A stretch of DNA of 64,000 nt, taken from contig NZ_CP036533.1 of NCBI RefSeq assembly GCF_024585265.1, forward strand, positions 5,465,001-5,529,000, in the 5' to 3' direction. This document shows, piece by piece, positions 1-64,000 of the stretch. Within the stretch, counting starts at the first letter, position 1, and every line of letters begins with the position of its first letter. The DNA comes from Bradyrhizobium sp. WBAH42 (lineage in GTDB: Bacteria; Pseudomonadota; Alphaproteobacteria; Rhizobiales; Xanthobacteraceae). The notes below the pieces were generated by a model. It saw nothing but the letters and a program-made list of their open reading frames with translations. It was not told where the DNA came from and made no database searches. A program made the translations under genes and the position numbers.

Positions 1-1310
1 CGCGCCGTCGCGGAATGATCGGGTGAGGCGAGCAGGTTCGGCATGCCGATCTGCACCAGCGCGACCAGCCCGAGCGTTGCCGCAAACGACATCTGGAAGC
101 TCGGATGCACCAGCGCCTCCGGCGCGACCGCGAGCACGATCAGCGCCGCCACCGCCAGCGTGCGGAAGGTGATGGCGCGGCGATCGACCATGACGGCGAT
201 CAACACCACTGCCGTCATGAAGAACGATCGTTGCGTCGCGACTTCCGCGCCCGACAGCAACAGGTAGAACGCCGCCGCGACCAGCGCAGCGGCCGCCGAC
301 CATTTCTTGATGGCAAAGCCGGCCGCCAGCCCCGGGATCAAGGCCAGCAGCGCGCGCACCGCGAAGAAGACGACGCCGGCGACGACCGCCATGTGGTAGC
401 CGGAGATCGACAGCACATGGCCGAGCCCCGAGACGAACATGGCATCGTTGACCGGCGCGGTGATCGCATCGCGCCGCCCCGTGAGCAGCGCCGTTGCGAT
501 CGCCCGGTTGTCGCCTTCGAGCGTTGCGCGGATGCGCGCGTCGATCGCATCGCGCAGGCCCTGCATGAAGGCGGCATAGCGCAGCCGCAGGCCGCCGGCA
601 TCCGGCGGCCTGGACGCCGTGATCGCGCCCATTACGAAGCCGGAGGCACCGATGCTCTGGAAGAACATGTCGCGCGAGAAATCATAGCTGCCGGGCCGCA
701 CCGGCGAGATCGGCGGCAGCAGCCGCGCCTTCAATTGCACGAAGCTGCCGACTTCGGGCGCCGTGCCCTTGCGCACCGAGAGGCGGACGCGCTCGAGCTT
801 GACGTCGCCGCGCTGCGCCTCCATCGCGCTGACGCGCAGCACGAAGCGATCGGTACGCTCGCGAATGTCGCGCGCTTCCACGAAGCCCGACAGCGACACC
901 GAATAAAGCGGCTTGGCGAGCACGGGATGGGCGACGCGCGCCGTCTTCCAGGTCGCCATGGCAAATCCGGCGGCGACCGCCGCGATCATGATCGCAGGCG
1001 CAAACAGCCGGCTCCGCCGGAGCAACACCGCGCCGAGCATCAGCGCGATGGCCGTCGCGGCAACCACCCACAGCACCGGCTCATGATCGGCGGCGAAATA
1101 AAGCGCAATGCCGCCGCCAAAGGCGACGGGCACCCACGGCAACAGCCGGCCTGGCCCGGCCTCGGCGCGCGCCCACTGGCGCAGCATTTCGACGATGGCC
1201 GGCCAGATGCCAAACCCCGCCGGCGCAAAGCCGCCGGCCGGGGCGGCGCGGCCGACCGGCCACGTCCCGGCAACTCCCTGGGAGCGTCCTGGCCGCCCCG
1301 GCTCCGCCAT
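1..1310 (-). CDS. comEC: ComEC/Rec2-family DNA uptake channel protein (N-terminal part, cut by window edge)
   Basis: Inner-membrane channel family that carries transforming single-stranded DNA into the cytoplasm. The minus-strand frame is open from an ATG at 1310 down to base 1, giving about 436 residues with the C-terminus outside the window. Two hydrophobic segments near residues 50-95 (starting LLPWVPVAFGGGIALYF) are followed by a soluble OB-type segment containing SLSGFVEARDIRERTDRF. The competence domain then begins with LTGRRDAITAPVNDAM and GLGHVLSISGYHMAVVAG, the latter typical of the family core. An in-frame TAG upstream of 1310 limits the start to this ATG. The family is widespread in alphaproteobacteria that are not known to be competent, so a role in transformation here is an inference. 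Confidence 0.9.
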   Translation of the reverse strand, partial: MAEPGRPGRSQGVAGTWPVGRAAPAGGFAPAGFGIWPAIVEMLRQWARAEAGPGRLLPWVPVAFGGGIALYFAADHEPVLWVVAATAIALMLGAVLLRRSRLFAPAIMIAAVAAGFAMATWKTARVAHPVLAKPLYSVSLSGFVEARDIRERTDRFVLRVSAMEAQRGDVKLERVRLSVRKGTAPEVGSFVQLKARLLPPISPVRPGSYDFSRDMFFQSIGASGFVMGAITASRPPDAGGLRLRYAAFMQGLRDAIDARIRATLEGDNRAIATALLTGRRDAITAPVNDAMFVSGLGHVLSISGYHMAVVAGVVFFAVRALLALIPGLAAGFAIKKWSAAAALVAAAFYLLLSGAEVATQRSFFMTAVVLIAVMVDRRAITFRTLAVAALIVLAVAPEALVHPSFQMSFAATLGLVALVQIGMPNLLASPDHSATA

Positions 1311-1406
1311 TCCCCTGCACCTTGCGATACGCGACGGGTGCGGAGGCTACCGGACCGTGCGGCTGCGCGAATAGCGGTACAGATCGGGAACGGGCGACGG
1401 AGCGCC

Positions 1407-1640
1407 CTACTTTTCCTCTTCCATCGTCACGGCGACGTCCGCCTTGGCGGACAGCCGCACCTTGTTGCCTTCAACATCGGCAACGAGGCCCTTGTCGATG
1501 AAATGATGGTGGCCCTTGTGGCTGCCCTCGCCGCTGTCCTTCCTGGTCAGCTTGATGCGGTTGCCCTCTACCCTGTCGACGGTGCCGACATGGACACCGT
1601 CGGCGCCGATGACTTCCATATGCTCTGCGATGTTCTGCAT
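1407..1640 (-). CDS. DUF2171 domain protein
   Basis: A 77-residue cytoplasmic protein beginning MQNIAEHMEVIGADGVHVG. It matches the DUF2171 pattern of a PRC-barrel-like small beta protein (V-x-G-x-D-G-x-H-V-G-T-V-D) with a His-rich middle (HKGHHHF). I chose the ATG at 1640 because AAGGA lies 7 bases upstream of it. An in-frame ATG at 1670 would add ten residues (MAAIPTKDPA) unlike the family and would place that ribosome site inside the gene. Function is unknown. Relatives are common in rhizobia and Methylobacterium, often in several copies. Confidence 0.8.
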   Translation of the reverse strand: MQNIAEHMEVIGADGVHVGTVDRVEGNRIKLTRKDSGEGSHKGHHHFIDKGLVADVEGNKVRLSAKADVAVTMEEEK

Positions 1641-1697
1641 GGCGGGATCCTTGGTTGGGATCGCGGCCAACGCGGCAGGCGCGCGTTCGTTTCAATC

Positions 1698-1817
1698 GTC
1701 ATTCCGGGGCGCGACGAAGTCGCGAGCTATGATGCGCAATTGCGCATCTGAGAATCCATAACCACCATCGTGAGTATGGATTCCGGGCTCGCGCCGAGTG
1801 GCGCGCCCCGGAATGAC
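1698..1817. repeat. REP-like palindromic intergenic element with nested inverted repeats
   Basis: The outer arms are perfect 16-base complements at 1698-1713 (GTCATTCCGGGGCGCG) and 1802-1817. Inside lie a perfect 18-base palindrome at 1731-1748 and a 9-base inverted repeat GAATCCATA (1752-1760)/TATGGATTC (1775-1783). I recognise this layout from Bradyrhizobium intergenic regions, where such elements are dispersed. It sits between the tail of the small gene at 1837-2223 and the DUF2171 gene. No transposase is associated with it. Confidence 0.8.
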
Positions 1818-1836
1818 GACACTGATGGAACGACCG

Positions 1837-2223
1837 CTAAATCAGCGGCGCCTGCGACGAGGCGTGGTGATTGACGATCTTCCAGTCGCCTTCCTCGCGG
1901 ATGATGACCCAGCTCATCTTGACGACGAGATCGTCCCGCTCGCCGGCGAGATCGAACGTGATGATCGCGGCCATGTTGATCAGGTCAGGGCCGGCCTGCG
2001 CGGCGTACACGTCGGAGAAGGTCGCGCTCGGCCTGCGCCAGCGCGGCAGGCCGTTGAAATAATCGGCAACGCCGTCCCTGCCCCGATAGAGTTTTGGGTT
2101 CGAGCCAAAGAAGAACGCGTTCTTCGCATAGAGCGAGGACAGCGCGGTCGCATCGAGCGTCGCGAAGCCGACGCACCATTTCGCGATGATGGCGGAAACG
2201 ATGGCGTCGGCTTCGCTGCTCAT
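1837..2223 (-). CDS. SnoaL/DUF4440-like NTF2-fold protein
   Basis: A 128-residue protein of the NTF2-like superfamily. The visible pattern is an N-terminal helix (DAIVSAIIAKWCVGFATLD), then LSSLYAKNAFFFGSNPKLYRGRDGVADYF, and beta strands ending in VVKMSWVIIREEGDWKIVNHHAS. That last segment is the typical core of SgcJ/EcaC and DUF4440 members. Family members are small ligand-binding proteins or polar enzymes (isomerases, hydratases), and no substrate can be deduced here. It starts 9 bases downstream of the glnS stop on the same strand and may be co-transcribed with it. There is no signal peptide. Confidence 0.8.
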   Translation of the reverse strand: MSSEADAIVSAIIAKWCVGFATLDATALSSLYAKNAFFFGSNPKLYRGRDGVADYFNGLPRWRRPSATFSDVYAAQAGPDLINMAAIITFDLAGERDDLVVKMSWVIIREEGDWKIVNHHASSQAPLI

Positions 2224-2232
2224 GCCCTCGCC

Positions 2233-3909
<1,677 letters not shown>

Positions 3910-4004
3910 TACGAAAATCCTGTAGGGAAATCAGCGGTTCTTCTGCCAAATTCGCGTGGCCGCGCCAAGAGCTTAAGCAAGGCCTGTCAGGTCCGCCGTC
4001 GCCC

Positions 4005-4032
4005 TTTAGTTATGTCCCGTTCCTGCTATACA
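4005..4032 (+). promoter_or_regulatory. Candidate sigma70-type promoter of gltX
   Basis: TTTAGT at 4005-4010 and TATACA at 4027-4032 are separated by 16 bases, 33 bases ahead of the gltX ATG. The -10 match is good and the -35 match is weak. No other promoter-like pair stands out on this strand of the glnS-gltX intergenic region. Confidence 0.3.
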
Positions 4033-4064
4033 CCACCGCCTCCAATGCATAGGCCCTGCCAAGA

Positions 4065-5492
4065 ATGTCCGATTCCGTCGTCACGCGCTTCGCTCCCTCG
4101 CCGACCGGCTTCCTCCATATCGGGGGCGCCCGCACGGCGCTGTTCAACTGGCTCTTTGCCAAGAAGCACGGCGGCAAGATGCTGCTGCGGATCGAGGACA
4201 CCGACCGCGAACGCTCCACGGAGGCGGCGATCGGCGCCATTCTCGACGGGCTGAAGTGGCTCGAGCTCGGCTGGGACGGCGAGGTCATCTACCAGTTCGC
4301 CCGCGCCGCCCGACACCGCGAGGTCGCCGAGCAGCTGCTGGCCGACGGCAAGGCCTACCGCTGCTACGCCACCGCCGAGGAGCTCGCCGCCATGCGCGAG
4401 AAGGCGCGGGCGGAAGGCCGCACCCGCCTCTATGACGGCATGTGGCGCGACCGCGACCCCGCGGCGGCTCCGAGCGACGTCAAGCCCACCATCCGCCTGC
4501 GCGCGCCGCAGACCGGCGAGACCGTGATCGAGGACCAGGTCCAGGGCCGCGTGGTCTGGCAGAACGAGAACCTCGACGATCTGGTCCTGCTGCGGGGCGA
4601 CGGCAACCCGACCTATATGCTCGCGGTGGTGGTCGACGACCACGACATGGGCGTCACCCATGTGATCCGCGGCGACGACCACCTGATCAACGCCGCCCGG
4701 CAGAAGCAGATCTACGATGCGATGGGCTGGGCGCTGCCGAGCATGTCCCACATCCCCCTGATCCACGGCCCGGACGGCTCGAAACTGTCCAAGCGGCACG
4801 GCGCGCTCGGCGTCGATGCCTACCGCGCCATGGGCTACCTGCCGGCTGCGCTGCGCAACTACCTCGTCCGGCTCGGCTGGAGCCACGGCGACCAGGAGAT
4901 TTTCTCGACCGAGGAGATGATCGAAGCGTTCGATCTCGCCAGCGTCGGCCGCGCCGCCGCCCGCTTCGATTTCGCCAAGCTGGAAAACCTCAACGGCCAT
5001 TACATCCGTCACGCCGACGATCAATCACTCGTGAAGATGTTCGAGGACGTGCTCGACCACATCGTGCCGAGCCGCGACGAGATTAAGGCCAAATTAAACG
5101 ACACCACGCGCGCGCAGCTGCTCAAGGCCATGCCGGCCCTCAAGGAGCGTGCCAAGACGTTGATCGAGCTGATCGACGGCGCCCATTTCATCTTCGCCGA
5201 CCGGCCGCTGGCGCTCGATCCCAAGGCGGAGGCGCTACTGACGCCCGAGAACCGCAAGCTGATCGGCCAGCTTCATTCCGCGCTGGAGAAAGTCGAGACG
5301 TGGAGCGGCGCCACCACCGAGGCCGCGCTACGCGCCTTTGCGGAGGAAAATAGTCTCAAGCTCGGCGCGGTCGCCCAGCCGCTCAGGGCGGCGCTCACCG
5401 GACGGACGACGTCGCCCGGCATATTTGAGGTTTTGGACGTGCTGGGCCGCCAGGAAAGCCTCGCCCGGCTCAAGGATCAGGCTACGACGTAA
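4065..5492 (+). CDS. gltX: Glutamyl-tRNA synthetase
   Basis: Class I synthetase that charges tRNA-Glu, 475 residues as usual for the bacterial enzyme. The HIGH motif is in [17 protein letters not shown] near residues 10-26 and the KMSKS motif is KLSKRHG near residues 240-246. The anticodon-binding helical bundle occupies the C-terminal third. The ATG at 4065 gives the standard N-terminus [15 protein letters not shown]. It lies divergent from glnS and 144 bases upstream of gltA on the same strand. Whether its specificity is discriminating or relaxed cannot be read from the sequence. With GlnRS present, mischarging of tRNA-Gln would not be required. Confidence 0.97.
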
Positions 5493-5572
5493 GTCGACCA
5501 TGCGTGCGGCGATCTTGCAGCGCACATAGCAATAATATACCCATCTCCCCCACATTCTGGAACATCCGGCCT

Positions 5573-5595
5573 GCCCCCATGGTCGCCCTGGGGGC
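5573..5595 (+). other. GC-rich hairpin in the gltX-gltA intergenic region
   Basis: GCCCCCATGG and CCTGGGGGC pair around a TCGC loop with one bulged base, 41 bases upstream of the gltA start. There is no T-run, so it is not a standard intrinsic terminator. It could be a leader structure or processing site. Low certainty. Confidence 0.35.
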
Positions 5596-5636
5596 CTCCG
5601 GCTCCGGCCCGTTTCACCACACATCGGGGACCTCTG

Positions 5637-6938
5637 ATGGACGCAAAACCAAGCCCAAAGACCGCGACGCTGACGGTCGGAAACAACAATTTCGATCTCC
5701 CGATCCTCAGCGGCAGCGTCGGGCCTGACGTCATCGATATTGGCAAGCTTTACGGCCAGTCCGGCCTGTTCACCTACGATCCGGGCTTCACCTCGACCGC
5801 GAGCTGCCAGTCCAAGATCACCTATATCGACGGCGACGCGGGCGTGCTGGAATACCGCGGCTACCCGATCGAGCAGCTCGCCGAGCACGGCGACTTCCTG
5901 GAGACCTGCTACCTCCTGCTCTACGGGAACCTGCCGACCGCCGCGCAGAAGAAGGATTTCGACTACCGCGTGACCCATCACACGATGGTGCACGAGCAGA
6001 TGGCCCGCTTCTTCCAGGGCTTCCGCCGCGATGCCCATCCGATGGCGATCATGGTTGCGGCCGTCGGCGCTCTCGCCGCGTTCTATCACGACTCCACCGA
6101 CATCAACGATCCGAAGCAGCGCATGATCGCCTCCATGCGCATGATCGCGAAGATCCCGACGCTGGCCGCGATGGCCTACAAGTACACCGTCGGCCAGCCC
6201 TTCGTTTATCCGAAGAACTCGCTCGGTTTCGCCGAAAACTTCCTGAACATGTGCTTCGCGGTGCCCTGCGAAGACTACAAGGTCAGCCCGGTGCTCGCCG
6301 ATGCGCTGGAGAAGATCTTCATCCTGCACGCCGATCACGAGCAGAACGCCTCGACCTCGACGGTGCGCATCGCCGGCTCCTCGGGCGCCAACCCATTCGC
6401 CTGCATCGCGGCCGGCATCGCCTGCCTCTGGGGCCCGGCCCATGGCGGCGCCAACGAGGCCGCGCTGAACATGCTCTATCAGATCGGCACGGTCGACAAG
6501 ATCCCCGAGTTCATCGCCAAGGTGAAGGACAAGAACTCCGAAGTCCGCCTGATGGGCTTCGGCCACCGGGTCTACAAGAACTACGATCCGCGCGCCAAGA
6601 TCATGCAGAAGATGTGTCATGCCGTGCTCAAGGAGACCGGCCATGGCGACGATCCGATGCTGAAGGTGGCGATGGAGCTCGAGAAGATCGCGCTCAGCGA
6701 CCAGTACTTCATCGACCGCAAGCTCTACCCGAACGTCGACTTCTATTCGGGCATCACGCTGAAGGCGATGGGCTTCCCGGTCTCGATGTTCACCGTGCTG
6801 TTCGCGGTCGCCCGCACCGTCGGCTGGATCAGCCAGTGGAGCGAGATGATCGAGGATCCCCAGCAGAAGATCGGCCGCCCGCGCCAGCTCTACACCGGCG
6901 TCGCCAAGCGCGATTACGTTCCGATCGACAAGCGGTAA
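5637..6938 (+). CDS. gltA: Citrate synthase
   Basis: Condenses oxaloacetate and acetyl-CoA to citrate at the entry of the TCA cycle. It is 433 residues, the size of the NADH-sensitive Gram-negative type. Catalytic-region motifs are [12 protein letters not shown] near residue 232, [13 protein letters not shown] near residue 307 and PNVDFYSG near residue 365. These supply the two histidines and the aspartate of the active site. The start ATG follows a GGGGACC tract. A rho-independent terminator lies 26 bases past the stop, so it ends the gltX-gltA direction of transcription. Confidence 0.97.
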
Positions 6939-6963
6939 CAATCGGCCATCACGCCTTTTCGAA

Positions 6964-6995
6964 ACGGCGCCATCGCAGGATGGCGCCGTCTTTTC
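6964..6995 (+). terminator. Rho-independent terminator of gltA
   Basis: The 11-base arms ACGGCGCCATC and GATGGCGCCGT close a GCAG loop and are followed by CTTTTCGTTT. It is placed immediately after the gltA stop. Confidence 0.85.
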
Positions 6996-7012
6996 GTTTG
7001 CGAGACAGCCTT

Positions 7013-7096
7013 GTAGGGTGGGCAAAGCGCAGCGTGCCCACCACTCTCTCGCGACTGATAGGAAGTCGTGGGCACGCTTCGCTTTGCCCACCCTAC
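7013..7096. repeat. Long palindromic repeat (29-base arms)
   Basis: Arms at 7013-7041 and 7068-7096 begin and end with GTAGGGTGGGCAAAGCG and its complement. They pair with a single mismatch around a 26-base loop. I recognise this motif as a dispersed intergenic element of Bradyrhizobium genomes. It separates gltA from the sugar operon and contains no coding capacity. Confidence 0.75.
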
Positions 7097-7151
7097 GAAA
7101 CCGGTTGCTGCCGCGCACAACAACAAGTCGGATCATCGCGCCAGCCAGCGC

Positions 7152-7180
7152 TTGACAGCCGAAACGCTTCGCGCGCAAAT
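7152..7180 (+). promoter_or_regulatory. Candidate promoter of the ROK regulator/sugar operon
   Basis: A consensus -35 hexamer TTGACA lies at 7152-7157. A weak -10 (GCAAAT, 7175-7180) follows after 17 bases. The -10 end touches the palindromic operator at 7179-7199, so a bound repressor would block RNA polymerase. Confidence 0.5.
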
Positions 7181-7199
7181 TCTTACACTAAGTAAGAAT
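7179..7199. promoter_or_regulatory. Palindromic operator overlapping the ROK gene start
   Basis: ATTCTTAC (7179-7186) and GTAAGAAT (7192-7199) form a perfect 8-base inverted repeat around ACTAA. It covers the likely transcription start and the first candidate ATG (7198). ROK repressors bind such dyads and often regulate themselves. Autoregulation, and extension to the downstream transport genes, is my inference. Confidence 0.6.
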
Positions 7200-8388
7200 G
7201 ACGACAGGGATGGAAATGCCGGAGCAGCCGAGAAGTCGGCGGCAGACGCGCGCTGCCATTTTGACTCATCTGCTTCAGTCGGGCGGCTCGTTTCGTCCGC
7301 CACTGGCCAAGGCCGTGCGCCTGTCGGAAGCGAGCCTGTCGCGCATCCTGCTTGACTTGAAGGCCGAAGGCCTGATCGAGGAAGTGCGGCGCCCTGCCCC
7401 TTACGTTGGTGGCCCGACCGGCCTCGTGTCGCTCGACGGCGCGGTGGCGCTTGGGGCTCTGGAGCTGACTGGCCAATGGCTCGGCGTCGGCGTTGGCAGT
7501 CTTTCCGGCGAACTGCATTACACCGAGCGCGTGCCGCTGCCGAAGAAGCCGACGGTCGACTCCGTTGGCGATGTCTTTCGCGAGGCACTGGCCTTGCTGC
7601 ACGACTGGACACGGCGGCGCCGCATCAGGCTAGCGCAGATCGGCGCGACCGTTCCGGGCCTCGGCCGTCTCAGCGTATCAGGCAATCCGATCATTCCCTG
7701 TGACGTCGAACGTATCAGCAGCATGTTCGGCGAGATGTTCGCGGGCGTGCCTGTTGCCTTCACCAATTCGGTGGTGGCGCACGCCGCCTTTCATCGTTGC
7801 CGTAACGAGGACTATCCCTTTAGCGATCCACATCTGTTCGTGTTCGTCGGCCAGGGCGTCGCCGGCGCCTGGGTGGATGATCCTAGCGAAGATGACGCGC
7901 TCGACCCGGTCGAGCTCGGCCACATGGTGTTCGGCACCGACGGCCCCCGCTGCCGCTGCGGTCATCATGGCTGCGTCGAAGCCTATACGTCGCTGCCGGC
8001 GCTGGCCGAGCTGCTGCATATGACGGAAGCAGAATTGCTACAGCTCGGCCATGATTGGGTGACCGCGATTCCTCTCACGTCCAGGGTGCGCCAGGAATTG
8101 CGCCAGCGGCTGTTCCGGCTTGGTCTCGCCATCGGCAACACATTGAACGTCAAACCATGCCGCGGCGTAGTCGTCAGCGGCTGGCCATCGCTGCTCGCCG
8201 AGAAGGAGCGAAAGGCCGTGATCGACGGGATCGACGCCTGCCTGCTCGGCGGACGCGAATTGGCGCAGGTCTCCGTCGCCTTCGTGCCGCCGTCGACCGG
8301 CAACGATCCGCAGGCTGCGCTCGCCTTCGCCGCGTTTTGCCTGGCGAGATCTGGCGGCATGCCATCCGCATCGACGGAGGCCGCCTGA
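7198..8388 (+). CDS. ROK-family transcriptional regulator
   Basis: A 396-residue repressor-type ROK protein. It has an N-terminal winged helix (residues about 18-70, with LAKAVRLSEASLSRILLDL as recognition region) followed by an ASKHA sugar-kinase-like domain with the zinc-binding ROK signature CRCGHHGCVE near residues 251-260. Such proteins sense a sugar or sugar phosphate and control uptake and catabolism. It heads an operon with a sugar ABC transporter and an SDR enzyme. The start is uncertain. The ATG at 7198 lies inside the operator, while ATGs at 7210 and 7216 have a better placed ACAGGG, so the true protein may be 4 or 6 residues shorter. Confidence 0.93.
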   Translation: MTTGMEMPEQPRSRRQTRAAILTHLLQSGGSFRPPLAKAVRLSEASLSRILLDLKAEGLIEEVRRPAPYVGGPTGLVSLDGAVALGALELTGQWLGVGVGSLSGELHYTERVPLPKKPTVDSVGDVFREALALLHDWTRRRRIRLAQIGATVPGLGRLSVSGNPIIPCDVERISSMFGEMFAGVPVAFTNSVVAHAAFHRCRNEDYPFSDPHLFVFVGQGVAGAWVDDPSEDDALDPVELGHMVFGTDGPRCRCGHHGCVEAYTSLPALAELLHMTEAELLQLGHDWVTAIPLTSRVRQELRQRLFRLGLAIGNTLNVKPCRGVVVSGWPSLLAEKERKAVIDGIDACLLGGRELAQVSVAFVPPSTGNDPQAALAFAAFCLARSGGMPSASTEAA

Positions 8389-8471
8389 ATGACTTAAGCC
8401 GCGTGCGGCTCGCGCACGCCAACAACAGCGCCAAAAATGGCGTAAGCAACTTCACACCGGGAGGAACTGCC

Positions 8472-9758
8472 ATGCCGATCACAACAACAAGGCGTCGTCT
8501 GCTCGCGGGATCTGCTGCCGCGCTCGCATTTCCGCACCTTGCCCGCGCGCAAGGCGCAGTCAAGCCGCGCCTCACCGCAATCTCGCAATGGTCCGCCGGC
8601 AGCGACGGCGCCGCCATCACCGCGCTCGGCAAGAAGTTCGAGGAGAAAGGCGGCGTCTGGCAGCACTCGCCCGTCCCCGGCTTCACCACGGACATGATGA
8701 ACAAGTTGCGTGCGCAGATCATTGCCGGCGATCCGCCGGCCTGTTCGCAACTCAAGGGCCCCGAGATCGCGGCCTGGTCGAAGATCGCGCCGACTGTCGA
8801 CCTCGACGCCGTGGTCGCGGCTGCCGGCTACGAGAAGGTCGTTGCGCCGGACCTTGCAAAGCTGCACAAGCCGACCGGCAAGTGGATTGCACTGCCGCTA
8901 CAGATCTACAGCACAAACATGCTGTTTCTCTCCAAGCGCGGAATGGACAAGGCCAAGGCCGACAAGATCCCGGTCACCTGGGCTGACTTCAATGACCTTG
9001 CCGAGAAAATGAAGTCGGCCGGCATGGCCTACCCCATCGCCAACGGCGGCACCCGCGCCGACGACGGGCAGAAATTCGAGGCGTCCCTGGCCGGCATCAG
9101 CCCGACGGCATACCGCGCCGCCTGCATGAATCTCGACAAGAAGGCGCTGGAGGGCCCTGAGATGAAGGCAGCCTTCGCGCAGACGCGCAAGATCTCCAAC
9201 TGGTGTGATCCCAATGTCGGCGTCCAGCCCTATGCCACCAATTTGAAGCGCTTCGTCGACGGCGACATGGGCATGCTGATCATGGGCGGCTGGGCCCAGG
9301 GCGTATTGAAAAACGCCGGCTTCAAGTTTGACGACTACGTCATCACCCCCGGCCCCAGTGACAACGGCAAGCCTGTCTTCCTGTTGAATGCCGATGCCTT
9401 CATCTTCTGGCAGCGCAAGGAGGCCGATCTCCAGGCCGGCCAGATGTTGATGGCCCAGCTCGTGATGGATCCGGCGATCCAGACCATGTATTCGCAAATC
9501 ACGGGATCGATCCCCGTGCGTACCGATGTCGACCTGTCCGGCGAGGGCTGGTCGGATGGTCAACGGACAACCGCGGCCGCATTGAAGAATGCCATGGGCA
9601 ACAATCAGGCCGTCCTGAGCCTCGCGCACAACATGGCCCAGGAAAACGGCCTGACCGCGGCGATGATCGACGTCATCACTGAATATGTGAAGAACAAGAC
9701 GATCAAGCCGGAGGAGGCCGTCAGCCGCCTCGCCGACGCCGTCGAGGGCGCACGTTGA
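8472..9758 (+). CDS. Sugar ABC transporter substrate-binding protein (Tat-exported)
   Basis: Periplasmic binding protein of the extracellular solute-binding family 1, 428 residues. The N-terminus carries a twin-arginine signal (TTRRRLLAGSAAALAFP) with cleavage probably after ARA. The segment MMNKLRAQIIAGDPPACSQLKGPEIAAW resembles the glucose/mannose (GtsA-like) binding proteins, as does the length. GGAGG five to six bases upstream fixes the ATG at 8472; the longer open frame upstream overlaps the ROK gene in another frame. It overlaps the next permease start by four bases (TTGA). The substrate is probably a hexose or pentose; this is inference. Confidence 0.92.
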   Translation: MPITTTRRRLLAGSAAALAFPHLARAQGAVKPRLTAISQWSAGSDGAAITALGKKFEEKGGVWQHSPVPGFTTDMMNKLRAQIIAGDPPACSQLKGPEIAAWSKIAPTVDLDAVVAAAGYEKVVAPDLAKLHKPTGKWIALPLQIYSTNMLFLSKRGMDKAKADKIPVTWADFNDLAEKMKSAGMAYPIANGGTRADDGQKFEASLAGISPTAYRAACMNLDKKALEGPEMKAAFAQTRKISNWCDPNVGVQPYATNLKRFVDGDMGMLIMGGWAQGVLKNAGFKFDDYVITPGPSDNGKPVFLLNADAFIFWQRKEADLQAGQMLMAQLVMDPAIQTMYSQITGSIPVRTDVDLSGEGWSDGQRTTAAALKNAMGNNQAVLSLAHNMAQENGLTAAMIDVITEYVKNKTIKPEEAVSRLADAVEGAR

Positions 9759-10684
9759 CCGACGTCGTCTCGACAGCAACACGGCCGAGCCGGGCGGCGA
9801 CCCCGGAGATGGTGCGCCGGCTGCCCGAATTTCTGATGATCTGGGTGCCGCTGCTGTTATCCGCAGCGCACCTCATCTCCTTTTCGCTATGGACCATTTG
9901 GATTTCGTTTACGCCCTCCACCCTTGTTCCCGTTACGGGCTGGGTTGGTTTGCGCAACTACAATTCGGTCCTGGCGTCGCGAAATTGGCAGATTGCCTTC
10001 GACAATCTACTGCTGTTCGGCAGTGCTTTCGTGCTGCTCAGCTTGATTACCGGTCTCTTGCTCGCGATCCTGCTCGATCAGCGCATTCGCGGCGAGAACG
10101 TGCTGCGATCCATCTTCCTCTATCCCATGGCCGTGTCGTTCGTCGTCACAGGCACGGTGTGGAGCTGGCTGCTCAATCCCGGCATCGGGATCGAGAAGCT
10201 CGTCCATGATCTCGGCTGGATGACCTTCAAGTTCGATTGGCTGGTCAACCGCGACATGGCGATCTGGACCATTGTCATCGCCGCGATCTGGCAATCCTCG
10301 GGCTTTGCCATGGCCCTCTTCCTGGCCGGCCTCCGCTCCGTCGATTCCGAGATTCTCAAGGCGGCACAGATCGACGGTGCCGGGCCAATCCGAACCTATT
10401 GGCGCGTCATTCTGCCGACGCTTTGGCCGATCACCGTCACGGTCATCGTTGTCCAGTTGCAGTTTGCGATCTCGGCCTTCGACCTCGTCCGCGCCCTCAC
10501 CAACGGGGGGCCAGGAATCGCGACCCAGCTGCCGGCGCTTGTTGTCTATGATTTGATGTTCCAACGCAGCCAGCTCGGCCGGGGCGCGGCTGCGGCGGTG
10601 CTGATGCTGCTCATTCTGCTCGCGGTGCTGCTCCCTTATGCGGCGTGGCGCTATGTCCGGCAACGGCGGGCGGCCCATGCGTGA
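9755..10684 (+). CDS. Sugar ABC transporter permease (MalF/UgpA type)
   Basis: A 309-residue inner-membrane permease with six predicted hydrophobic segments and the EAA-loop sequence AAQIDGAGPIRTYWRVILP that contacts the ATPase. The start is TTG at 9755, overlapping the upstream TGA as TTGA, with GAGGGCG upstream. An ATG at 9809 is possible but has GGAG directly against it. The next permease begins inside its last codons. It pairs with the product of 10677-11534 to form the channel. Confidence 0.9.
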   Translation: MTDVVSTATRPSRAATPEMVRRLPEFLMIWVPLLLSAAHLISFSLWTIWISFTPSTLVPVTGWVGLRNYNSVLASRNWQIAFDNLLLFGSAFVLLSLITGLLLAILLDQRIRGENVLRSIFLYPMAVSFVVTGTVWSWLLNPGIGIEKLVHDLGWMTFKFDWLVNRDMAIWTIVIAAIWQSSGFAMALFLAGLRSVDSEILKAAQIDGAGPIRTYWRVILPTLWPITVTVIVVQLQFAISAFDLVRALTNGGPGIATQLPALVVYDLMFQRSQLGRGAAAAVLMLLILLAVLLPYAAWRYVRQRRAAHA

Positions 10685-11534
10685 CCGAAGCTTCGCCCCA
10701 AGCCGCGCTCTGATCTATCTGATCGTAACCTTGTTCGCGGCCGCCTACCTCGCGCCGCTGGTCGTCGTCATTCTGAACTCGCTCCGGACCAATGAGGAGA
10801 TCGCGCAGAGCTCGATGATCGGCTGGCCGCAACACTGGGCGTTTGGCAATTATGCCCTGGCCTGGAGCGGCTTTTGCGTTGCCGAGACCTGCGCCGGCAT
10901 CCGGCCCTATATGATCAACTCCGCGCTCGTCACGATTCCTGCGACGATCATCTCGACCCTGCTCGGCGCTATTGCAGGGTACGCCATATCACTCTGGCGC
11001 TTTCGGGGCGATAACTGGATCTACGGCATCGTCACCCTTGGCCTCTTCCTGCCCCAGCAGATGCGCCTCTTGCCCTGGACGATCGTGTTGCGGGACATCG
11101 GGCTGATCAACACGCTGACGGGCCTCGTGCTGATCCACACCATCCAGGGGCTGTCCTTCACGGTGCTGTTCTGCCGCAACTACTATATCGCCATTCCGCA
11201 CGAGCTGATCCGGGCCGCACGCATCGATGGCGCCGGCTTCTTCCGCATCTTCTGGCGCATCATCCTGCCGCTCTCGGCACCCATCCTGATCGTCACGGTG
11301 ATCTGGCAGTTCACCCATATCTGGAACGAATTCCTCTATGGCGTGACCTTCACGACCGGCCAGCAGCAGCCCGTGACGGCCGCGCTCATCGCACTGTCTA
11401 CCCCAGTCGCAGATATCCCCAAGCAAGGTGTGCAGAGCGCCGCGGTGATCATCGCAGCCCTGCCGACTTTGCTGATCTATCTGTTCGGCGGCAAGTACTT
11501 CGTCCGCGGCCTGACTGCCGGGGCCGTGAAATGA
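10677..11534 (+). CDS. Sugar ABC transporter permease (MalG/UgpE type)
   Basis: The second channel subunit, 285 residues. It has an N-terminal membrane segment (ALIYLIVTLFAAAYLAPLVVV) and the EAA loop AARIDGAGFFRIFWRIILP. It starts at ATG 10677 inside the end of the preceding gene (overlap of 8 bases). An ATG at 10653 would add eight residues unlike family N-termini. The protein ends FGGKYFVRGLTAGAVK, the usual MalG-type C-terminus, which inserts into the ATPase dimer interface. Confidence 0.9.
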   Translation: MRDRSFAPSRALIYLIVTLFAAAYLAPLVVVILNSLRTNEEIAQSSMIGWPQHWAFGNYALAWSGFCVAETCAGIRPYMINSALVTIPATIISTLLGAIAGYAISLWRFRGDNWIYGIVTLGLFLPQQMRLLPWTIVLRDIGLINTLTGLVLIHTIQGLSFTVLFCRNYYIAIPHELIRAARIDGAGFFRIFWRIILPLSAPILIVTVIWQFTHIWNEFLYGVTFTTGQQQPVTAALIALSTPVADIPKQGVQSAAVIIAALPTLLIYLFGGKYFVRGLTAGAVK

Positions 11535-11544
11535 TGGAGTTGTC

Positions 11545-12654
11545 ATGGCAGCACTGAGCATTCGCGCCCTCTCCAAGCGTTACGCCAATCTGGAAGTGCT
11601 GAAGGACATCGCGCTCGACATCGAGAGCGGCGAGTTCACCGTGCTGGTTGGCCCGTCCGGCTGCGGCAAGTCCACCCTGCTCAACATCGTCGCCGGGCTC
11701 GACCGCCCGAGCGCGGGGACGATCGAGATCGGCGGCCGCGTCGTCAACGATGTCGCGCCGAAAGATCGCGACATCGCCATGGTGTTCCAGTCCTACGCGC
11801 TCTATCCCTCGATGACGGTGCGCCAGAACATCACCTTCGGGATGGAATGCCGTCACGTTCCCAAGGCCGAGCAGGACGCTGCGGTCGCGAATGTCGCAAA
11901 ACTGCTCCAGATCGAGCCGCTGCTCGGCCGCAAGCCGTCGCAATTGTCCGGCGGCCAGCGTCAGCGCGTGGCGATGGGGCGCGCGCTGGTGCGCAATCCC
12001 CTGCTCTTCCTGTTCGACGAGCCGCTCTCAAATCTCGACGCCAAGCTGCGTGTCGAGATGCGGATGGAGATCAAGCGCCTGCACCAGCGCATCGGCGCCA
12101 CCATCGTCTATGTCACCCACGACCAGATCGAGGCGATGACGATGGCGACGCGGATCGCCGTGATGCATCAGGGCAGCGTGCAGCAATTCGCCGACCCCGA
12201 CACCGTGTACCGCTATCCGGCCAATCTGTTCGTCGCACGCTTCATGGGCTCGCCGCCGATGAACACCATACCGGCGCGGCTCGAGGCCGAAAATGACGGG
12301 CCGGTCGTCGTGATCGGCGCAGGACGGCCCGACGAGCTTCGTCTGCGCCTGAGGGGATATGACGCCGCAGCACCCTTTCTCGGGCGCAAGGTGGTGTTCG
12401 GAATCAGGCCGGAATGCATCGCCGAGGGCAGCCGCACGTTTTCCAGCGAAGCGCCTGTCCTCGTCGAGGCGCCGGTGGAGCTGGTCGAGCCGACAGGTGC
12501 CGAGACCATGGTGTTGCTGCGGCTCGGGGGCGAGCCCGCGATGGCGCGGGTCTCGCCGGATATCCGCCCCGCGCCCGGCACGTCCGCCGCCTTCGCGCTC
12601 GACACCCGCCGCATTTGCCTGTTCGACCCCGAGACGGAGCGCCTGATCGCATGA
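11545..12654 (+). CDS. Sugar ABC transporter ATP-binding protein (MalK/UgpC type)
   Basis: A 369-residue ATPase that powers the adjacent importer. Walker A is GPSGCGKST (residues about 36-44), the signature is LSGGQRQRVAMGRA, Walker B is LLFLFDEPLSNLD, and the switch histidine is in YVTHDQIEAM. A C-terminal MalK-type TOBE/OB domain of about 130 residues follows (from about residue 240), where regulatory proteins or inducers act in relatives. GGAG precedes the ATG. Its last codons overlap the SDR start as ATGA. Confidence 0.95.
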   Translation: MAALSIRALSKRYANLEVLKDIALDIESGEFTVLVGPSGCGKSTLLNIVAGLDRPSAGTIEIGGRVVNDVAPKDRDIAMVFQSYALYPSMTVRQNITFGMECRHVPKAEQDAAVANVAKLLQIEPLLGRKPSQLSGGQRQRVAMGRALVRNPLLFLFDEPLSNLDAKLRVEMRMEIKRLHQRIGATIVYVTHDQIEAMTMATRIAVMHQGSVQQFADPDTVYRYPANLFVARFMGSPPMNTIPARLEAENDGPVVVIGAGRPDELRLRLRGYDAAAPFLGRKVVFGIRPECIAEGSRTFSSEAPVLVEAPVELVEPTGAETMVLLRLGGEPAMARVSPDIRPAPGTSAAFALDTRRICLFDPETERLIA

Positions 12655-13418
12655 CGAAGACGACCTATTCAAGCCTTGCCGGCCGCGTGGTGTTGATCAC
12701 CGGGGGCGCCAGCGGCATCGGCGCCGCCTTCGTTCGCGCCTTTGCGACCCAGGGCGCCCGGATCGCCTTCCTCGACATCGACAAGGACGCCGGCGAAGCC
12801 CTGGTGCGGGAGATCGCGGCCTCGTCCGGGACCGCGCCGCTGTTCGTGCCCTGCGATCTCCTCGACATCGATTCCCTGCGCAGCGCGATGGCGGAGGCGC
12901 ACCGTTCGCTTGGCGACGCCGCCGTTCTCGTCAACAACGCCGCCAACGATCAGCGCCAGGTTCTCGCCGAGGTGACGCCGGCCGAGTTCGACTGGATGAT
13001 CGGCGTCAATCTCAAGCACGTCTTCTTCGCAGCGCAAGCGGTGGTGCCGCAGATGCAGGCGCGCGGCGGCGGCTCGATCATCAACATGTCGTCGATCGCC
13101 TGGATGCGCGGCGCGCCGGCGCTGCCGGTCTATGCCGCGGCGAAAGCGGCGATCGTCGGCATCACGAACTCGCTGGCGCGGTCGGTCGGTCCCGACCGCA
13201 TTCGGGTCAACGCGATCGCGCCGGGCATGGTGATCACCGAACGCCAGCGCCGGCTGTGGTATCCGGACGATCGGGTCATCGCCGAGATCCGCTCGCGCCA
13301 GGCCGTTCCGGATGCGGTGACGCCCGAGGACATCGCCAACATGGCGCTATTCCTCGCCTCCGACGAAAGCCAGCGCATCACCAGCCAGTGTTTTCGGGTC
13401 GACGGCGGACTTGCCTAG
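12651..13418 (+). CDS. Short-chain dehydrogenase/reductase
   Basis: A 255-residue classical SDR. It has the NAD(P)-binding TGGASGIG motif at about residues 16-23, the structural NNAAND motif, and the catalytic set Ser (NMSSIAW), Tyr and Lys (VYAAAKAAI). Asp after the second strand (LDIDKDAGE) suggests a preference for NAD. The ATG at 12651 overlaps the TGA of the ATPase gene, so it is translationally coupled to the transporter. In comparable operons the SDR oxidises the imported sugar (for example aldose 1-dehydrogenases); the exact substrate is unknown. Confidence 0.93.
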   Translation: MTKTTYSSLAGRVVLITGGASGIGAAFVRAFATQGARIAFLDIDKDAGEALVREIAASSGTAPLFVPCDLLDIDSLRSAMAEAHRSLGDAAVLVNNAANDQRQVLAEVTPAEFDWMIGVNLKHVFFAAQAVVPQMQARGGGSIINMSSIAWMRGAPALPVYAAAKAAIVGITNSLARSVGPDRIRVNAIAPGMVITERQRRLWYPDDRVIAEIRSRQAVPDAVTPEDIANMALFLASDESQRITSQCFRVDGGLA

Positions 13419-13572
13419 GGCGTGTGCTCATAAAAATCGTTTCGGGTCCGCATTGCTGTCCGAGTGAGACGTCAAACACACACGTCAATGCATGCCGCTG
13501 GGCCAATCGGCGCCTTGAGCGCAGCCCACCTGATCGCAAGATGTGATTTTCGACAATGCGATTGGAGAGCTA

Positions 13573-13597
13573 GGAAACCTTGGGGAGTTCGCGCGTT
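13573..13597 (+). promoter_or_regulatory. Possible EcfG-type stress promoter
   Basis: GGAA at 13573-13576 and CGTT at 13594-13597 are separated by 17 bases. This matches the spacing of the alphaproteobacterial general stress consensus GGAAC-N16-CGTT except for A in place of C at the fifth position. The element lies 31 bases ahead of the start of the small exported protein gene. Confidence 0.4.
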
Positions 13598-13628
13598 TAG
13601 GGGCCGGAGCAAGCGATGGAGGAGAACC

Positions 13629-13946
13629 ATGCGAACAGCAATTCTCGCATTGATTGTAGTTGCCGGGAGCGCAATTGCCTTCCAAGCAACGGCCCAACAG
13701 CAAAAGGCTGCACCCAGTGAGCAAACCAAGGAGGAGATGAACCGCGATGTAGACCAAGGGCTCAAGGCTGGCCAGCCCAACGAGCAGATGCAGCGCGATG
13801 CCGACAAAGGGATCAAGACCCGCAACTCCGGAGAGTCCGGATACGTTGCCGATCAAGACAAGCCGGCCGCTTCTGCGCATCCTCCGGGACGACCGGGAAG
13901 TGAACAGACCACGGGTTCGGGTGGCCAGACCAGCACTCCGAAATAG
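13629..13946 (+). CDS. Small exported protein of unknown function
   Basis: A 105-residue protein with a Sec signal peptide (MRTAILALIVVAGSAIAF, cleavage probably after ATA) and a very hydrophilic mature region. Two related segments, NRDVDQGLKAGQPNEQMQ and QRDADKGIKTRNSGES, form an imperfect internal repeat. The tail is rich in Pro, Gly, Ser and Thr, suggesting disorder. GGAGGAG sits eight bases upstream of ATG 13629 and decides the start. It has no obvious operon partner. I do not recognise a named family. Confidence 0.7.
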   Translation: MRTAILALIVVAGSAIAFQATAQQQKAAPSEQTKEEMNRDVDQGLKAGQPNEQMQRDADKGIKTRNSGESGYVADQDKPAASAHPPGRPGSEQTTGSGGQTSTPK

Positions 13947-14156
13947 AATACCTGGTGATGGCGAGTGGCGGCCGGAAATGGCCATCTCACCATTCGCATT
14001 CGGTCCTGGACTTAGCGTGTCGATCGGCCGCCGACCAAATCGCCTTCCGGGTCACCAGCGGCGGTCCGCCGCTCGACGCGTCAGGTCCGGTTCTCCCCAG
14101 GGAACGGCCCCTTTCCACTGCTCAAGGCAGTTCGGGTGGGGCCATCAATAGCAAAA

Positions 14157-15158
14157 TTATTCGATCACCTCGTCGGCGCGGGCAAGCAGCGCCGGGGGAA
14201 GGGTCATGGCGAATGCTTTTGCCGTCTTCAGATTGATTAGAAGTTCAAATCTGGTCGCCTGATAAATCGGAATGTCACCCGGTTTGGCTCCTTTCACGAC
14301 TTTGTGCACGTCATCGGCCAACTGCCTGAACAGCTCCGCGAGATTGAGAGCATAACCCATCAGTACGCCGGCTTCGACGTAATCGCGGTACGGACATATC
14401 GTCGGCAGGCGTTTTTTCATGGCGAGCTCGGCGATGAGCTGGCGGTTGGCGTAAAGATCACCCTCTCCGCTCACCAGCACGGCATCCGGCCGTTGCTCCG
14501 ATATCGCATCGAAGACACGCTCAATCTCCGACGGCTTCCCCTCCTGCGGGAAGACAAAAGCCAGTGAGATTCCCAGACGCGCGGAGGCATTTCGCAAGAC
14601 TTGGCCGACAGACCCTTCCCATCCGCCGCGCATCCCCAGAAATACGGCCTTCTGCATCGAAGGAATGGCTTCTTTCAAGAACTCCAGCCGCTTGCCCCAG
14701 ATCTCGATGCCGGCATCAAGCGTGATGCCGGTGAGGTTGCCGCCGGGCCGCTGCAGATTGGTCACCAGCCCCGCCTGCAGCGGGTCCAGCATGAAAGCAA
14801 CAATCGGTATCGTACTGGTTGCCGCCTTGAACATGGTTACGACGGGATTCGTTCCGGTGACGATGACATGCGGATTGCGAGCCACGATTTCACGGACCAC
14901 ATCGGCATAACGGTCGTGGCGCCCCTCGGCCCAGTAGCGCTCGATGATCAGATTTTGTCCTTCTACGTAACCCAAACGGCGCAACTCACCGAAAAAGGCA
15001 CGCCATGCGCTGCCCCCGCCCGTTTCAGTCAGAAGCGTCGGGGGGATTGCCGGATGGAACATCGCCAGCAGCGGCGGTCTCGCCGCTTGCTGCGCGCGCG
15101 CCGCCAGCGGCGAGACCGCCGCGCCGCACAGCAGAGTAATGAGCTCGCGTCGCCTCAC
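14157..15158 (-). CDS. ABC_sub_bind (TrpX/DUF534-like) periplasmic binding protein
   Basis: A 333-residue orphan substrate-binding protein of the ABC_sub_bind family, which is greatly expanded in Bradyrhizobium. The N-terminus, RRRELITLLCGAAVSPLAAR, is a twin-arginine signal with the common AARAQQ cleavage end. Family features include the GYVEGQNLIIERYWAEG segment and IVFATG-like loops. I prefer GTG 15158 because GGAGG lies seven bases upstream of it; the ATG at 15164 is only one base from that site. No permease or ATPase gene lies nearby, so its partner transporter and ligand are unknown. Confidence 0.88.
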   Translation of the reverse strand: MRRRELITLLCGAAVSPLAARAQQAARPPLLAMFHPAIPPTLLTETGGGSAWRAFFGELRRLGYVEGQNLIIERYWAEGRHDRYADVVREIVARNPHVIVTGTNPVVTMFKAATSTIPIVAFMLDPLQAGLVTNLQRPGGNLTGITLDAGIEIWGKRLEFLKEAIPSMQKAVFLGMRGGWEGSVGQVLRNASARLGISLAFVFPQEGKPSEIERVFDAISEQRPDAVLVSGEGDLYANRQLIAELAMKKRLPTICPYRDYVEAGVLMGYALNLAELFRQLADDVHKVVKGAKPGDIPIYQATRFELLINLKTAKAFAMTLPPALLARADEVIE

Positions 15159-15299
15159 TGCCATGCCTCCGCACGCTGACCAAAATGATAGCACACCTCG
15201 ACAAGGCGGGAGACTGCTGCGCTGCGGAATTCCGGCCCCAGCTTAGGCCTGGACTGGTTACAAGCGCCCTTCGGCGAGCGCGGTCCCGCGTCACATCGC

Positions 15300-15318
15300 T
15301 ATACAGAAGCCCTGTATA
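15300..15318. promoter_or_regulatory. Inverted repeat, possible operator between divergent genes
   Basis: TATACAG and CTGTATA form perfect 7-base arms around AAGCC. It is located between the minus-strand binding-protein gene (start 15158) and the plus-strand histidine kinase gene (start 15442). A related partial half, GTATAG, follows at 15325-15330. Which regulator binds is unknown. Confidence 0.4.
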
Positions 15319-15441
15319 CGGGAGTATAGTCGCCAAAGGCATGTTCCTGATCAATCTTGGGCAACTCTGGGACGGGACGCAATCCGGTACGACAATCGGT
15401 CGATTAATTCATCACGCGTGAGCAAGAGATGATCATGCAAC

Positions 15442-17001
15442 ATGCGATTCAAGCGCCGCCGGTCGCGCTCGATGTCGAGTGAGCGCAAGCGCCCCGAGGA
15501 GGCACTGCGCGAGAGCGAGGAGCGCTTTCGCACGCTGGTGCAATTCTCCTTTGATGTGTACTGGGAAACGGACGCGCAGCATCGCTTCATCCGCCAGGAG
15601 TTCGCCGAGACGCTTCCCGAGCCGCCGGTCTCCGAGATCGGCAGGACACGATGGGAGGTCCCGTATCTCGAACCTGACGCAGATGGCTGGCGCAAACACC
15701 GGGAGATACTCGACGCTCACCTCCCGTTTCGCGATTTCGAGCTCGCGCGGCCGACGCCCGACGGCGGCAAGCGCTATATTTCCGTCTCTGGGCTGCCCAT
15801 CTTCGACGAGACAGGGAACTTCGTGGGTTACCGCGGTGTGGGGCGCCACATCACGGAGCGCAAGCGCGCCGAACAGGCGCTGATCGAGAGCGAGGCCCGT
15901 TTCCGTACCTTCGTGGACCACGCGGCCGATACGTTCATGCTGCACAGTGAAGATGGTCGCGTTCTCGATGTAAATCGGAATGCCTGCGAAAGTCTCGGCT
16001 ACAGCCGGACCGAACTGGTTGGGGCAAGTGCGGCCTTGTTCGATCTTGAGATGGATGAAACGATTTGGCGTCGCAACCGCGAGCGTCTCAAGACCGGCGG
16101 CATCGCTACGCTCGAGAGGCGCTATTTCCGAAGGGACGGCACTGTGTTTCCCGTCGAAGTTCGTATGCGGGAATTCTGCGTAGGCGGACAGTCCCGGATC
16201 ATTTGCCTGAGCCGCGACATCACCGAACGCAAGCGAACCGCCGAGGCGTTGCGCGAGATGCAGGCTGAACTGACACACGCCAATCGCGCCGCGGCAATGG
16301 GCCAGGTCACGGCTTCGGTGACACACGAATTAAGCCAACCAATCACCGCGGTGCTCTGCGACGCAGAGGCCGCACTGAACTGGCTGGGAACACAATCTCC
16401 GAATTTCGAAAAGGCACAGCAGGCGCTCATATCCATTGTTGCAGAAGCCAAGCGAGGCGGCGAGATCATCAGTTGGATCCGTTCCTTGATCAAGAAAGCT
16501 CCGGCGCCGAAGGAGAGCGTCGATGTCAATGGTGCAATCCTGGACGTGATCACCATAGCCCGTAGCGAGCTGATCAAACATGATGTCTCGATCCAGACCG
16601 ACCTCGCTTCGGGCTTGCCGCTCGTGAAGGGCTATCGCGTTCAGCTGCAACAGGTGGTTCTCAATTTGATCCTCAACGCGATCGAGGCAATGAACTGCGT
16701 CGACGTTGGCGGACGAGAGCTGCGGATCAGCACGGCCGCAAATGCATCAAATCTCGTCGTTGTCGGCATACGGGATACCGGACCTGGACTTGACGTCGCA
16801 ATCGTTGACCGCGTGTTCGAGCCCTTCTACACCACCAAGCCGGACGGGACCGGCATGGGCTTGTCGATTTGCCGATCGATCATCGAGGCGCACGGAGGTC
16901 GACTTTGGACCGGTGCGAATGAACCACGGGGGGCCGTGTTTCACTTTAGTCTGCCTTCGGAAGAGCCGCCGGTCGCGGCCAAGCCGAATGACTTCCGTTG
17001 A
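15442..17001 (+). CDS. PAS-domain sensor histidine kinase (orphan)
   Basis: A soluble 519-residue kinase with no membrane segments. Two PAS domains with PAC ends cover roughly residues 28-145 and 150-265 (RHITERKRAEQ and SRDITERKRTAE close them). The dimerisation/phosphorylation box SVTHELSQPITAV follows with His295, then the ATPase domain with N-box LQQVVLNLILNAIEAM, IRDTGPGL and GTGMGLSICRSI. The H-box and N-box pattern is that of the FixL/DctB-like group. No response regulator gene is adjacent. The start may instead be the ATG at 15472 (MSSERKRPEE); neither has a strong ribosome site. Confidence 0.92.
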   Translation: MRFKRRRSRSMSSERKRPEEALRESEERFRTLVQFSFDVYWETDAQHRFIRQEFAETLPEPPVSEIGRTRWEVPYLEPDADGWRKHREILDAHLPFRDFELARPTPDGGKRYISVSGLPIFDETGNFVGYRGVGRHITERKRAEQALIESEARFRTFVDHAADTFMLHSEDGRVLDVNRNACESLGYSRTELVGASAALFDLEMDETIWRRNRERLKTGGIATLERRYFRRDGTVFPVEVRMREFCVGGQSRIICLSRDITERKRTAEALREMQAELTHANRAAAMGQVTASVTHELSQPITAVLCDAEAALNWLGTQSPNFEKAQQALISIVAEAKRGGEIISWIRSLIKKAPAPKESVDVNGAILDVITIARSELIKHDVSIQTDLASGLPLVKGYRVQLQQVVLNLILNAIEAMNCVDVGGRELRISTAANASNLVVVGIRDTGPGLDVAIVDRVFEPFYTTKPDGTGMGLSICRSIIEAHGGRLWTGANEPRGAVFHFSLPSEEPPVAAKPNDFR

Positions 17002-17020
17002 GCCGTCGCAAGTCGGCGGC

Positions 17021-17078
17021 GCGGCGCATCCGTCAGCAGTGCACAGAGCGCCGGCGCCAGCTTCTCCGGCGTGCACGC
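17021..17078 (-). pseudogene. Short relic of the lpxB 3' region
   Basis: The 58 bases here match 21223-21280 inside lpxB at 51 of 58 positions, in the same orientation. Read on the minus strand they encode CTPEKLAPALCALLTDAP, against CTPEQLAPTLSALLTDSP in the intact LpxB. Similarity stops abruptly on both sides. It lies 20 bases after the kinase stop codon. I read it as the remnant of an earlier lpxB end, left when the 17.1-21.1 kb block was inserted. Confidence 0.65.
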
Positions 17079-17340
17079 AGGGCTCTCACCCACATCTGCC
17101 GAGAGGAGCCGGATTGGCATCGACCGTACCGTGACTTACGCGCCATAGGCCGGTGCCGTTTTTGCCGACATACACGGGATCTGCCTCGACCGTTGTTCAC
17201 GGGCTGGTTGCGAAAACGAGGATTGATCCAGTTGCGCGAAACAACCGCGGCTTGTGAAACCTGGAAAAACAGGCTTAGCTAAGGGAACAGCGTCCAAGCG
17301 GCGGCACGGACCCACGCATCAGAGTGACCACGGATACACC
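17079..17340. other. Intergenic stretch with no recognised gene
   Basis: Together with the lpxB relic this fills the 339 bases between the kinase and cyclase genes. I see no convincing short gene, RNA or terminator. The cyclase frame is open back to an ATG at 17254, but the extra 29 residues are unlike a coding N-terminus. Confidence 0.5.
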
Positions 17341-19164
17341 ATGGCCTTCCCCCGTGAACCCGATGCCAGCCCAAGACCCGACCCGCTTGTAGGGCCGGAC
17401 GCCTCGCGAGAGGTTATTCCTGGTCAGCGCAAGCTGGTGGCCGTGCTCGCGGCCGACATCGTGGGTTATAGCCGATTAATGGAAGCGGACGAGGAAGATA
17501 CCCACAAGCGGGTCCTCTTGCTGCGCGCAACCACTATCGACCCGACGATCGCGAAGTACAGGGGCCAGGTGATCAAGAACACCGGAGACGGTTTTCTTGC
17601 GGTTTTTGACAGCGCAAATGACGCCTCCCAATGTGCGCTTGCAATTCAGCACGGCGCCAATGCGATGTCGGCGGAAGAACCGGAACATCGGTTCATCAGT
17701 CTCCGGATGGGGATCAACGTTGCCGACGCGATCTTTGAACGCGAAGATATTTATGGCGATGGGGTGAACATCGCCGCTCGGCTTCAGACCTACTCCGAGC
17801 CCGGCGGCATCGTCGTCTCAGGTGCCGTCGCGGATCAGATCAGTGAGCAGGCCGGCGTCTCCGTCGTCGACTTCGGCGATCTGCATCTGCGAAATCTGTC
17901 GCGCCCCGTCAAAGCGTTCGGGCTGCGCATCGATCGTTCACCGCATCCGGTGGCAGATAGTCCGGTCAGAGCGCAGGGACGTCCATCGATTGTCGTTCTG
18001 CCATTCCGCAATCTTGCCAGTCAGGATGATGCCTATTTTGCCGAAGGGATTGTCGACGAAATCATTCACGCGCTCTCCGCGCTGAAGGAGCTGTTCGTGA
18101 TATCGCGCGGGTCGACGCTGGGTTATGGCAGCGAGATCATCGATGTCCGCGCCATCGGTCGCGAGCTGGGCGTGCGCTATGTGCTCTACGGCAGCGTTCG
18201 CCGCTCCGGCGGGCGGCTGCGTATCAATACCGAGCTCAATGACACCGAGTCGGGCAACATCATCTACTCCGATCGTCATGAAGGCGAGCTCAGCGAGCTG
18301 TTCGCACTGCAGGAGCAAATCTCGACGCGCGTGGTCACGACCATCGCTCCACATGTTCGCGAGTGGGAGCGTGCACGGGCTCTGCGCAAGCATCCGCAGA
18401 ATTTGACGGCCTACGATCTGGTTCTCCAGGCGTTGAGCTATCTATACCGTATGGACTACGACTCGTTCTCGCGGGCGCGCGGATTGCTGCAGCAGGCCGT
18501 CACGCATGACCCCAACTATGCGCCGGCCTATTCATACCTCGCGTACTGGTACATGTTCAGGGTCGGCCAGGGCTGGTCCACCGATGCCGCTGCCGATAGC
18601 ATGGAGGCGTCGCGCAATGCGTCCAGGGCAATCGAGCGCGATGGCAACGATGCGCTCGCTCTGGCAATCGACGGTCACGTGCATTCGTATCTGTTCAAGG
18701 ATTTCGAGACAGCAACCCGCCTGTTGGACCGGGCGATCACGGTCGGACCCAATTCGGCCATGGCGTGGACGATGAGCAGTGCGACCTGCGGCTATCTCGG
18801 CGAGGGCCCAACCGCGGTCTTGCGCGCCGAACACGGCCTGCGCTTGTCGCCCCTGGATTCACACGTGTTCTGGCACGAGCACCTGCTTTCCCAGGCGCAC
18901 TACATCAACGGCAATTTCGATGAAGCGGCCGCCTGCGGTTGGCGAGCGGCGAAGCATAATGAGCGTTTCACCTCGAACTTCCGCATCCTCGCAGCCAGCC
19001 TGGTGGCCATCGGAAAGTTTGTGGACGCGCGCCAGATCGCGGAACGCCATATGCTGATCGATCCGAATTTCCATTTACAGGCCTGGGCGGACCGCACGCC
19101 GCTCAACGCGGCCACCCGCGACAATCTTCGACAGCGGCTCAAGGCGGCAGGATTTCCAGACTGA
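17341..19164 (+). CDS. Class III adenylate/guanylate cyclase with TolB-like and TPR regions
   Basis: A 607-residue protein counted from ATG 17341. The N-terminal catalytic domain starts RKLVAVLAADIVGYSRLMEAD, with Asp39 as first metal ligand. It continues with KNTGDGFLAVF (Asp83) and IYGDGVNIAARLQ, so the metal-binding and transition-state positions look intact. A TolB-N-like segment (GRPSIVVLPFRNLASQDDAYFAEGI) follows, then about 300 residues of TPR-type helices. This soluble architecture is abundant in Bradyrhizobium, and the TPR part probably senses a protein or ligand. It is followed after 42 bases by the PAP2-type gene, so the three downstream-facing genes may be one transcript. The start is uncertain (an ATG at 17254 is possible). 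Confidence 0.9.
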   Translation: MAFPREPDASPRPDPLVGPDASREVIPGQRKLVAVLAADIVGYSRLMEADEEDTHKRVLLLRATTIDPTIAKYRGQVIKNTGDGFLAVFDSANDASQCALAIQHGANAMSAEEPEHRFISLRMGINVADAIFEREDIYGDGVNIAARLQTYSEPGGIVVSGAVADQISEQAGVSVVDFGDLHLRNLSRPVKAFGLRIDRSPHPVADSPVRAQGRPSIVVLPFRNLASQDDAYFAEGIVDEIIHALSALKELFVISRGSTLGYGSEIIDVRAIGRELGVRYVLYGSVRRSGGRLRINTELNDTESGNIIYSDRHEGELSELFALQEQISTRVVTTIAPHVREWERARALRKHPQNLTAYDLVLQALSYLYRMDYDSFSRARGLLQQAVTHDPNYAPAYSYLAYWYMFRVGQGWSTDAAADSMEASRNASRAIERDGNDALALAIDGHVHSYLFKDFETATRLLDRAITVGPNSAMAWTMSSATCGYLGEGPTAVLRAEHGLRLSPLDSHVFWHEHLLSQAHYINGNFDEAAACGWRAAKHNERFTSNFRILAASLVAIGKFVDARQIAERHMLIDPNFHLQAWADRTPLNAATRDNLRQRLKAAGFPD

Positions 19165-19206
19165 GTTTTAAGCAAGCGATAGGCGGCAAATCATTGGGAG
19201 GCTGCG

Positions 19207-20025
19207 ATGGCAGGCAACGCCGGGAATGCGGGAAACGCAGGTAACGCTGGGAATGCGGGAAACGTCGCCAATGCAGGCTCGGGCGGCGGCGGTTGGATCT
19301 TTCCGGATCGCGTGGACCTGCCGTTCATTACGGAAACGGGCGTCAGCACCAACCGCACCACCGTCACCGAGTTTCCGGACCGGAGCTGGACCCCGGACTG
19401 GTACGCCTGGCGCCTGCTGGCCGAATTCGCCATTCACGGCGGATGGAGCTCGATCACGGTCGCCGCACCCAATGCAAACACAGCAGCCGAGATCGACACG
19501 CTCGTAACAATGGCCAAAGACGAGCGGGCGGATGCGCTCGGCGAGATTTTTGCGCAGAACGAGGAGTTTCTGAGCTACTTCATGGCGCTTCTCAACGTCA
19601 CGCCGAACTCGCATCCAAACACCTGTCGCGTGATAGCGACCGCAAGCCTGATCGCGCTCCAGGTCGCGATGCATTGGAAAGGCTACCACAAACGGCCACG
19701 GCCATCGCAAATCTGCCCTGCGCTGTTGCCGCCGATTCAGGTTCCCGGCCACGCGTCCTATCCCAGCGGGCACGCGACTCAAGCGCATTTGATCGCGCGC
19801 TGCCTGAAGTTGGTCCTACCAGCGTCGGTGCAGCCGATGGCGGATGATCTCACCGTGCTCGCCGGTCGGATTGCGCGAAACCGCCAGATCGCCGGTCTCC
19901 ACTACCAGAGTGACACGGACGCCGGCGTGGGATTGGCCGGCGACATCTACACGATCTTGATCAACAAGACCTCCGTGCCGAGTTTTGATGCCTTGATCAC
20001 GGCCGCGCAGGGAGAGTGGCCATGA
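19207..20025 (+). CDS. PAP2/vanadium-dependent haloperoxidase-type protein
   Basis: A 272-residue protein with all three signature segments of the PAP2/vanadium haloperoxidase superfamily: K158-x6-R165-P166 (KGYHKRPRP), PSGH at 186-189, and R226-x5-H232-x3-D236. These form the phosphate or vanadate pocket. No membrane spans are evident, which fits the soluble bacterial haloperoxidase/acid phosphatase group rather than membrane lipid phosphatases. The first 24 residues are a Gly-Asn-Ala repeat followed by four glycines, probably a flexible tail. GGGAGG five bases upstream fixes ATG 19207. It overlaps the peptidase gene by four bases (ATGA), implying coupled expression. Phosphatase versus halide oxidation cannot be decided from sequence. 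Confidence 0.85.
   Translation: MAGNAGNAGNAGNAGNAGNVANAGSGGGGWIFPDRVDLPFITETGVSTNRTTVTEFPDRSWTPDWYAWRLLAEFAIHGGWSSITVAAPNANTAAEIDTLVTMAKDERADALGEIFAQNEEFLSYFMALLNVTPNSHPNTCRVIATASLIALQVAMHWKGYHKRPRPSQICPALLPPIQVPGHASYPSGHATQAHLIARCLKLVLPASVQPMADDLTVLAGRIARNRQIAGLHYQSDTDAGVGLAGDIYTILINKTSVPSFDALITAAQGEWP
19214..19276 (+). repeat. Short tandem repeat encoding Gly-Asn-Ala units
   Basis: A 22-base unit beginning AACGC is repeated at 19216 and 19243 (period 27), built from 9-base subunits. It encodes (G-N-A)n at the N-terminus of the PAP2-type protein. Such arrays can change length by replication slippage without shifting the frame. Confidence 0.7.
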
Positions 20026-21086
20026 TCCTGCGCGCGAGTGATGTCCAGCAACACACGCTTCCGTCGCGGGACGATTTGAACGCGGGTCTGCGTCGGCAGA
20101 TATTGCTGCCACCGCCGCCACCGCCCAAGGACTTCGACGCGCTGAATGCCGATGCGCGGGAGCTCGAATTCTTCCGGCTTCCGCCCAGGCCGCCCCTGGT
20201 CGCGGGACGCCGGGCCGAGACGTTGTGGGCCAGGCTTCTTTCCAAGCCTATCGAAGTTCTGCCCATGATCTACCCGGGCTCCGCGACCGACTTTCGTGTC
20301 AACCGCGGCCGTTTGGGCTCAGGCCATCCCGGCCGACACGAAACCAGCTTCAATTGGTCGGGCGCATGTATTGCGGCGATGGAGGGCACCCAGTTCACAC
20401 AGGTGTGGGGGGCCTGGGAGGTCCCTACGCCCAGTGCTCACTCGTTTCCGCCGGGCGATTATCGCTGCTCGACCTGGATCGGGATCGATGGCCATCGGCG
20501 ATTCGATACTTCGCTGCCGCAGATCGGGACGACGCAAAAGATCGTGGTCGCCAACGACGGCAGCGTCGGGACGCCGACCGCGGAAGCATGGGTTCAATGG
20601 TGGTTTCGCGGTGACCGCGATACGGGTCCGTGGACACTTCCCAACTTTCCGGTGGAACCGGGGGACCACGTCAGATGTGTTCTGACCGTCATGGCGCAGG
20701 ACCACGTCCGTTTTTTCATCAAGAATGAATCGAAAAACGGAAAGTCGCTTTCGGTCGATCTCCTTGCGCCGACGATTCCACTTCCCGGCCCGATCGGAAT
20801 TCCGATCGAATTTCCGGCGCGGGGCCGTACGGCGGAGTGGGTCACGGAGCGCCCCACCGTCTTGCATGCGACGGACCTCTATCGCTTGCCCAAGTATAGC
20901 GTGACGAAGTTCGTGGATTGCTTCGCGCTCGCGGGCACCGGCGGGATCGGCTTTCAGCCTCAAGATCTGGAGAATGCCAGGCTGATCAAGATGATCGAGA
21001 TCCGCGACAATCCGCATCGGACCGCGCCATTGTCAAAACCGGAAAAACTGGACCAGCAAACCGTACAAACCAGGTTCGTGGGCTGA
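20022..21086 (+). CDS. G1-family glutamic peptidase (eqolisin) homologue
   Basis: A 354-residue protein whose C-terminal 250 residues follow the eqolisin pattern known from fungal scytalidoglutamic peptidase. FNWSGACI leads into FTQVWGAWEVPTP, STWIGIDG, then LPQIGTTQ carrying the catalytic Gln (Gln167), AEAWVQWWF, and finally RTAEWVTERP carrying the catalytic Glu (Glu272). Both catalytic residues are therefore present. The first 100 residues contain a run of six prolines and a basic linker, possibly a propeptide; I see no clear signal peptide. It begins with ATGA over the end of the PAP2-type gene, with GGAGAG upstream. Its stop is 8 bases from the lpxB stop on the other strand. Confidence 0.85.
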   Translation: MILRASDVQQHTLPSRDDLNAGLRRQILLPPPPPPKDFDALNADARELEFFRLPPRPPLVAGRRAETLWARLLSKPIEVLPMIYPGSATDFRVNRGRLGSGHPGRHETSFNWSGACIAAMEGTQFTQVWGAWEVPTPSAHSFPPGDYRCSTWIGIDGHRRFDTSLPQIGTTQKIVVANDGSVGTPTAEAWVQWWFRGDRDTGPWTLPNFPVEPGDHVRCVLTVMAQDHVRFFIKNESKNGKSLSVDLLAPTIPLPGPIGIPIEFPARGRTAEWVTERPTVLHATDLYRLPKYSVTKFVDCFALAGTGGIGFQPQDLENARLIKMIEIRDNPHRTAPLSKPEKLDQQTVQTRFVG

Positions 21087-21094
21087 ACACTTTT

Positions 21095-22276
21095 TTAGCG
21101 CGTTCGCCGGCCCTGGCGCATCGTCGCGAGCACGATGTCGGCGGCGAGCACGCTCGGCGATTTGTTGCCGGTCGACATGATCTGATCGAGCCTGGCGAAG
21201 GCCTCGACCTGCTGGCGGCGGAGCGGCGAATCCGTCAGCAGCGCGGAGAGCGTGGGCGCCAGCTGCTCCGGCGTGCACGCCTCCTGCAAATATTCCGGAA
21301 TGACATCCTTGCCGATCACGAGATTGGCGAGGATCACCGAGGAGACGCGGATAGCGCGGCGCAGGATGAAGGCCTCGATGGCACCGACGCGATAGGCCGT
21401 CACCATCGGAATGCCTGACAGCGCGAGCTCGAGCGTCACCGTGCCGGACTTCGCCAGCGCGGCGTGGGCGATGCGGAAGGCAGCTCGCCTCTCGTTCTCG
21501 CCGATTACGATTTGCGGCTTGACCGGCCAGTTCGCGACGCCCTCGCGGATGGTGGCTTCGAGATGCGGCATGGTCGGCAGCATCAATTCGAACGCGCAGC
21601 CCTCACCCCGTAAGCGGCCGAGCGTTGCGCCGAACACGTCGAGATGATGCCTGACCTCGCTGCGGCGGCTGCCGGGCAGCACCAGCAGCACCGGCGGCTT
21701 ACCGTCGCGACGCTTCTGCTCCTCCGCGCTCGGACGCAGCGAGCTCAATTGCTCGATCAGGGGATGGCCGACATAGCTGCAGGGCGGCCCGCCGAGCTTG
21801 CGGTATTCCTCCGGCTCGAACGGCAGCAGGCCGAGCACATGGTCGACATAGCCGAGCATGGTCCGCGCCCGCCCCGGCCGCCATGCCCAGAGCTGCGGCG
21901 AGACGTAATCGACGATCGGGATCGCCGGACTGCGCGAGCGCACCCGGCGGGCGACGCGATGCGTAAAGTCCGGGCTGTCGATGATGACGAGCACGTCGGG
22001 CGCGGCCGCGGTCACGGCATCGGCCGTCTCGCGGATCAGCCGCAGGATCTTCGGCAATTGCTGCACCACCGCGGCAAACCCGACGATCGACAGCTCCTCG
22101 ATGGGAAACAGCGATTCCAGGCCCTCGCGCGCCATGGTGCGGCCGCCGACCCCGACGAACTGCACGCCGTCGCCGAGGCGCTGGCGCAGCACCTTCATCA
22201 AGGCGCTGCCGAGCCGGTCGCCGGATTCCTCCGTCGCGATCAGGAAGATTTTGCGCTTGGGATCACGCGACATCAC
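21095..22276 (-). CDS. lpxB: Lipid-A-disaccharide synthase
   Basis: A peripheral-membrane GT19 glycosyltransferase that joins UDP-2,3-diacylglucosamine and lipid X to make the lipid A disaccharide. It is 393 residues. It shows the N-terminal ATEESGDRLGSALM, VGVGGRTMAREGL, the DYVSPQLWAWRPGRA segment and GTVTLELALSGIPMV near the C-terminus, all characteristic. Its ATG overlaps the lpxI stop by four bases. It is the last gene of the lpxA-lpxI-lpxB unit. A diverged copy of part of its 3' end lies at 17021-17078. Confidence 0.96.
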   Translation of the reverse strand: MMSRDPKRKIFLIATEESGDRLGSALMKVLRQRLGDGVQFVGVGGRTMAREGLESLFPIEELSIVGFAAVVQQLPKILRLIRETADAVTAAAPDVLVIIDSPDFTHRVARRVRSRSPAIPIVDYVSPQLWAWRPGRARTMLGYVDHVLGLLPFEPEEYRKLGGPPCSYVGHPLIEQLSSLRPSAEEQKRRDGKPPVLLVLPGSRRSEVRHHLDVFGATLGRLRGEGCAFELMLPTMPHLEATIREGVANWPVKPQIVIGENERRAAFRIAHAALAKSGTVTLELALSGIPMVTAYRVGAIEAFILRRAIRVSSVILANLVIGKDVIPEYLQEACTPEQLAPTLSALLTDSPLRRQQVEAFARLDQIMSTGNKSPSVLAADIVLATMRQGRRTR

Positions 22277-23142
22277 GCGGGCAAGCCGATGACGAAGAGA
22301 TATTTGGCATCGGCAAGCGCGATCATTGCCTGCGGCTCGGCGGCGATGGTGTTGCCCGCGATGACCGCGATGCCGGCAAGGCCGGCGGCCGCGACGCCCT
22401 CGATGGTGCGCGGACCGATCGTCGGCAGGTCGAAGCGCAGATCCTGGCCGCTCTTCGGCGCCTTCACCAGCACGCCGCGTCCGGTGGCGGCGCGGATGCG
22501 GCCCTCCTCGCGCAGCCGCGCGACGCGTGCGAGCAGCGCGTCGGTGCCCTCGATGTCCTCGACCGCCACCACATGCCCGTCGATCACGACCGCAGCCTGG
22601 CCGATGTCGAACGGACCGAGCGCGGTCAGCACCGCCCGACCGCGCGCGATGTCGGTCTTGCTGGCCTCGCTCGGCCAGGCGCGGCCGATGCAGCCCTCGG
22701 GCATCAAGAGATCCGGCGCGACGTCCTTGATGCCGACCATGCGGAAGCCGTCCTGCTCGAGGATGCGCCCGACACCCGACAGCAGATGATCGTCGCCGCC
22801 GCGGAAAGCGCGGATGACGTTGCCGAGCAGGCGCAGCGTCTTGATGTCGAACCGGATCTCGGACAGCGACGGCCGCACCAATGTGCCGATGAAGATCAGG
22901 TCGCGGCAGCCTTCCTCGCGGAACAGCCGCATCGCGCGGCCGAGCTGGCCGACCGAGATCCAGCGATGGCGGAACTTCTCCACGCGCTGGGGATCGCAGG
23001 CCCCGCGCAGCGGAAACAGCACCGGCGTGATGCCGTGCGCGGCGAGCGACTCGGCGACCGCGAACGGCATGGCGCCGCCGCCGGCGACGATGCCGACCGG
23101 TGACGAAACCTGCAAAGCCGCCGATGTCGTGCCCGCGGCCAT
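22273..23142 (-). CDS. lpxI: UDP-2,3-diacylglucosamine pyrophosphatase LpxI
   Basis: Hydrolyses UDP-2,3-diacylglucosamine to lipid X in alphaproteobacteria, replacing LpxH (established for Caulobacter LpxI). The 289-residue protein has VGIVAGGGAMPFAVAESLAA at the N-terminus, FIGTLVRPSLSEIRFD, and the C-terminal DUF1009 region with DLPTIGPRTIEGVAAAGLAG and VIAGNTI. It lies between lpxA (18 bases) and lpxB (4-base overlap), the expected pathway order. Confidence 0.95.
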   Translation of the reverse strand: MAAGTTSAALQVSSPVGIVAGGGAMPFAVAESLAAHGITPVLFPLRGACDPQRVEKFRHRWISVGQLGRAMRLFREEGCRDLIFIGTLVRPSLSEIRFDIKTLRLLGNVIRAFRGGDDHLLSGVGRILEQDGFRMVGIKDVAPDLLMPEGCIGRAWPSEASKTDIARGRAVLTALGPFDIGQAAVVIDGHVVAVEDIEGTDALLARVARLREEGRIRAATGRGVLVKAPKSGQDLRFDLPTIGPRTIEGVAAAGLAGIAVIAGNTIAAEPQAMIALADAKYLFVIGLPA

Positions 23143-23160
23143 CCCAAGATCACTCCAAGA

Positions 23161-23952
23161 TCACTTCGCGATAGCGGGAAGACAGAGCGGGCGCTTGCCC
23201 TTGCCGATGAAGTCGAGGATTTCGGCGATCGCGGGGTCCTCGCCCGCGAGCGGCCGCGCCGCCTCCAGCCGCTCGGCGAAGGTGCCGGGGCCATGGAAGA
23301 GCTTCTGGTAGAACGCGCGCACGGTGGCGAGCCGCTGCTTGGTGAACTTGCGACGCTTCATGCCGATCAGATTGAGGCCTTCGAGAGCGGCATATTGGCC
23401 GTTGACCAGACCGAACGGAATGATGTCGTCGCGCACGCCGCACACACCGCCGACCATGACCTGCGCCCCGATGCGGGTGAACTGATGCACGGCGGACAGC
23501 CCGCCGATAAACACGAAGTCGCCGATCTCGCAATGACCGCCAAGCGTTGCCGAGGTCGCGAAGATCACGTCGTTGCCGACATGGCAGTCGTGGCCGACGT
23601 GGCTGCAGTTCATGAAATAGCCGCGGTCGCCAACCGAGGTGACGCCCCCGCCGGCAACGGTCCCCGCGTTCATGGTCACGGATTCGCGGATGGTGCAGCC
23701 GGAGCCGATCCTGAGCTGCGTCAGCTCGCCACGATAGCTGAGCGACTGCGGCGGCGTGCCCAGCGAAGCGAACGGATAGATGGTGCAGCCATCGCCGATC
23801 GTGGTCTGCGCCGTGACGTGCACATGCCCGACCAGCTTGCAGTTCGCGCCGATGACGACGTTCGGGCCGATGATGCAATAAGGTCCGATCTCGGTGCCCG
23901 CGCCGATCACGGCGCCGTCCGCGATCCGTGCGGTGGGATCAATCTTGCTCAT
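23161..23952 (-). CDS. lpxA: UDP-N-acetylglucosamine acyltransferase
   Basis: Catalyses the first step of lipid A synthesis, transfer of a 3-hydroxyacyl chain from ACP to UDP-GlcNAc, as a cytoplasmic left-handed beta-helix trimer. At 263 residues it is the normal length. Hexapeptide repeats run from ARIADGAVIGAGTEIGPYC onward. The catalytic His is in NCSHVGHDCHVGND, and the C-terminal helices carry LNLIGMKRRKF. I use ATG 23952 (MSKIDPTARI); a TTG at 23973 would add seven residues. A plus-strand KTSC gene starts 175 bases upstream, so lpxA must have its own promoter in that gap. Confidence 0.96.
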   Translation of the reverse strand: MSKIDPTARIADGAVIGAGTEIGPYCIIGPNVVIGANCKLVGHVHVTAQTTIGDGCTIYPFASLGTPPQSLSYRGELTQLRIGSGCTIRESVTMNAGTVAGGGVTSVGDRGYFMNCSHVGHDCHVGNDVIFATSATLGGHCEIGDFVFIGGLSAVHQFTRIGAQVMVGGVCGVRDDIIPFGLVNGQYAALEGLNLIGMKRRKFTKQRLATVRAFYQKLFHGPGTFAERLEAARPLAGEDPAIAEILDFIGKGKRPLCLPAIAK

Positions 23953-24127
23953 CAAGCCAATCTTACTCGTCAAGAAGGTCTGGTTATATATTGAAGTCGC
24001 TCGGTTTTCGGCTGGTTAGCGCGACTATGCCCGATCTGTCCAGTGACGTATCATCTCGCCGTGTTTCAAGTGCCGGATGGGCGGCCTTGCCGTCCCGTCG
24101 CCAGGTTCATGCGGAGCTTCAACGATC

Positions 24128-24448
24128 GTGGTCAGGACCCTGATCTTTCTGTTGGCACAGCTCGCGAGCACACCGATCGTGTCGGAGGCGGTCGAGACCG
24201 GCGAACACCGCCTGGTCGATCTCCAGACTTTCGAGTGCCGGGACATCACCCGCAGCACGGTGCTTCAGCGGGTCTGTTACGATCGTGCGCAGCAGGACCT
24301 GATCGTCGCGAGCAACGGCGCCTATCACCGCTATTGCGGCGTGACGGCCGACACGGTGGAGCGCCTCCTCGGCGCGCCGTCCATGGGCCAGTTCTTCAAC
24401 CGGAATATCAGGCGCGAGATGGCCGGCAGCCGCTACGATTGCACCTGA
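24128..24448 (+). CDS. KTSC-domain exported protein
   Basis: A protein of about 106 residues with a signal-like N-terminus (RTLIFLLAQLASTPIVSEA) and a C-terminal KTSC-type domain: AYHRYCGVTADTVERLLGAP then SMGQFFNRNIR. The mature part has five cysteines, which fits an oxidising periplasm. The start is GTG 24128 with CGGAGC about ten bases upstream. An ATG at 24077 gives 17 extra residues that would spoil the signal peptide. It is on the opposite strand to its neighbours, head to head with lpxA and tail to tail with fabZ (19-base gap). Function is unknown. Confidence 0.75.
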   Translation: MVRTLIFLLAQLASTPIVSEAVETGEHRLVDLQTFECRDITRSTVLQRVCYDRAQQDLIVASNGAYHRYCGVTADTVERLLGAPSMGQFFNRNIRREMAGSRYDCT

Positions 24449-24467
24449 GGCGGACGCCCGGCGCCGC

Positions 24468-24929
24468 TCAATCGGTCAGCATGGCGCCGACGTCGGCTTC
24501 GGCGACGACCTGCCCGTTGACCTTGGCGTCGCCGTGAAACCACCACATGGCCTTGCGGCGGCCGAGCGAGCGCATGTGATACTCGATCGTGTCGCCCGGC
24601 AGCACGGGCTTGCGAAACTTGCACTTGTCGATGGTGAGGAAATAGACCGCCCGCGGCTTCTCGGTGCCCTCGACCGACTTGATGCCGATCACGCCTGCGG
24701 TCTGCGCCATCGCCTCGATCATCATGACGCCGGGATAGACCGGACGCTCGGGGAAATGCCCCTGGAACGCCGGCTCGTTGAAGGTGACGTTCTTGATGCC
24801 GATGCCGCTGTAATCGGCGCGGATGTTGATCACGCGGTCGATCAGCAGCATCGGAAAGCGGTGCGGCAGCGTCTGGAGGATCGCATTGATGTCCACCAGC
24901 TCGAACTTAACAGGTGATTCCGCCGTCAT
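24468..24929 (-). CDS. fabZ: 3-hydroxyacyl-ACP dehydratase
   Basis: Hot-dog fold dehydratase of fatty acid synthesis, supplying acyl-ACP and competing with LpxA/LpxD for 3-hydroxyacyl-ACP. The 153-residue protein contains [13 protein letters not shown], the active-site His in [14 protein letters not shown] and the Glu in [11 protein letters not shown] 24929 overlaps the lpxD TGA (ATGA), so the two are coupled. The open frame further upstream is lpxD read out of frame. Confidence 0.96.
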
Positions 24930-25993
24930 TCCCGTCCCTCGTCCTTCGGATCGGCCTTGCTGTCGCGCACCAGGCGCTCCACCGCGATGATCTCCTTGAA
25001 CCATTGCTTGGTCGGCTTGGCAAAGAGGCCACCCCAACGGCCATTCGGCGGGATGTCGTCCTTGACCCCGCTCATCGCGGTAACCTGGGCGCCATCACCG
25101 ATCTTGAGGTGATTGTTGATGCCAACCTTTGCTCCCAGCGCCACGTTGTCGCCGATCGTCAGGCTGCCCGCGAGGCCGATCTGAGCCGCCAGCAGGCAAT
25201 TCCGGCCGATCGTCACATTGTGGCCGATCTGGACCTGATTGTCGATTTTGGTGCCTTCCCCGATCACGGTGTCGCGCAGGGAGCCGCGGTCGATGGTGGT
25301 GCCGGCGCCGACCTCCACATTGTTCTGGATCAGCACGCGGCCGGTCTGGGGGACCTTCAGATGCCCCTCGGGGCCGAAGAAGATGAATCCGTAGCCGTCC
25401 TGGCCGATCGAGCAGCCGGGATGGATCAGCACGTCGTTGCCGATCAGGGCGCATTGGATGGCCGTGCGGGCGCCGACATTGCAGTCCCGGCCGATCTTGA
25501 CGCCGGGGCCGATGACCGCGCCGGCGCCGATCACCGTGCCGCTCCCGATCTCGACGTCCGGGCCGATGACCGCCAGGGGCTCGACGATGACGTCGTCCTC
25601 GAGCCGGGCCGAGGGATCGATGATGGCGGACGGTGCAATACCCTCGATGCCGAACCAGGATTGCGGCCGCAGCGCATCGGCGTGCCATTCCCGCGCGATC
25701 CGGACGAAGGCGCGGAACGGCTGCGCCACCCGCAGCACGGCCACGTGGGCAGGCACCTGGGCCTCGAAGCGTGGGCTCACCAGGCATGCCCCGGCGCGGG
25801 TCGCTTTGAGTTCCTCGAGATATTTGAGGTTGTCGAAAAAGGCCAAATGCATCGGGCCCGCTTCATCGAGCGAAGCAAGGCCCGTGATGACGTGGCCGCC
25901 CCTCGCCGGGTCGACCAGCTGCGCCTTGGTCAGCGTGGCGATGTCGGCCAACGCTGCGGCAGGCGGCTTTGTGAAGAAGGTCGGCTGCGCCAT
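24926..25993 (-). CDS. lpxD: UDP-3-O-(3-hydroxyacyl)glucosamine N-acyltransferase
   Basis: Third step of lipid A synthesis. The 355-residue protein has an N-terminal uridine-binding domain ([16 protein letters not shown], then [13 protein letters not shown] [14 protein letters not shown]), a long left-handed beta-helix of hexapeptide repeats, and the catalytic His in [12 protein letters not shown]. The C-terminal helix carries [12 protein letters not shown]. It is preceded by bamA and overlaps fabZ by four bases, as in most Proteobacteria. Confidence 0.96.
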
Positions 25994-26118
25994 TCCACCC
26001 CGTCGCGGTCCGGCTTCGGCATGAAGCGGTCAGGCCGCATCATGCCTCATGTCTTTGATCGGCACGATCCCTTTCGGAAACCGGCTCCGGCGATCCGGAT
26101 CGTGCCGTGCTGATCGAA

Positions 26119-28644
26119 CTAGAAAGTGGTGCCGCCGCCGAACCGGAACTCCTGCGTGCGGTCGTACTTGCCCTTGCTGAGCGGCACGGCGTAGTCGAAG
26201 CGCAGCGGTCCGAACGGCGACTGCCAGATCACGCCGACACCGACCGACGAGCGAACGACCTTGCTGTCGTCATATACGAGACCGGTGCAGGTCCCGGTGC
26301 TGTTCGGATTGATGGTCGACGGGATACAGCCCGGCACGTTGACCTCGTTGGTGGCGGTCCAGCTCGTCGGTCCCTTGTAGTCGTAGAGGCCGCCGGCGTC
26401 GGCATAGACCGCGCCCTTCAGACCCACTTCCTTGGGCAGGAACCAGAACGGCATCTGCAATTCGAGCGAAGCACCCCAATACTTGGTGCCGCCGAGCGCA
26501 TCCTGCGTGCCGAAGGGGTTCAAGTCGCGCGGACCGATGCCGTTCGGGGCAAAGCCACGAACGAGGTTCGGGCCCATCTGGAAGTGGTCGAGCATGCGCA
26601 GATCGTTGCCGATCTTGTTCAGCATGCCGCCTTGCAGGCGGACGAGGCCGACGATGTCGGAGACGAGCGGCGTGTAGTACTTCGCGTCGACCACCGACTT
26701 CAGATAGGAAACGTCGCCGCCGACGCCGGCGAAGTCCTGCCGGAAGTCGACGAGCAGACCATCGGTCGGGTTCTTGTTGTTGTCCAGCGTGTTGTAGGTC
26801 AGCGTGTAGCCGAGCGCCGAGGTCAGAGTCTTGCCGTTGGCCAGCTCCTTGCGGACCGGCAGCGAGGCTTCGCCATCGTTGTAGCAGCCGAGGCCGTTGG
26901 TGGATGCAGCCAAGGGCGTACCCGTCGCCGCCGAGTAGGCCGGACTGGGGTTGAATGCCGATGACAGCGGGTCGTTGTTACAGTTGGCCAAGTAGCTCGG
27001 CAGCGTGATCTCTTGCCGATAGATCGAGTAGCGCACCTGGAGCGAGAGATCTTCACGCAAGGAGAAGCCGAGTCGCGGCGAGAAGCCGAGCGTCCTGGTG
27101 CCGTAAGAGATGTAGCTGTTGGACTTCTGCTCACGCTGATAGAGGTCGAGGCCGAGCGCGACGCGGTAGTCGAGCAGATACGGCTCGACGAACGACAGCG
27201 AGTAGCCGCGGGCATACTGGCCATAGGTCACCGACGCCTTGGCGAACAGGCCGCGACCGAGCAGGTTGCGCTCCGAGATCGAGACTTCGGCCAGCGCGCC
27301 GTCGGTGGTTGAGTAACCGCCCGAGACCGAGAAGTCGCCGGTCGATTTCTCTTCCATGTCGACGATCAGGATGACGCGGTCGCTGGACGAGCCCGGCTCG
27401 GTCGTGATCTTCACGGTCTTGAAATAGTCGAGGTTCTTCAGGCGCCGCTCGGCACGGTCGACCAGCGCGCGGTTGTAGGCGTCGCCTTCCGAGATGTCGA
27501 ACTCGCGGCGGATCACGTAGTCGCGCGTGCGGGTGTTGCCGCGCAGGTTGATGCGCTCGATATAGGTGCGCGGGCCCTCGTCGACGTTGAACACGACGGA
27601 CACGGTGTGCGCTTCGAAGTTGCGGTCGCCGCCGGGCCGGACCACGGCGAAGGCATAGCCGCGCCGGGAGGCCTCGATCTGCATCTCCTCGACCGACTTC
27701 TCGACCAATTCGACGTTGTAGAGCGAGCCGACATTGATGCGCGAATAGCCGCGCATCGAGCTCGGATCGAAGTTCGGAATGCTGGTGCGGAAATCGACCG
27801 AGCCGACGCGGTATTGCTGACCTTCCTCGATCTTGAAGGTGACGTTGAAGCCCTTCTTCTCCGGATCGTACTCGGTGAGCGCCGCGACGACCTGCACGTC
27901 GGCGAAGCCGTTCTTGAGATAGAATCGGCGGATCAGATCGCGATCGGCTTCGACGCGATCGGGATCGTAGACGTCACCGCTGCCGAGAAAGCTCAGCAGA
28001 TTCGTTTCGCGCGTCTTGATCACGTCGCGAAGGCGGTAGGACGAGAAGGCATTGTTGCCGACGAACTCGATCGACCGGACGCCGGTCTTGACGCCCTCCT
28101 CGACCGTGAAGATCAGGTCGACGCGATTGTTCGGCTGCTCGATGATCTCGGGCGTGACGCGCACGTCGTAGCGGCCGGAGCGGCGATAGATTTCGGCGAT
28201 TCGGAGCGTGTCCGACTGCACCATGGCGCGGGAGAAGGTGCCGCGTGCCTTGGACTGGACTTCAGCGGTGAGCTGCTCGTCCTTGATCTTCTTGTTGCCC
28301 TCGAAGGCGATGCGGCCGATCACCGGGTTTTCCACCACGGAGACGATCAGCTGGCCGCCGGAACCGCGGTTGATCCTGACGTCCTGGAACAGGCCGGTCT
28401 CGATCAACGCCTTGAGGCCGTCGTCGATGGCGGCCTGATCCAGCCGGCCGCCCGGGCCCGGCTTGAAATAGGAGCGGATCGTCTCCACCTCGACGCGGCG
28501 ATTCCCTTCGACGGAAATCGACTGAACGGTCTGAGCGAGCGCAGACGAAGACACGAAAACAGCCCCAACCGGGGCAACCACCGGCGCGCCGAACAAGATC
28601 AGGGTCGCGATCAAGCCCCCCCGGAGTCGCAGTCCAAACTTCAT
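26119..28644 (-). CDS. bamA: Outer membrane protein assembly factor BamA
   Basis: Central Omp85 component of the BAM complex, which inserts beta-barrel proteins into the outer membrane. At 841 residues from ATG 28644 (MKFGLRLRGG) it has a signal peptide ending SSALAQ and five POTRA repeats starting VQSISVEGNRRVEVETI. A 16-strand barrel follows, containing the lid-lock region GPNLVRGFAPNGIGPRDL and ending with a terminal Phe (FGGGTTF). ATGs at 28665 and 28686 are possible. It lies between rseP and lpxD, the conserved order. Confidence 0.96.
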   Translation of the reverse strand: MKFGLRLRGGLIATLILFGAPVVAPVGAVFVSSSALAQTVQSISVEGNRRVEVETIRSYFKPGPGGRLDQAAIDDGLKALIETGLFQDVRINRGSGGQLIVSVVENPVIGRIAFEGNKKIKDEQLTAEVQSKARGTFSRAMVQSDTLRIAEIYRRSGRYDVRVTPEIIEQPNNRVDLIFTVEEGVKTGVRSIEFVGNNAFSSYRLRDVIKTRETNLLSFLGSGDVYDPDRVEADRDLIRRFYLKNGFADVQVVAALTEYDPEKKGFNVTFKIEEGQQYRVGSVDFRTSIPNFDPSSMRGYSRINVGSLYNVELVEKSVEEMQIEASRRGYAFAVVRPGGDRNFEAHTVSVVFNVDEGPRTYIERINLRGNTRTRDYVIRREFDISEGDAYNRALVDRAERRLKNLDYFKTVKITTEPGSSSDRVILIVDMEEKSTGDFSVSGGYSTTDGALAEVSISERNLLGRGLFAKASVTYGQYARGYSLSFVEPYLLDYRVALGLDLYQREQKSNSYISYGTRTLGFSPRLGFSLREDLSLQVRYSIYRQEITLPSYLANCNNDPLSSAFNPSPAYSAATGTPLAASTNGLGCYNDGEASLPVRKELANGKTLTSALGYTLTYNTLDNNKNPTDGLLVDFRQDFAGVGGDVSYLKSVVDAKYYTPLVSDIVGLVRLQGGMLNKIGNDLRMLDHFQMGPNLVRGFAPNGIGPRDLNPFGTQDALGGTKYWGASLELQMPFWFLPKEVGLKGAVYADAGGLYDYKGPTSWTATNEVNVPGCIPSTINPNSTGTCTGLVYDDSKVVRSSVGVGVIWQSPFGPLRFDYAVPLSKGKYDRTQEFRFGGGTTF

Positions 28645-28819
28645 CGCGCAACGCGCCCTTATCATTCCGTGCCAGACCCACCCCAACGCCGGTCCGGAGA
28701 TTCCCCAAGTTCAGGCCGCTTGTAGCCAATTTCGCCGACGCCGCAAACGGCCGAAAGCGCCGTAATTTCAATTTCATTCCAAGACGTTGCTCAACAGCAA
28801 CGCCACAAAAAAGCCCCTA

Positions 28820-29971
28820 TCAGGAGGCCGCCATCCGCAGGATGTCGTTGTAGGTCGCGAACACCATCAACATCAGCACGAGGCCAAGGCCGATTCGGAA
28901 CCCCATTTCCTGGGTCCGCTCGGACAGGGGCCGACCCCGAACCACCTCGGCCGCATAGAACATCAGGTGGCCGCCATCGAGCAGCGGGATCGGGAACAGG
29001 TTCAAAAGGCCGATCGAGACCGACAGCACCGCGCAGAGATTGATCACGAACTGGAACCCGGCGCTGGCCGCCTGCCCCGACATTTTCGCGATTCCCAGGA
29101 CTCCGCTGACCTCGTTCGGATTGCCCTGGCCGACGAAGAGGGAGCCCAGGAACTTGAAGGTGCTGGTGATGATGAACCAGACCTGCTCGACGCCGATCTT
29201 GAGCGCTTCACCGACGCCGACCGGGGTGGTCGAGGCCTCCCCGGCCTGCGACTTGTGCTCGACGCCGAGAACGCCGAGACGGTGGCTGTTGCCGAACGGG
29301 TCCTTGCGCTCCAGCAGCGCCGGAGTCGCGGTCAGCGAGACGATGGCACCGTCGCGCTTCACCTGGAAGGTAAGCGCCGAACCGGCGTTCATCGCAACGA
29401 TTCGCTGCATGTCGGCAAAGCTCTCGATCGGCTTGCCGTCAATCTGGACGACGACGTCGCCGACCTTGAAGCCGGCCGCAGCCGCCGCGCCGTCGGCGAC
29501 GACACCGTCGACCCGGGCGATCGTGCTCGGCTTGCCGTAATAGAGGGCCATTCCGGCGAAGATCAGCGCGCCCAGGATGAAATTGGCGATCGGCCCGGCC
29601 GCCACGATCGCCGCGCGGGGGCCGACCTTCTTGTGGTGGAAGCTGCCGGCGCGCTCCTCGGCCGTCATGGCCGCCAGCGTCTGGGCCGACGGGGTCGAGG
29701 CCTCGCTCTCGTCGCCGAAGAACTTGACGTAGCCGCCGAGCGGGATCGCCGAAATCTTCCAGCGGGTGCCATGGCGGTCGTTGAAGCCGACCAGCTCGGG
29801 GCCAAAGCCGAGCGAAAAGGTTAACACGCGCACGCCGGCCCAGCGCGCGACCAGGAAATGGCCGAGCTCGTGGAAGAACACGACGATGGTCAGGACGAAC
29901 AGGAAGGGAACCGCGTAGCCGAGGAGCCCATGGCTCAACGTATTGAAACTATGGACGAAAAAGTCGATCAT
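28820..29971 (-). CDS. rseP: Site-2 intramembrane metalloprotease RseP
   Basis: Zinc protease that cleaves membrane-bound anti-sigma factors and signal-peptide remnants within the inner membrane. The 383-residue protein has HELGHF in its first membrane helix (about residue 35) and a PDZ domain around VDGVVADGAAAAAGFKVGDVVVQIDG. The third zinc ligand region is NLFPIPLLDGGHLMFY, followed by the last membrane helices. One PDZ domain is obvious, where E. coli has two. It lies between dxr and bamA. Confidence 0.95.
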   Translation of the reverse strand: MIDFFVHSFNTLSHGLLGYAVPFLFVLTIVVFFHELGHFLVARWAGVRVLTFSLGFGPELVGFNDRHGTRWKISAIPLGGYVKFFGDESEASTPSAQTLAAMTAEERAGSFHHKKVGPRAAIVAAGPIANFILGALIFAGMALYYGKPSTIARVDGVVADGAAAAAGFKVGDVVVQIDGKPIESFADMQRIVAMNAGSALTFQVKRDGAIVSLTATPALLERKDPFGNSHRLGVLGVEHKSQAGEASTTPVGVGEALKIGVEQVWFIITSTFKFLGSLFVGQGNPNEVSGVLGIAKMSGQAASAGFQFVINLCAVLSVSIGLLNLFPIPLLDGGHLMFYAAEVVRGRPLSERTQEMGFRIGLGLVLMLMVFATYNDILRMAAS

Positions 29972-30015
29972 CGAATTCCCTCACCCAGCGCCGCAAGGCC
30001 CTGGTCCCGAACCAA

Positions 30016-31239
30016 CTAGGATGCCTTTAAGGCAATTTGAGGCAATAGGGCGGCGGCCCTATTTCGCGCAACATGGTCAACAGAGATTGCATCGTCCGCC
30101 GACATCAGGGGCGCCTGGTTGCCGCCCTTGATCCAATCCTCGAGCGTCGCCTCGACCAGCCGGGCAATCGCGCCGAACCGGATCTTGCCGGCAATGAAGG
30201 CGGCGACCGCAACCTCGTTGGCGGCGTTGTAGACGGTTGTCGCGCCCTTCCCGGTCCGGAGCGATTCGTAGGCCAGCCGCAATCCGGGGAAGCGCTCGAA
30301 GTCCGGCGCCTCGAAGGTCAGCTGGCCGATCTTGGCAAGGTCGAGCTTGGCGGCCGGGCCCTTGATGCGATCGGGCCAGCCGAGGCAATGGGCGATCGGC
30401 GTCCTCATGTCGGGCGCGCCGAGCTGGGCCACGACCGAGCAGTCGGAAAACTCGACCATGCCGTGGATGATCGACTGCGGATGAACCAGCACGTCGATCT
30501 CGTCCGGCGAGAGCGCAAACAAATAGGACGCCTCGATCACTTCAAGGCCCTTGTTCATCATCGAGGCCGAATCGATCGTGATCTTCTGGCCCATGCTCCA
30601 GTTCGGATGCTTCAGGGCCTGCTCGAGCGTCGCCTGCTCGATGTCCGCAGGCTTCCAGGTCCGGAACGGACCGCCGGAGGCCGTGATGATGACGCGGACG
30701 AGCTCGTCGCGATTGCCTGAGCTCAATGCCTGGAACAGCGCGTTGTGCTCGGAATCGGCCGGCAGGATGCAGGCGCCCGCTTTTGCCGCGCGCTGCATGA
30801 AGAAGTCGCCGGCGCAGACCAGGCACTCCTTGTTGGCGAGCGCGACATGCGCGCCGCGATCGACCGCGGCAAGCGCCGGCTTCAGCCCGGCAGCGCCGCT
30901 CACCGCCGCCATCACCCAGTCCGCCGGGCGCGCGCCGGCCTCGATCACCGCACTTTCGCCGGCGCCGCATTCGGTGCTGGTGCCCGCCAGCGCGTCCTTG
31001 AGCTCGGCGAGCTTGGAGGTGTCGGCAATCGCGACATAGCGCGCGTTGAATTCCTTGGCGAGCTTGGCCAGCGCTGCGACATTGCCGTTCGCCGTCAGCG
31101 CCTCGACACGGTAGCGCTCGGGCGAGGCGCGCAAGAGGTCCATCGTGCTGTCGCCGATCGAGCCGGTGGCACCGAGGACTGTGACGCTGCGAATGTCAGA
31201 CGCAGCAAGCCTGTTGTTACGCAAGGGAACGGCGCTCAT
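30016..31239 (-). CDS. dxr: 1-deoxy-D-xylulose 5-phosphate reductoisomerase
   Basis: Second, committed step of the MEP isoprenoid pathway, NADPH-dependent. The 407-residue protein shows the nucleotide-binding [17 protein letters not shown] and the metal/substrate site in [12 protein letters not shown]. It also has SGGPFRTW, the [16 protein letters not shown] loop and [16 protein letters not shown] 31239 (MSAVPLRNN) is chosen; the longer frame upstream overlaps the end of cdsA. It supplies precursors for the undecaprenyl synthase encoded two genes upstream. Confidence 0.96.
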
Positions 31240-31243
31240 ATCC

Positions 31244-32086
31244 TCACCAAACCATAAGACCGCTTCCGGCGCTATGCACACCATGGCGGAGAAAGCCGAT
31301 AATCCATGCCGCCAGGATGGCGGCGACAAAACCGTCCAGGCGGTCCAGTAGTCCGCCATGGCCGGGAATTAAGTGACTGGAATCCTTGACACCGAAGCGC
31401 CGCTTCACGGCGGACTCGAAGAGATCGCCGAGCTGCGACACCACCGACAGGACGGCACCGACGAGCAGCAGTGGAACCGCTTTTCCGATCCCGCAGGCGG
31501 CAAAGCCGGCGGCGACCGCAAGGCTCGCCGCAAAACCGCCGAGCGCGCCGGCCCAGGTCTTTTTCGGGCTCACGCGCGGCCATAATTTCGGACCGCCAAT
31601 GCTGCGTCCGGCGAAATAGCCGCCGATGTCCGTCGCCCAGACCACCAGCAGCACGAACATCAGCGCGGAGAAGCCGTTGACGAGATCCTTGCGCAGCAGG
31701 ATCGAGGCCAGCAGCGCCGCCGCCGCATAGGCAAATCCGCTGGCCGCCCACAAGAACTTGCCCCGCGCGATCAGCGTCACGAGCGCGCCGCCGATCAGGC
31801 CGGTGACGACGGAGGTCTTGAGCGCGCCGAAAGCGACGGAGGCTCCCATCATGGCGATCACGACCGTCCCCGCCCCGGTCAATGCGGCCGATCCTGCGCC
31901 CACCACCATCAGCCATTCGGCAAACAGCCCGATCGAGACCAGGGTGACGAAAAGCGCCCACAGCCAGCCGCCGGCATAGGCGATCGCAATGGCCAGCGGC
32001 GCCAGCACCAGCGCCGCGAGGACCCGCATCACCAGATTGCTCGGGGCAGGCTTGGCGCCCACCGGTGCAGAATCGGGTTCGTTCAC
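31244..32086 (-). CDS. cdsA: Phosphatidate cytidylyltransferase (CDP-diglyceride synthase)
   Basis: Integral inner-membrane enzyme making CDP-diacylglycerol for phospholipid synthesis. The 280-residue protein has about eight hydrophobic segments and the family signature in the stretch [20 protein letters not shown] followed by [10 protein letters not shown] 32086 overlaps the uppS TGA by four bases (GTGA), which sets the start; the longer frame lies inside uppS. Confidence 0.95.
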
Positions 32087-32841
32087 GAGGCGGTCTTCGC
32101 AACCAGGCCGCCGAAACGGCGCTCGCGCCTGGCAAATTCGGCAATCGCGCTTTCCAGCGCCGCCTTGTCGAAGTCGGGCCAATGGATCGGCGCGAACACG
32201 AGCTCGCTATAGGCGGCCTGCCACATCAGGAAGTTCGACAGGCGCTGCTCGCCGCTCGTGCGGATGATGAGATCGGGATCGGGGATGTCGGGCGCGTCGA
32301 GATGCGCGCCAAGCGTCTCGGCGTCGATCGTGGCAGGATCCCGCCTGCCCTCCGCAACCTCGCGGGCGAGCTTCCGCGCCGCCTTCGCGATCTCCTGCCG
32401 CGAGCCGTAATTGAAGGCGACGACGAGCGTCAGTCGCGTATTGTCGCGCGTCAGCTCCTCGGCCTCGTTCAGCAAAGCGCAGATGTCGCTCTCGAGCCCC
32501 TCGCGCTCGCCGATGATGCGGACCTTGACGCCGTCGCGATGCAGGCTCGCCAGATCGTTGCGGATGAAGCGCCGCAGCAGGCCGAACAGGTCGCCGATCT
32601 CGCTCGCCGGACGCGACCAGTTCTCCGAAGAGAACGAGAAGATGGTGAGATAGCGGATGCCGAGCTCGTGCGAGGCGCGCACCACACGGCGCAATGCGTC
32701 CACGCCGCGACGATGCCCTTCCGCGCGCGGCAGACCGCGCGCGGCCGCCCAACGCCCGTTGCCGTCCATGATGATGGCGACATGCGCGGGCGCCTCGGAC
32801 CGGTCGGGTCCTTCCGTTGCGGGCGCGGCGGCGTTGGACAT
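32083..32841 (-). CDS. uppS: Undecaprenyl diphosphate synthase (cis-prenyltransferase)
   Basis: Makes the C55 carrier lipid for peptidoglycan and O-antigen. The 252-residue protein has the catalytic Asp in [13 protein letters not shown], followed by [12 protein letters not shown]. It also has [11 protein letters not shown], the C-terminal [21 protein letters not shown] and FAPIHWPDF. The N-terminal 15 residues are Ala-rich and variable. It follows frr by 12 bases and overlaps cdsA. Confidence 0.96.
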
Positions 32842-32853
32842 GAAGGCGATGCC

Positions 32854-33417
32854 TTAAACGGTGAGGATTTCTTTTTCCTTGGCGGCCAGCAACTGGTCGA
32901 TCTCGGCGATGGTGCCGTCGGTCGCCTTCTGCACCTCGTCGGCGTGACGCTTCTGATCGTCCTCCGACATCTCGTGATTCTTCTCGAGCTTCTTGAGCAC
33001 GTCGAGACCGTCGCGGCGGACATGGCGCGCGGCGACCTTGGCGGCTTCGGCATATTTGTGCGCGACCTTCACCAGCTCCTTGCGGCGCTCCTCGTTAAGC
33101 TCGGGAATGCGCAGGCGCAGCACCTGGCCCTCGGTCGCCGGCGACAGGCCGAGATTGGAATCGACGATCGCCTTCTCGACGGCCTTGACCATCGACTTGT
33201 CCCAGACCTGAACCGAGATCAGTCGCGGCTCCGGCACGCTGACGGTGGCGAGCTGATTGAGCGGCATGTGGCTGCCATAGGCCTCGACCTGCACCGGATC
33301 GAGCATCGAGGCAGAGGCGCGTCCCGTGCGCAGGCCGCCGAGCTCGTGCTTGAGCGAGGCGACGGCGCCCTGCATGCGGCGCTTCACTTCGTTGAGGTCG
33401 AAATTACCCGTGGCCAT
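32854..33417 (-). CDS. frr: Ribosome recycling factor
   Basis: With EF-G it splits post-termination ribosomes. The 187-residue protein has the usual two-domain form, with [25 protein letters not shown] at the start and the conserved [18 protein letters not shown] segment ([19 protein letters not shown]). AGGAG eight bases upstream favours ATG 33417 over the GTG immediately before it. Confidence 0.96.
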
Positions 33418-33486
33418 CACGTTTTCTCCTTCAAAATCCCGGCGACCGCTCCGCGCCGTTCCCTTTCGGGCGCGCCAGTTGAGCCG

Positions 33487-34203
33487 TCAGCCGGCGACGA
33501 TGGTTCCGTGGCCGACGCCACGCAGAATCGCGCCGATCGAGCCCGGCTCCGCGATCGAGAATACGATGATAGGCAGCGATGTCTCGCGGGCAAGCGCGAA
33601 GGCGGTCGCATCCATCACCTTGTAGCCGCCCTCGATCGCCTGCGAATGCGTCAGGCGGTCGAACCGCGTGGCGGTCGGATCCTTCTTCGGATCGGCCGAG
33701 TAGACCCCGTCGACATTGGTGGCCTTCAGGACCGCCTGCGCGCCGATCTCGGCGGCCCGCAGCACCGCCGTCGTGTCGGTGGTGAAGAACGGATTGCCGG
33801 TCCCGCCGCCGAGCAGCACGATGCGGCCCTCGGCCAGGTATCTGTGTGCCGCGGTGCGGGTGAACAGCTCGGAAATCTCGGGCATGACGAAGGCCGACAG
33901 CGTCCGAGCCGGCGTGCCCTTGCGCTCGATCGCCGCTTCCAGCGCGAGGCAGTTCATCATGGTGGCGAGCATGCCCATGGTGTCGCCGGTGGTGCGCGAC
34001 ACCCCGCGGGATGAGACCTCGACGCCGCGGACCATGTTGCCGCCGCCGATTACGACCGCGACCTCGGTGCCGAGATGGCGGGCCGCGATCAGATCGTCCG
34101 CAACCCGGTCGACGGTCGGCTGATCGATGCCAAAGCCTTGCTGTCCCGCGAGATATTCGCCGGACAGCTTGATCACGACGCGACGATAGACCGGATCAGT
34201 CAT
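33487..34203 (-). CDS. pyrH: UMP kinase
   Basis: Phosphorylates UMP to UDP, feeding both nucleotide and cell-wall precursor pools. The 238-residue amino-acid-kinase-fold protein has [12 protein letters not shown] at the N-terminus, [27 protein letters not shown] and [18 protein letters not shown] 34203 has AAGGA eight bases upstream. It lies between tsf and frr, the standard order. Confidence 0.96.
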
Positions 34204-34228
34204 GAGCACTTTCCTTGTCCGGGCGCCG

Positions 34229-34260
34229 CTTCCGGCGGCACGCCGGAAGGAACGTTCCGG
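34229..34260 (-). other. Overlapping hairpins between tsf and pyrH
   Basis: CTTCCGGCG (34229-34237) pairs with CGCCGGAAG (34241-34249). The same right arm can instead pair CCGGAA (34243-34248) with TTCCGG (34255-34260). The two structures exclude each other. There is no T-run. A role in processing or attenuation is possible but unproven. Confidence 0.4.
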
Positions 34261-34263
34261 CGC

Positions 34264-35187
34264 TTACTTCTTGCCGCTGGCCGCGGCGACCTCGGCCGCG
34301 AAGTCGCTTTCCTGCTTCTCGATTCCCTCGCCGAGAGCATAGCGCACAAAGCCGGCGATCTTCACAGCGCCGCCGACCTTGCCCTCGGCCTCCTTCACCG
34401 CCTGCGCCACCGACTTGCCGGTGTCGTGGATGAAGGCCTGCTCGAGCAGGCAGACTTCCTTGTAGTAGGTCTTGAGGCCGGACTCGACGATCTTCTCGAT
34501 CACGTTCTCCGGCTTGCCCTGCTGACGGTACTTGTCGGCCAGCACGTCCTTCTCGCGCTTGACCACGGCCGGATCGAGGCCGGAGGGATCGAGCGCCAAG
34601 GGGTTGGCAGCGGCGACGTGCATCGCGATCTGACGGCCGAGCGCTGCGAGCTCGTCAGCCTTGCCCGGCGATTCCAGCGCCACGATCACGCCCATCTTGC
34701 CGGCGCCCTCGATGACGGCCCCGTGAACATAGTGCGAGACAACGCCCTGGCTCACCTCGAGCTGGGCGGCGCGGCGCAGCGTCATGTTCTCGCCGATGGT
34801 GGCGATCGCATCATTGATGGCGGTTTCGATCGTGACGTCGCCGACCTTGGCGGCCTTGATCTTCTCGACGTCGGCGCCGACGTCGAACGCGACCTGCGCG
34901 ATCATCTTGACCAGGCCCTGGAACTGGCCGTTGCGGGCGACGAAGTCGGTCTCGGAATTGACCTCGACCACGACGCCCTTGGTGCCCTTAGTGAGTGCGC
35001 CGATCAGGCCCTCGGCCGCGACGCGGCCCGACTTCTTGGCGGCCTTGGACAGACCCTTCTTGCGCAGCCAGTCCTGCGCAGCTTCCATGTTGCCGTCGTT
35101 TTCGGTGAGCGCTGCCTTGCAGTCCATCATGCCTGCGCCGGTCGATTCGCGCAGGTCCTTGACCATCGCAGCTGTGATCGTTGCCAT
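34264..35187 (-). CDS. tsf: Elongation factor Ts
   Basis: Guanine nucleotide exchange factor for EF-Tu. The 307-residue protein has the N-terminal UBA-like region ([18 protein letters not shown]), the conserved [12 protein letters not shown] and two core subdomains with [14 protein letters not shown]. It follows rpsB after a 133-base gap containing two strong hairpins. Confidence 0.97.
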
Positions 35188-35217
35188 CGTTGAAAATCCT
35201 TTGTGCCTGCTGGTTTG

Positions 35218-35301
35218 CCGCGGCGCGGCATCAAATCGCCCCGCCGCGGTCCATCTCAGGAAGTCGCGTCAACTGAAATGGTGGCCGGATCCTATCCGGC
35301 C
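35218..35301 (-). other. Two hairpins in the rpsB-tsf intergenic region
   Basis: GGCCGGAT (35283-35290) and ATCCGGCC (35294-35301) form a perfect 8-base stem with a 3-base loop. A second stem pairs CCGCGGCG (35218-35225) with CGCCGCGG (35242-35249). Neither has a T-run in the direction of transcription. In E. coli an attenuator separates these two genes; a similar tuning function is an inference. Confidence 0.45.
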
Positions 35302-35320
35302 AACCCATCGCTCTTTTTGA

Positions 35321-36316
35321 CTATTCCGCTTCCGCGGTCAGCGCCTTGGCCTTGGCCACCCAGGCATCCGCGCGGCTCGGCAGACCGACTTCTTCGCCGA
35401 TCGTGTGCGCGGTGTCGTGGTCGAGCTCGGCGAGCTGCCAGTAGTGGAAGATGCCGAGATCGTTGAACTTCTTCTCGATCGCACCCGACACGCCCGGGAG
35501 CTTCTTGAGGTCGTCGGCGGTGCCGCGGGGACCCGCAAGGCCCTGGAAACCGCTCGAGGACGCTGCCGGCAGCTCTTCGGCGAGCGGCTTGGCCGACGCT
35601 CCGATGTCGACGCCCGAATCGCCCTGCGCACGCGAGATGCCGTCGATCGCCGCACGCGCGATCAGATCGCAGTACAGCGAGATGGCACGGCCGGCGTCGT
35701 CATTGCCCGGCACCACATAGGTGATGCCCTTGGGGTCCGAATTGGTGTCGACGATCGCGGCGACCGGGATGTTGAGCCGCTGGGCCTCCTGGATCGCGAT
35801 GTCTTCCTTGTTGGTGTCGATCACGAAGATCAGGTCGGGCAGACCGCCCATGTCCTTGATGCCGCCGAGCGAGCGGTCGAGCTTGTCGCGCTCGCGCTGC
35901 AGCGTCAGGCGCTCCTTCTTCGTGTAGGAATTGGCTTCGCCGCCCGAGAGCACGTCGTCGAGGTGACGCAGGCGCTTGATCGAGGCCGAGATCGTCTTCC
36001 AGTTGGTCAGCGTGCCGCCGAGCCAGCGCGAATTGACGAAATACTGCGCGCAGCGCTTGGCCGCGTCGGCAACGCCGTCCTGGGCCTGGCGCTTGGTGCC
36101 GACGAACAGGATGCGGCCGCCCTTGGCCACCGTGTCGCTGACCGCCTGGAGGGCCTGGTGCAGCATCGGCACGGTCTGGGCGAGGTCGACGATGTGGATG
36201 TTGTTGCGGGTGCCGAAAATGAACGGAGCCATTTTCGGATTCCAGCGGTGAGACTGGTGACCAAAGTGCACGCCAGCTTCCAGCAGCTGACGCATAGTGA
36301 AATCGGGTAGTGCCAT
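35321..36316 (-). CDS. rpsB: 30S ribosomal protein S2 with C-terminal helix-hairpin-helix extension
   Basis: A 331-residue S2, about 90 residues longer than the E. coli protein. The S2 core starts [20 protein letters not shown] and includes [17 protein letters not shown] and [18 protein letters not shown]. After residue about 260 a linker leads to [17 protein letters not shown] and a further pair of helices, which resemble helix-hairpin-helix or small 5'-end-binding domains. Similar tails occur in rhizobial S2 (family knowledge). ATG 36316 is fixed by the conserved N-terminus. A promoter and a long leader precede it. Confidence 0.96.
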
Positions 36317-36423
36317 CGTTCTAGTTCTCCGGTTGGTTCCTCCGGAAACGTGTGAGCAAAACGGAGCGTTCTCGCCCCGGCTGCCACCGGACGGCCTTGT
36401 GAGCCATGTTTCCGTGTGAGATG
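36317..36423 (-). promoter_or_regulatory. 5' leader of rpsB with long-range pairing
   Basis: The leader is about 107 bases, assuming transcription starts near 36423. CGGAAAC near its 5' end can pair with GTTTCCG close to the ribosome-binding region, enclosing the whole leader. The sequence GCTCACA occurs on both sides, once near each pairing arm. Purine tracts GGAGGAA and GGAG precede the ATG. Ribosomal-protein leaders are commonly autoregulatory; that is inferred here. Confidence 0.4.
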
Positions 36424-36429
36424 GCGCGC

Positions 36430-36457
36430 TATATAGCGCCATTTCGGCCAGAAGCAA
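36430..36457 (-). promoter_or_regulatory. Candidate sigma70 promoter of the rpsB operon
   Basis: On the minus strand TTGCTT (36452-36457) and TATATA (36430-36435) are 16 bases apart. They lie about 115 bases upstream of the rpsB ATG. The -10 is embedded in a GGCGC/GCGCC dyad. Confidence 0.55.
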
Positions 36458-36528
36458 GGAAATAACGGGCCTTTGGGGACGCCTCTAGGCTGCGCTCGCT
36501 TCCGAGCGTCCCCTGCCCCTTGAGCCTC

Positions 36529-39159
36529 CTAACACTTTGGCTGGCCCGGCGGGCAGCTCTTCGGTGGCGGGCCGGCCGGCCGCGGAGGCGGATGCGGCGC
36601 TGCGGCCATCGGCGGCGGCGCCGGTCGGGCGACCGGAGGTGGTGGCGGCGGCGCTGGCCGTGCGACAGGCGGCGGAGGTGGTGCCGGCCGCGCCATCGCG
36701 GGCGGAGGCGGCGCCGGCCGGGCAACAGGTGGCGGCGGTGGCGCCGGCCGCGCCACGGCGACGGGCGGAGGCGCGGCCCGCGGCGGCGGGGGTGGCGCAA
36801 CCCGCGGCGGAGGCGGCGGCGCCGGCCTTGCCAGAGCCTGAGGATGCGGAGGCGCAGCGGCGGGCCTGCCGGCCTGCGGCGGCGGTGGCGCTGGTGCGGG
36901 CCGACGATCCTGAACTCCGGACGGTGTCCGCGCCGCCACGGGTGGCGGCGGAGGTGTCACGGGTTTGACCGCCGTCGGGGCGGCGGGCTTGCCGGTGGCC
37001 GCGCTCGGCGGCGGCAAAGCGCCCGGCTGAGGCCCGCCCGGCCTGCCGCGCAGGTCTGGCACAGGCGGGGTCGTTGTCCCCGGCCTGGGCAGGGCCGCGG
37101 ACGGATTCGTCGCGTTTCCGGAAGCCGGTGGGTGATTGGGCGTCGTAGCCGCGTTCGGCTGCGGCGGTGGGACGTTGCCGCTCGGCGCCGTGGCGGTCGC
37201 GGCAGGCTTGCCTGGGGATGGGACAGTCCCGGGCGCGGCCCCTGCTCCGGCCGGCGGCGGCCCGCCGGGGGTGCCGGGCACGGGCAGCGTATTGGCCTGC
37301 GGCAACTTGGTCGGCGCCAGCGCTTGCGGGGGTGCAGCGGCGCTGCCGGCGGGCGCGGTCGCGGTCGGAAGAGGTGGGCCGCCCGGCGTCCCCGTCCCGG
37401 GCGCCGCTCCGGCCGGCGGGCTGCCGGGCGCTCCCGGCGCCGGCACCGTATTGGCCTGCGGCAGCTTGGCGCCTGCGGGCGGCGGCGCCGTCGTGCCAGG
37501 CGCAACATTGGCCGGAGCCGGTGCCGCGAGACCCGGCTTCGCCGTCGGCTGGATCGTCGCGCTCGGCGGCATCGGCGCCTTGCCCTGCTGGATCAGAGCG
37601 GCGCGCTGGACCACCGCCTGCGGCACGGCCGGACCTGCCGGCGTGGCGCGGCCGGCAACCGCCGGCGCCAGATTGCCCGGTCCGGGCGCCGGCCCCGCGG
37701 CCGGCGGCGGTGCCGGCGGGCGGTTGATCACGGTGTTGATGACCGTCGTGTTGTGGATGTTCTGATAGATGATGTTGTTCGGCGGCGGCGCGACATAGAC
37801 CGGCGGCCTGACGAATACCGGGATCGGCACGAACACCGGCTGCGGCAGCACGAACAGGCCGACCACGGGCAGTGGCGGCGGCAGCACGACGAAATCCGGC
37901 GGCGGCGGCGGCAGGTAATAGACCGGCGGCGGCGGTGGCGGCGCGAAGCCGAAATCGGGATCGCTGAAATACAGCACGGGACGGTCGACATAGACCACCT
38001 CCTCCGGCGGCGGTGGCGGCACGTCGTAGTCGATCATCGCGAAGCTCGGCGGCGGCTCGGGCGGCGCGGTGAGGATCGCAAGGCGGCGCCGTGCGTCTGC
38101 CGCATGCGGCCCGCGCGGATAGCGGCGCAGATACGACCAATAGGCCTCCGGCGTGTCGGTGCGGTAGGTCCGCCGCCAGGTGATGGCTTCGCGGCGCGCG
38201 GCAACGATCGCCATCACGCGCTTGGCGAGCGGGTCGTTCGGATAGGCCGCGAGAAACTCCTCATAGGCCGGCAGCGTGTCGCGCTCGAGCGCGGCGGCAT
38301 AGGCATCCTGCACGCCGAGATCGCGGATCGGCTTGCTCCGGATCGCGGCGACTTGGTCGGGCGCAGCCGCCGGCGGCGGCGCATCGGGCGCGCGCTCGAA
38401 GAACGAGAATGGCGCCGAGATCTTCTGCTCGTTCCAGGGCACCTGCGCGCCCTTGGAGGCCTCGTTGACGCGCAGGCGGACGCGGTCGAACACCTCGGGC
38501 AGCGGCAGGCCGCCGGTGCGGATCATCTCGGCGAGCGACTGCGCATAGATGCCGTAGGGCCCCGGCTCCTCCGGCGCCACCGTGCCGGGCGCGGCGTTGA
38601 AGGCGATCAGCATGTTCGGCTCCGGCTCGACCAGCGCCAAACCGCTCGCGATCGGCTGTCCGCCCTCGATGAAGGGCTGCGCCCGGGCCGCGTCGAGCAC
38701 CACGACATTGGCCTTGAGCGGAATCGAGGCGAGCTGGCGCGCATAGTCACTGATGCGCAAGGCCTCGGTCGGTATGTCGGTGTCGCGGCTGATGTTGGAA
38801 TCGACCGGGATGAAATAGTTCTCGCCGGCCAGCTGCACGCCGTAGCCGGCAAGATAGATCATCGCGACGGTGCCCGGCCCCGACGCCTGGGCCTTCTGGA
38901 TGAAATCGCGCAAGCTCTTGCGCAGCGTGTCGCCGTCGAGATCGCGCGCGCCGACCACGTCGAAGCCCGCCGCCTGCAGCGTTTGTGCGATCAGGCCAGC
39001 GTCGTTCGCGGTGGTCGCCAGCGGCGATTTGGCATAGGCGCCGTTGCCGACCACGAGCGCGATGCGCTTTTCCTGCTGCTGGGCACGCGCCTGTTGCGGC
39101 GCGCCCAGGGCAAGGACCGCCAGGAGAAGGCAGAGGAAGACTTTGAGCGTCCCGCGCAT
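36529..39159 (-). CDS. Caspase-fold (peptidase C14) protein with lost catalytic dyad and long proline-rich tail
   Basis: An 876-residue exported protein. It has a signal peptide (LKVFLCLLLAVLALG, cleavage after ARA) followed by a caspase-like domain (residues about 32-265: KRIALVVGNGAYAKSPL, ENYFIPVDSNI). The catalytic His normally in SGHG is Tyr106 (LAGYGVQ), and the catalytic Cys normally in DACR is Ala158 (VVLDAARAQ). The enzyme site is therefore absent. A helical region (residues about 300-375, with EEFLAAYPNDPLAKRV and YWSYLRRYPRGPHA) follows, then some 500 residues rich in Pro, Ala and Gly. These include repeats around KLPQANT and VARPAPPPP, ending in SCPPGQPKC. It is probably a periplasmic or surface scaffold. 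The start may be GTG 39192. Confidence 0.85.
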   Translation of the reverse strand: MRGTLKVFLCLLLAVLALGAPQQARAQQQEKRIALVVGNGAYAKSPLATTANDAGLIAQTLQAAGFDVVGARDLDGDTLRKSLRDFIQKAQASGPGTVAMIYLAGYGVQLAGENYFIPVDSNISRDTDIPTEALRISDYARQLASIPLKANVVVLDAARAQPFIEGGQPIASGLALVEPEPNMLIAFNAAPGTVAPEEPGPYGIYAQSLAEMIRTGGLPLPEVFDRVRLRVNEASKGAQVPWNEQKISAPFSFFERAPDAPPPAAAPDQVAAIRSKPIRDLGVQDAYAAALERDTLPAYEEFLAAYPNDPLAKRVMAIVAARREAITWRRTYRTDTPEAYWSYLRRYPRGPHAADARRRLAILTAPPEPPPSFAMIDYDVPPPPPEEVVYVDRPVLYFSDPDFGFAPPPPPPVYYLPPPPPDFVVLPPPLPVVGLFVLPQPVFVPIPVFVRPPVYVAPPPNNIIYQNIHNTTVINTVINRPPAPPPAAGPAPGPGNLAPAVAGRATPAGPAVPQAVVQRAALIQQGKAPMPPSATIQPTAKPGLAAPAPANVAPGTTAPPPAGAKLPQANTVPAPGAPGSPPAGAAPGTGTPGGPPLPTATAPAGSAAAPPQALAPTKLPQANTLPVPGTPGGPPPAGAGAAPGTVPSPGKPAATATAPSGNVPPPQPNAATTPNHPPASGNATNPSAALPRPGTTTPPVPDLRGRPGGPQPGALPPPSAATGKPAAPTAVKPVTPPPPPVAARTPSGVQDRRPAPAPPPPQAGRPAAAPPHPQALARPAPPPPPRVAPPPPPRAAPPPVAVARPAPPPPPVARPAPPPPAMARPAPPPPPVARPAPPPPPPVARPAPPPMAAAPHPPPRPAGPPPKSCPPGQPKC

Positions 39160-39307
39160 GGCTGTGCCCGCTTTTGTTGTTGAGGTGGCCACCGCGTATC
39201 AGGCGCGCGGCCAGCTGAATGGCACTTGAACGAGATGCCCGGATTGGGGCGGTGGCATGGCGCCGCCACCCAAGTCAACTCCACGTCGAACCTGCACGTC
39301 GGGCGCA

Positions 39308-39337
39308 AGCCTCGCGACCGCACTGCGGCGCGAGGCT
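39308..39337 (-). terminator. Hairpin downstream of the carbonic anhydrase gene
   Basis: AGCCTCGCG (39308-39316) and CGCGAGGCT (39329-39337) form a perfect 9-base stem with an inner CCGCA/TGCGG pairing, 11 bases after the stop. There is no T-run, so its terminator role is tentative. Confidence 0.4.
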
Positions 39338-39348
39338 CCCCGGCCCGT

Positions 39349-40119
39349 TCAGCCCTGGGCGATCAGATCAACCGTGCCCGTCGTTAGCCGGTAGATGCCG
39401 CCGACGACCTTCACCTTGCCCTGCTCCACGGCGGCATTGAGGATGGGCGCGGCCGTCTTCAGCTTGGCGATGTTGTCGACCACGTTCTGCCGGATCGCCT
39501 TGTTGAGCACGTCCCCGCCCTGCTGCATCGCCGCCTTTGCGGCGGGCGCGATCGCATCGACCAGCGAGGGAATGTGCCCCGGCGGCGACGTATTGTCCTT
39601 GATCGCCTTCAGCGTCGCATCCACCGCGCCGCAGGCATCATGGCCGAGCACGAGGATCAGCGGCGTGTTCAGCACCGCCACCGCATATTCCATGCTTGCG
39701 ATGGTCTCGGTGCCGGCAAAGTTTCCGGCGACGCGACAGACGAACAGGTCGCCGCGACCCGTGTCGAAAGCGTATTCCGGCGCGATGCGCGAGTCGGCGC
39801 AGCTCAGCACGGCCGCGAACGGGTTCTGCCCGCCGGCCAGCGCCTCGCGCTCGTGCTTGAAATCGTGGCGCCGCGACACGCCGGCGACGTAGCGCCCATT
39901 GCCCTCCATCAGCCGCTTCAGCGACGCGTCGGGCGACAGCACATTCTGCGGCTTCGGCGGCTGCTTGGCGTCCTTGGCCAAGGCGCCACTGGCGAAAGCT
40001 CCACCGGCGAAAGCCATGCCGAACGCGGCGGCGCCAAACAGCATCGCCGATCGCCGCGACGGCGCGATGTCTTGAGGCAGAGTTTCGTGATGAAGAGCGT
40101 CAGAGCACTTGTCGCACAT
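39349..40119 (-). CDS. Beta-class carbonic anhydrase, Tat-exported
   Basis: Zinc enzyme interconverting CO2 and bicarbonate, 256 residues. Zinc ligands and dyad are all present: Cys107 and Asp109-Arg111 in LSCADSR, and His160 and Cys163 in LGHDACGAV. The N-terminus MCDKCSDALHHE precedes a twin-arginine-like signal (SRRSAMLFGAAAFGMAFAGG), so it should act in the periplasm. The short pre-signal segment with a C-x-x-C pair is unusual. GGAGGA eight bases upstream fixes ATG 40119. It is transcribed toward the caspase-fold gene, 189 bases away. Confidence 0.92.
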   Translation of the reverse strand: MCDKCSDALHHETLPQDIAPSRRSAMLFGAAAFGMAFAGGAFASGALAKDAKQPPKPQNVLSPDASLKRLMEGNGRYVAGVSRRHDFKHEREALAGGQNPFAAVLSCADSRIAPEYAFDTGRGDLFVCRVAGNFAGTETIASMEYAVAVLNTPLILVLGHDACGAVDATLKAIKDNTSPPGHIPSLVDAIAPAAKAAMQQGGDVLNKAIRQNVVDNIAKLKTAAPILNAAVEQGKVKVVGGIYRLTTGTVDLIAQG

Positions 40120-40421
40120 GTGACATTTCCTCCGGGTCAGTGGACGATGAAGCGTCGCGAAGATAGGTGCGCCGATATGAAGAAATAACAAATGTAAATT
40201 GATGCAACCGATGATTGCTGCACCGCGCTATGCTGCAAGCCGAAACGCGTGGCCCATCGCGCCCGACGATTGCACAGACCTGCGTCCGTCTGCAGGCATT
40301 CGAGATCCGCCCGCCAAAAGAGTGATCCAAAAAAATTGCGACAATTCTTTTTCTCGACGAATGCGGCACGCATTCATGCGCAGATCGTGCTCGAGCAACG
40401 ATCCATCACGGCGATGCTTCG
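40120..40421. other. Intergenic stretch with no recognised gene
   Basis: Upstream region of the carbonic anhydrase gene. It is locally AT-rich near 40185-40200 and 40330-40355, where AATTG/CAATT flank CGA beside A- and T-runs. This could act as a weak terminator for minus-strand transcripts from the lipoprotein gene. No coding frame has convincing composition. Confidence 0.4.
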
Positions 40422-40508
40422 TCAATATCTCTTCGCGCTCCAGAGCTGCTGCGCGTCCACAAGCCCCGTGCCCGGCGCGATCAGAAGCACGTCATCGTAC
40501 CGCGCGCC
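40422..40508 (-). pseudogene. In-frame continuation of the lipoprotein gene after its TAG stop
   Basis: Directly after the TAG at 40509-40511 the same frame runs for 28 more codons to a TGA at 40422-40424. They encode a segment including YDDVLLIAPGTGLVDAQQLW. Most third positions are G or C, as in real genes of this genome. The full-length ancestor may have been 208 codons, with the TAG a recent nonsense change, or the match to coding composition may be chance. Confidence 0.35.
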
Positions 40509-41048
40509 CTACTCGACGGCTTCCAGCTCCGCGAGTTTCGTGCGCGCGGTTGCCTCATCCAGAGCAACGATCTCGCCCGGCCCGAGATTGGCCTCGCCCG
40601 CCGTCGCGACCGACACGACCGCAAGTCCGGCCAAACCGCCGAGCACGGCGCCACCCATGGCGGCATCGTGCCTGGCGCTGCTCTTGATCAGGTAGAAATG
40701 CGTCCGGCCTGCCTCCATGACGATCTCGCGCTTGGTCTCGCCCGGAAACATCAGTTCAGTGACCAGCACGTCGTGACGTCCCGCAGGCCGGTCGGCATAG
40801 GCATATTTCCCGGCCACGATTTTTCCGAGCGGCGCACCGTCGAGTTTCACCTCGCAGGCGCAAATAGCCATGCTCAGGCCGTTCCTCTTGTCCTGCAGGA
40901 ACACCACACGCGCGTGCCCTGCGCGCGGAGGACCGACCTTTTTAGACACCGACGCAAAGTCCGTTCCAACCTGATTGCTGACGCACCCCGTCAGCATGGC
41001 ACAAACGGCCAACAACAACCCACCCTGTCGCAGCATCACACGCCCCAT
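40509..41048 (-). CDS. DUF2846-like lipoprotein
   Basis: A 179-residue predicted lipoprotein. The signal LRQGGLLLAVCAMLTGC ends in a lipobox with Cys at about residue 22. The body (ARVVFLQDKRNGLSMAICACEVKLDGAPLGKIVAGKYAYAD and THFYLIKSSA) fits the DUF2846 pattern of small beta-rich envelope proteins. A Gly/Ala hydrophobic segment near residues 130-150 (GGAVLGGLAGLAVVSV) may associate with membrane. Function is unknown. The frame continues past its TAG stop with coding-like composition. Confidence 0.8.
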   Translation of the reverse strand: MGRVMLRQGGLLLAVCAMLTGCVSNQVGTDFASVSKKVGPPRAGHARVVFLQDKRNGLSMAICACEVKLDGAPLGKIVAGKYAYADRPAGRHDVLVTELMFPGETKREIVMEAGRTHFYLIKSSARHDAAMGGAVLGGLAGLAVVSVATAGEANLGPGEIVALDEATARTKLAELEAVE

Positions 41049-41144
41049 TCCATTCCCCGGGGCACATGCTAGTCGGAATCAGCGCTGGGTTGCAACCGAT
41101 GCAGTACGACTACTTTGTAAAAACCGGAACGCGCGGCGGAGAAG

Positions 41145-44100
41145 CTAAAGCTGTTGCACGTCCACCACGCCCGCGACCGCCTTGATCGCGCCGGCGATCT
41201 GCGGCGAGACCTTGAAGCGCCCGGGCAGCTTCATCTCCACCTCGGTCTCGAGGTCGAGCATCATCACCAGCGAGACCTCGCCGTCGCCGCTTCCGCGCGG
41301 TGCGATGCCGGGACTGCCGACCTTCGGCGCACCGCCGTTGGTAGCCGCCATATCGGGCCCGGCGAGACGCTTGGCGATCGAGTCCAGCGGTTTGGTGTCG
41401 CGCAGGAAGATGCGCAGGCCCTTCTGCGTCTTGGCCGCGGCGTCATCGAGCGGCTCGGCATGCAGCACGCGGGCGCGGACGTCCTCGCCCTGGAGCTCGG
41501 CGCCTAACTGCAGCAGCACGGCCGCGCCGGACTCCAGCACGTCGCGATATTGCGCGAGGCCTTCCGAGAACAGCACCGCCTCGAAATGGCCGGTGGGATC
41601 GGACAGGCCCATGATGCCCATCTTGTTGCCGGTCTTGGTGCGCCGCTCCATGCGCGAGACAACGGTCGCGGCGACCTTGCCGGCGGTGGCGCCGGTCTTC
41701 ACCGCGCGCGAGAACTCGGCCCAGCTCTGCACCCGCAGCCGCTTCAGCACGGTCGCGTAATCGTCGAGCGGATGTCCCGACAGGAAGAAGCCGATCGCGT
41801 CGTATTCGCGGCGCAGCCGCTCGGCCGGCAGCCACGGCTCGACTTGCGGCAGCATGATGGTCGGCGCATCCGCCGACATGCCGAACATGTCGTTCTGGCC
41901 GATGGTCGCAGCTTCATGCGCCCGCTGGCAGGCGGCGAGGATCGCGTCCGCACCGGCAAAGACGCGCGCCCGGTTCGGCTCCAGAGTGTCGAAGGCGCCG
42001 GCAGCGGCGAGGCTTTCGATGATGCGCTTGTTGATCGCGCGCGGCGAGACGCGCGCGGCGAAATCGGCGAGCGAGGTGAACAGGCCGCCAAGGGTGCGCT
42101 CCGCGATGATCTGCTCGATCGCCTGGATGCCGACGCCCTTGAGCGCGGCGAGCGCGTAGTAGATCGTGTTCTCGCCGACCTCGAAGGTCGCGCCCGAGCG
42201 GTTGATGTTCGGCGGCTCGACCTTGATGCCGAGGCGCTGCGCCTCGGAGCGAAATTCGGAGAGCTTGTCGGTGTTGTTCAGATCGAGCGTCATGGACGCT
42301 GCGATGAACTCCACCGGATAATGCGCCTTCATGTAGGCGGTGTGGTAGGACACCAGTGCATAGGCCGCCGCGTGGCTCTTGTTGAAGCCGTAGTCGGCGA
42401 ACTTTGCGAGCAGCTCGAAGATGGTCTCGGCCTGCCCCTTCGGCACACCGTTCTTCACCGCGCCCGCGACGAAGATGTCGCGCTGCTTGTCCATCTCGGC
42501 GCGGATCTTCTTGCCCATGGCGCGGCGCAGCAGGTCGGCGTCGCCGAGCGAATAGCCCGACATCACCTGCGCGATCTGCATCACCTGCTCCTGGTAGATG
42601 ATGACGCCGAAGGTCTCCTTCAGGATCGGCTCCAGCACGGGATGCAGATATTCCGGCTCCTCGTCGCCGTGCTTGCGCGCGCAATAGGTCGGGATGTTCG
42701 CCATCGGACCCGGCCGATACAGCGCGACCAGCGCGATGATGTCCTCGAAACGGTCGGGGCGCATGTCGATCAGCGCCCGTCGCATGCCCTGGCTTTCAAC
42801 CTGGAACACGCCGACCACGTCGCCGCGCGCCAGCATCTGGTAACTCTCGGCATCGTCGATCGGCAGCGTGGCGAGATCGACGTGGATGCCGCGCGGCTTC
42901 AGCAGCTTGCAGGCGACGTCGAGCACGGTGAGCGTCTTCAGGCCGAGGAAGTCGAACTTGACGAGCCCCGCGGGCTCGACCCACTTCATGTTGAACTGGG
43001 TCACCGGCATGTCGGATTTGGGATCGCGGTAGAGCGGCACGAGCTCGCTCAGAGGACGATCGCCGATCACGATGCCGGCCGCGTGGGTCGAGGCGTGGCG
43101 GGTCAGGCCTTCGAGACGCTGGGCGATGTCGAAGGCGCGCGCCACCACCGGGTCTTCGTCGCGGAACGCCTGCAGCTTGGGCTCGCTCTCGATCGCGGCG
43201 GCCAGCGTCACCGGCGCCGCCGGATTCTGCGGCACCAGTTTGGTCAGCTTGTCGACCTGGCCATAGGGCATCTGCAGCACGCGGCCGACGTCGCGCAGCA
43301 CGCCGCGCGCCTGCAGCGTACCGAAGGTGATGATCTGCGCGACCTGATCGCGGCCGTAGCGCTGCTGCACGTAACTGATCACCTCGCCGCGGCGGTCCTG
43401 GCAGAAGTCGATGTCGAAGTCCGGCATCGAGACGCGTTCGGGATTGAGGAAGCGCTCGAACAGCAGGCCGAACCTGATCGGATCGAGGTCGGTGATGGTG
43501 AGCGCCCACGCCACCAGCGACCCCGCGCCGGAGCCGCGGCCCGGCCCAACGGGAATGCCCTGGCTCTTCGCCCATTTGATGAAGTCGGACACGATCAGGA
43601 AGTAGCCCGCGTATTTCATGCGGGTGATGACGTCGAGCTCGAAGGCGAGCCGCTTGGCGTACGTCTCCTCCGTCGTGCCCTGCGACAGGCCGTGGACGCT
43701 CAGGCGCTTGGCCAGCCCCTCCTCCGCCTGGCGCTTCAATTCGGCGGCCTCGACCGCGGCGGCATCCGAGCTCTGCGCCGCACCCACGGTGAAGAACGGC
43801 AGGATTGGCTTGCGCGTCATCGGCCGGAACGAGCAGCGCTCGGCGATCTCCACCGTCGAGGCCAGCGCCTCCGGAATGTCGGCGAACAGCACCGCCATCT
43901 CGGCGCGCGTCTTGAAGCGATGATCCGGCGTCAGCTGCATGCGGTCGGTCTCGGCGATCAGCCGGCCGCCGGCAATGCAGAGCAGCGCATCATGCGCTTC
44001 GTAATCGTCGGTGGTCGCGAAATACGGCTCGTTGGTCGCAACAAGCGGCAGCCCCTTGGCGTAGGCGATGTCGATCAAGCCGCCTTCGACGCGCCGCTCC

Positions 44101-44648
44101 TTCTCGGCGTTGTGGCGCTGCAATTCGATGTAGAGGCGGTCGCCGAACAGAGCAGCGAGACGCTCGCACCGCACGCCGGCGAGTTCGGCCATGCCACCGG
44201 CGAGCGCCAGCGAGATCGGGCCGTCCGGCCCGCCCGTCAGCGCGATCAGGCCCTCGGTCTCGTCCACGAGCCAGTCGAGCTTGATGAACGGAGCATGGCT
44301 GTCCGGCGATTCCAGGAACGCGCGCGAGTTCAGCCGCATCAGGCTGCGATAGCCGCGCTCCTGCGCGGCCAGCAGCACCACGCGCGACGGTCCCATCGCG
44401 TTGCGCGCGCTGGGATCCTGATCGCCGAAATCGATGGCCAGTTCGCAGCCGACGATCGGCTGGATGCCGGAGCCCGCCATCTTGTCGGAGAACTCCAGCG
44501 CGCCGAACAGATTGTCGGTGTCGGTCAGCGCCAGCGCCGGCTGGTGGTCCTTCTTGGCAAGCTCGGCGAGCTTGGCGATCTTGATCGAGCCCTTGAGCAG
44601 CGAATAGGCCGAGTGAACGTGAAGGTGGACAAATCCGGCGCTCGGCAT
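41145..44648 (-). CDS. dnaE: DNA polymerase III alpha subunit
   Basis: Replicative polymerase catalytic subunit, 1167 residues. The N-terminal PHP domain begins FVHLHVHSAYSLLKGSIKIA. The palm contains the catalytic aspartates in PDFDIDFCQDRRGEV and the GPGRGSGAGSLVAWAL loop. KSHAAAYALVSYHTAYMKAHYPVEF is the typical fingers region, and the C-terminus carries an OB-fold and tail. ATG 44648 gives the standard N-terminus MPSAGFVHLH. The open frame upstream has no family similarity. In this clade dnaE normally neighbours the lol genes; here an accessory block intervenes. Confidence 0.97.
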   Translation of the reverse strand: MPSAGFVHLHVHSAYSLLKGSIKIAKLAELAKKDHQPALALTDTDNLFGALEFSDKMAGSGIQPIVGCELAIDFGDQDPSARNAMGPSRVVLLAAQERGYRSLMRLNSRAFLESPDSHAPFIKLDWLVDETEGLIALTGGPDGPISLALAGGMAELAGVRCERLAALFGDRLYIELQRHNAEKERRVEGGLIDIAYAKGLPLVATNEPYFATTDDYEAHDALLCIAGGRLIAETDRMQLTPDHRFKTRAEMAVLFADIPEALASTVEIAERCSFRPMTRKPILPFFTVGAAQSSDAAAVEAAELKRQAEEGLAKRLSVHGLSQGTTEETYAKRLAFELDVITRMKYAGYFLIVSDFIKWAKSQGIPVGPGRGSGAGSLVAWALTITDLDPIRFGLLFERFLNPERVSMPDFDIDFCQDRRGEVISYVQQRYGRDQVAQIITFGTLQARGVLRDVGRVLQMPYGQVDKLTKLVPQNPAAPVTLAAAIESEPKLQAFRDEDPVVARAFDIAQRLEGLTRHASTHAAGIVIGDRPLSELVPLYRDPKSDMPVTQFNMKWVEPAGLVKFDFLGLKTLTVLDVACKLLKPRGIHVDLATLPIDDAESYQMLARGDVVGVFQVESQGMRRALIDMRPDRFEDIIALVALYRPGPMANIPTYCARKHGDEEPEYLHPVLEPILKETFGVIIYQEQVMQIAQVMSGYSLGDADLLRRAMGKKIRAEMDKQRDIFVAGAVKNGVPKGQAETIFELLAKFADYGFNKSHAAAYALVSYHTAYMKAHYPVEFIAASMTLDLNNTDKLSEFRSEAQRLGIKVEPPNINRSGATFEVGENTIYYALAALKGVGIQAIEQIIAERTLGGLFTSLADFAARVSPRAINKRIIESLAAAGAFDTLEPNRARVFAGADAILAACQRAHEAATIGQNDMFGMSADAPTIMLPQVEPWLPAERLRREYDAIGFFLSGHPLDDYATVLKRLRVQSWAEFSRAVKTGATAGKVAATVVSRMERRTKTGNKMGIMGLSDPTGHFEAVLFSEGLAQYRDVLESGAAVLLQLGAELQGEDVRARVLHAEPLDDAAAKTQKGLRIFLRDTKPLDSIAKRLAGPDMAATNGGAPKVGSPGIAPRGSGDGEVSLVMMLDLETEVEMKLPGRFKVSPQIAGAIKAVAGVVDVQQL

Positions 44649-44850
44649 GGTCGCGTGACAGCCTCTTGCAGATGAGATGGAGCGGTCGCCGGCTCCCCAA
44701 GGCATCATGCACTCGCGCGGCCGACTCGGCATCGCAATGGTGGGGTCTCGCGCCGCCAGAGTCCACGCCGGAGCGGCCGCTTCGCCGCGTCGTCCCGCTT
44801 TTCCCCAACCGGGCCTGCCCCGGAGCCGCGGGGACAAAGCTGCGGGATGC

Positions 44851-44949
44851 TCAAAGCTGCGGGATAACCTGGGCCCAGATCGCGATCATCCCGACGAACA
44901 GCGTGATGGACGCCAGCGCAGCCGCCTCTTCCACGAAAATCCTGAACAT
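44851..44949 (-). CDS. 32-residue single-span membrane protein
   Basis: ATG 44949 to TGA 44851 encodes MFRIFVEEAAALASITLFVG followed by MIAIWAQVIPQL. An amphipathic start carries two acidic residues, then a hydrophobic helix of about 18 residues. GAGGGAG lies seven bases upstream, and codon third positions are G/C-rich. I recall near-identical micro-proteins annotated as hypothetical in Bradyrhizobium, but this needs a search. It sits about 200 bases upstream of dnaE on the same strand. Confidence 0.65.
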   Translation of the reverse strand: MFRIFVEEAAALASITLFVGMIAIWAQVIPQL

Positions 44950-45060
44950 GGTCTCGCTCCCTCGCTAGAACGTATGAAGAACATTGTTCTCATTTCGTTC
45001 TCAAGAGTCAAGCCTGACCCGAGATCTCGCAGCGCGATGGTTAACTCACTGAATTCACAT

Positions 45061-45093
45061 AATAAAAAAGCCCCGGCCGAGGCCGGGGCTTTC
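45061..45093 (-). terminator. Rho-independent terminator of the outer-membrane protein gene
   Basis: AGCCCCGGCC and GGCCGGGGCT form a 10-base stem; on the minus strand it is followed by TTTTTT. It lies 33 bases past the stop at 45123. Confidence 0.85.
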
Positions 45094-45122
45094 GTCGGCC
45101 GCTCGCGTGGAGCGGGTCGGTT

Positions 45123-45845
45123 TTAGTAGCGACCCAACATCGGGCCGCCGAACTTGTAGTTCAGGCGGACGAGGCCCATGTCGACGTCCTGACGGATGCG
45201 CTCCGTACCGGCAAAGCCGGCGAAGGTGACGTCCTTGTCGGCCAGGAAGATGTGGTTGTACTCGACGCCAACCGACCAGTTCGGCGCAAAGCCGTACTCG
45301 AGGCCGGCACCGACAGTGCCGCCCCAACGGGTGTCGCTGGTCGACGCCAGCAGCGGACCACCGAGGCCGTAGATCTCGTACTTGTCGCTGACCACAGCCG
45401 CACCACCCTTCACGTAGAGCAGCACGTTGTTCCAGGCATAGCCGACCTGGCCAGTGATCAGACCGAACGCGTCGATCTTGGTGCGGTTGCGGGTGGCAAA
45501 CAGCGCGCTGACGTTGTCGCCCGAGAAGTCAGCCCAGTTGCCCTGGCCTTCCAGGCCGAACACGAACTGTCCAGACTGCCAGCGATAGCCGACTTGGCCA
45601 CCGACCGTGGCGCCGGTCGCGTCGTGCGAACCTTCACGACCGAGACCAACGAAGTCCCAGGTCGCGTGCGACGAACCACCGCCTCCGTTGATACCGATGT
45701 AGAAGCCGCTCCAGTCGTAAACAGCAGCGATCGCCGCCGGCGGCGCCTTGGTGTAGGGCCGTGCCGCGAGATCGGCAGCCAGCGCCGGCGCAGCCGCGCT
45801 GAGCGCGACAAGGCTGACAGCGGCGAGCAACAACTTCTTCTTCAT
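45123..45845 (-). CDS. Outer-membrane beta-barrel protein (Omp25/Omp31-like)
   Basis: A 240-residue member of the OMP_b-brl porin-like family found in multiple copies in rhizobia. The signal peptide KKKLLLAAVSLVALSAAAPALA is followed by AARPYTKAPP, and YDWSGFYIGINGGGG marks the first strand. The end, GLVRLNYKFGGPMLGRY, is the usual terminal strand with an aromatic C-terminal residue. An ATTAAC/GTTAAT dyad lies at 45959-45974 upstream, and a strong terminator follows. It is probably structural or a small-molecule pore. Confidence 0.93.
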   Translation of the reverse strand: MKKKLLLAAVSLVALSAAAPALAADLAARPYTKAPPAAIAAVYDWSGFYIGINGGGGSSHATWDFVGLGREGSHDATGATVGGQVGYRWQSGQFVFGLEGQGNWADFSGDNVSALFATRNRTKIDAFGLITGQVGYAWNNVLLYVKGGAAVVSDKYEIYGLGGPLLASTSDTRWGGTVGAGLEYGFAPNWSVGVEYNHIFLADKDVTFAGFAGTERIRQDVDMGLVRLNYKFGGPMLGRY

Positions 45846-46574
45846 TTGATTCCCGTTCCAGTTTCTTCAGAGGCCCCCGGGCCGTGGCGTGGTCATAACA
45901 GCGATCGACGGAATTGCTGTAACCGCGACGCCACAGTGCAATCCAAAGGACGCTGCTCATTAACGAATGTTAATCGCAGGTGCGCGAAACCCTTTGAAAC
46001 AAGGGGTTTTCAGCAGTTCCAACGTCGAGAGACGAGATCAACAGCATGCGCGCGCAACATCGTCGCACGCACATTCGCGTGATGGGAGAGTCGAAAATCG
46101 CGGTGGAGTTACTCATCCCATTGTCGCCATATTTTCGCTCGCATTCATCACATTCACACTCGCACCAATCGCGAGTTCGCTCGTGCACGTTCGGCAAGGA
46201 TCATTCCTTCTGTCTCACGGCGATGAATGGCCGAGACTGAGCAATTGCAGGTTCGAGATCCGGCGCGCTGAGCTCGCCGCGCCGCACTCCTGCTCGCCCT
46301 CACCGGCATGCTCCCGCCAAGCGGAGCTGCGCGCGCGCAAACTTTTAATCCGCGCAATCCGATCTGCACCGCCGCCCGGGCCGCGCTGCGGCGAGCGGCG
46401 GATGATCGAGTTCGCCGCGGCGACGTGCGAACCGCGAGGCGCCGGAACGTCTCGCACACATTTGCCGGATGTCTGTCCGAAATGAATGCGCACGGCGCAG
46501 GCGGCCGCAAGTTGTGACCGCGCCAGTCATCGTATAGCGTCCGTCCAGCTGTCCTTCGCGCAGTCGATCCTGCC
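45846..46574. other. 729-base intergenic region, no supported gene
   Basis: It lies between the divergent outer-membrane protein and ClpP-fold genes. It holds a perfect ATTAAC-GAAT-GTTAAT dyad at 45959-45974, a possible operator for the outer-membrane protein gene. Open frames exist on both strands (for example 45967-46485 plus), but their translations are low-complexity Ser/His/Arg mixtures with no family pattern or ribosome site. I reject them. Confidence 0.5.
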
Positions 46575-47894
46575 ATGCTCGCCCGTATCCTGCTCCTCCT
46601 GGCCTCGCTCTTGCTCCCGGGCACTTTGCGTGCCGAAGCAGCGCCGACCGAGAAAGCCGGATTTGCCTCCAGGCTGACGATCTATCTCGCCAAGGGGCCA
46701 CCCGATGCATGCGGCCCTGGCTGCGATCGCTGGATCGCCATCGAAGGCGAGATCGATCGGGAGGCTGCGCTGCGCATTCGCCGCTTCCTCGCCGCGGTCA
46801 AAGACCTGCAGCGTCCGATCTACCTGCATTCGCCCGGCGGCAACGTCGAGCAGTCCTATGCGATCGGGCGGTTGCTGCGCAGCCGCAAGGCGATTGCCAG
46901 GGTCGGCCGGACGATCGCGACCGCCTGCGCTGCGGGCACGCAGGTGGACGCCGCGTGCCTGAAGCTCAAGAACGCAAACGGCGAGGTCGAGGCCGAGCTC
47001 ACCACGTACCGTGCCATGTGCAACTCGGCCTGCGGATACGTGTTTCTCGGTGCGACGTCGCGCGAGGTCGCCCCCGATGCCGCAATGGCGGTGCATAATT
47101 CGAGGCTGGTGCTCGCCTTTGACGGACGGCCCGATCCGGCGGCCGTCGCGGAATACAGGCGCCGCCGGCTCTTGGCGGCCGATCGTGATCGCGCCGCGTT
47201 CATCGCAGCGATGGGAATTAGCCGCGATCTCGATTCGCTCATCCGGACGGTGAAGTTCGAAAGCCTGCACGTGCTGACGCGATCCGAGCTCTACGGTTTC
47301 GGCATCGACACGCGATCTTTTGCCGAAACGAACTGGACGCTGGAGAAAGGGGCCCGGCCGTTCGTCCGCAAGATCGCGACCGCAAAGAAGGAGAGCGCCG
47401 CCACGTTCCGAACGATGGAGCTGCGCCTGTCTTGCGAAAGCAGCAAGGGCGCGCCGCTGACGTTTGCGGCCGAGGTCGACGAAACGGCCGCCGGCAAGAG
47501 CACGATCCTGATCACGGCGGATGCCGCCAAGGACAAGGCGGCCGGAGGATCTCCGCTGCGGACCGGCAAGTACGAGGTCTGGCGCGGCAATATCGACGCC
47601 GACATGGTCAAGGCAATAATGGCCTCCCGCTCCCTGCAGGTCCGCGAAACCACGCCGATAGCGGACGACAAGACGGACATCACGAGGTTCGAGCTCGACC
47701 TGGCGGGCCTGCCGTCACAGTGGGCCCGGCTCAAGGCATCCTGCGCGTTGCCGACGACGGGCCCGACAAGCTCCTGGCCGACGACGCCTGGGCAAGCGGC
47801 TCCCTGGCAGGCAGCTCCTTGGCCCGAGAGCCCGTGGACGCCTGCGCCTCAACCGGCCGTCAGCACAAACACTCCGCGCGCTCTGGCGCCTTGA
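46575..47894 (+). CDS. Exported ClpP/crotonase-fold protein
   Basis: A 439-residue protein with a signal peptide (LARILLLLASLLLPGTLRA). Its core resembles periplasmic ClpP/SppA-like proteins (COG3904 type). YLHSPGGNVEQSYAIGRLL carries the oxyanion-hole SPGG (residues 86-89). MCNSACGYVFLGA puts Ser151 at the nucleophile position, and AMAVHNS gives His174. A Ser-His pair is thus available, but whether it is a protease or binding protein is open. Cysteines flank the serine. The C-terminal 50 residues are Pro/Trp-rich (PWQAAPWPESPWTP), perhaps a wall- or membrane-interacting tail. It converges with the hybrid kinase gene; a 16-base perfect palindrome (47908-47923) sits between the stops. Confidence 0.8.
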   Translation: MLARILLLLASLLLPGTLRAEAAPTEKAGFASRLTIYLAKGPPDACGPGCDRWIAIEGEIDREAALRIRRFLAAVKDLQRPIYLHSPGGNVEQSYAIGRLLRSRKAIARVGRTIATACAAGTQVDAACLKLKNANGEVEAELTTYRAMCNSACGYVFLGATSREVAPDAAMAVHNSRLVLAFDGRPDPAAVAEYRRRRLLAADRDRAAFIAAMGISRDLDSLIRTVKFESLHVLTRSELYGFGIDTRSFAETNWTLEKGARPFVRKIATAKKESAATFRTMELRLSCESSKGAPLTFAAEVDETAAGKSTILITADAAKDKAAGGSPLRTGKYEVWRGNIDADMVKAIMASRSLQVRETTPIADDKTDITRFELDLAGLPSQWARLKASCALPTTGPTSSWPTTPGQAAPWQAAPWPESPWTPAPQPAVSTNTPRALAP

Positions 47895-47940
47895 AAGGCC
47901 GTCGGCCATCGCCCCGGGGCGATTCAACTCGTAACATCAT

Positions 47941-49920
47941 TCAACCTTCGTCGAGCAGGTAGCGGACCTTGGCGGCCAAGTCTTCGATCGCAAAGGGCTT
48001 GGACAGCAAATGCTTGCCGGCATCGAGCACGCCATTATGGACGATCGCGTTGCGCGTGTAGCCGGTCGTGAACAGCACTTTCAGGTCCGGGTATCGTCTT
48101 GACAGTTCGGCCGCGAGTTCGGCACCGGTCATATCTGGCATGACAACGTCGGTGAACAGCAGATCTGGAATGAAACCGCTTTCGATTTTCCCGATCGCCT
48201 CCCTGGCGTTCGCGGCCTCGACAACGGTGTAGCCAAGCTCGCGCAGGCTTTCGGATGAGATGCTGCGGACCCGCTCGTCGTCCTCGACGACGAGGATGGT
48301 CTCGCTCTGCAGGCTTGCACCGGGATGTGGCACCCCTTGCGACGGCGTTGAGACAGCCTCCTCGCCCGCGAAGCGTGGAAGATAGATCTTCACGGTCGTG
48401 CCGACGTCCACCTCCGAATAGATTTTGACATGGCCGCCCGACTGCCGCACGAAGCCGTAGACCTGGCTGAGGCCAAGTCCAGTCCCCTTGCCCACGACCT
48501 TGGTCGTGAAGAACGGATCGAAGACCTTTCCCAGCACGTCCGCCGCAATGCCCGTGCCATTGTCCGTCACCGCAATGAGAACGTACTGCCCCGGCTGCAG
48601 CGCGTATTCACGGGCATATTTTCGATCTATCGAGGCATTGGCGGTTTCGATCGTCAGCCTGCCACCCTTCGGCATGGCATCGCGTGCATTGACTGCCAGA
48701 TTGATGAGAGCGCTTTCGAGCTGGGCAGGGTCTGCCTTGACGCGCCATAGGCCAGCCGCCAGGACCGTCTCGAGACGGACGAGCTCGCCGAGCGAGCGCT
48801 CGAGCAGCTCACTCATCTCACCGACCATCCTGTTGATGTCCATGACCTCAGGCGCAAGAGGCTGCTGTCGCGAGAACGCCAACAATCTTTGCGTCAACGT
48901 GGCGGCACGGTTTGCGCCATCCATGGCGCTCTCAAGGAAGCGGTCAATGTTGGGCTCTCCCTTGCCGAGCCGCCGTTTGGCGAGATTCAGGCTGCCGAGG
49001 ATCACGGCCAGCATGTTGTTGAAGTCGTGGGCGATCCCTCCGGTCAATTGCCCGACGGCTTCCATCTTCTGCGATTGCCGCAATTGCTCCTCGGCCTTCA
49101 TGCGCTCGGCGATCTCGTCGGAGACACGTTGCTCGAGTTCGGCATTGAGCGCTTCGAGCCTGGTCAGCAGCCGGGCGTTGTCGATTGCCGTCGCGGCGTG
49201 GCCGGCAATGCCGAGCAATGCGGCCTCGTGCTCTTTGTGGAATCGACCGACCTCCGCATGACCGAAGAAAAGCCCACCGAGCACTTCGCCGCTTCGCGAG
49301 ATCACCGGGACTGCCAGGTAGGACCGGACCGGAAGATGGCCCTCGGGCATGCCTTTCCCCGGCGCATTCTTGCCATAGCGCGGATCTTGCAGGATGTCGT
49401 CCGACCTCACCACGCCCGTGCCCTTGAAGGTCGGCTCGAACACGGCGGTGTTGCGTGGCATTGGGAAGTTTTCGAAAGCGGATCGCGGCACGCCGGACAG
49501 CGAATACAGCATGTAGCTGCCGCCGTCCGCGGCCACGACGTTATAAAAGAAGGCTCCGAACTGCGCGCCCGTCAGCTCGACGCCGGCATCCGTCACGATC
49601 TGGACGATCCTGTCGAGATCGCGTTCGCGGGCAACCGATGCTCCCGTGTCGTTGAGGATCCTCAGATGACGTTCGGTCTTCTTTTGCGCGGAGATATCCA
49701 GCACGGTCCCGATAAATCGGGTAGCCTGGCCATCGGAAAAGATCGTATGACCCGTTGCGGCGATCCAGCGCTCGAGGCCATCCTCGATGCCGACGGTCCG
49801 GTATTCGATGTTGTAACTTCTCGGAGAATGGGGTTGTAACGCGGCCGAGACGGCCTCATGGGTGCGCTGCTTATCGTCGGGATGGATGCCCTTCAGGAAT
49901 GAGCCCTCTGACCTCGGCAT
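47941..49920 (-). CDS. Hybrid histidine kinase, C-terminal part (PAS end, GAF, HisKA, HATPase, receiver)
   Basis: 659 residues from ATG 49920. It starts in the middle of a PAS domain (SFLKGIHPDDKQRTHEAVSAAL, ending VLDISAQKKTERHL). A GAF domain follows (about 135-290, RSYLAVPVISRSGEVLGGLFF), then the H-box GGIAHDFNNMLAVI and the N-box/G-boxes (FDPFFTTKVVGKGTGLGLSQ). It ends in a receiver domain with VVEDDERV, phospho-acceptor Asp in FTDVVMPDMTG and Lys in SKPF. The missing first half of the PAS domain is encoded in another frame by 49871-51085, so this is most likely one gene broken by a one-base shift near 49905-49915. Independent initiation at 49920 is possible, but its ribosome site is poor. 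Confidence 0.8.
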   Translation of the reverse strand: MPRSEGSFLKGIHPDDKQRTHEAVSAALQPHSPRSYNIEYRTVGIEDGLERWIAATGHTIFSDGQATRFIGTVLDISAQKKTERHLRILNDTGASVARERDLDRIVQIVTDAGVELTGAQFGAFFYNVVAADGGSYMLYSLSGVPRSAFENFPMPRNTAVFEPTFKGTGVVRSDDILQDPRYGKNAPGKGMPEGHLPVRSYLAVPVISRSGEVLGGLFFGHAEVGRFHKEHEAALLGIAGHAATAIDNARLLTRLEALNAELEQRVSDEIAERMKAEEQLRQSQKMEAVGQLTGGIAHDFNNMLAVILGSLNLAKRRLGKGEPNIDRFLESAMDGANRAATLTQRLLAFSRQQPLAPEVMDINRMVGEMSELLERSLGELVRLETVLAAGLWRVKADPAQLESALINLAVNARDAMPKGGRLTIETANASIDRKYAREYALQPGQYVLIAVTDNGTGIAADVLGKVFDPFFTTKVVGKGTGLGLSQVYGFVRQSGGHVKIYSEVDVGTTVKIYLPRFAGEEAVSTPSQGVPHPGASLQSETILVVEDDERVRSISSESLRELGYTVVEAANAREAIGKIESGFIPDLLFTDVVMPDMTGAELAAELSRRYPDLKVLFTTGYTRNAIVHNGVLDAGKHLLSKPFAIEDLAAKVRYLLDEG

Positions 49921-51085
49921 CCGGTGAGAGACCGAACACCTCCTTGCAGCGGCTATCCCATCGAAGAATATCGTTGACCGGATCGTAGTCCCAGGTGCCG
50001 ATTCCGGCAGCCTTGTTGGCGAGGACCAGCCGCTCGGCAGCTTCGCGCGCCGCCTGCTCCGATCGGACGCGCTCGATATGCGCCCATGATCGCTCGGTCA
50101 CCTCGGTGAGCAAGGCAAGTTCGCGCGCCGTCCAAAGATGCGGCCCGCGATGATGAATGGCCATCAAGGCGGTAAGTCGCCCTTCCTTCACCAAGGGCAT
50201 GCAGATCGTCGAACCTATCCCAATACGCTGGAAAGTGGCGGCTTCGTTGGGGGCGATCTCCTTCAGATTGTCGTTGATGATGAGGGGGCGGCCGGCGCCC
50301 AGCTCTCGCACCGCCTTTTCGCCGAAGTCGGCAAGGCTGTAGTGCCCCAATATGTGCATCGCACCGGGGGCGGCCCAGTCCCCGCGGATGGTGAAGCCGT
50401 CCTGATCAGGATCCATGTCGGCATAGGCGCAGTTGGAGACGCCGAGATACTCACCGACCATTCTCGTCGTCACCGCCATGACGCCGTCCGCATCGCGCGT
50501 CTTGGCCGTTTCCTTGTTGAGAGCGTCCAGAAAGAGGAGCCGCGCTTCGTTCTCGCGCACCGCGCTCTCGGCACGGCGACGTTCGACGGCGGTGCGGGTG
50601 CGTTCGGCAACCTCGCGGATGAGCTCCAGCTCCGTGGGGCTCCATTCGCGCGGTGTGGCATTGTTGAGGTACAGCAGCGCAACAACCCCGTCGGGCTCGG
50701 AGATTGGCATGTTGACCAATGCGCGGGCCGAGATTGCCTCGAGAGCTCGGGCGCGGTCGCCGACGCGAGGGTCCTTTTCGGCATCGGCGCAGATGACCGT
50801 CTCACCCCGTTTCAAGTCCTCGATATAACTGCCGTAGTCGCGAAATCGCAGCACGCCGGCCAGGCTCGAGATCCCAGGCGCATTCCAGTCGCGCGCGATG
50901 GTGATGGTCTCGGCTGAGGTATCGACGGTGCCGTAACCTGCCCGGCTGACATTGAGGCTGCGGCCCAGCAGCTCCGCCGCCGCATAGGCGAGATCGTCGG
51001 GGTTGCCGATCTCTCGAATATGATCGCCGAGGGTGGCTAAGACGGCGTTGCGGTCGGCCGAGGGTCCCCCGGTCGCTGTCGTCAT
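49871..51085 (-). CDS. Hybrid histidine kinase, N-terminal part (two GAF domains and start of PAS)
   Basis: 404 residues with two GAF domains: about 25-170 (YLNNATPREWSPTELELIREVAERT ends it) and about 195-340 (GSTICMPLVKEGRLTALMAIHH). The first half of a PAS domain follows: KAAGIGTWDYDPVNDILRWD and CKEVFGLSPDAEV. After that the frame becomes unrelated (RGLIPEGHPSRR) and stops. The PAS continuation FLKGIHPDDKQ is found in the next frame within the same bases, showing a frameshift (one base gained or two lost). The protein alone lacks kinase domains. No membrane segments, so sensing would be cytoplasmic. Confidence 0.8.
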   Translation of the reverse strand: MTTATGGPSADRNAVLATLGDHIREIGNPDDLAYAAAELLGRSLNVSRAGYGTVDTSAETITIARDWNAPGISSLAGVLRFRDYGSYIEDLKRGETVICADAEKDPRVGDRARALEAISARALVNMPISEPDGVVALLYLNNATPREWSPTELELIREVAERTRTAVERRRAESAVRENEARLLFLDALNKETAKTRDADGVMAVTTRMVGEYLGVSNCAYADMDPDQDGFTIRGDWAAPGAMHILGHYSLADFGEKAVRELGAGRPLIINDNLKEIAPNEAATFQRIGIGSTICMPLVKEGRLTALMAIHHRGPHLWTARELALLTEVTERSWAHIERVRSEQAAREAAERLVLANKAAGIGTWDYDPVNDILRWDSRCKEVFGLSPDAEVRGLIPEGHPSRR

Positions 51086-51239
51086 CGGTCAACCCCGAAC
51101 ACGTCCCTCGCTCCACCTGCACACCGATGAAACAGTAACCGCAGGGGGAGCCCTAGGTTCCCGGCAAGGGGGGCGGCTAGGCATCAAGACGCCGGCTGCC
51201 AAGGCGAGTGATGATCAAGTCGCTTCAACAACGACCGGC

Positions 51240-52013
51240 TTACACCGGCGTATAGATCACCAGCTTCAGCGCGGGATCGTCGTTGGCCTGGAAGCTGGTG
51301 TGCTCGAAGTGCAGCACGCCCTTGGTCGGATGGTTCATGGTCTTGCGCCCCGAGATGGTGCTGCGGATGTCGTGTGCCTCCCACCATTCGACGAATTCCG
51401 GACTGCCCTCGCGCAGTCGCGTCAGCAGCTCCGTGAAGGCGGGATCGCCGGCCCAGACGTCGTGATTGGCGCGAAACATCGCCACCATGGCCTTGGCGAC
51501 GTTCTCCCAACCGGCGCCGTAGGATTTTCGCGCCTGCTTGTTGGTCATCATCAGGAGCAGCGTGTTGCGATCCTGCTCCGGTAATCGCCCGAAGCCGAAG
51601 ATCTCTTCGGCCGCATCGTTCCAAGCCAGCACGTCCCAGCGCCGGCCGGTGATGTAGGCCGGCTGGTGCAGGCTCTCGATCATCCGCCGAATGGGCGGTG
51701 GCACGATTTCGCGCGTGAACGGGCATCTTGCGCGCTCGCGCGCCAGCGCCTTGAGGTGCGCGTGCTCGGCCTTGCTGAGACGGAGGGCCCGGGCCAGCGC
51801 ATCCACGGTGGTGATGGACGGGCTCACCGTGCGGCCCTGTTCGAGGCGGATGTACCAGTCGACGCCGATGCCGGCGAGCTGCGCGACCTCCTCGCGGCGC
51901 AGCCCCGCGGTGCGACGCCGGCTACCCGCGGGCAGCCCGACCGTTTTCGGCGACAGCTTTTCGCGACGGGACCTCAGGAAGTCGCCGAATTCGACGCGGC
52001 GGGGGTCGGCCAT
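51240..52013 (-). CDS. XRE-family regulator with MmyB-like ligand-binding domain
   Basis: A 257-residue regulator. The N-terminal HTH is in GLRREEVAQLAGIGVDWYIRLEQGR. The C-terminal PAS-like MmyB domain starts QPAYITGRRWDVLAWNDAAEEIFG and ends FEHTSFQANDDPALKLVIYTP. In the relatives known from actinobacteria and proteobacteria such regulators control an adjacent, divergently transcribed oxidoreductase and bind fatty-acid-like or other small ligands. GGAG eight bases upstream fixes ATG 52013. It is divergent from the dehydrogenase gene at 52132, with a tandem 9-base repeat between. Confidence 0.92.
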   Translation of the reverse strand: MADPRRVEFGDFLRSRREKLSPKTVGLPAGSRRRTAGLRREEVAQLAGIGVDWYIRLEQGRTVSPSITTVDALARALRLSKAEHAHLKALARERARCPFTREIVPPPIRRMIESLHQPAYITGRRWDVLAWNDAAEEIFGFGRLPEQDRNTLLLMMTNKQARKSYGAGWENVAKAMVAMFRANHDVWAGDPAFTELLTRLREGSPEFVEWWEAHDIRSTISGRKTMNHPTKGVLHFEHTSFQANDDPALKLVIYTPV

Positions 52014-52041
52014 GGACGTGCTCCGTGGGGAGGGACAAGGC

Positions 52042-52061
52042 AATACTAGGATAATACCAGG
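52042..52061. promoter_or_regulatory. Tandem 9-base repeat, candidate operator
   Basis: AATACTAGG (52042-52050) and AATACCAGG (52053-52061) are spaced 11 bases apart, one helical turn, in the middle of the 118-base gap between the divergent XRE regulator and dehydrogenase genes. Binding by the regulator to this site is inferred. Confidence 0.5.
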
Positions 52062-52131
52062 CCTTCTTGCCGCGCGACAGTCCTCGCATATTCCGTGCAC
52101 CCACAATGAGGTGCGAACGAAGGTCGACATC

Positions 52132-53211
52132 ATGAAGGCTGCTGTACTCAAATCTTTCGGATCCCCGCTCGTCATCGAGGACGTCCCCGAACCCGTGCTC
52201 GGCACCGGCGAAGTGATCGTGGATGTCGTCGCCACCCGCGTGCTGTCCTATTCCAATGAAGTGTTCAGCGGTGAACGCAAGTACGCGTTGGACTTGCCCG
52301 TCATTCCCGGAGCCGGCGGGGTCGGCCGCGTGCGCGCGATCGGCCCGGACGCAACAAAATTGTCCGTGGGCGACTGGGTGCTCTGCGATCCGACAGTGCG
52401 CTCGCGCGACGACGCGATCGCTCCGGACATTCACCTGCAGGGTGTGAGCGCGCGCGGCGAAGGCGGCATGCAGCTACAGAAATATTTTCACCACGGCTCC
52501 TTCGCCGAGCGGATGAGGGTGCCGACGGAGAACGTGACGCGGCTCGGCGGACTCAGCGAAGCGGAGGCCGCGCGATGGAGCGTGCTCGGCACCATGCTCG
52601 TGCCCTATGGCGGCTTCCTTGCCGCAAAGCTGCAGCCCGGCGAGACCGTGCTCGTGAGCGGCGCGACCGGCAATTTCGGCAGCGCCGCCGTGGCCGTGGC
52701 GCTCGCAATGGGAGCGGCCTGGGTCGTGGCGCCGGGCCGCAACGAGAAGATGCTCGCCGAACTCGTGCGTCGCTATGGCGCGCGCGTCAGGCCGGTGAAG
52801 CTGACCGGCAACGAGAATGACGACCGTGAGCTGATGAAGCGCGCAGTGCCTGCCCCGATCGATTGCGCGTTCGATATCATGCCGCCCTCCGTCGCCACGA
52901 CGGTGGTGCGCGCCGCGATCATGACGGTGCGGCCCAATGGCCGCGTCGTGCTGATGGGCGGCGTCAACATGCAGGGCGGTCCAGGCCTGGAGCTGCCCTA
53001 CAACTGGATCATGCGCGAATGCATCACGATCCATGGCGTCTGGATGTATCCGCGCGATTCCGCGGCTCGCCTGATCGCGCTGGTGCGCGCGGGACTGCTC
53101 AAGCTGGAGGAGTACGAGACCACGGCCTTCGATCTCGGCCACGCCAATGAAGCCGTGGCGCATGCCGCGGCCAATGGCGGGCCGTTCAAATTGACGGTGA
53201 TCAGGCCCTGA
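52132..53211 (+). CDS. Medium-chain dehydrogenase/reductase lacking catalytic zinc ligands
   Basis: A 359-residue MDR protein. The N-terminal GroES-like domain starts MKAAVLKSFGSPLVIEDVPEP. The Rossmann domain carries GETVLVSGATGNFGSAAV with the AxxGxxG nucleotide motif. The usual zinc-site Cys and GHE are replaced (VLSYSNEV and IPGAGGVGRV), so it should behave like a zinc-independent quinone- or enoyl-type reductase, probably NADPH-dependent. It is transcribed away from the XRE/MmyB regulator, its probable controller. The substrate is unknown. Confidence 0.88.
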   Translation: MKAAVLKSFGSPLVIEDVPEPVLGTGEVIVDVVATRVLSYSNEVFSGERKYALDLPVIPGAGGVGRVRAIGPDATKLSVGDWVLCDPTVRSRDDAIAPDIHLQGVSARGEGGMQLQKYFHHGSFAERMRVPTENVTRLGGLSEAEAARWSVLGTMLVPYGGFLAAKLQPGETVLVSGATGNFGSAAVAVALAMGAAWVVAPGRNEKMLAELVRRYGARVRPVKLTGNENDDRELMKRAVPAPIDCAFDIMPPSVATTVVRAAIMTVRPNGRVVLMGGVNMQGGPGLELPYNWIMRECITIHGVWMYPRDSAARLIALVRAGLLKLEEYETTAFDLGHANEAVAHAAANGGPFKLTVIRP

Positions 53212-53304
53212 GCCCTGAGGCGGCGGGTGAGCGCGGTCGTCGATTGTTTTTGGAAGCCCCACCAAGCACTTGGCTACTGTGCATGGGGTTGTTTTCGAAG
53301 GTTC

Positions 53305-54009
53305 TTAGTCGAGTTCGACCACCTGGCCGTGCGACAGCGACACTCGCCGGTCCATGCGGCCGGCGAGTTCCATGTTGTGGGTCGCGATCAGCATCGACAC
53401 GTGCGTCGCCTTGACCAGCTGCATCAGGGCCTGAAACACGTGCTCGGCGGTGCCGGGGTCGAGATTGCCGGTCGGCTCGTCCGCAAACAGGACGCGCGGC
53501 GCATTGGCCACTGCACGGGCGATCGCAACACGCTGCTGCTCGCCGCCCGACAGCTCGGCGGGGCGGTGGGTGATACGGTCGCCGAGCCCGAGATAGCCGA
53601 GGATCTCCTTGGCGCGCTTGACGCTCTCGGACTTCTTCAGGCCGCGGATCATCTGCGGCATCATCACGTTCTCGAGCGCCGAGAACTCCGGCAGCAGCCG
53701 GTGCGACTGATAGACGAAGCCGATATCGGTGCGGCGCAGCTGCGTGCGCTCGATGTCGGGCAGCTGCGACGTCGGCGCGCCCGAGACATAGACCTCGCCG
53801 GAATCGGGTGCTTCCAGAAGGCCCGCGATGTGCAGCAGCGTCGACTTGCCCGAGCCCGACGGCGCCACCAGCGCGACCGATTGGCCAGCCCACAGCGCCA
53901 GCTTGGCGCCGTCGAGGATCGTCAGCGGCACCTCGCCCTGCAAGTACTGCCGCTTTATCTCGTGCAGATAAATGACCGGTACATCTTCCGCCCCCTGCTG
54001 TTGCTCCAT
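53305..54009 (-). CDS. lolD: Lipoprotein-releasing ABC transporter ATPase
   Basis: ATPase of the Lol system, which extracts outer-membrane lipoproteins from the inner membrane. The 234-residue protein has Walker A in [12 protein letters not shown], the signature [14 protein letters not shown], Walker B in [12 protein letters not shown], and the H-switch in [10 protein letters not shown]. It starts 7 bases after the stop of the permease gene upstream, as an operon. The LolD group is further supported by the [20 protein letters not shown]-terminus. Confidence 0.94.
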
Positions 54010-54016
54010 CAGCCCC

Positions 54017-55297
54017 TCACTCGTACCGGAGCGCTTCGACGGGATCGAGGCGCGCGGCGCGCCACGACGGATAGAGCGTCGCCAGGAACGACAGCGTCAG
54101 CGCCATGATGACGACGGCCGTGGTCTCGCCGACGTCGATCTCGGCGGGCAGTTTTGACAGGAAGTAGAGCTCCGGCGAGAACAGCTCGGTCGAGGTCAGC
54201 CAGGACAGGAATTGCCGGATCGATTCGATGTTGAGGCAGATCACGAGGCCGACACAGAAGCCGACCAGCGTGCCGACCACGCCGATCGAAGCGCCCGTGA
54301 TCAGGAAGATCCGCATGATCGATCCCTGCGAGGCTCCCATGGTGCGCAGGATCGCGATGTCGCTGCCCTTGTCCTTCACCAGCATGATCAGGCCGGAGAC
54401 GATGTTGAGCGCCGCGACCAGCACGATCATGGTCAGGATCAGGAACATCACGTTGCGCTCGACCTGGAGCGCATTGAAGAAGGTCGAGTTGCGCTGCCGC
54501 CAATCGACCAGGAAGATCGGCCGGCCCGCCGCCTCCGTCACCGCCTTGCGGAAGGCGTCGATCCTGTCGGGGTTGGTGGTGAACACCTCGATCGAGGTGA
54601 CGTCGTTGCTGCGGTTGAAATAGGCCTGCGCTTCGGCGAGCGGCATGAACACGAAGCCGAGATCGTATTCGGACATGCCGATCTCGAACACCGCGACGAT
54701 CTTGTACGGCTTGATCCGCGGCGTCGTGCCCATCGGCGTGACCGCGCCCTTCGGCGCCACCAGCGTGATGCTGTCACCGGCATGCAGCGAAAGCTGGTCG
54801 GCGAGGCGGCGACCAATCGCGACCCCCTGCCCTTCGTCAAACCCCTCGAGCGAGCCCTGCTTGATGTTCTTGGCGATCGAGGTGAGGTTGTTGAGATCGT
54901 CGGAGCGGATGCCCCGCACGAGGACGCCGGAGGCGTTCCATGGCGATGACGCCAGCGCCTGACCGTCCACCACGGGCGCGGCAAGACGAATGCCCCCGAC
55001 CTGGCTGACGCGCTCGGCGACGTCCTTCCAGTCGGTCAGCGGCGATTCCAGGGGCTGGACCAGGATGTGGCCGTTGAGGCCCAGGATCTTGTCGAGCAGC
55101 TCTTTGCGGAAGCCGTTCATCACGGCCATGACGATGATCAGCGTCGCGACGCCGAGCATGATGCCGAGAAAGGAGAACCCGGCAATGACCGAGATGAATC
55201 CTTCCTTGCGGCGCGCCCGCAAATAGCGCGCCGACAGCATCCACTCGAATGGCGCGAAAGGCGCGGTTTGCACGGTTTCGGTCATGGTCTCATCCAT
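54017..55297 (-). CDS. lolC: Lipoprotein-releasing ABC transporter permease (LolC/LolE type)
   Basis: A 426-residue MacB/FtsX-type permease. One N-terminal membrane helix ([24 protein letters not shown]) follows the conserved [19 protein letters not shown] periplasmic domain of about 230 residues comes next, then three C-terminal helices. A single permease gene, as here, is typical of alphaproteobacteria, where it may serve as LolF-like homodimer. ATG 55297 or 55285 could be the start. It is followed by lolD. Confidence 0.93.
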
Positions 55298-55387
55298 CGC
55301 TCGATAATCCCATGATTCGGGGTCAATTGTGGCCGGATTGGCGGCCGCGATATCGCGCGATGAACAATATTCGGCCGACCAGCCTTA

Positions 55388-56707
55388 TCAGCCCACAAGT
55401 CTTGCGACCGCGTCGGCAGGCGACATGGTCTCGCGCGCGCCGTCGCTGCGCCGCTTGATCTCGACCTTGCCGTCGGCGAGCCCCTTCGGCCCGATCATGA
55501 TCTGCCAGGGGATGCCGATCAGGTCGGCAGCGGCGAATTTGGCGCCGGCACGCTGGTCGGTATCGTCGTAGAGCACGTCGACGCCCTTGGCGGTGAGCTC
55601 GGCATAGAGCTTCTCGCAGGCCGCATCGACCGCGGCATCGCCCTGCTTCAGGTTGAGGATCGACACGCGGAACGGCGCCACCGCCTCCGGCCATTTGATG
55701 CCGGCATCGTCATGGCAGGCTTCGATGATGGCACCAAGCAGGCGCGAGACGCCGACGCCGTACGAGCCGCCATGGATCGGCACGTCGACACCGTCAGGCC
55801 CCGCCACCAGCGCCTTCATCGGCTCGGAATATTTGGTGCCGAAATAGAAGATCTGGCCGACCTCGATGCCGCGGGTGTTCACCCGCTTGTCCCCGGGCAC
55901 CTCCTGCTCGAAGCGCGCGGCGTCGTGGACGTCCTCGGTCGCTGCGTAGAGCGAGGTCCACTGCTTGATGATCGGCGTCAGGTCGCTCTCATAATCGACG
56001 TCCTCGCCCGGCACCGGCAGGTCCAGCACGTCGCGATTGATGAACACGCCGGATTCGCCGGTCTCGGCAAGCACGATGAATTCGTGGCTGAGATCGCCGC
56101 CGATCGGGCCGGTCTCGGCGCGCATCGGGATTGCCTTCAGTCCCATCCGTGCGAAGGTGCGCAAGTACGCAACGAACATCTTGTTGTAGGCGACGCGCGC
56201 CGCGGCCTCGTTGAGATCGAACGAATAGGCGTCCTTCATCAGGAACTCGCGGCCGCGCATCACGCCGAAACGCGGACGCTGCTCGTCGCGGAATTTCCAT
56301 TGGATATGATAGAGATTCAGCGGCAGGTTCTTGTAGGATTTCACATAGGCGCGGAAGATCTCGGTGATCATTTCCTCGTTAGTCGGCCCGTACAGCAGCT
56401 CGCGCTTGTGGCGGTCGGCGATGCGCAGCATCTCCGGACCATAGGCATCGTAGCGGCCGCTCTCGCGCCAGAGGTCGGCGAGCTGGAGCGTCGGCATCAA
56501 GACCTCGATCGCGCCGGAGCGGTTCTGCTCCTCGCGCACGATCTGCTCGATTTTCTTCAGCACGCGGAAGCCGAGCGGCAGCCAGGCATAGATGCCGGCC
56601 GCCTCCTGCCGGATCATGCCGGCGCGCAGCATGAGCCGATGCGAGACGATCTCCGCCTCTTTCGGATTTTCCTTCAGGATGGGCAGAAAGAACCGCGACA
56701 ACCGCAT
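55388..56707 (-). CDS. proS: Prolyl-tRNA synthetase (short alphaproteobacterial form)
   Basis: Class II synthetase charging tRNA-Pro. At 439 residues it lacks the large editing insertion of the E. coli enzyme, as is usual in alphaproteobacteria, where separate editing proteins act. Motif 2 lies near [29 protein letters not shown] and motif 3 in [14 protein letters not shown]. The HGTP anticodon-binding domain is C-terminal. It heads the proS-lolC-lolD group on the minus strand. Confidence 0.97.
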
Positions 56708-56872
56708 GGTAATACTCTGGGAATCAGTGATCGCCTGCAGTGAAACCGGATTGGAAGCGAAAACACAAGGCCGGGAATGAGGAAAAGCCGCTAACGCGAC
56801 GAAATTCCTGTCATTTTTCCGTTGCCTTCAGGTTTGACTCGAACAGCAGGATGTTCTGCAAAGCCGGCGAGC

Positions 56873-58369
56873 CTAGGGCGGCGGCACATCGAGTTCATCC
56901 GCGAGCGTGATCTTCTCGAAATCGCTCACGAGCGCCTCGATCCGGACGCGCCAGCGGCCGGCGAAGGGCAACTCGACCTTGCGCACATGCCAGTAGCCGT
57001 CCGGCCCGAGCGAGGCGCCCCGGTCCATCGGCTCAATACCGCGCTCGGGCAGGCTGAGCGTCAACGTCACCTCTTTGGCTGCCAGGGGCGTCCCCTCACC
57101 GGTCATGAGCTGGAGCACGAAATCGTCCTTGCCGACCTTTCCAGGAGACACCAGCACCTGGAACATCGCCTTGTCGCTGTGGATGTGGATTGCCAAAGGC
57201 GTCTCCGGAACAATCGTTCGCGGCGGCGGCGTGAAGCGCCAGCCGGCGACGACGGCGAAGATGGCGAGGGCGACAGCACATTCGAGAAGGATCGAGCGCT
57301 TGAGGATGGACCGGGCCCCGCGATCACGCGCGAGTGCCGGGGTGAAGCGGAAGCGGTTGAGCGCCGCAAGTGCGAGCAGCATGAGGACCAGCGCGAGCTT
57401 GATCGAGAGGATGAGGCCATAGCGGGTCTCGACCAACGCCGAAGCCTTTTCGAGCTGAACAATGGCAAGGGCAAGCCCCGTCAATGCCAGCACGCCGACG
57501 GCCGGCACGGCGATGGCCGAGAAGCGGTTCACGACGGCAAATGTTGCTGGCGTCGGCTTCGACAGTAAAGCCGCCAGCGGAGCAAGAGCGCCGATCCACA
57601 GCGCAACGCACAGGCCATGAAGAAACATCGCCGGGCGCATCATCATCTGAGGCGGCGCCGTTGCGGCGTGCCCGCTCATGGCGAGCGACAAGCCCACACC
57701 GACCACCGCCATCATCGCAAGAGCCCGCGAAGGCCATGCGCTGCGCAGCGCCAGCAGAGCGAACAGCATCGCGGCGGTGGCAAAAAGAAACGCGCGGCCG
57801 GCACTGGTCGCGAACGCGACCTTCCAAGGCGCGGCCGTCGCGAGCGCCGCCGGCGGCAGGCCGAGGAGATCGAGACCAAGCGCACCGAGGGATACCACCG
57901 CGCTCGGAAGGCCGACCGCGAGCGCCACGCGCGGCACGGTCGTGCCAGTCAACGACCGTGATATCCAGCGCGCGAAACACACACCGCCGACACCAACGAA
58001 CAGTCCGAGGTAGAGGCCAACGCGCGCCAGCCAGATCAGCGCGCCCAACCCGTTGCCCGCACTCGCCGGCGGCTTCGTGTCCGACGGCGTGCCGACTGAA
58101 AACATCACCGATCCGACCACCGGATGGCCATCCTGCGAGATCACGCGATAGCTGATGACCGCGGTTCCCTCAGGTAGATCCGCCGGCATCGCCACGGAAA
58201 TCGTCTCGCCCGACGCACTGACACGCGAATCGTCCCGCGCCCTGCCCGCCCCGTCGATCAGCCGGATCGCGCCCGGCGGCTCCACCGAGATCAGCGCCGC
58301 ATGCGCGAGCGCACCGCTCGCAAAGCCCGCAGCGAAGAGCAGCGTCGCGAGCGCGGCGAGGAGGCGCAT
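56873..58369 (-). CDS. CopC-CopD fusion, copper transport protein with shortened CopC domain
   Basis: A 498-residue protein with a signal peptide ending ASGALA and HAALISVEP as the mature N-terminus, whose His is the usual Cu(II) ligand of CopC. The CopC domain then jumps directly to AIRLIDGAGRARDDSR, so about 20 residues containing the conserved FNEPV strand are missing. GHPVVGSVMFSVG ends the domain. Eight or so membrane helices form the CopD part, with SGHAATAPPQMMM and MFLHGLCVALWIGAL carrying putative copper-binding residues. A C-terminal YtkA/FixH-like beta domain (IHIHSDKAMFQVLVSPG) is extra. It overlaps the ycnI-like stop by one base (TGATG). It probably imports copper into the cytoplasm or membrane. 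Confidence 0.87.
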   Translation of the reverse strand: MRLLAALATLLFAAGFASGALAHAALISVEPPGAIRLIDGAGRARDDSRVSASGETISVAMPADLPEGTAVISYRVISQDGHPVVGSVMFSVGTPSDTKPPASAGNGLGALIWLARVGLYLGLFVGVGGVCFARWISRSLTGTTVPRVALAVGLPSAVVSLGALGLDLLGLPPAALATAAPWKVAFATSAGRAFLFATAAMLFALLALRSAWPSRALAMMAVVGVGLSLAMSGHAATAPPQMMMRPAMFLHGLCVALWIGALAPLAALLSKPTPATFAVVNRFSAIAVPAVGVLALTGLALAIVQLEKASALVETRYGLILSIKLALVLMLLALAALNRFRFTPALARDRGARSILKRSILLECAVALAIFAVVAGWRFTPPPRTIVPETPLAIHIHSDKAMFQVLVSPGKVGKDDFVLQLMTGEGTPLAAKEVTLTLSLPERGIEPMDRGASLGPDGYWHVRKVELPFAGRWRVRIEALVSDFEKITLADELDVPPP

Positions 58370-58896
58370 CAGGGTTTTGGCAGGAGCTTCACGCCCGGCG
58401 CCGGCGACTTGCCCTCATGAGAATGCCCTGCCCCCTCGGTTGGGATTTCGATCCAGCGGCTGACGCCGGTCTCGCATTCCTGAACCACGGGGAAGTACAA
58501 GGTCGTGTTGGCCTTGAGCTTGTCGGTGAGCACCGTGTGCATGATGAACTCGTCATAGTTCTTGTCCAGCAGCTTGCCGCCGGACCACGCCACCTCCTTG
58601 ACGCCGGACGAGAGCTTGTTGCCGTGATAGTCGTATTCCCCGGCATATTTTCCCTCGACGACGTCGATGGTCCAGCCGGCTTTGGGCATCGGCTTCACCG
58701 CGATCACCCCTTCCGGAATCTGCACGCGGAGCTTCACCGTCGGCGAGCCCCCGCAGCCATGCGGCACGGTGAAGACCGCCTTGTAGGATGCGCCGATGGT
58801 GGCCTGCTTGGTCTCCAGCGAGACATGCGCGCTTGCGGGCACGGCTGCCAACAGGCATGCAGCCGTCGTGGTGGCGTAAATCGAACCTATTCGCAT
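58369..58896 (-). CDS. YcnI-type copper-binding protein (DUF1775)
   Basis: A 175-residue exported protein. The signal ends AAVPASA, leaving His as the first mature residue (HVSLETKQATIGASYKAVF). In Bacillus YcnI this residue forms a mono-histidine brace for Cu(II). PKAGWTIDV supplies the conserved Trp near the site, and CGGSPTVKLRVQIPEG is typical. The His-rich C-terminal tail (EGAGHSHEGKS) may add copper ligands. It is coupled to the CopC-CopD fusion by a TGATG overlap. Confidence 0.9.
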   Translation of the reverse strand: MRIGSIYATTTAACLLAAVPASAHVSLETKQATIGASYKAVFTVPHGCGGSPTVKLRVQIPEGVIAVKPMPKAGWTIDVVEGKYAGEYDYHGNKLSSGVKEVAWSGGKLLDKNYDEFIMHTVLTDKLKANTTLYFPVVQECETGVSRWIEIPTEGAGHSHEGKSPAPGVKLLPKP

Positions 58897-58911
58897 TGGA
58901 GCCTCACTTGT

Positions 58912-59688
58912 TCATAGATGCATTGCGGCACCGGCCGCCTTGGCTGCAGATTCTGCTTCGCGAATGAGGTCCTGCCGCCGCTTCAAGACATCGCCCACCA
59001 GCGCAGGATCGGCACGCTCGGGTGATCCGGAATCGAACGGCGGCTTTGGATCGTACTCGATCACGAGCTGAATTCGTCGTGCAACCTCTTCGCCCGCCAA
59101 CCGAGCGGCGATCGCGAGCGCAAAATCGATGCCGGCCGTCACGCCGCCACCCGTCACTCGGTTGCGATCCTCGACGACGCGATCGGTCCGCACCACCGCA
59201 CCCATCTGCGCGAGCAGATCGCGAACATACCAGTGCGACGTGGCCTGATAGCCCCTCAGCAGCCCGGCGGCGCCAAGCAAGAGCGAACCGGTACAAACGC
59301 TAGTGACGAGGCGCGCCGATCCACCCTGCTGCTTGAGGAATTCGATAGTTTCACGGTCCTGCATCGCAGCGACCGTTCCCTTCAGACCTCCAGGCACGAA
59401 CAACACATCGAACATCTGTGGGGCGCTCTGGAAGGTCGCCGTCGGCGCAACCGGCAAGCGAACGTCGGTTATGACCGGCTGCTCTGTTTTGGCTATCAGA
59501 TGGACATCAGCCTGCATAATGCTGAACACGGTGAGCGGACCGGCCAAATCAAGCAGGATCATGTCCGAATGGATCAACAGGCCCACGCGCGGTCGTGTCG
59601 GCGACGCCAGCTGCGCAAGTGCAGGCGGCGCGACGAAGTTGAGCAGGGATACAGCGGCAAGCGTCGCGTTGAACTCTCTTCGATCCAT
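58912..59688 (-). CDS. DJ-1/PfpI family protein with Tat signal
   Basis: A 258-residue protein. The N-terminus DRREFNATLAAVSLLNFVA is a twin-arginine signal, so it should be periplasmic. The DJ-1/PfpI (GATase1-like) fold shows DVLFVPGGLKGTVAAM and the nucleophile elbow VTSVCTGSLLLGAAGLLRG, with Cys followed by Thr as in isonitrile hydratase relatives. ATSHWYVRDLL provides the conserved His. Most relatives are cytoplasmic, so an exported copy within a copper gene cluster is unusual. It lies 15 bases upstream of the YcnI gene. Confidence 0.87.
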   Translation of the reverse strand: MDRREFNATLAAVSLLNFVAPPALAQLASPTRPRVGLLIHSDMILLDLAGPLTVFSIMQADVHLIAKTEQPVITDVRLPVAPTATFQSAPQMFDVLFVPGGLKGTVAAMQDRETIEFLKQQGGSARLVTSVCTGSLLLGAAGLLRGYQATSHWYVRDLLAQMGAVVRTDRVVEDRNRVTGGGVTAGIDFALAIAARLAGEEVARRIQLVIEYDPKPPFDSGSPERADPALVGDVLKRRQDLIREAESAAKAAGAAMHL

Positions 59689-59724
59689 GCTGTTGCTCCA
59701 CCAGTTATGAGCAGATCATGCCCA

Positions 59725-60255
59725 TCACTTCTTCATTCCCGAATGATCCGGCATTTTCTTCATGTCCATGTGACCCGAGTGCCCGCCATCGCCCGGGGCC
59801 TGCGCGCCGACGCCCTGGACGTCGAGGGCGACAGTGATCTTTCCGGCCTTCTCGAACTGAAGCGTCACCGGCACCTTGTCGCCCTGCTTGAACGGCCCCT
59901 TCAGCTCCTGAAGCATCAAATGATTGCCGCCGGGCGCGAGCTTCACGGTCTTGCCTGGATCGATCGCGAGTCCCTTGTCGAGCGCGCGCATCTTCATCAC
60001 GCCGTTGTCCATCGCCATCTCGTGAATCTCGGCCTTGCCTGCGATGTCGGCGGACACGCTGACCAGCCTGTCGGCCGCGTTGCCCTTGTTTTCGATCGTC
60101 AGATAGCCGCCGGCGACCTTGGCGCCGCCCGGCGTTGCCCGGCTCCAGGCCTGCGAGATGACGAGATCGCCGGCCTTGACGTCCTCGGCTGCAACCGCCG
60201 CGCTGGTGCCGAGCAGCATGGCGACGGCGAGAAGCGAAAGCTTGATCCTGTTCAT
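59725..60255 (-). CDS. Periplasmic copper chaperone PCu(A)C
   Basis: A 176-residue exported protein that binds Cu(I) and delivers it to the CuA site of cytochrome oxidase in characterised homologues. The signal ends AAVAA. The cupredoxin-like domain has the His/Met cluster EIHEMAMDNGVMKM and GGNHLMLQ, matching the H(M)x10Mx21HxM pattern. The extra C-terminal tail (GGHSGHMDMKKMPDHSGMKK) is rich in His and Met and probably binds more copper. It sits between the TonB receptor and DJ-1 genes. Confidence 0.94.
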   Translation of the reverse strand: MNRIKLSLLAVAMLLGTSAAVAAEDVKAGDLVISQAWSRATPGGAKVAGGYLTIENKGNAADRLVSVSADIAGKAEIHEMAMDNGVMKMRALDKGLAIDPGKTVKLAPGGNHLMLQELKGPFKQGDKVPVTLQFEKAGKITVALDVQGVGAQAPGDGGHSGHMDMKKMPDHSGMKK

Positions 60256-60322
60256 TTGGTTCCCTCGGTTTTGATCTGATCGAGCACGGTCGGTCGTGGT
60301 GGTCTCGGAAGCCTCAGTGCGC

Positions 60323-62533
60323 TTACCATCGATACCTTATTCCGGTGTAGACCGCCCGGCCGGCGCCTGGCTCGAACAACGCCGACGTCGCGGTGGCGCG
60401 ATCGATGATACTGGCGCTTGCAATGTAGGTCTTGTTGGTGAGGTTTCGACCCTCGATATAGGCGGAGAACGGCCCGCCATTGTCGAAGCCCGCTTTCAAT
60501 CCGAGCAGTGCGTACGGCTCCGTCGTCAACGTGTTCATACTGTCGACAAAATAGGCTTGCGGCACCCATTCGACGTTCGGACCGGCATAGAACCCGGTCG
60601 GATGCTTGTAGAGCAATTCGGCGCGCAAATAGTGACGCGGCGCACCGGGCAGCTGGTTGTTGCCGAACGTCGGGTCGCTATCGAAGCGAAAATCGTTATA
60701 AGTATAGGCAAGGTTGAGCCAAACTTTGTCGGGCGCTCCTCCTTTCACGAAGATGTCGCGGAAGATTGCTGCCCCTGCCCCAGCCTCCACGCCCTGATGG
60801 ACGGTTCGGTCGGCATTGGTCACGTTGCAATTGCCGAAGGCGCTGTAGAGGCACAGCAGCTCATCGCGGATATTGGCGCGATAGGCGGTCAACTCCCACG
60901 AATAGTCGGGCCGTCGCATGCGCGTCCCGATCTCGTAGGTCGTCGCAATCTGCGGACGGATACTGGTGAACGGAATCGTCGGAATGCCAGGACCGCGCGC
61001 GCTCTCGCCGAAGCTCGGCACTTCGGCGCTCCGCGAAACGTTGGCGAAGGCCTGCCACGTCGGGTCGATCTGCCACAGCAGACCCGTCTTCGGCGACCAA
61101 AGATCAAAGCGGGTTGCTCCCGACTGGTCGCCGTCGCTAAGAAACCGGTCCCGCCGACTGCGCGTCGCATGCAAAAATTGAGTGCCGGCAATCGCGGCGA
61201 CGTTCGGCAGAAAGTAGAAGCTGTCCTCGACGTAAACCGAGGTGTTCTCCGAGCGATCGACCGACGACGACAGCAATGCCCCCTTCTGTCCGGCAATGTT
61301 GGCAAATTGCTGGTTGTCGATGCTGCCATTCAACAAGTTGACGCCCGCGACAAGCCTGTTGCGGTAACCGCCGATAATGCGGTCGTCCGTAACTTTCGCG
61401 AAGCCGCCGTAATCCTTGTAGCGATAATCGAGCCACTGGAAGATCGGATGCAGGAGGTGCCGGTCGACGCCGAAGGCACCGAACTCGAACCTGGTGTCGT
61501 CGAATCGGATCGTCGTTTTGTTTGCCAGCCTGACCGTGTCGATGTTGCGCTGCTGGTCCATGGCAACGTTCGCCGGAGCCGCGGCCTCCGGATTGGTCAA
61601 GGCAGACACCTTGGTGACGGTTCCTGGAATGCGTTGCCGCACCTCGTTGGCGTTGAGATAGAATCGCGTCTCGAAATCCGGCGAGAACTGGTAGCCGACA
61701 TTGCCGCTCACGCGGTTGCCCGAGCCGAAGCTGTGATCGCGGAAGCCGTCCGTGACCTGCGTCGATGCGGTGACGAAACCATCCCATGGCCCGTTGGCGC
61801 CCCCTGCATTGGCCTGCAGTCGCCTGAAGCCGAAGGCTCCCACGTCGAGCGAGACGCCATTCGGAAATCGGTCGCGTCCCGATGCCGTCACGAAGTTGAC
61901 GGCGCCTCCCAGCGAATTGGCTCCGAACTGCAGCGCATTCCCGCCCTTGTACACCTCGACGTATTTGTAGGCGGTCGGGTCGATCTCCTGGAAATCGCCG
62001 TAGCCGTCGGCCGTGTTGATCGGGATGCCGTCCATGTAAAGCTGCACGCCACGCAGATGGAAATTGCGCGACAGGCCGGATCCGCGAATCGAAAGCCGGG
62101 TATCGTCGCCCCATTTCGGCTGCGCAAACACGCCGGGCACGTAGTCCAGGACATCCTTGATCGTGCTGGCAGGAGTCGAATTCCGGTAGGCCTCCGCTGT
62201 GACCAGCGCTACGCCGCCCGGTGTCTGGTTGATCTCGCTCAGCGCCTGCTGGGCGGTGAGAACCGTCAGGGCACCGGGGCCGGGGCCCCCTTCGGAAGCT
62301 GCCGTCGGTTGTGCAGGCGCAGTTGCAGGCGCGCGGGCCCGCGTTGATCGCGCGGCAGCTCGCTGTGCGCGGGCTGGTGAGGCCCGTTTCTCCCGCGGCG
62401 CGTCGACCGTGACGGGAGGAAGCTCGCCTCGGTTTTTCTCCGCAATCGCATTGGACGGCACAACGAGGGCAGAAGCTGAGGCAAGCAGAATTCCGGGTGC
62501 AGAAAGCAGTCGAAAAAAGCCTGAACGAGGCAT
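60323..62533 (-). CDS. TonB-dependent outer-membrane receptor, probably for copper
   Basis: A 736-residue receptor. A signal peptide (FFRLLSAPGILLASASALVV) is followed by a TonB-box-like LPPVTVDAP and a 45-residue Ala/Arg/Pro linker. The plug domain runs from LSEINQTPGGVALVTAEAY to LSIRGSGLSRNFHLRGVQLY, and the barrel ends in YTGIRYRW with a terminal Trp. The neighbouring copper genes suggest a copper complex as ligand; this is inference from context. AGGA nine bases upstream fixes ATG 62533. Confidence 0.92.
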   Translation of the reverse strand: MPRSGFFRLLSAPGILLASASALVVPSNAIAEKNRGELPPVTVDAPREKRASPARAQRAAARSTRARAPATAPAQPTAASEGGPGPGALTVLTAQQALSEINQTPGGVALVTAEAYRNSTPASTIKDVLDYVPGVFAQPKWGDDTRLSIRGSGLSRNFHLRGVQLYMDGIPINTADGYGDFQEIDPTAYKYVEVYKGGNALQFGANSLGGAVNFVTASGRDRFPNGVSLDVGAFGFRRLQANAGGANGPWDGFVTASTQVTDGFRDHSFGSGNRVSGNVGYQFSPDFETRFYLNANEVRQRIPGTVTKVSALTNPEAAAPANVAMDQQRNIDTVRLANKTTIRFDDTRFEFGAFGVDRHLLHPIFQWLDYRYKDYGGFAKVTDDRIIGGYRNRLVAGVNLLNGSIDNQQFANIAGQKGALLSSSVDRSENTSVYVEDSFYFLPNVAAIAGTQFLHATRSRRDRFLSDGDQSGATRFDLWSPKTGLLWQIDPTWQAFANVSRSAEVPSFGESARGPGIPTIPFTSIRPQIATTYEIGTRMRRPDYSWELTAYRANIRDELLCLYSAFGNCNVTNADRTVHQGVEAGAGAAIFRDIFVKGGAPDKVWLNLAYTYNDFRFDSDPTFGNNQLPGAPRHYLRAELLYKHPTGFYAGPNVEWVPQAYFVDSMNTLTTEPYALLGLKAGFDNGGPFSAYIEGRNLTNKTYIASASIIDRATATSALFEPGAGRAVYTGIRYRW

Positions 62534-62618
62534 GAGGTCATTCCTGATGCCGGCAGAGAGCCGGTGCATTGCGATCCCGGCACGGCCGAAGCCGGCTCGG
62601 AGCTGAAGGTTTCGCGGA

Positions 62619-63005
62619 TCAGGAAATGCGAGGGGGAGCGCGTGCCCGGGCGCTCGAACCGTCGACGGCGGCGAGGACGGGCGCGTTCGCCACATGCCAG
62701 ACGATGCGGGCGATGGGGCGGACGGGAGTTGAGAACGCCGCATGGGGCGGCGCGTCAAGCGAGGCGCCAGCGTGCGCGAGGCAGCAAAGCGCACATGCGC
62801 CGGCTTTTGCGGCCGGCGTCCCGGTCTCGTCTACCGGGCCGCCCTGCTCAGTTGCACCATGGCAGATGATGGCGGCAGAGAGCGGATCGGCAACGGCCTG
62901 GCCCGCCGCGAGACAGGCGGCGATCGGCGCCAGCACCTGCATCACCAGGGCGAGCAGGACCAGAGGCAGGAATTTTTGCAGGCGTGCGCGCATCCGGCGA
63001 ACCAT
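62619..63005 (-). CDS. DUF2946 domain protein
   Basis: A 128-residue membrane-anchored or exported protein. FLPLVLLALVMQVLAPIAACLAA is a hydrophobic N-terminal helix. The middle has Cys and His residues (IICHGATEQ and GACALCCLAHAGASLDAPP), the hallmark of DUF2946, which is regularly found in copper-linked operons. The C-terminus is RARAPPRIS. ATG 63005 is used; ATG 62993 is an alternative. It is the first gene of the minus-strand copper cluster. Confidence 0.85.
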   Translation of the reverse strand: MVRRMRARLQKFLPLVLLALVMQVLAPIAACLAAGQAVADPLSAAIICHGATEQGGPVDETGTPAAKAGACALCCLAHAGASLDAPPHAAFSTPVRPIARIVWHVANAPVLAAVDGSSARARAPPRIS

Positions 63006-63269
63006 TCGTTCGTGCGCTAACTAAACACCGCGCCGGCCCGCGAGTCGAGGTCGGTTCCGCCGGCTACTTGGCACACCGCAACGCTAAAAACTGGGGCCGG
63101 AGCCCCCTCCTGCGGCTGGCGTCCGGCATTTGAGGCAGCCGCCCCGCCCCCGCCCATCCACAGATTTCTTATATTTGTCATGTGCTTAGATGGCTAAAAA
63201 GCCCGATCATTTCGTCAGCTGCTGTTATTTTGAACATTCGTTGCTGAAAATGATGACAAGTGAGAAAAG
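63006..63269. other. Intergenic region between the copper cluster and the globin leader
   Basis: The right part (63150-63260) is AT-rich and probably holds divergent promoters. TTGTCAT and ATGACAA half-sites occur about 75 bases apart. I see no coding frame. Confidence 0.4.
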
Positions 63270-63453
63270 TTGATCTAGCATCCCTCTTGCTCAGGCGCTG
63301 ACCGCGAGGTCGAGGCCTGGTGGTCCAAGTCTCGGGAGGAGCCCCTGGCGCGCAAAACGCAGCGTCGCCCCGTCAATCAAGATCAAATCTTAAGATCGGG
63401 GATAATAGGGTCGACACAATTTTTGAGCGGGGCCAGGGCCCCGCTCTTTTTTT
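63270..63453 (+). ncRNA. Candidate small RNA or attenuating leader ahead of globin
   Basis: A plus-strand stretch without coding frame ends in a textbook intrinsic terminator (63425-63453). Upstream, AGCATCCCTCTTGCT (63278-63292) has the spacing of a sigma54 -24/-12 element but with AG in place of GG. The RNA would be up to about 160 bases, containing AGATCAAATCTTAAGATC-type short pairings. It is either an independent sRNA or the leader of the globin gene. I do not recognise a named RNA family. Confidence 0.35.
63425..63453 (+). terminator. Strong rho-independent terminator upstream of the globin gene
   Basis: The 10-base arms GAGCGGGGCC and GGCCCCGCTC are followed by seven T residues. It ends 21 bases before the globin ATG. 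Confidence 0.85.
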
Positions 63454-63474
63454 GCCCGCGCGGCTGACCTGTCG

Positions 63475-63879
63475 ATGAACGCGGCCTCTCATCCCATCGA
63501 AGACAGCTTCGAGCGCGCCGCCTCCCGCTGCGCCGATCTCACGCCCCTGGTCTACCAACGTCTGTTCGATCAGCATCCGGAAACGCAGGCGATGTTCCGC
63601 TCGGACAGCGGCGACCTCGTGAAGGGATCGATGCTGGCGCTGACGATCGAGGCGATTCTCGATTTCGCCGGCGAGCGCCGCGGACATTTCCGGCTGATCG
63701 CCTGCGAGCTCGCCTCGCACGATGCCTATGGCACGCCGCGCGAGCTGTTCGTCGCGTTCTTCGCCGTCATCAGGGATGCGCTCCGCGATCTGCTTGGCGA
63801 TGAATGGACGCCGGCGATCGCGCAGGCCTGGGATACATTGCTCGCCGAGATCGATGCATTCGCCGCCGCGCCCACTTGA
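63475..63879 (+). CDS. Single-domain globin
   Basis: A 134-residue globin-fold protein. The helices run from DSFERAASRCADLTPLVYQRLFDQHP onward. ELASHDAYGTPRELF places the proximal haem-ligand His in the H-x-x-Y-G context usual for bacterial flavohaemoglobin-like globins, and the C-terminal helix is AIAQAWDTLLAEIDAF. No extra domain is attached. It likely handles oxygen or nitric oxide, or senses them. A strong terminator ends 21 bases upstream of ATG 63475 and the ribosome site is weak, suggesting regulated expression. Confidence 0.85.
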   Translation: MNAASHPIEDSFERAASRCADLTPLVYQRLFDQHPETQAMFRSDSGDLVKGSMLALTIEAILDFAGERRGHFRLIACELASHDAYGTPRELFVAFFAVIRDALRDLLGDEWTPAIAQAWDTLLAEIDAFAAAPT

Positions 63880-63969
63880 CGCTTTGCGCTGCACCAACAT
63901 GCGGGCCGCGACGACGCTGCGGCTGATTGCGGATTGAGTGCGAACAACTCTTGTGAGAGACTTTCGGAC

Positions 63970-63987
63970 ATCGGTAGCGCTACCAAT
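63970..63987. promoter_or_regulatory. LacI-type palindromic operator near the window edge
   Basis: The perfect 12-base palindrome GGTAGCGCTACC (63973-63984) extends with one mismatch to 18 bases. A central CG dyad in a palindrome of this kind is typical of LacI/GalR-family operators. The controlled gene is presumably beyond 64000. Confidence 0.5.
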
Positions 63988-64000
63988 GACGCGCCGACGA

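Follow-up and report, generated by a model that had tools for sequence, protein, structure and literature searches.

A PAP2-superfamily gene with a repeat head is linked to a TPR regulator and an exchangeable protease in Bradyrhizobium and other Pseudomonadota

In the window analyzed here, a stretch of 64,000 nucleotides from Bradyrhizobium sp. WBAH42 (contig NZ_CP036533.1, positions 5,465,001 to 5,529,000 of the forward strand), a gene for a PAP2-superfamily protein lies between a gene combining a class III nucleotide cyclase domain with TPRs and a gene for a G1 (eqolisin) glutamic peptidase. Surveys of related loci establish this arrangement as a module with an exchangeable protease slot. 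We lean towards the view that the three genes make up a regulated functional unit in which a pair of leaderless hydrolases would act together. What began as an annotation oddity is thereby turned into a testable system. The features of the locus are as follows.

13419..21105, no strand: stretch containing the module and missing in 8 of 18 relatives, probably an insertion, from junction comparison
17014..17078, minus strand: 65-bp near-copy (88%) of the lpxB part at 21216-21280
17254..19164, plus strand: protein with a class III nucleotide cyclase domain, a middle region and TPRs, 636-residue ORF from GTG
19207..20025, plus strand: PAP2-superfamily protein, soluble, class A acid phosphatase-like predicted fold, 272 residues, no signal peptide seen
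19210..19263, plus strand: (AGN)x6 tandem repeat at the PAP2 N-terminus, predicted to be disordered
20022..21086, plus strand: G1 (eqolisin) glutamic peptidase, 354 residues, Gln167/Glu272, ATGA overlap with PAP2, no signal peptide seen

The original prediction described two genes overlapping as ATGA, the first of PAP2 type and the second a G1 peptidase, and both the overlap and the family assignments are real. The PAP2 protein scores 28.3 bits with Pfam PF01569 (cut-off 27.2, E 1.6e-6) and the peptidase 90 bits with PF01828 (cut-off 22.3, E 1.8e-25), which carries G1 under the Pfam name Peptidase_A4. The gap between the cyclase gene and PAP2 is 42 bases and the convergent lpxB follows 8 bases past G1; the true start of the cyclase gene is perhaps further in than the GTG. 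A search of the source genome gave one match each for G1 and PAP2 and 29 further matches to the cyclase, and among named strains Bradyrhizobium sp. DOA9 has the G1 locus closest to this one, at 89% identity.

The K-x6-RP, PSGH and R-x5-H-x3-D set noticed in PAP2 is present and conserved, the catalytic residues being kept in 119 or 120 and the Pro of RP in 114 of the best 120 homologues listed. This motif is shared by phosphatases and haloperoxidases and does not separate the two. Structure comparison of the predicted model places class A acid phosphatases nearest, with vanadium-dependent haloperoxidases among the fold matches at lower similarity, and the model suggests a soluble PhoN-type fold. 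Class A nonspecific acid phosphatases such as PhoN and PhoC are periplasmic and have signal peptides, whereas the window PAP2 has a tandem repeat at its N-terminus. Their signature has a Ser before the Arg of R-x5-H; Asn225 stands in its place here, and the protein departs from the strict signature.

In the peptidase, the predicted eqolisin Gln167 and Glu272 are kept in 120/120 and 118/120, respectively, of the best 120 homologues listed and align with the catalytic residues of the fungal enzymes, and the predicted structure contains the double beta-sheet fold expected of an eqolisin. The protein shares the Gln/Glu dyad and the fold with pepG1 of Alicyclobacillus, a member of MEROPS family G1, and its subfamily differs in having an additional N-terminal region that carries a conserved FDPL...GLPPRPD-like motif and in the tie of its gene to the cyclase and PAP2. 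According to PMC3009609, pepG1 has a signal peptide, and none was seen in the window subfamily. The lack of signal peptides, thought puzzling in the original prediction, was borne out for both proteins but is not peculiar to this copy: by a simple scan PAP2 has the repeat head instead of a hydrophobic signal peptide core, and no Sec-type signal was seen across the enzyme families scanned.

A search using one genome per species returned 58 loci with G1 relatives. With profiles made for this work, a PAP2 gene of the same family lies directly upstream of G1 and on the same strand in 43 of the 58, and the ATGA overlap joins the two in 24 of these 43 loci. Of the other 15 loci, 13 hold distant G1 genes (Acidobacteriota, Bacillota and Eubacterium, Actinomycetes, one Mucilaginibacter and one Proteobacteria bin); L050 is a gene fragment, and L011 has lost its upstream part to the contig end. 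The cyclase-TPR gene precedes PAP2 in 40 of the 43 paired loci, the contig ending there in the remaining three (L015, L039, L040), and this occurrence in 40/40 uncut loci supports the idea of an undescribed module to which the upstream cyclase belongs. The 43 loci were retrieved by searching with G1; the cyclase in these, and both neighbors in the loci found otherwise, were not selected for.

Within the genus, strong G1 matches (E 5.7e-63 or better) were found in 25 of 146 genomes, and the same 25 genomes hold the 25 best PAP2 matches, all of them adjacent to G1; among the strong G1 genes, one ends with its contig (G049) and one has an in-frame stop as counted by the search program (G131). Three further genomes have G1 fragments with no neighboring PAP2 match, giving 28/146 with any G1 match. 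Across the class, G1 was found in 7/385 genomes, paired in six, two of which also belong to the genus set, and unpaired in the weakest (E 1.5e-27). A linkage as strong as that seen in this neighborhood survey is well beyond what a single genome could have revealed.

To cover PAP2 genes without G1, we followed up 60 places from the genus and class match lists, leaving weaker matches aside, and added plasmid records of Phaeobacter, Terrarubrum, Rhizobium, Paracoccus and Sinorhizobium (5 of 105 matching records). In total there were 108 PAP2 loci (43 with G1 and 65 others), some being close relatives counted several times: 93 have both a TPR regulator and a protease, 8 have one of the two, and 7 have no protease. 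The eight are explained in part by contig edges that cut L015, L039, L040 and L128 and by L132 ending with its contig, while the missing partner is annotated in the record in L188, L189 and L190. The protease-less loci (L176, L180-L185) represent distant or ordinary PAP2s, with a divergent regulator match (101 bits) in L185.

Of the 101 module loci, 91 have a same-strand regulator and 5 a divergent one. The co-directional proteases are G1 in 43 loci, S8 in 36 and C70-like in 6; the rest consist of 9 convergent HExxH genes, 1 convergent C70-like gene, 3 divergent S8 genes upstream of the regulator and 3 loci with none recognized. The convergent HExxH gene lies outside the operon and the three divergent S8 genes lie upstream of the cyclase, positions that sit awkwardly with a single unit.

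The profiles for S8, C70 and HExxH proteins were seeded from some of the genes that they label. With Pfam, Peptidase_C70 was found in 5/5 C70-labeled proteins and Peptidase_S8 in 6/7 S8-labeled ones, L108 giving no match, and crude motif searches of the S8-labeled proteins recovered GTS in 35/39, HGT in 19/39 and the Asp in 29/39. The HExxH proteins, about 815-985 residues long, had no Pfam match and no meaningful PDB sequence match and belong to no known family; as the motif is present in 9/9 of them and Pfam gives nothing, we infer rather than observe that they are proteases. With at least three and perhaps four proteases able to take each other's place, G1 among them, the system is not centered on the eqolisin. 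The earlier reading of an accessory module built on the phosphatase-eqolisin pair was right about a real, translationally coupled partner but incomplete. Bacterial G1 peptidases, little characterized, gain by this a fixed genetic partner and a regulator, and the filling of one slot beside one enzyme by unrelated catalytic classes suggests that the slot calls for cleavage as such.

The PAP2 surveys were made within Pseudomonadota. In 398 genomes of the phylum, the 22 strongest PAP2 loci (L222-L243, at least 142 bits) included 14 new places, with a TPR regulator beside 13 (only 19 bits in L241; none in L243) and a protease beside 13 (only 26 bits in L242; none in L239). Eight weaker loci (L244-L251, at most 107 bits, L245 being L180) had neither regulator nor protease. 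The arrangement occurs in several families of Alphaproteobacteria with different proteases, and outside the class in two of the new places (L233, L236) and, in the S8 form, on a Caballeronia plasmid (Betaproteobacteria). Carriage by phages was considered and rejected: among the viral loci fetched, 18 with PAP2 and 1 with G1, profile searches found none of the other module genes.

The window PAP2 begins M(AGN)6, and its residues 1-35 have pLDDT below 50 in the AlphaFold2 model. We scored tandem repeats within the first 130 residues and took a score of at least 6 as a repeat. Such repeats were found in 95/101 module loci and in 0/7 other PAP2 loci; among the 120 best PAP2 homologues there were 95, compared with 0/120 after shuffling of the first 60 residues, 0/120 in the last 150 residues and 0/120 in G1 proteins. 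The phylum survey gave 21/22 for module-type PAP2s, 8 of the 22 known before, and 0/8 for the others. Module loci negative by score are L014, L015, L128, L130, L136 and L175, two of them at contig edges, and in L188 and L190 the repeat begins only at about residue 105. The unit varies by lineage: AGN here and elsewhere GNA, GNT, GGA, GSF, NSF, SGV, NAE, DAR, GA, MG, DF and more, mostly 3 residues long and sometimes 1, 2, 4, 5 or 6. A degenerate pattern for (GNA)/(GNT) heads matches only this gene in the genome, and the idea that such heads are common there was discarded.

In 89 tracts, codons for the same residue in adjacent units are identical at 560/1876 sites, whereas shuffling of synonymous codons tract by tract predicts 662.6; related tracts underlie this deficit (z -5.8), the GA tracts of L166 and L167 supplying about a quarter. 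As adjacent codons mostly differ, the repeat is kept as a peptide and, as a rule, does not represent fresh DNA expansion; an origin as a recent DNA microsatellite was rejected on the same ground. Exceptions exist: some tracts, such as those of L144 and L156, have like neighboring codons, and in the window units three apart share 7/9 codons, which points to a contribution from an old 27-base duplication. Judged from the codons, selection on the repeat peptide appears to be the simplest reading. A unit that changes by lineage with its periodicity kept raises the question of why a perfect peptide repeat should be preserved on a leaderless enzyme.

The protein upstream of PAP2 matches Guanylate_cyc (E 5.5e-11) and TPR models in Pfam and has the cyclase residues D68, K108, D112, D169, N172 and R176. 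Across 39 G1-linked cyclases, the catalytic sites are conserved (Asp 37, Asp 37, Asn 37 and Arg 38), whereas the purine-selecting sites vary (Lys 28, Asp 18). We computed a tree of 83 cyclase and regulator proteins, in which the G1-linked ones are the window protein and, after rule-based thinning, roughly half of the rest; the method was a quick one, several branches are long, and the deep branching is not trusted. All 21 G1-linked cyclases fall on one side of a branch with SH-aLRT support of 99, and 15 paralogues of the window's genome fall elsewhere, so the cyclase is not a chance member of a large paralogous family. A C70-linked group and one S8-linked group branch next to the G1-linked cyclases (support 94). 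The labels for the four protease types and own paralogues require 7 changes on the tree, in comparison with 44.0 when shuffled.

Some regulators outside the G1 loci have other outputs. Nine regulator proteins were scanned with Pfam, and the other TPR regulator labels come from a profile built on the 39 G1-linked cyclases, with scores down to 36 bits (L149). Among the eight non-G1 regulators scanned, two have Trans_reg_C, one BTAD, one a sub-threshold cyclase match and four only TPR or FlgO-like matches; in place of a cyclase, some regulators of S8 modules have a winged helix or no recognized output, and a SARP-type domain occurs in one regulator of the C70 type. A Crp-like gene was found by phmmer in 9 loci of 123 scanned, all with G1 and the seed's own included, at about 2.7-4 kb from the PAP2 start and with an FGE...R(S/T)A motif; cNMP_binding (Pfam) was found in 3/3 of the Crp-like proteins tested, that of L033 lying outside the nine loci. 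In this minority of loci, a Crp-like neighbor stands beside the putative cAMP signaling. The three scanned neighbors in the window, a PAS histidine kinase, an ABC substrate-binding protein and LpxB, include no Crp.

In the reading that we favor, a TPR signaling protein with a cyclase output would govern the leaderless PAP2 and protease, the cyclase acting through cAMP, and the two enzymes would work jointly in the cytosol or be delivered by a non-Sec route. PAP2 would be the constant enzyme of the unit; the protease would provide generic proteolysis and for that reason be replaceable by unrelated catalytic classes. The repeat would be under selection as a tether or tag, probably extended, either connecting PAP2 with a partner or gating the enzyme. 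Since some regulators have a winged helix, a SARP-type domain or no output, plain transcriptional control of a two-enzyme operon also explains the gene order. Bacterial pepG1 is active at pH 2-5, as are fungal G1 enzymes, according to PMC3009609; an acid optimum fits a neutral cytosol badly and is the chief obstacle to the view that this copy works in the cytosol. The flanking genes scanned have no clear functional theme, an observation that speaks against the unit.

A more specific form of the idea is conceivable, although we hold it only tentatively: an undescribed class of proteobacterial effector module in which a sensor, consisting of TPRs with a cyclase, winged-helix or SARP-type output, would control a phosphatase with a repeat head, which stays constant, and a protease that is freely exchangeable (glutamic, cysteine, serine, and metallo if the HExxH proteins are peptidases). 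The head would then be a lineage-specific tag, selected for its exact periodicity and not its composition, and either recognized by the TPR partner or cleaved by the protease.

In the most specific version of the favored reading, cleavage of the head would be the whole point, the protease cutting the repeat to activate or release PAP2 with the TPR cyclase as the trigger. Wherever PAP2 and the protease gene run in the same direction, PAP2 comes first, the protease is exchangeable and the repeat head is the disordered part of the model, all as such gating would have it. Still, on general grounds, heads of the (GA)n or (GNT)n kind seem poor protease substrates, and no cleavage code is visible, since one protease class occurs with many repeat units; we regard gating as doubtful. 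It has a recently described precedent in PMC12799240, where pro-nucleases of antiviral systems are activated by trypsin-like or caspase partners. As in our loci, the enzyme gene of those pairs is typically upstream of an exchangeable protease and there are several sensing partners, but they use a metallo-beta-lactamase nuclease and known sensors, whereas the module has PAP2, a TPR cyclase or SARP-type regulator, a separate protease gene and the repeat head.

Nutrient scavenging, with a coregulated phosphatase and protease supplying P and N after export by some other route and the repeat as export or anchoring signal, would suit the fold of class A acid phosphatases and the acid preference of G1 peptidases. 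Transporters (ABC, MFS, EamA) are the commonest among the flanking-gene families, and the Crp-like neighbors agree with it as well. The enzymes scanned nevertheless have no Sec-type signal, the 25 flank families listed of 123 include no secretion family, and cysteine and HExxH types of protease are, on general grounds, not acid-specific, making this explanation unlikely.

We give no better prospects to a cell-intrinsic conflict module, for defense or altruistic death, with the protease as swappable effector. Effector exchange, the patchy presence among congeners (the 28/146 above), the probable insertion relative to relatives (see below) and a weak similarity of the cyclase to Pycsar cyclases (PycC in PADLOC, E 1.9e-5) would be expected of one. 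Against this, PADLOC had no match for the window PAP2 and G1, one C70 and two S8 proteins (E 0.01) or two HExxH proteins (E 1e-5), and no copy of the module was found in the viral loci fetched. We scanned 106 flanking genes of 112 proposed, from 30 loci, and the 12 PADLOC families matched were scattered, the most frequent being mad3 (5), mad8 (5), TIR effector (4), AriA (4) and PycTIR (3); with no family in more than 5/106 genes, a defense-island context was rejected. TIR and PycTIR matches were traced for three Crp-like proteins and appear to fall on the shared cNMP-binding part of the model.

PMC7159879 describes cNMP cyclases with exchangeable peptidase domains in vWA/MoxR/VMAP and other NTP-dependent conflict systems, a likeness to the module. 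That text has 0 occurrences of haloperoxidase or PAP2, and the Pfam matches of the three window proteins include no vWA, MoxR or STAND. The combination was not found in a search of PMC open-access full texts, and passages of PMC4926216 and PMC6154417 do not mention the module. The components belong to known families; on the proteins tested with PADLOC and the open-access literature, we rate their combination as categorically new as a system.

RiPP-like modification, in which the enzymes would tailor and cut a precursor peptide, is very improbable: the cyclase resembles the "peptide modification system cyclase" model far below its cut-off (44.6 of 400 bits) and HEXXH peptide-modification and ThiF genes follow the Rhizobium and Sinorhizobium copies, but with the 42-base gap, the G1 overlap and lpxB 8 bases on, a precursor gene would not fit inside the unit. 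That accidental neighbors were simply inherited together from a single chance arrangement can hardly be upheld: some loci are close relatives and were counted repeatedly, but the arrangement is found with different proteases in several Alphaproteobacteria families, a Betaproteobacterium and two genomes outside the class.

The locus itself has probably been mobile. Starting from lpxB in 40 genomes of the genus, we fetched 20 loci, two of which have the module at this place. Eight of the remaining 18 have the lpxB end (window 21105) within about 140 bases of the gene at 12414-13418; the other 10 have lpxB without that junction. Because the two genes nearly adjoin in 8/18 relatives, about 7.7 kb including the module are probably an insertion here, loss in the relatives being the alternative. 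At least one of these 18 genomes, G007, carries a G1 module at another place, and one of the 8, G018, carries S8 modules elsewhere. Just upstream of the cyclase gene, the 65-bp near-copy of lpxB has the same orientation as the original and together with it brackets the module, and this piece suggests that the module and its flank moved together, presumably by horizontal transfer.

Convergent to repeat-headed PAP2 genes, whose products begin with a tandem peptide repeat, we found genes for HExxH-family proteins of about 815-985 aa, in which HExxH and FAHS.GDAL are both invariant. Searches of these proteins gave no match in Pfam and no meaningful sequence match in the PDB. The features concerned are as follows (coordinates within each fetched locus):

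L140:8721-11174, HExxH-family protein; also L141, L142, L143, L144, L153, L166, L167, L168
L188:8408-10950 and L190:8307-11035, HEXXH peptide-modification and ThiF genes (record annotation)
L044:11040-16339, G1 and S8 modules, opposite strands
L086, L087, L088, G1 fragments (genomes G071, G112, G023)
L270:5001-5747, G1-like gene, viral-classed contig
L252-L269, PAP2 relatives, phage-classed contigs
L006:4056-4808, L049:4091-4894, L033:8866-9663, Crp-like regulator genes

The annotated HEXXH and ThiF genes follow the module on Rhizobium and Sinorhizobium plasmids. In a single Rhodospirillales genome (L044), an S8 module lies a few kb from a G1 module; the start of the S8 module's PAP2 is unsure, as the called ORF overlaps the regulator of that module.

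The G1 fragments of three genomes of the genus do not adjoin a module PAP2 and are perhaps decaying copies. On the viral-classed contig carrying the G1-like gene, no cyclase or PAP2 was recognised. The phage-contig PAP2 relatives show about 30% identity, several lying within ORFs of about 700 aa. The Crp-like regulators, which contain cNMP-binding domains, are encoded close to cyclase modules.
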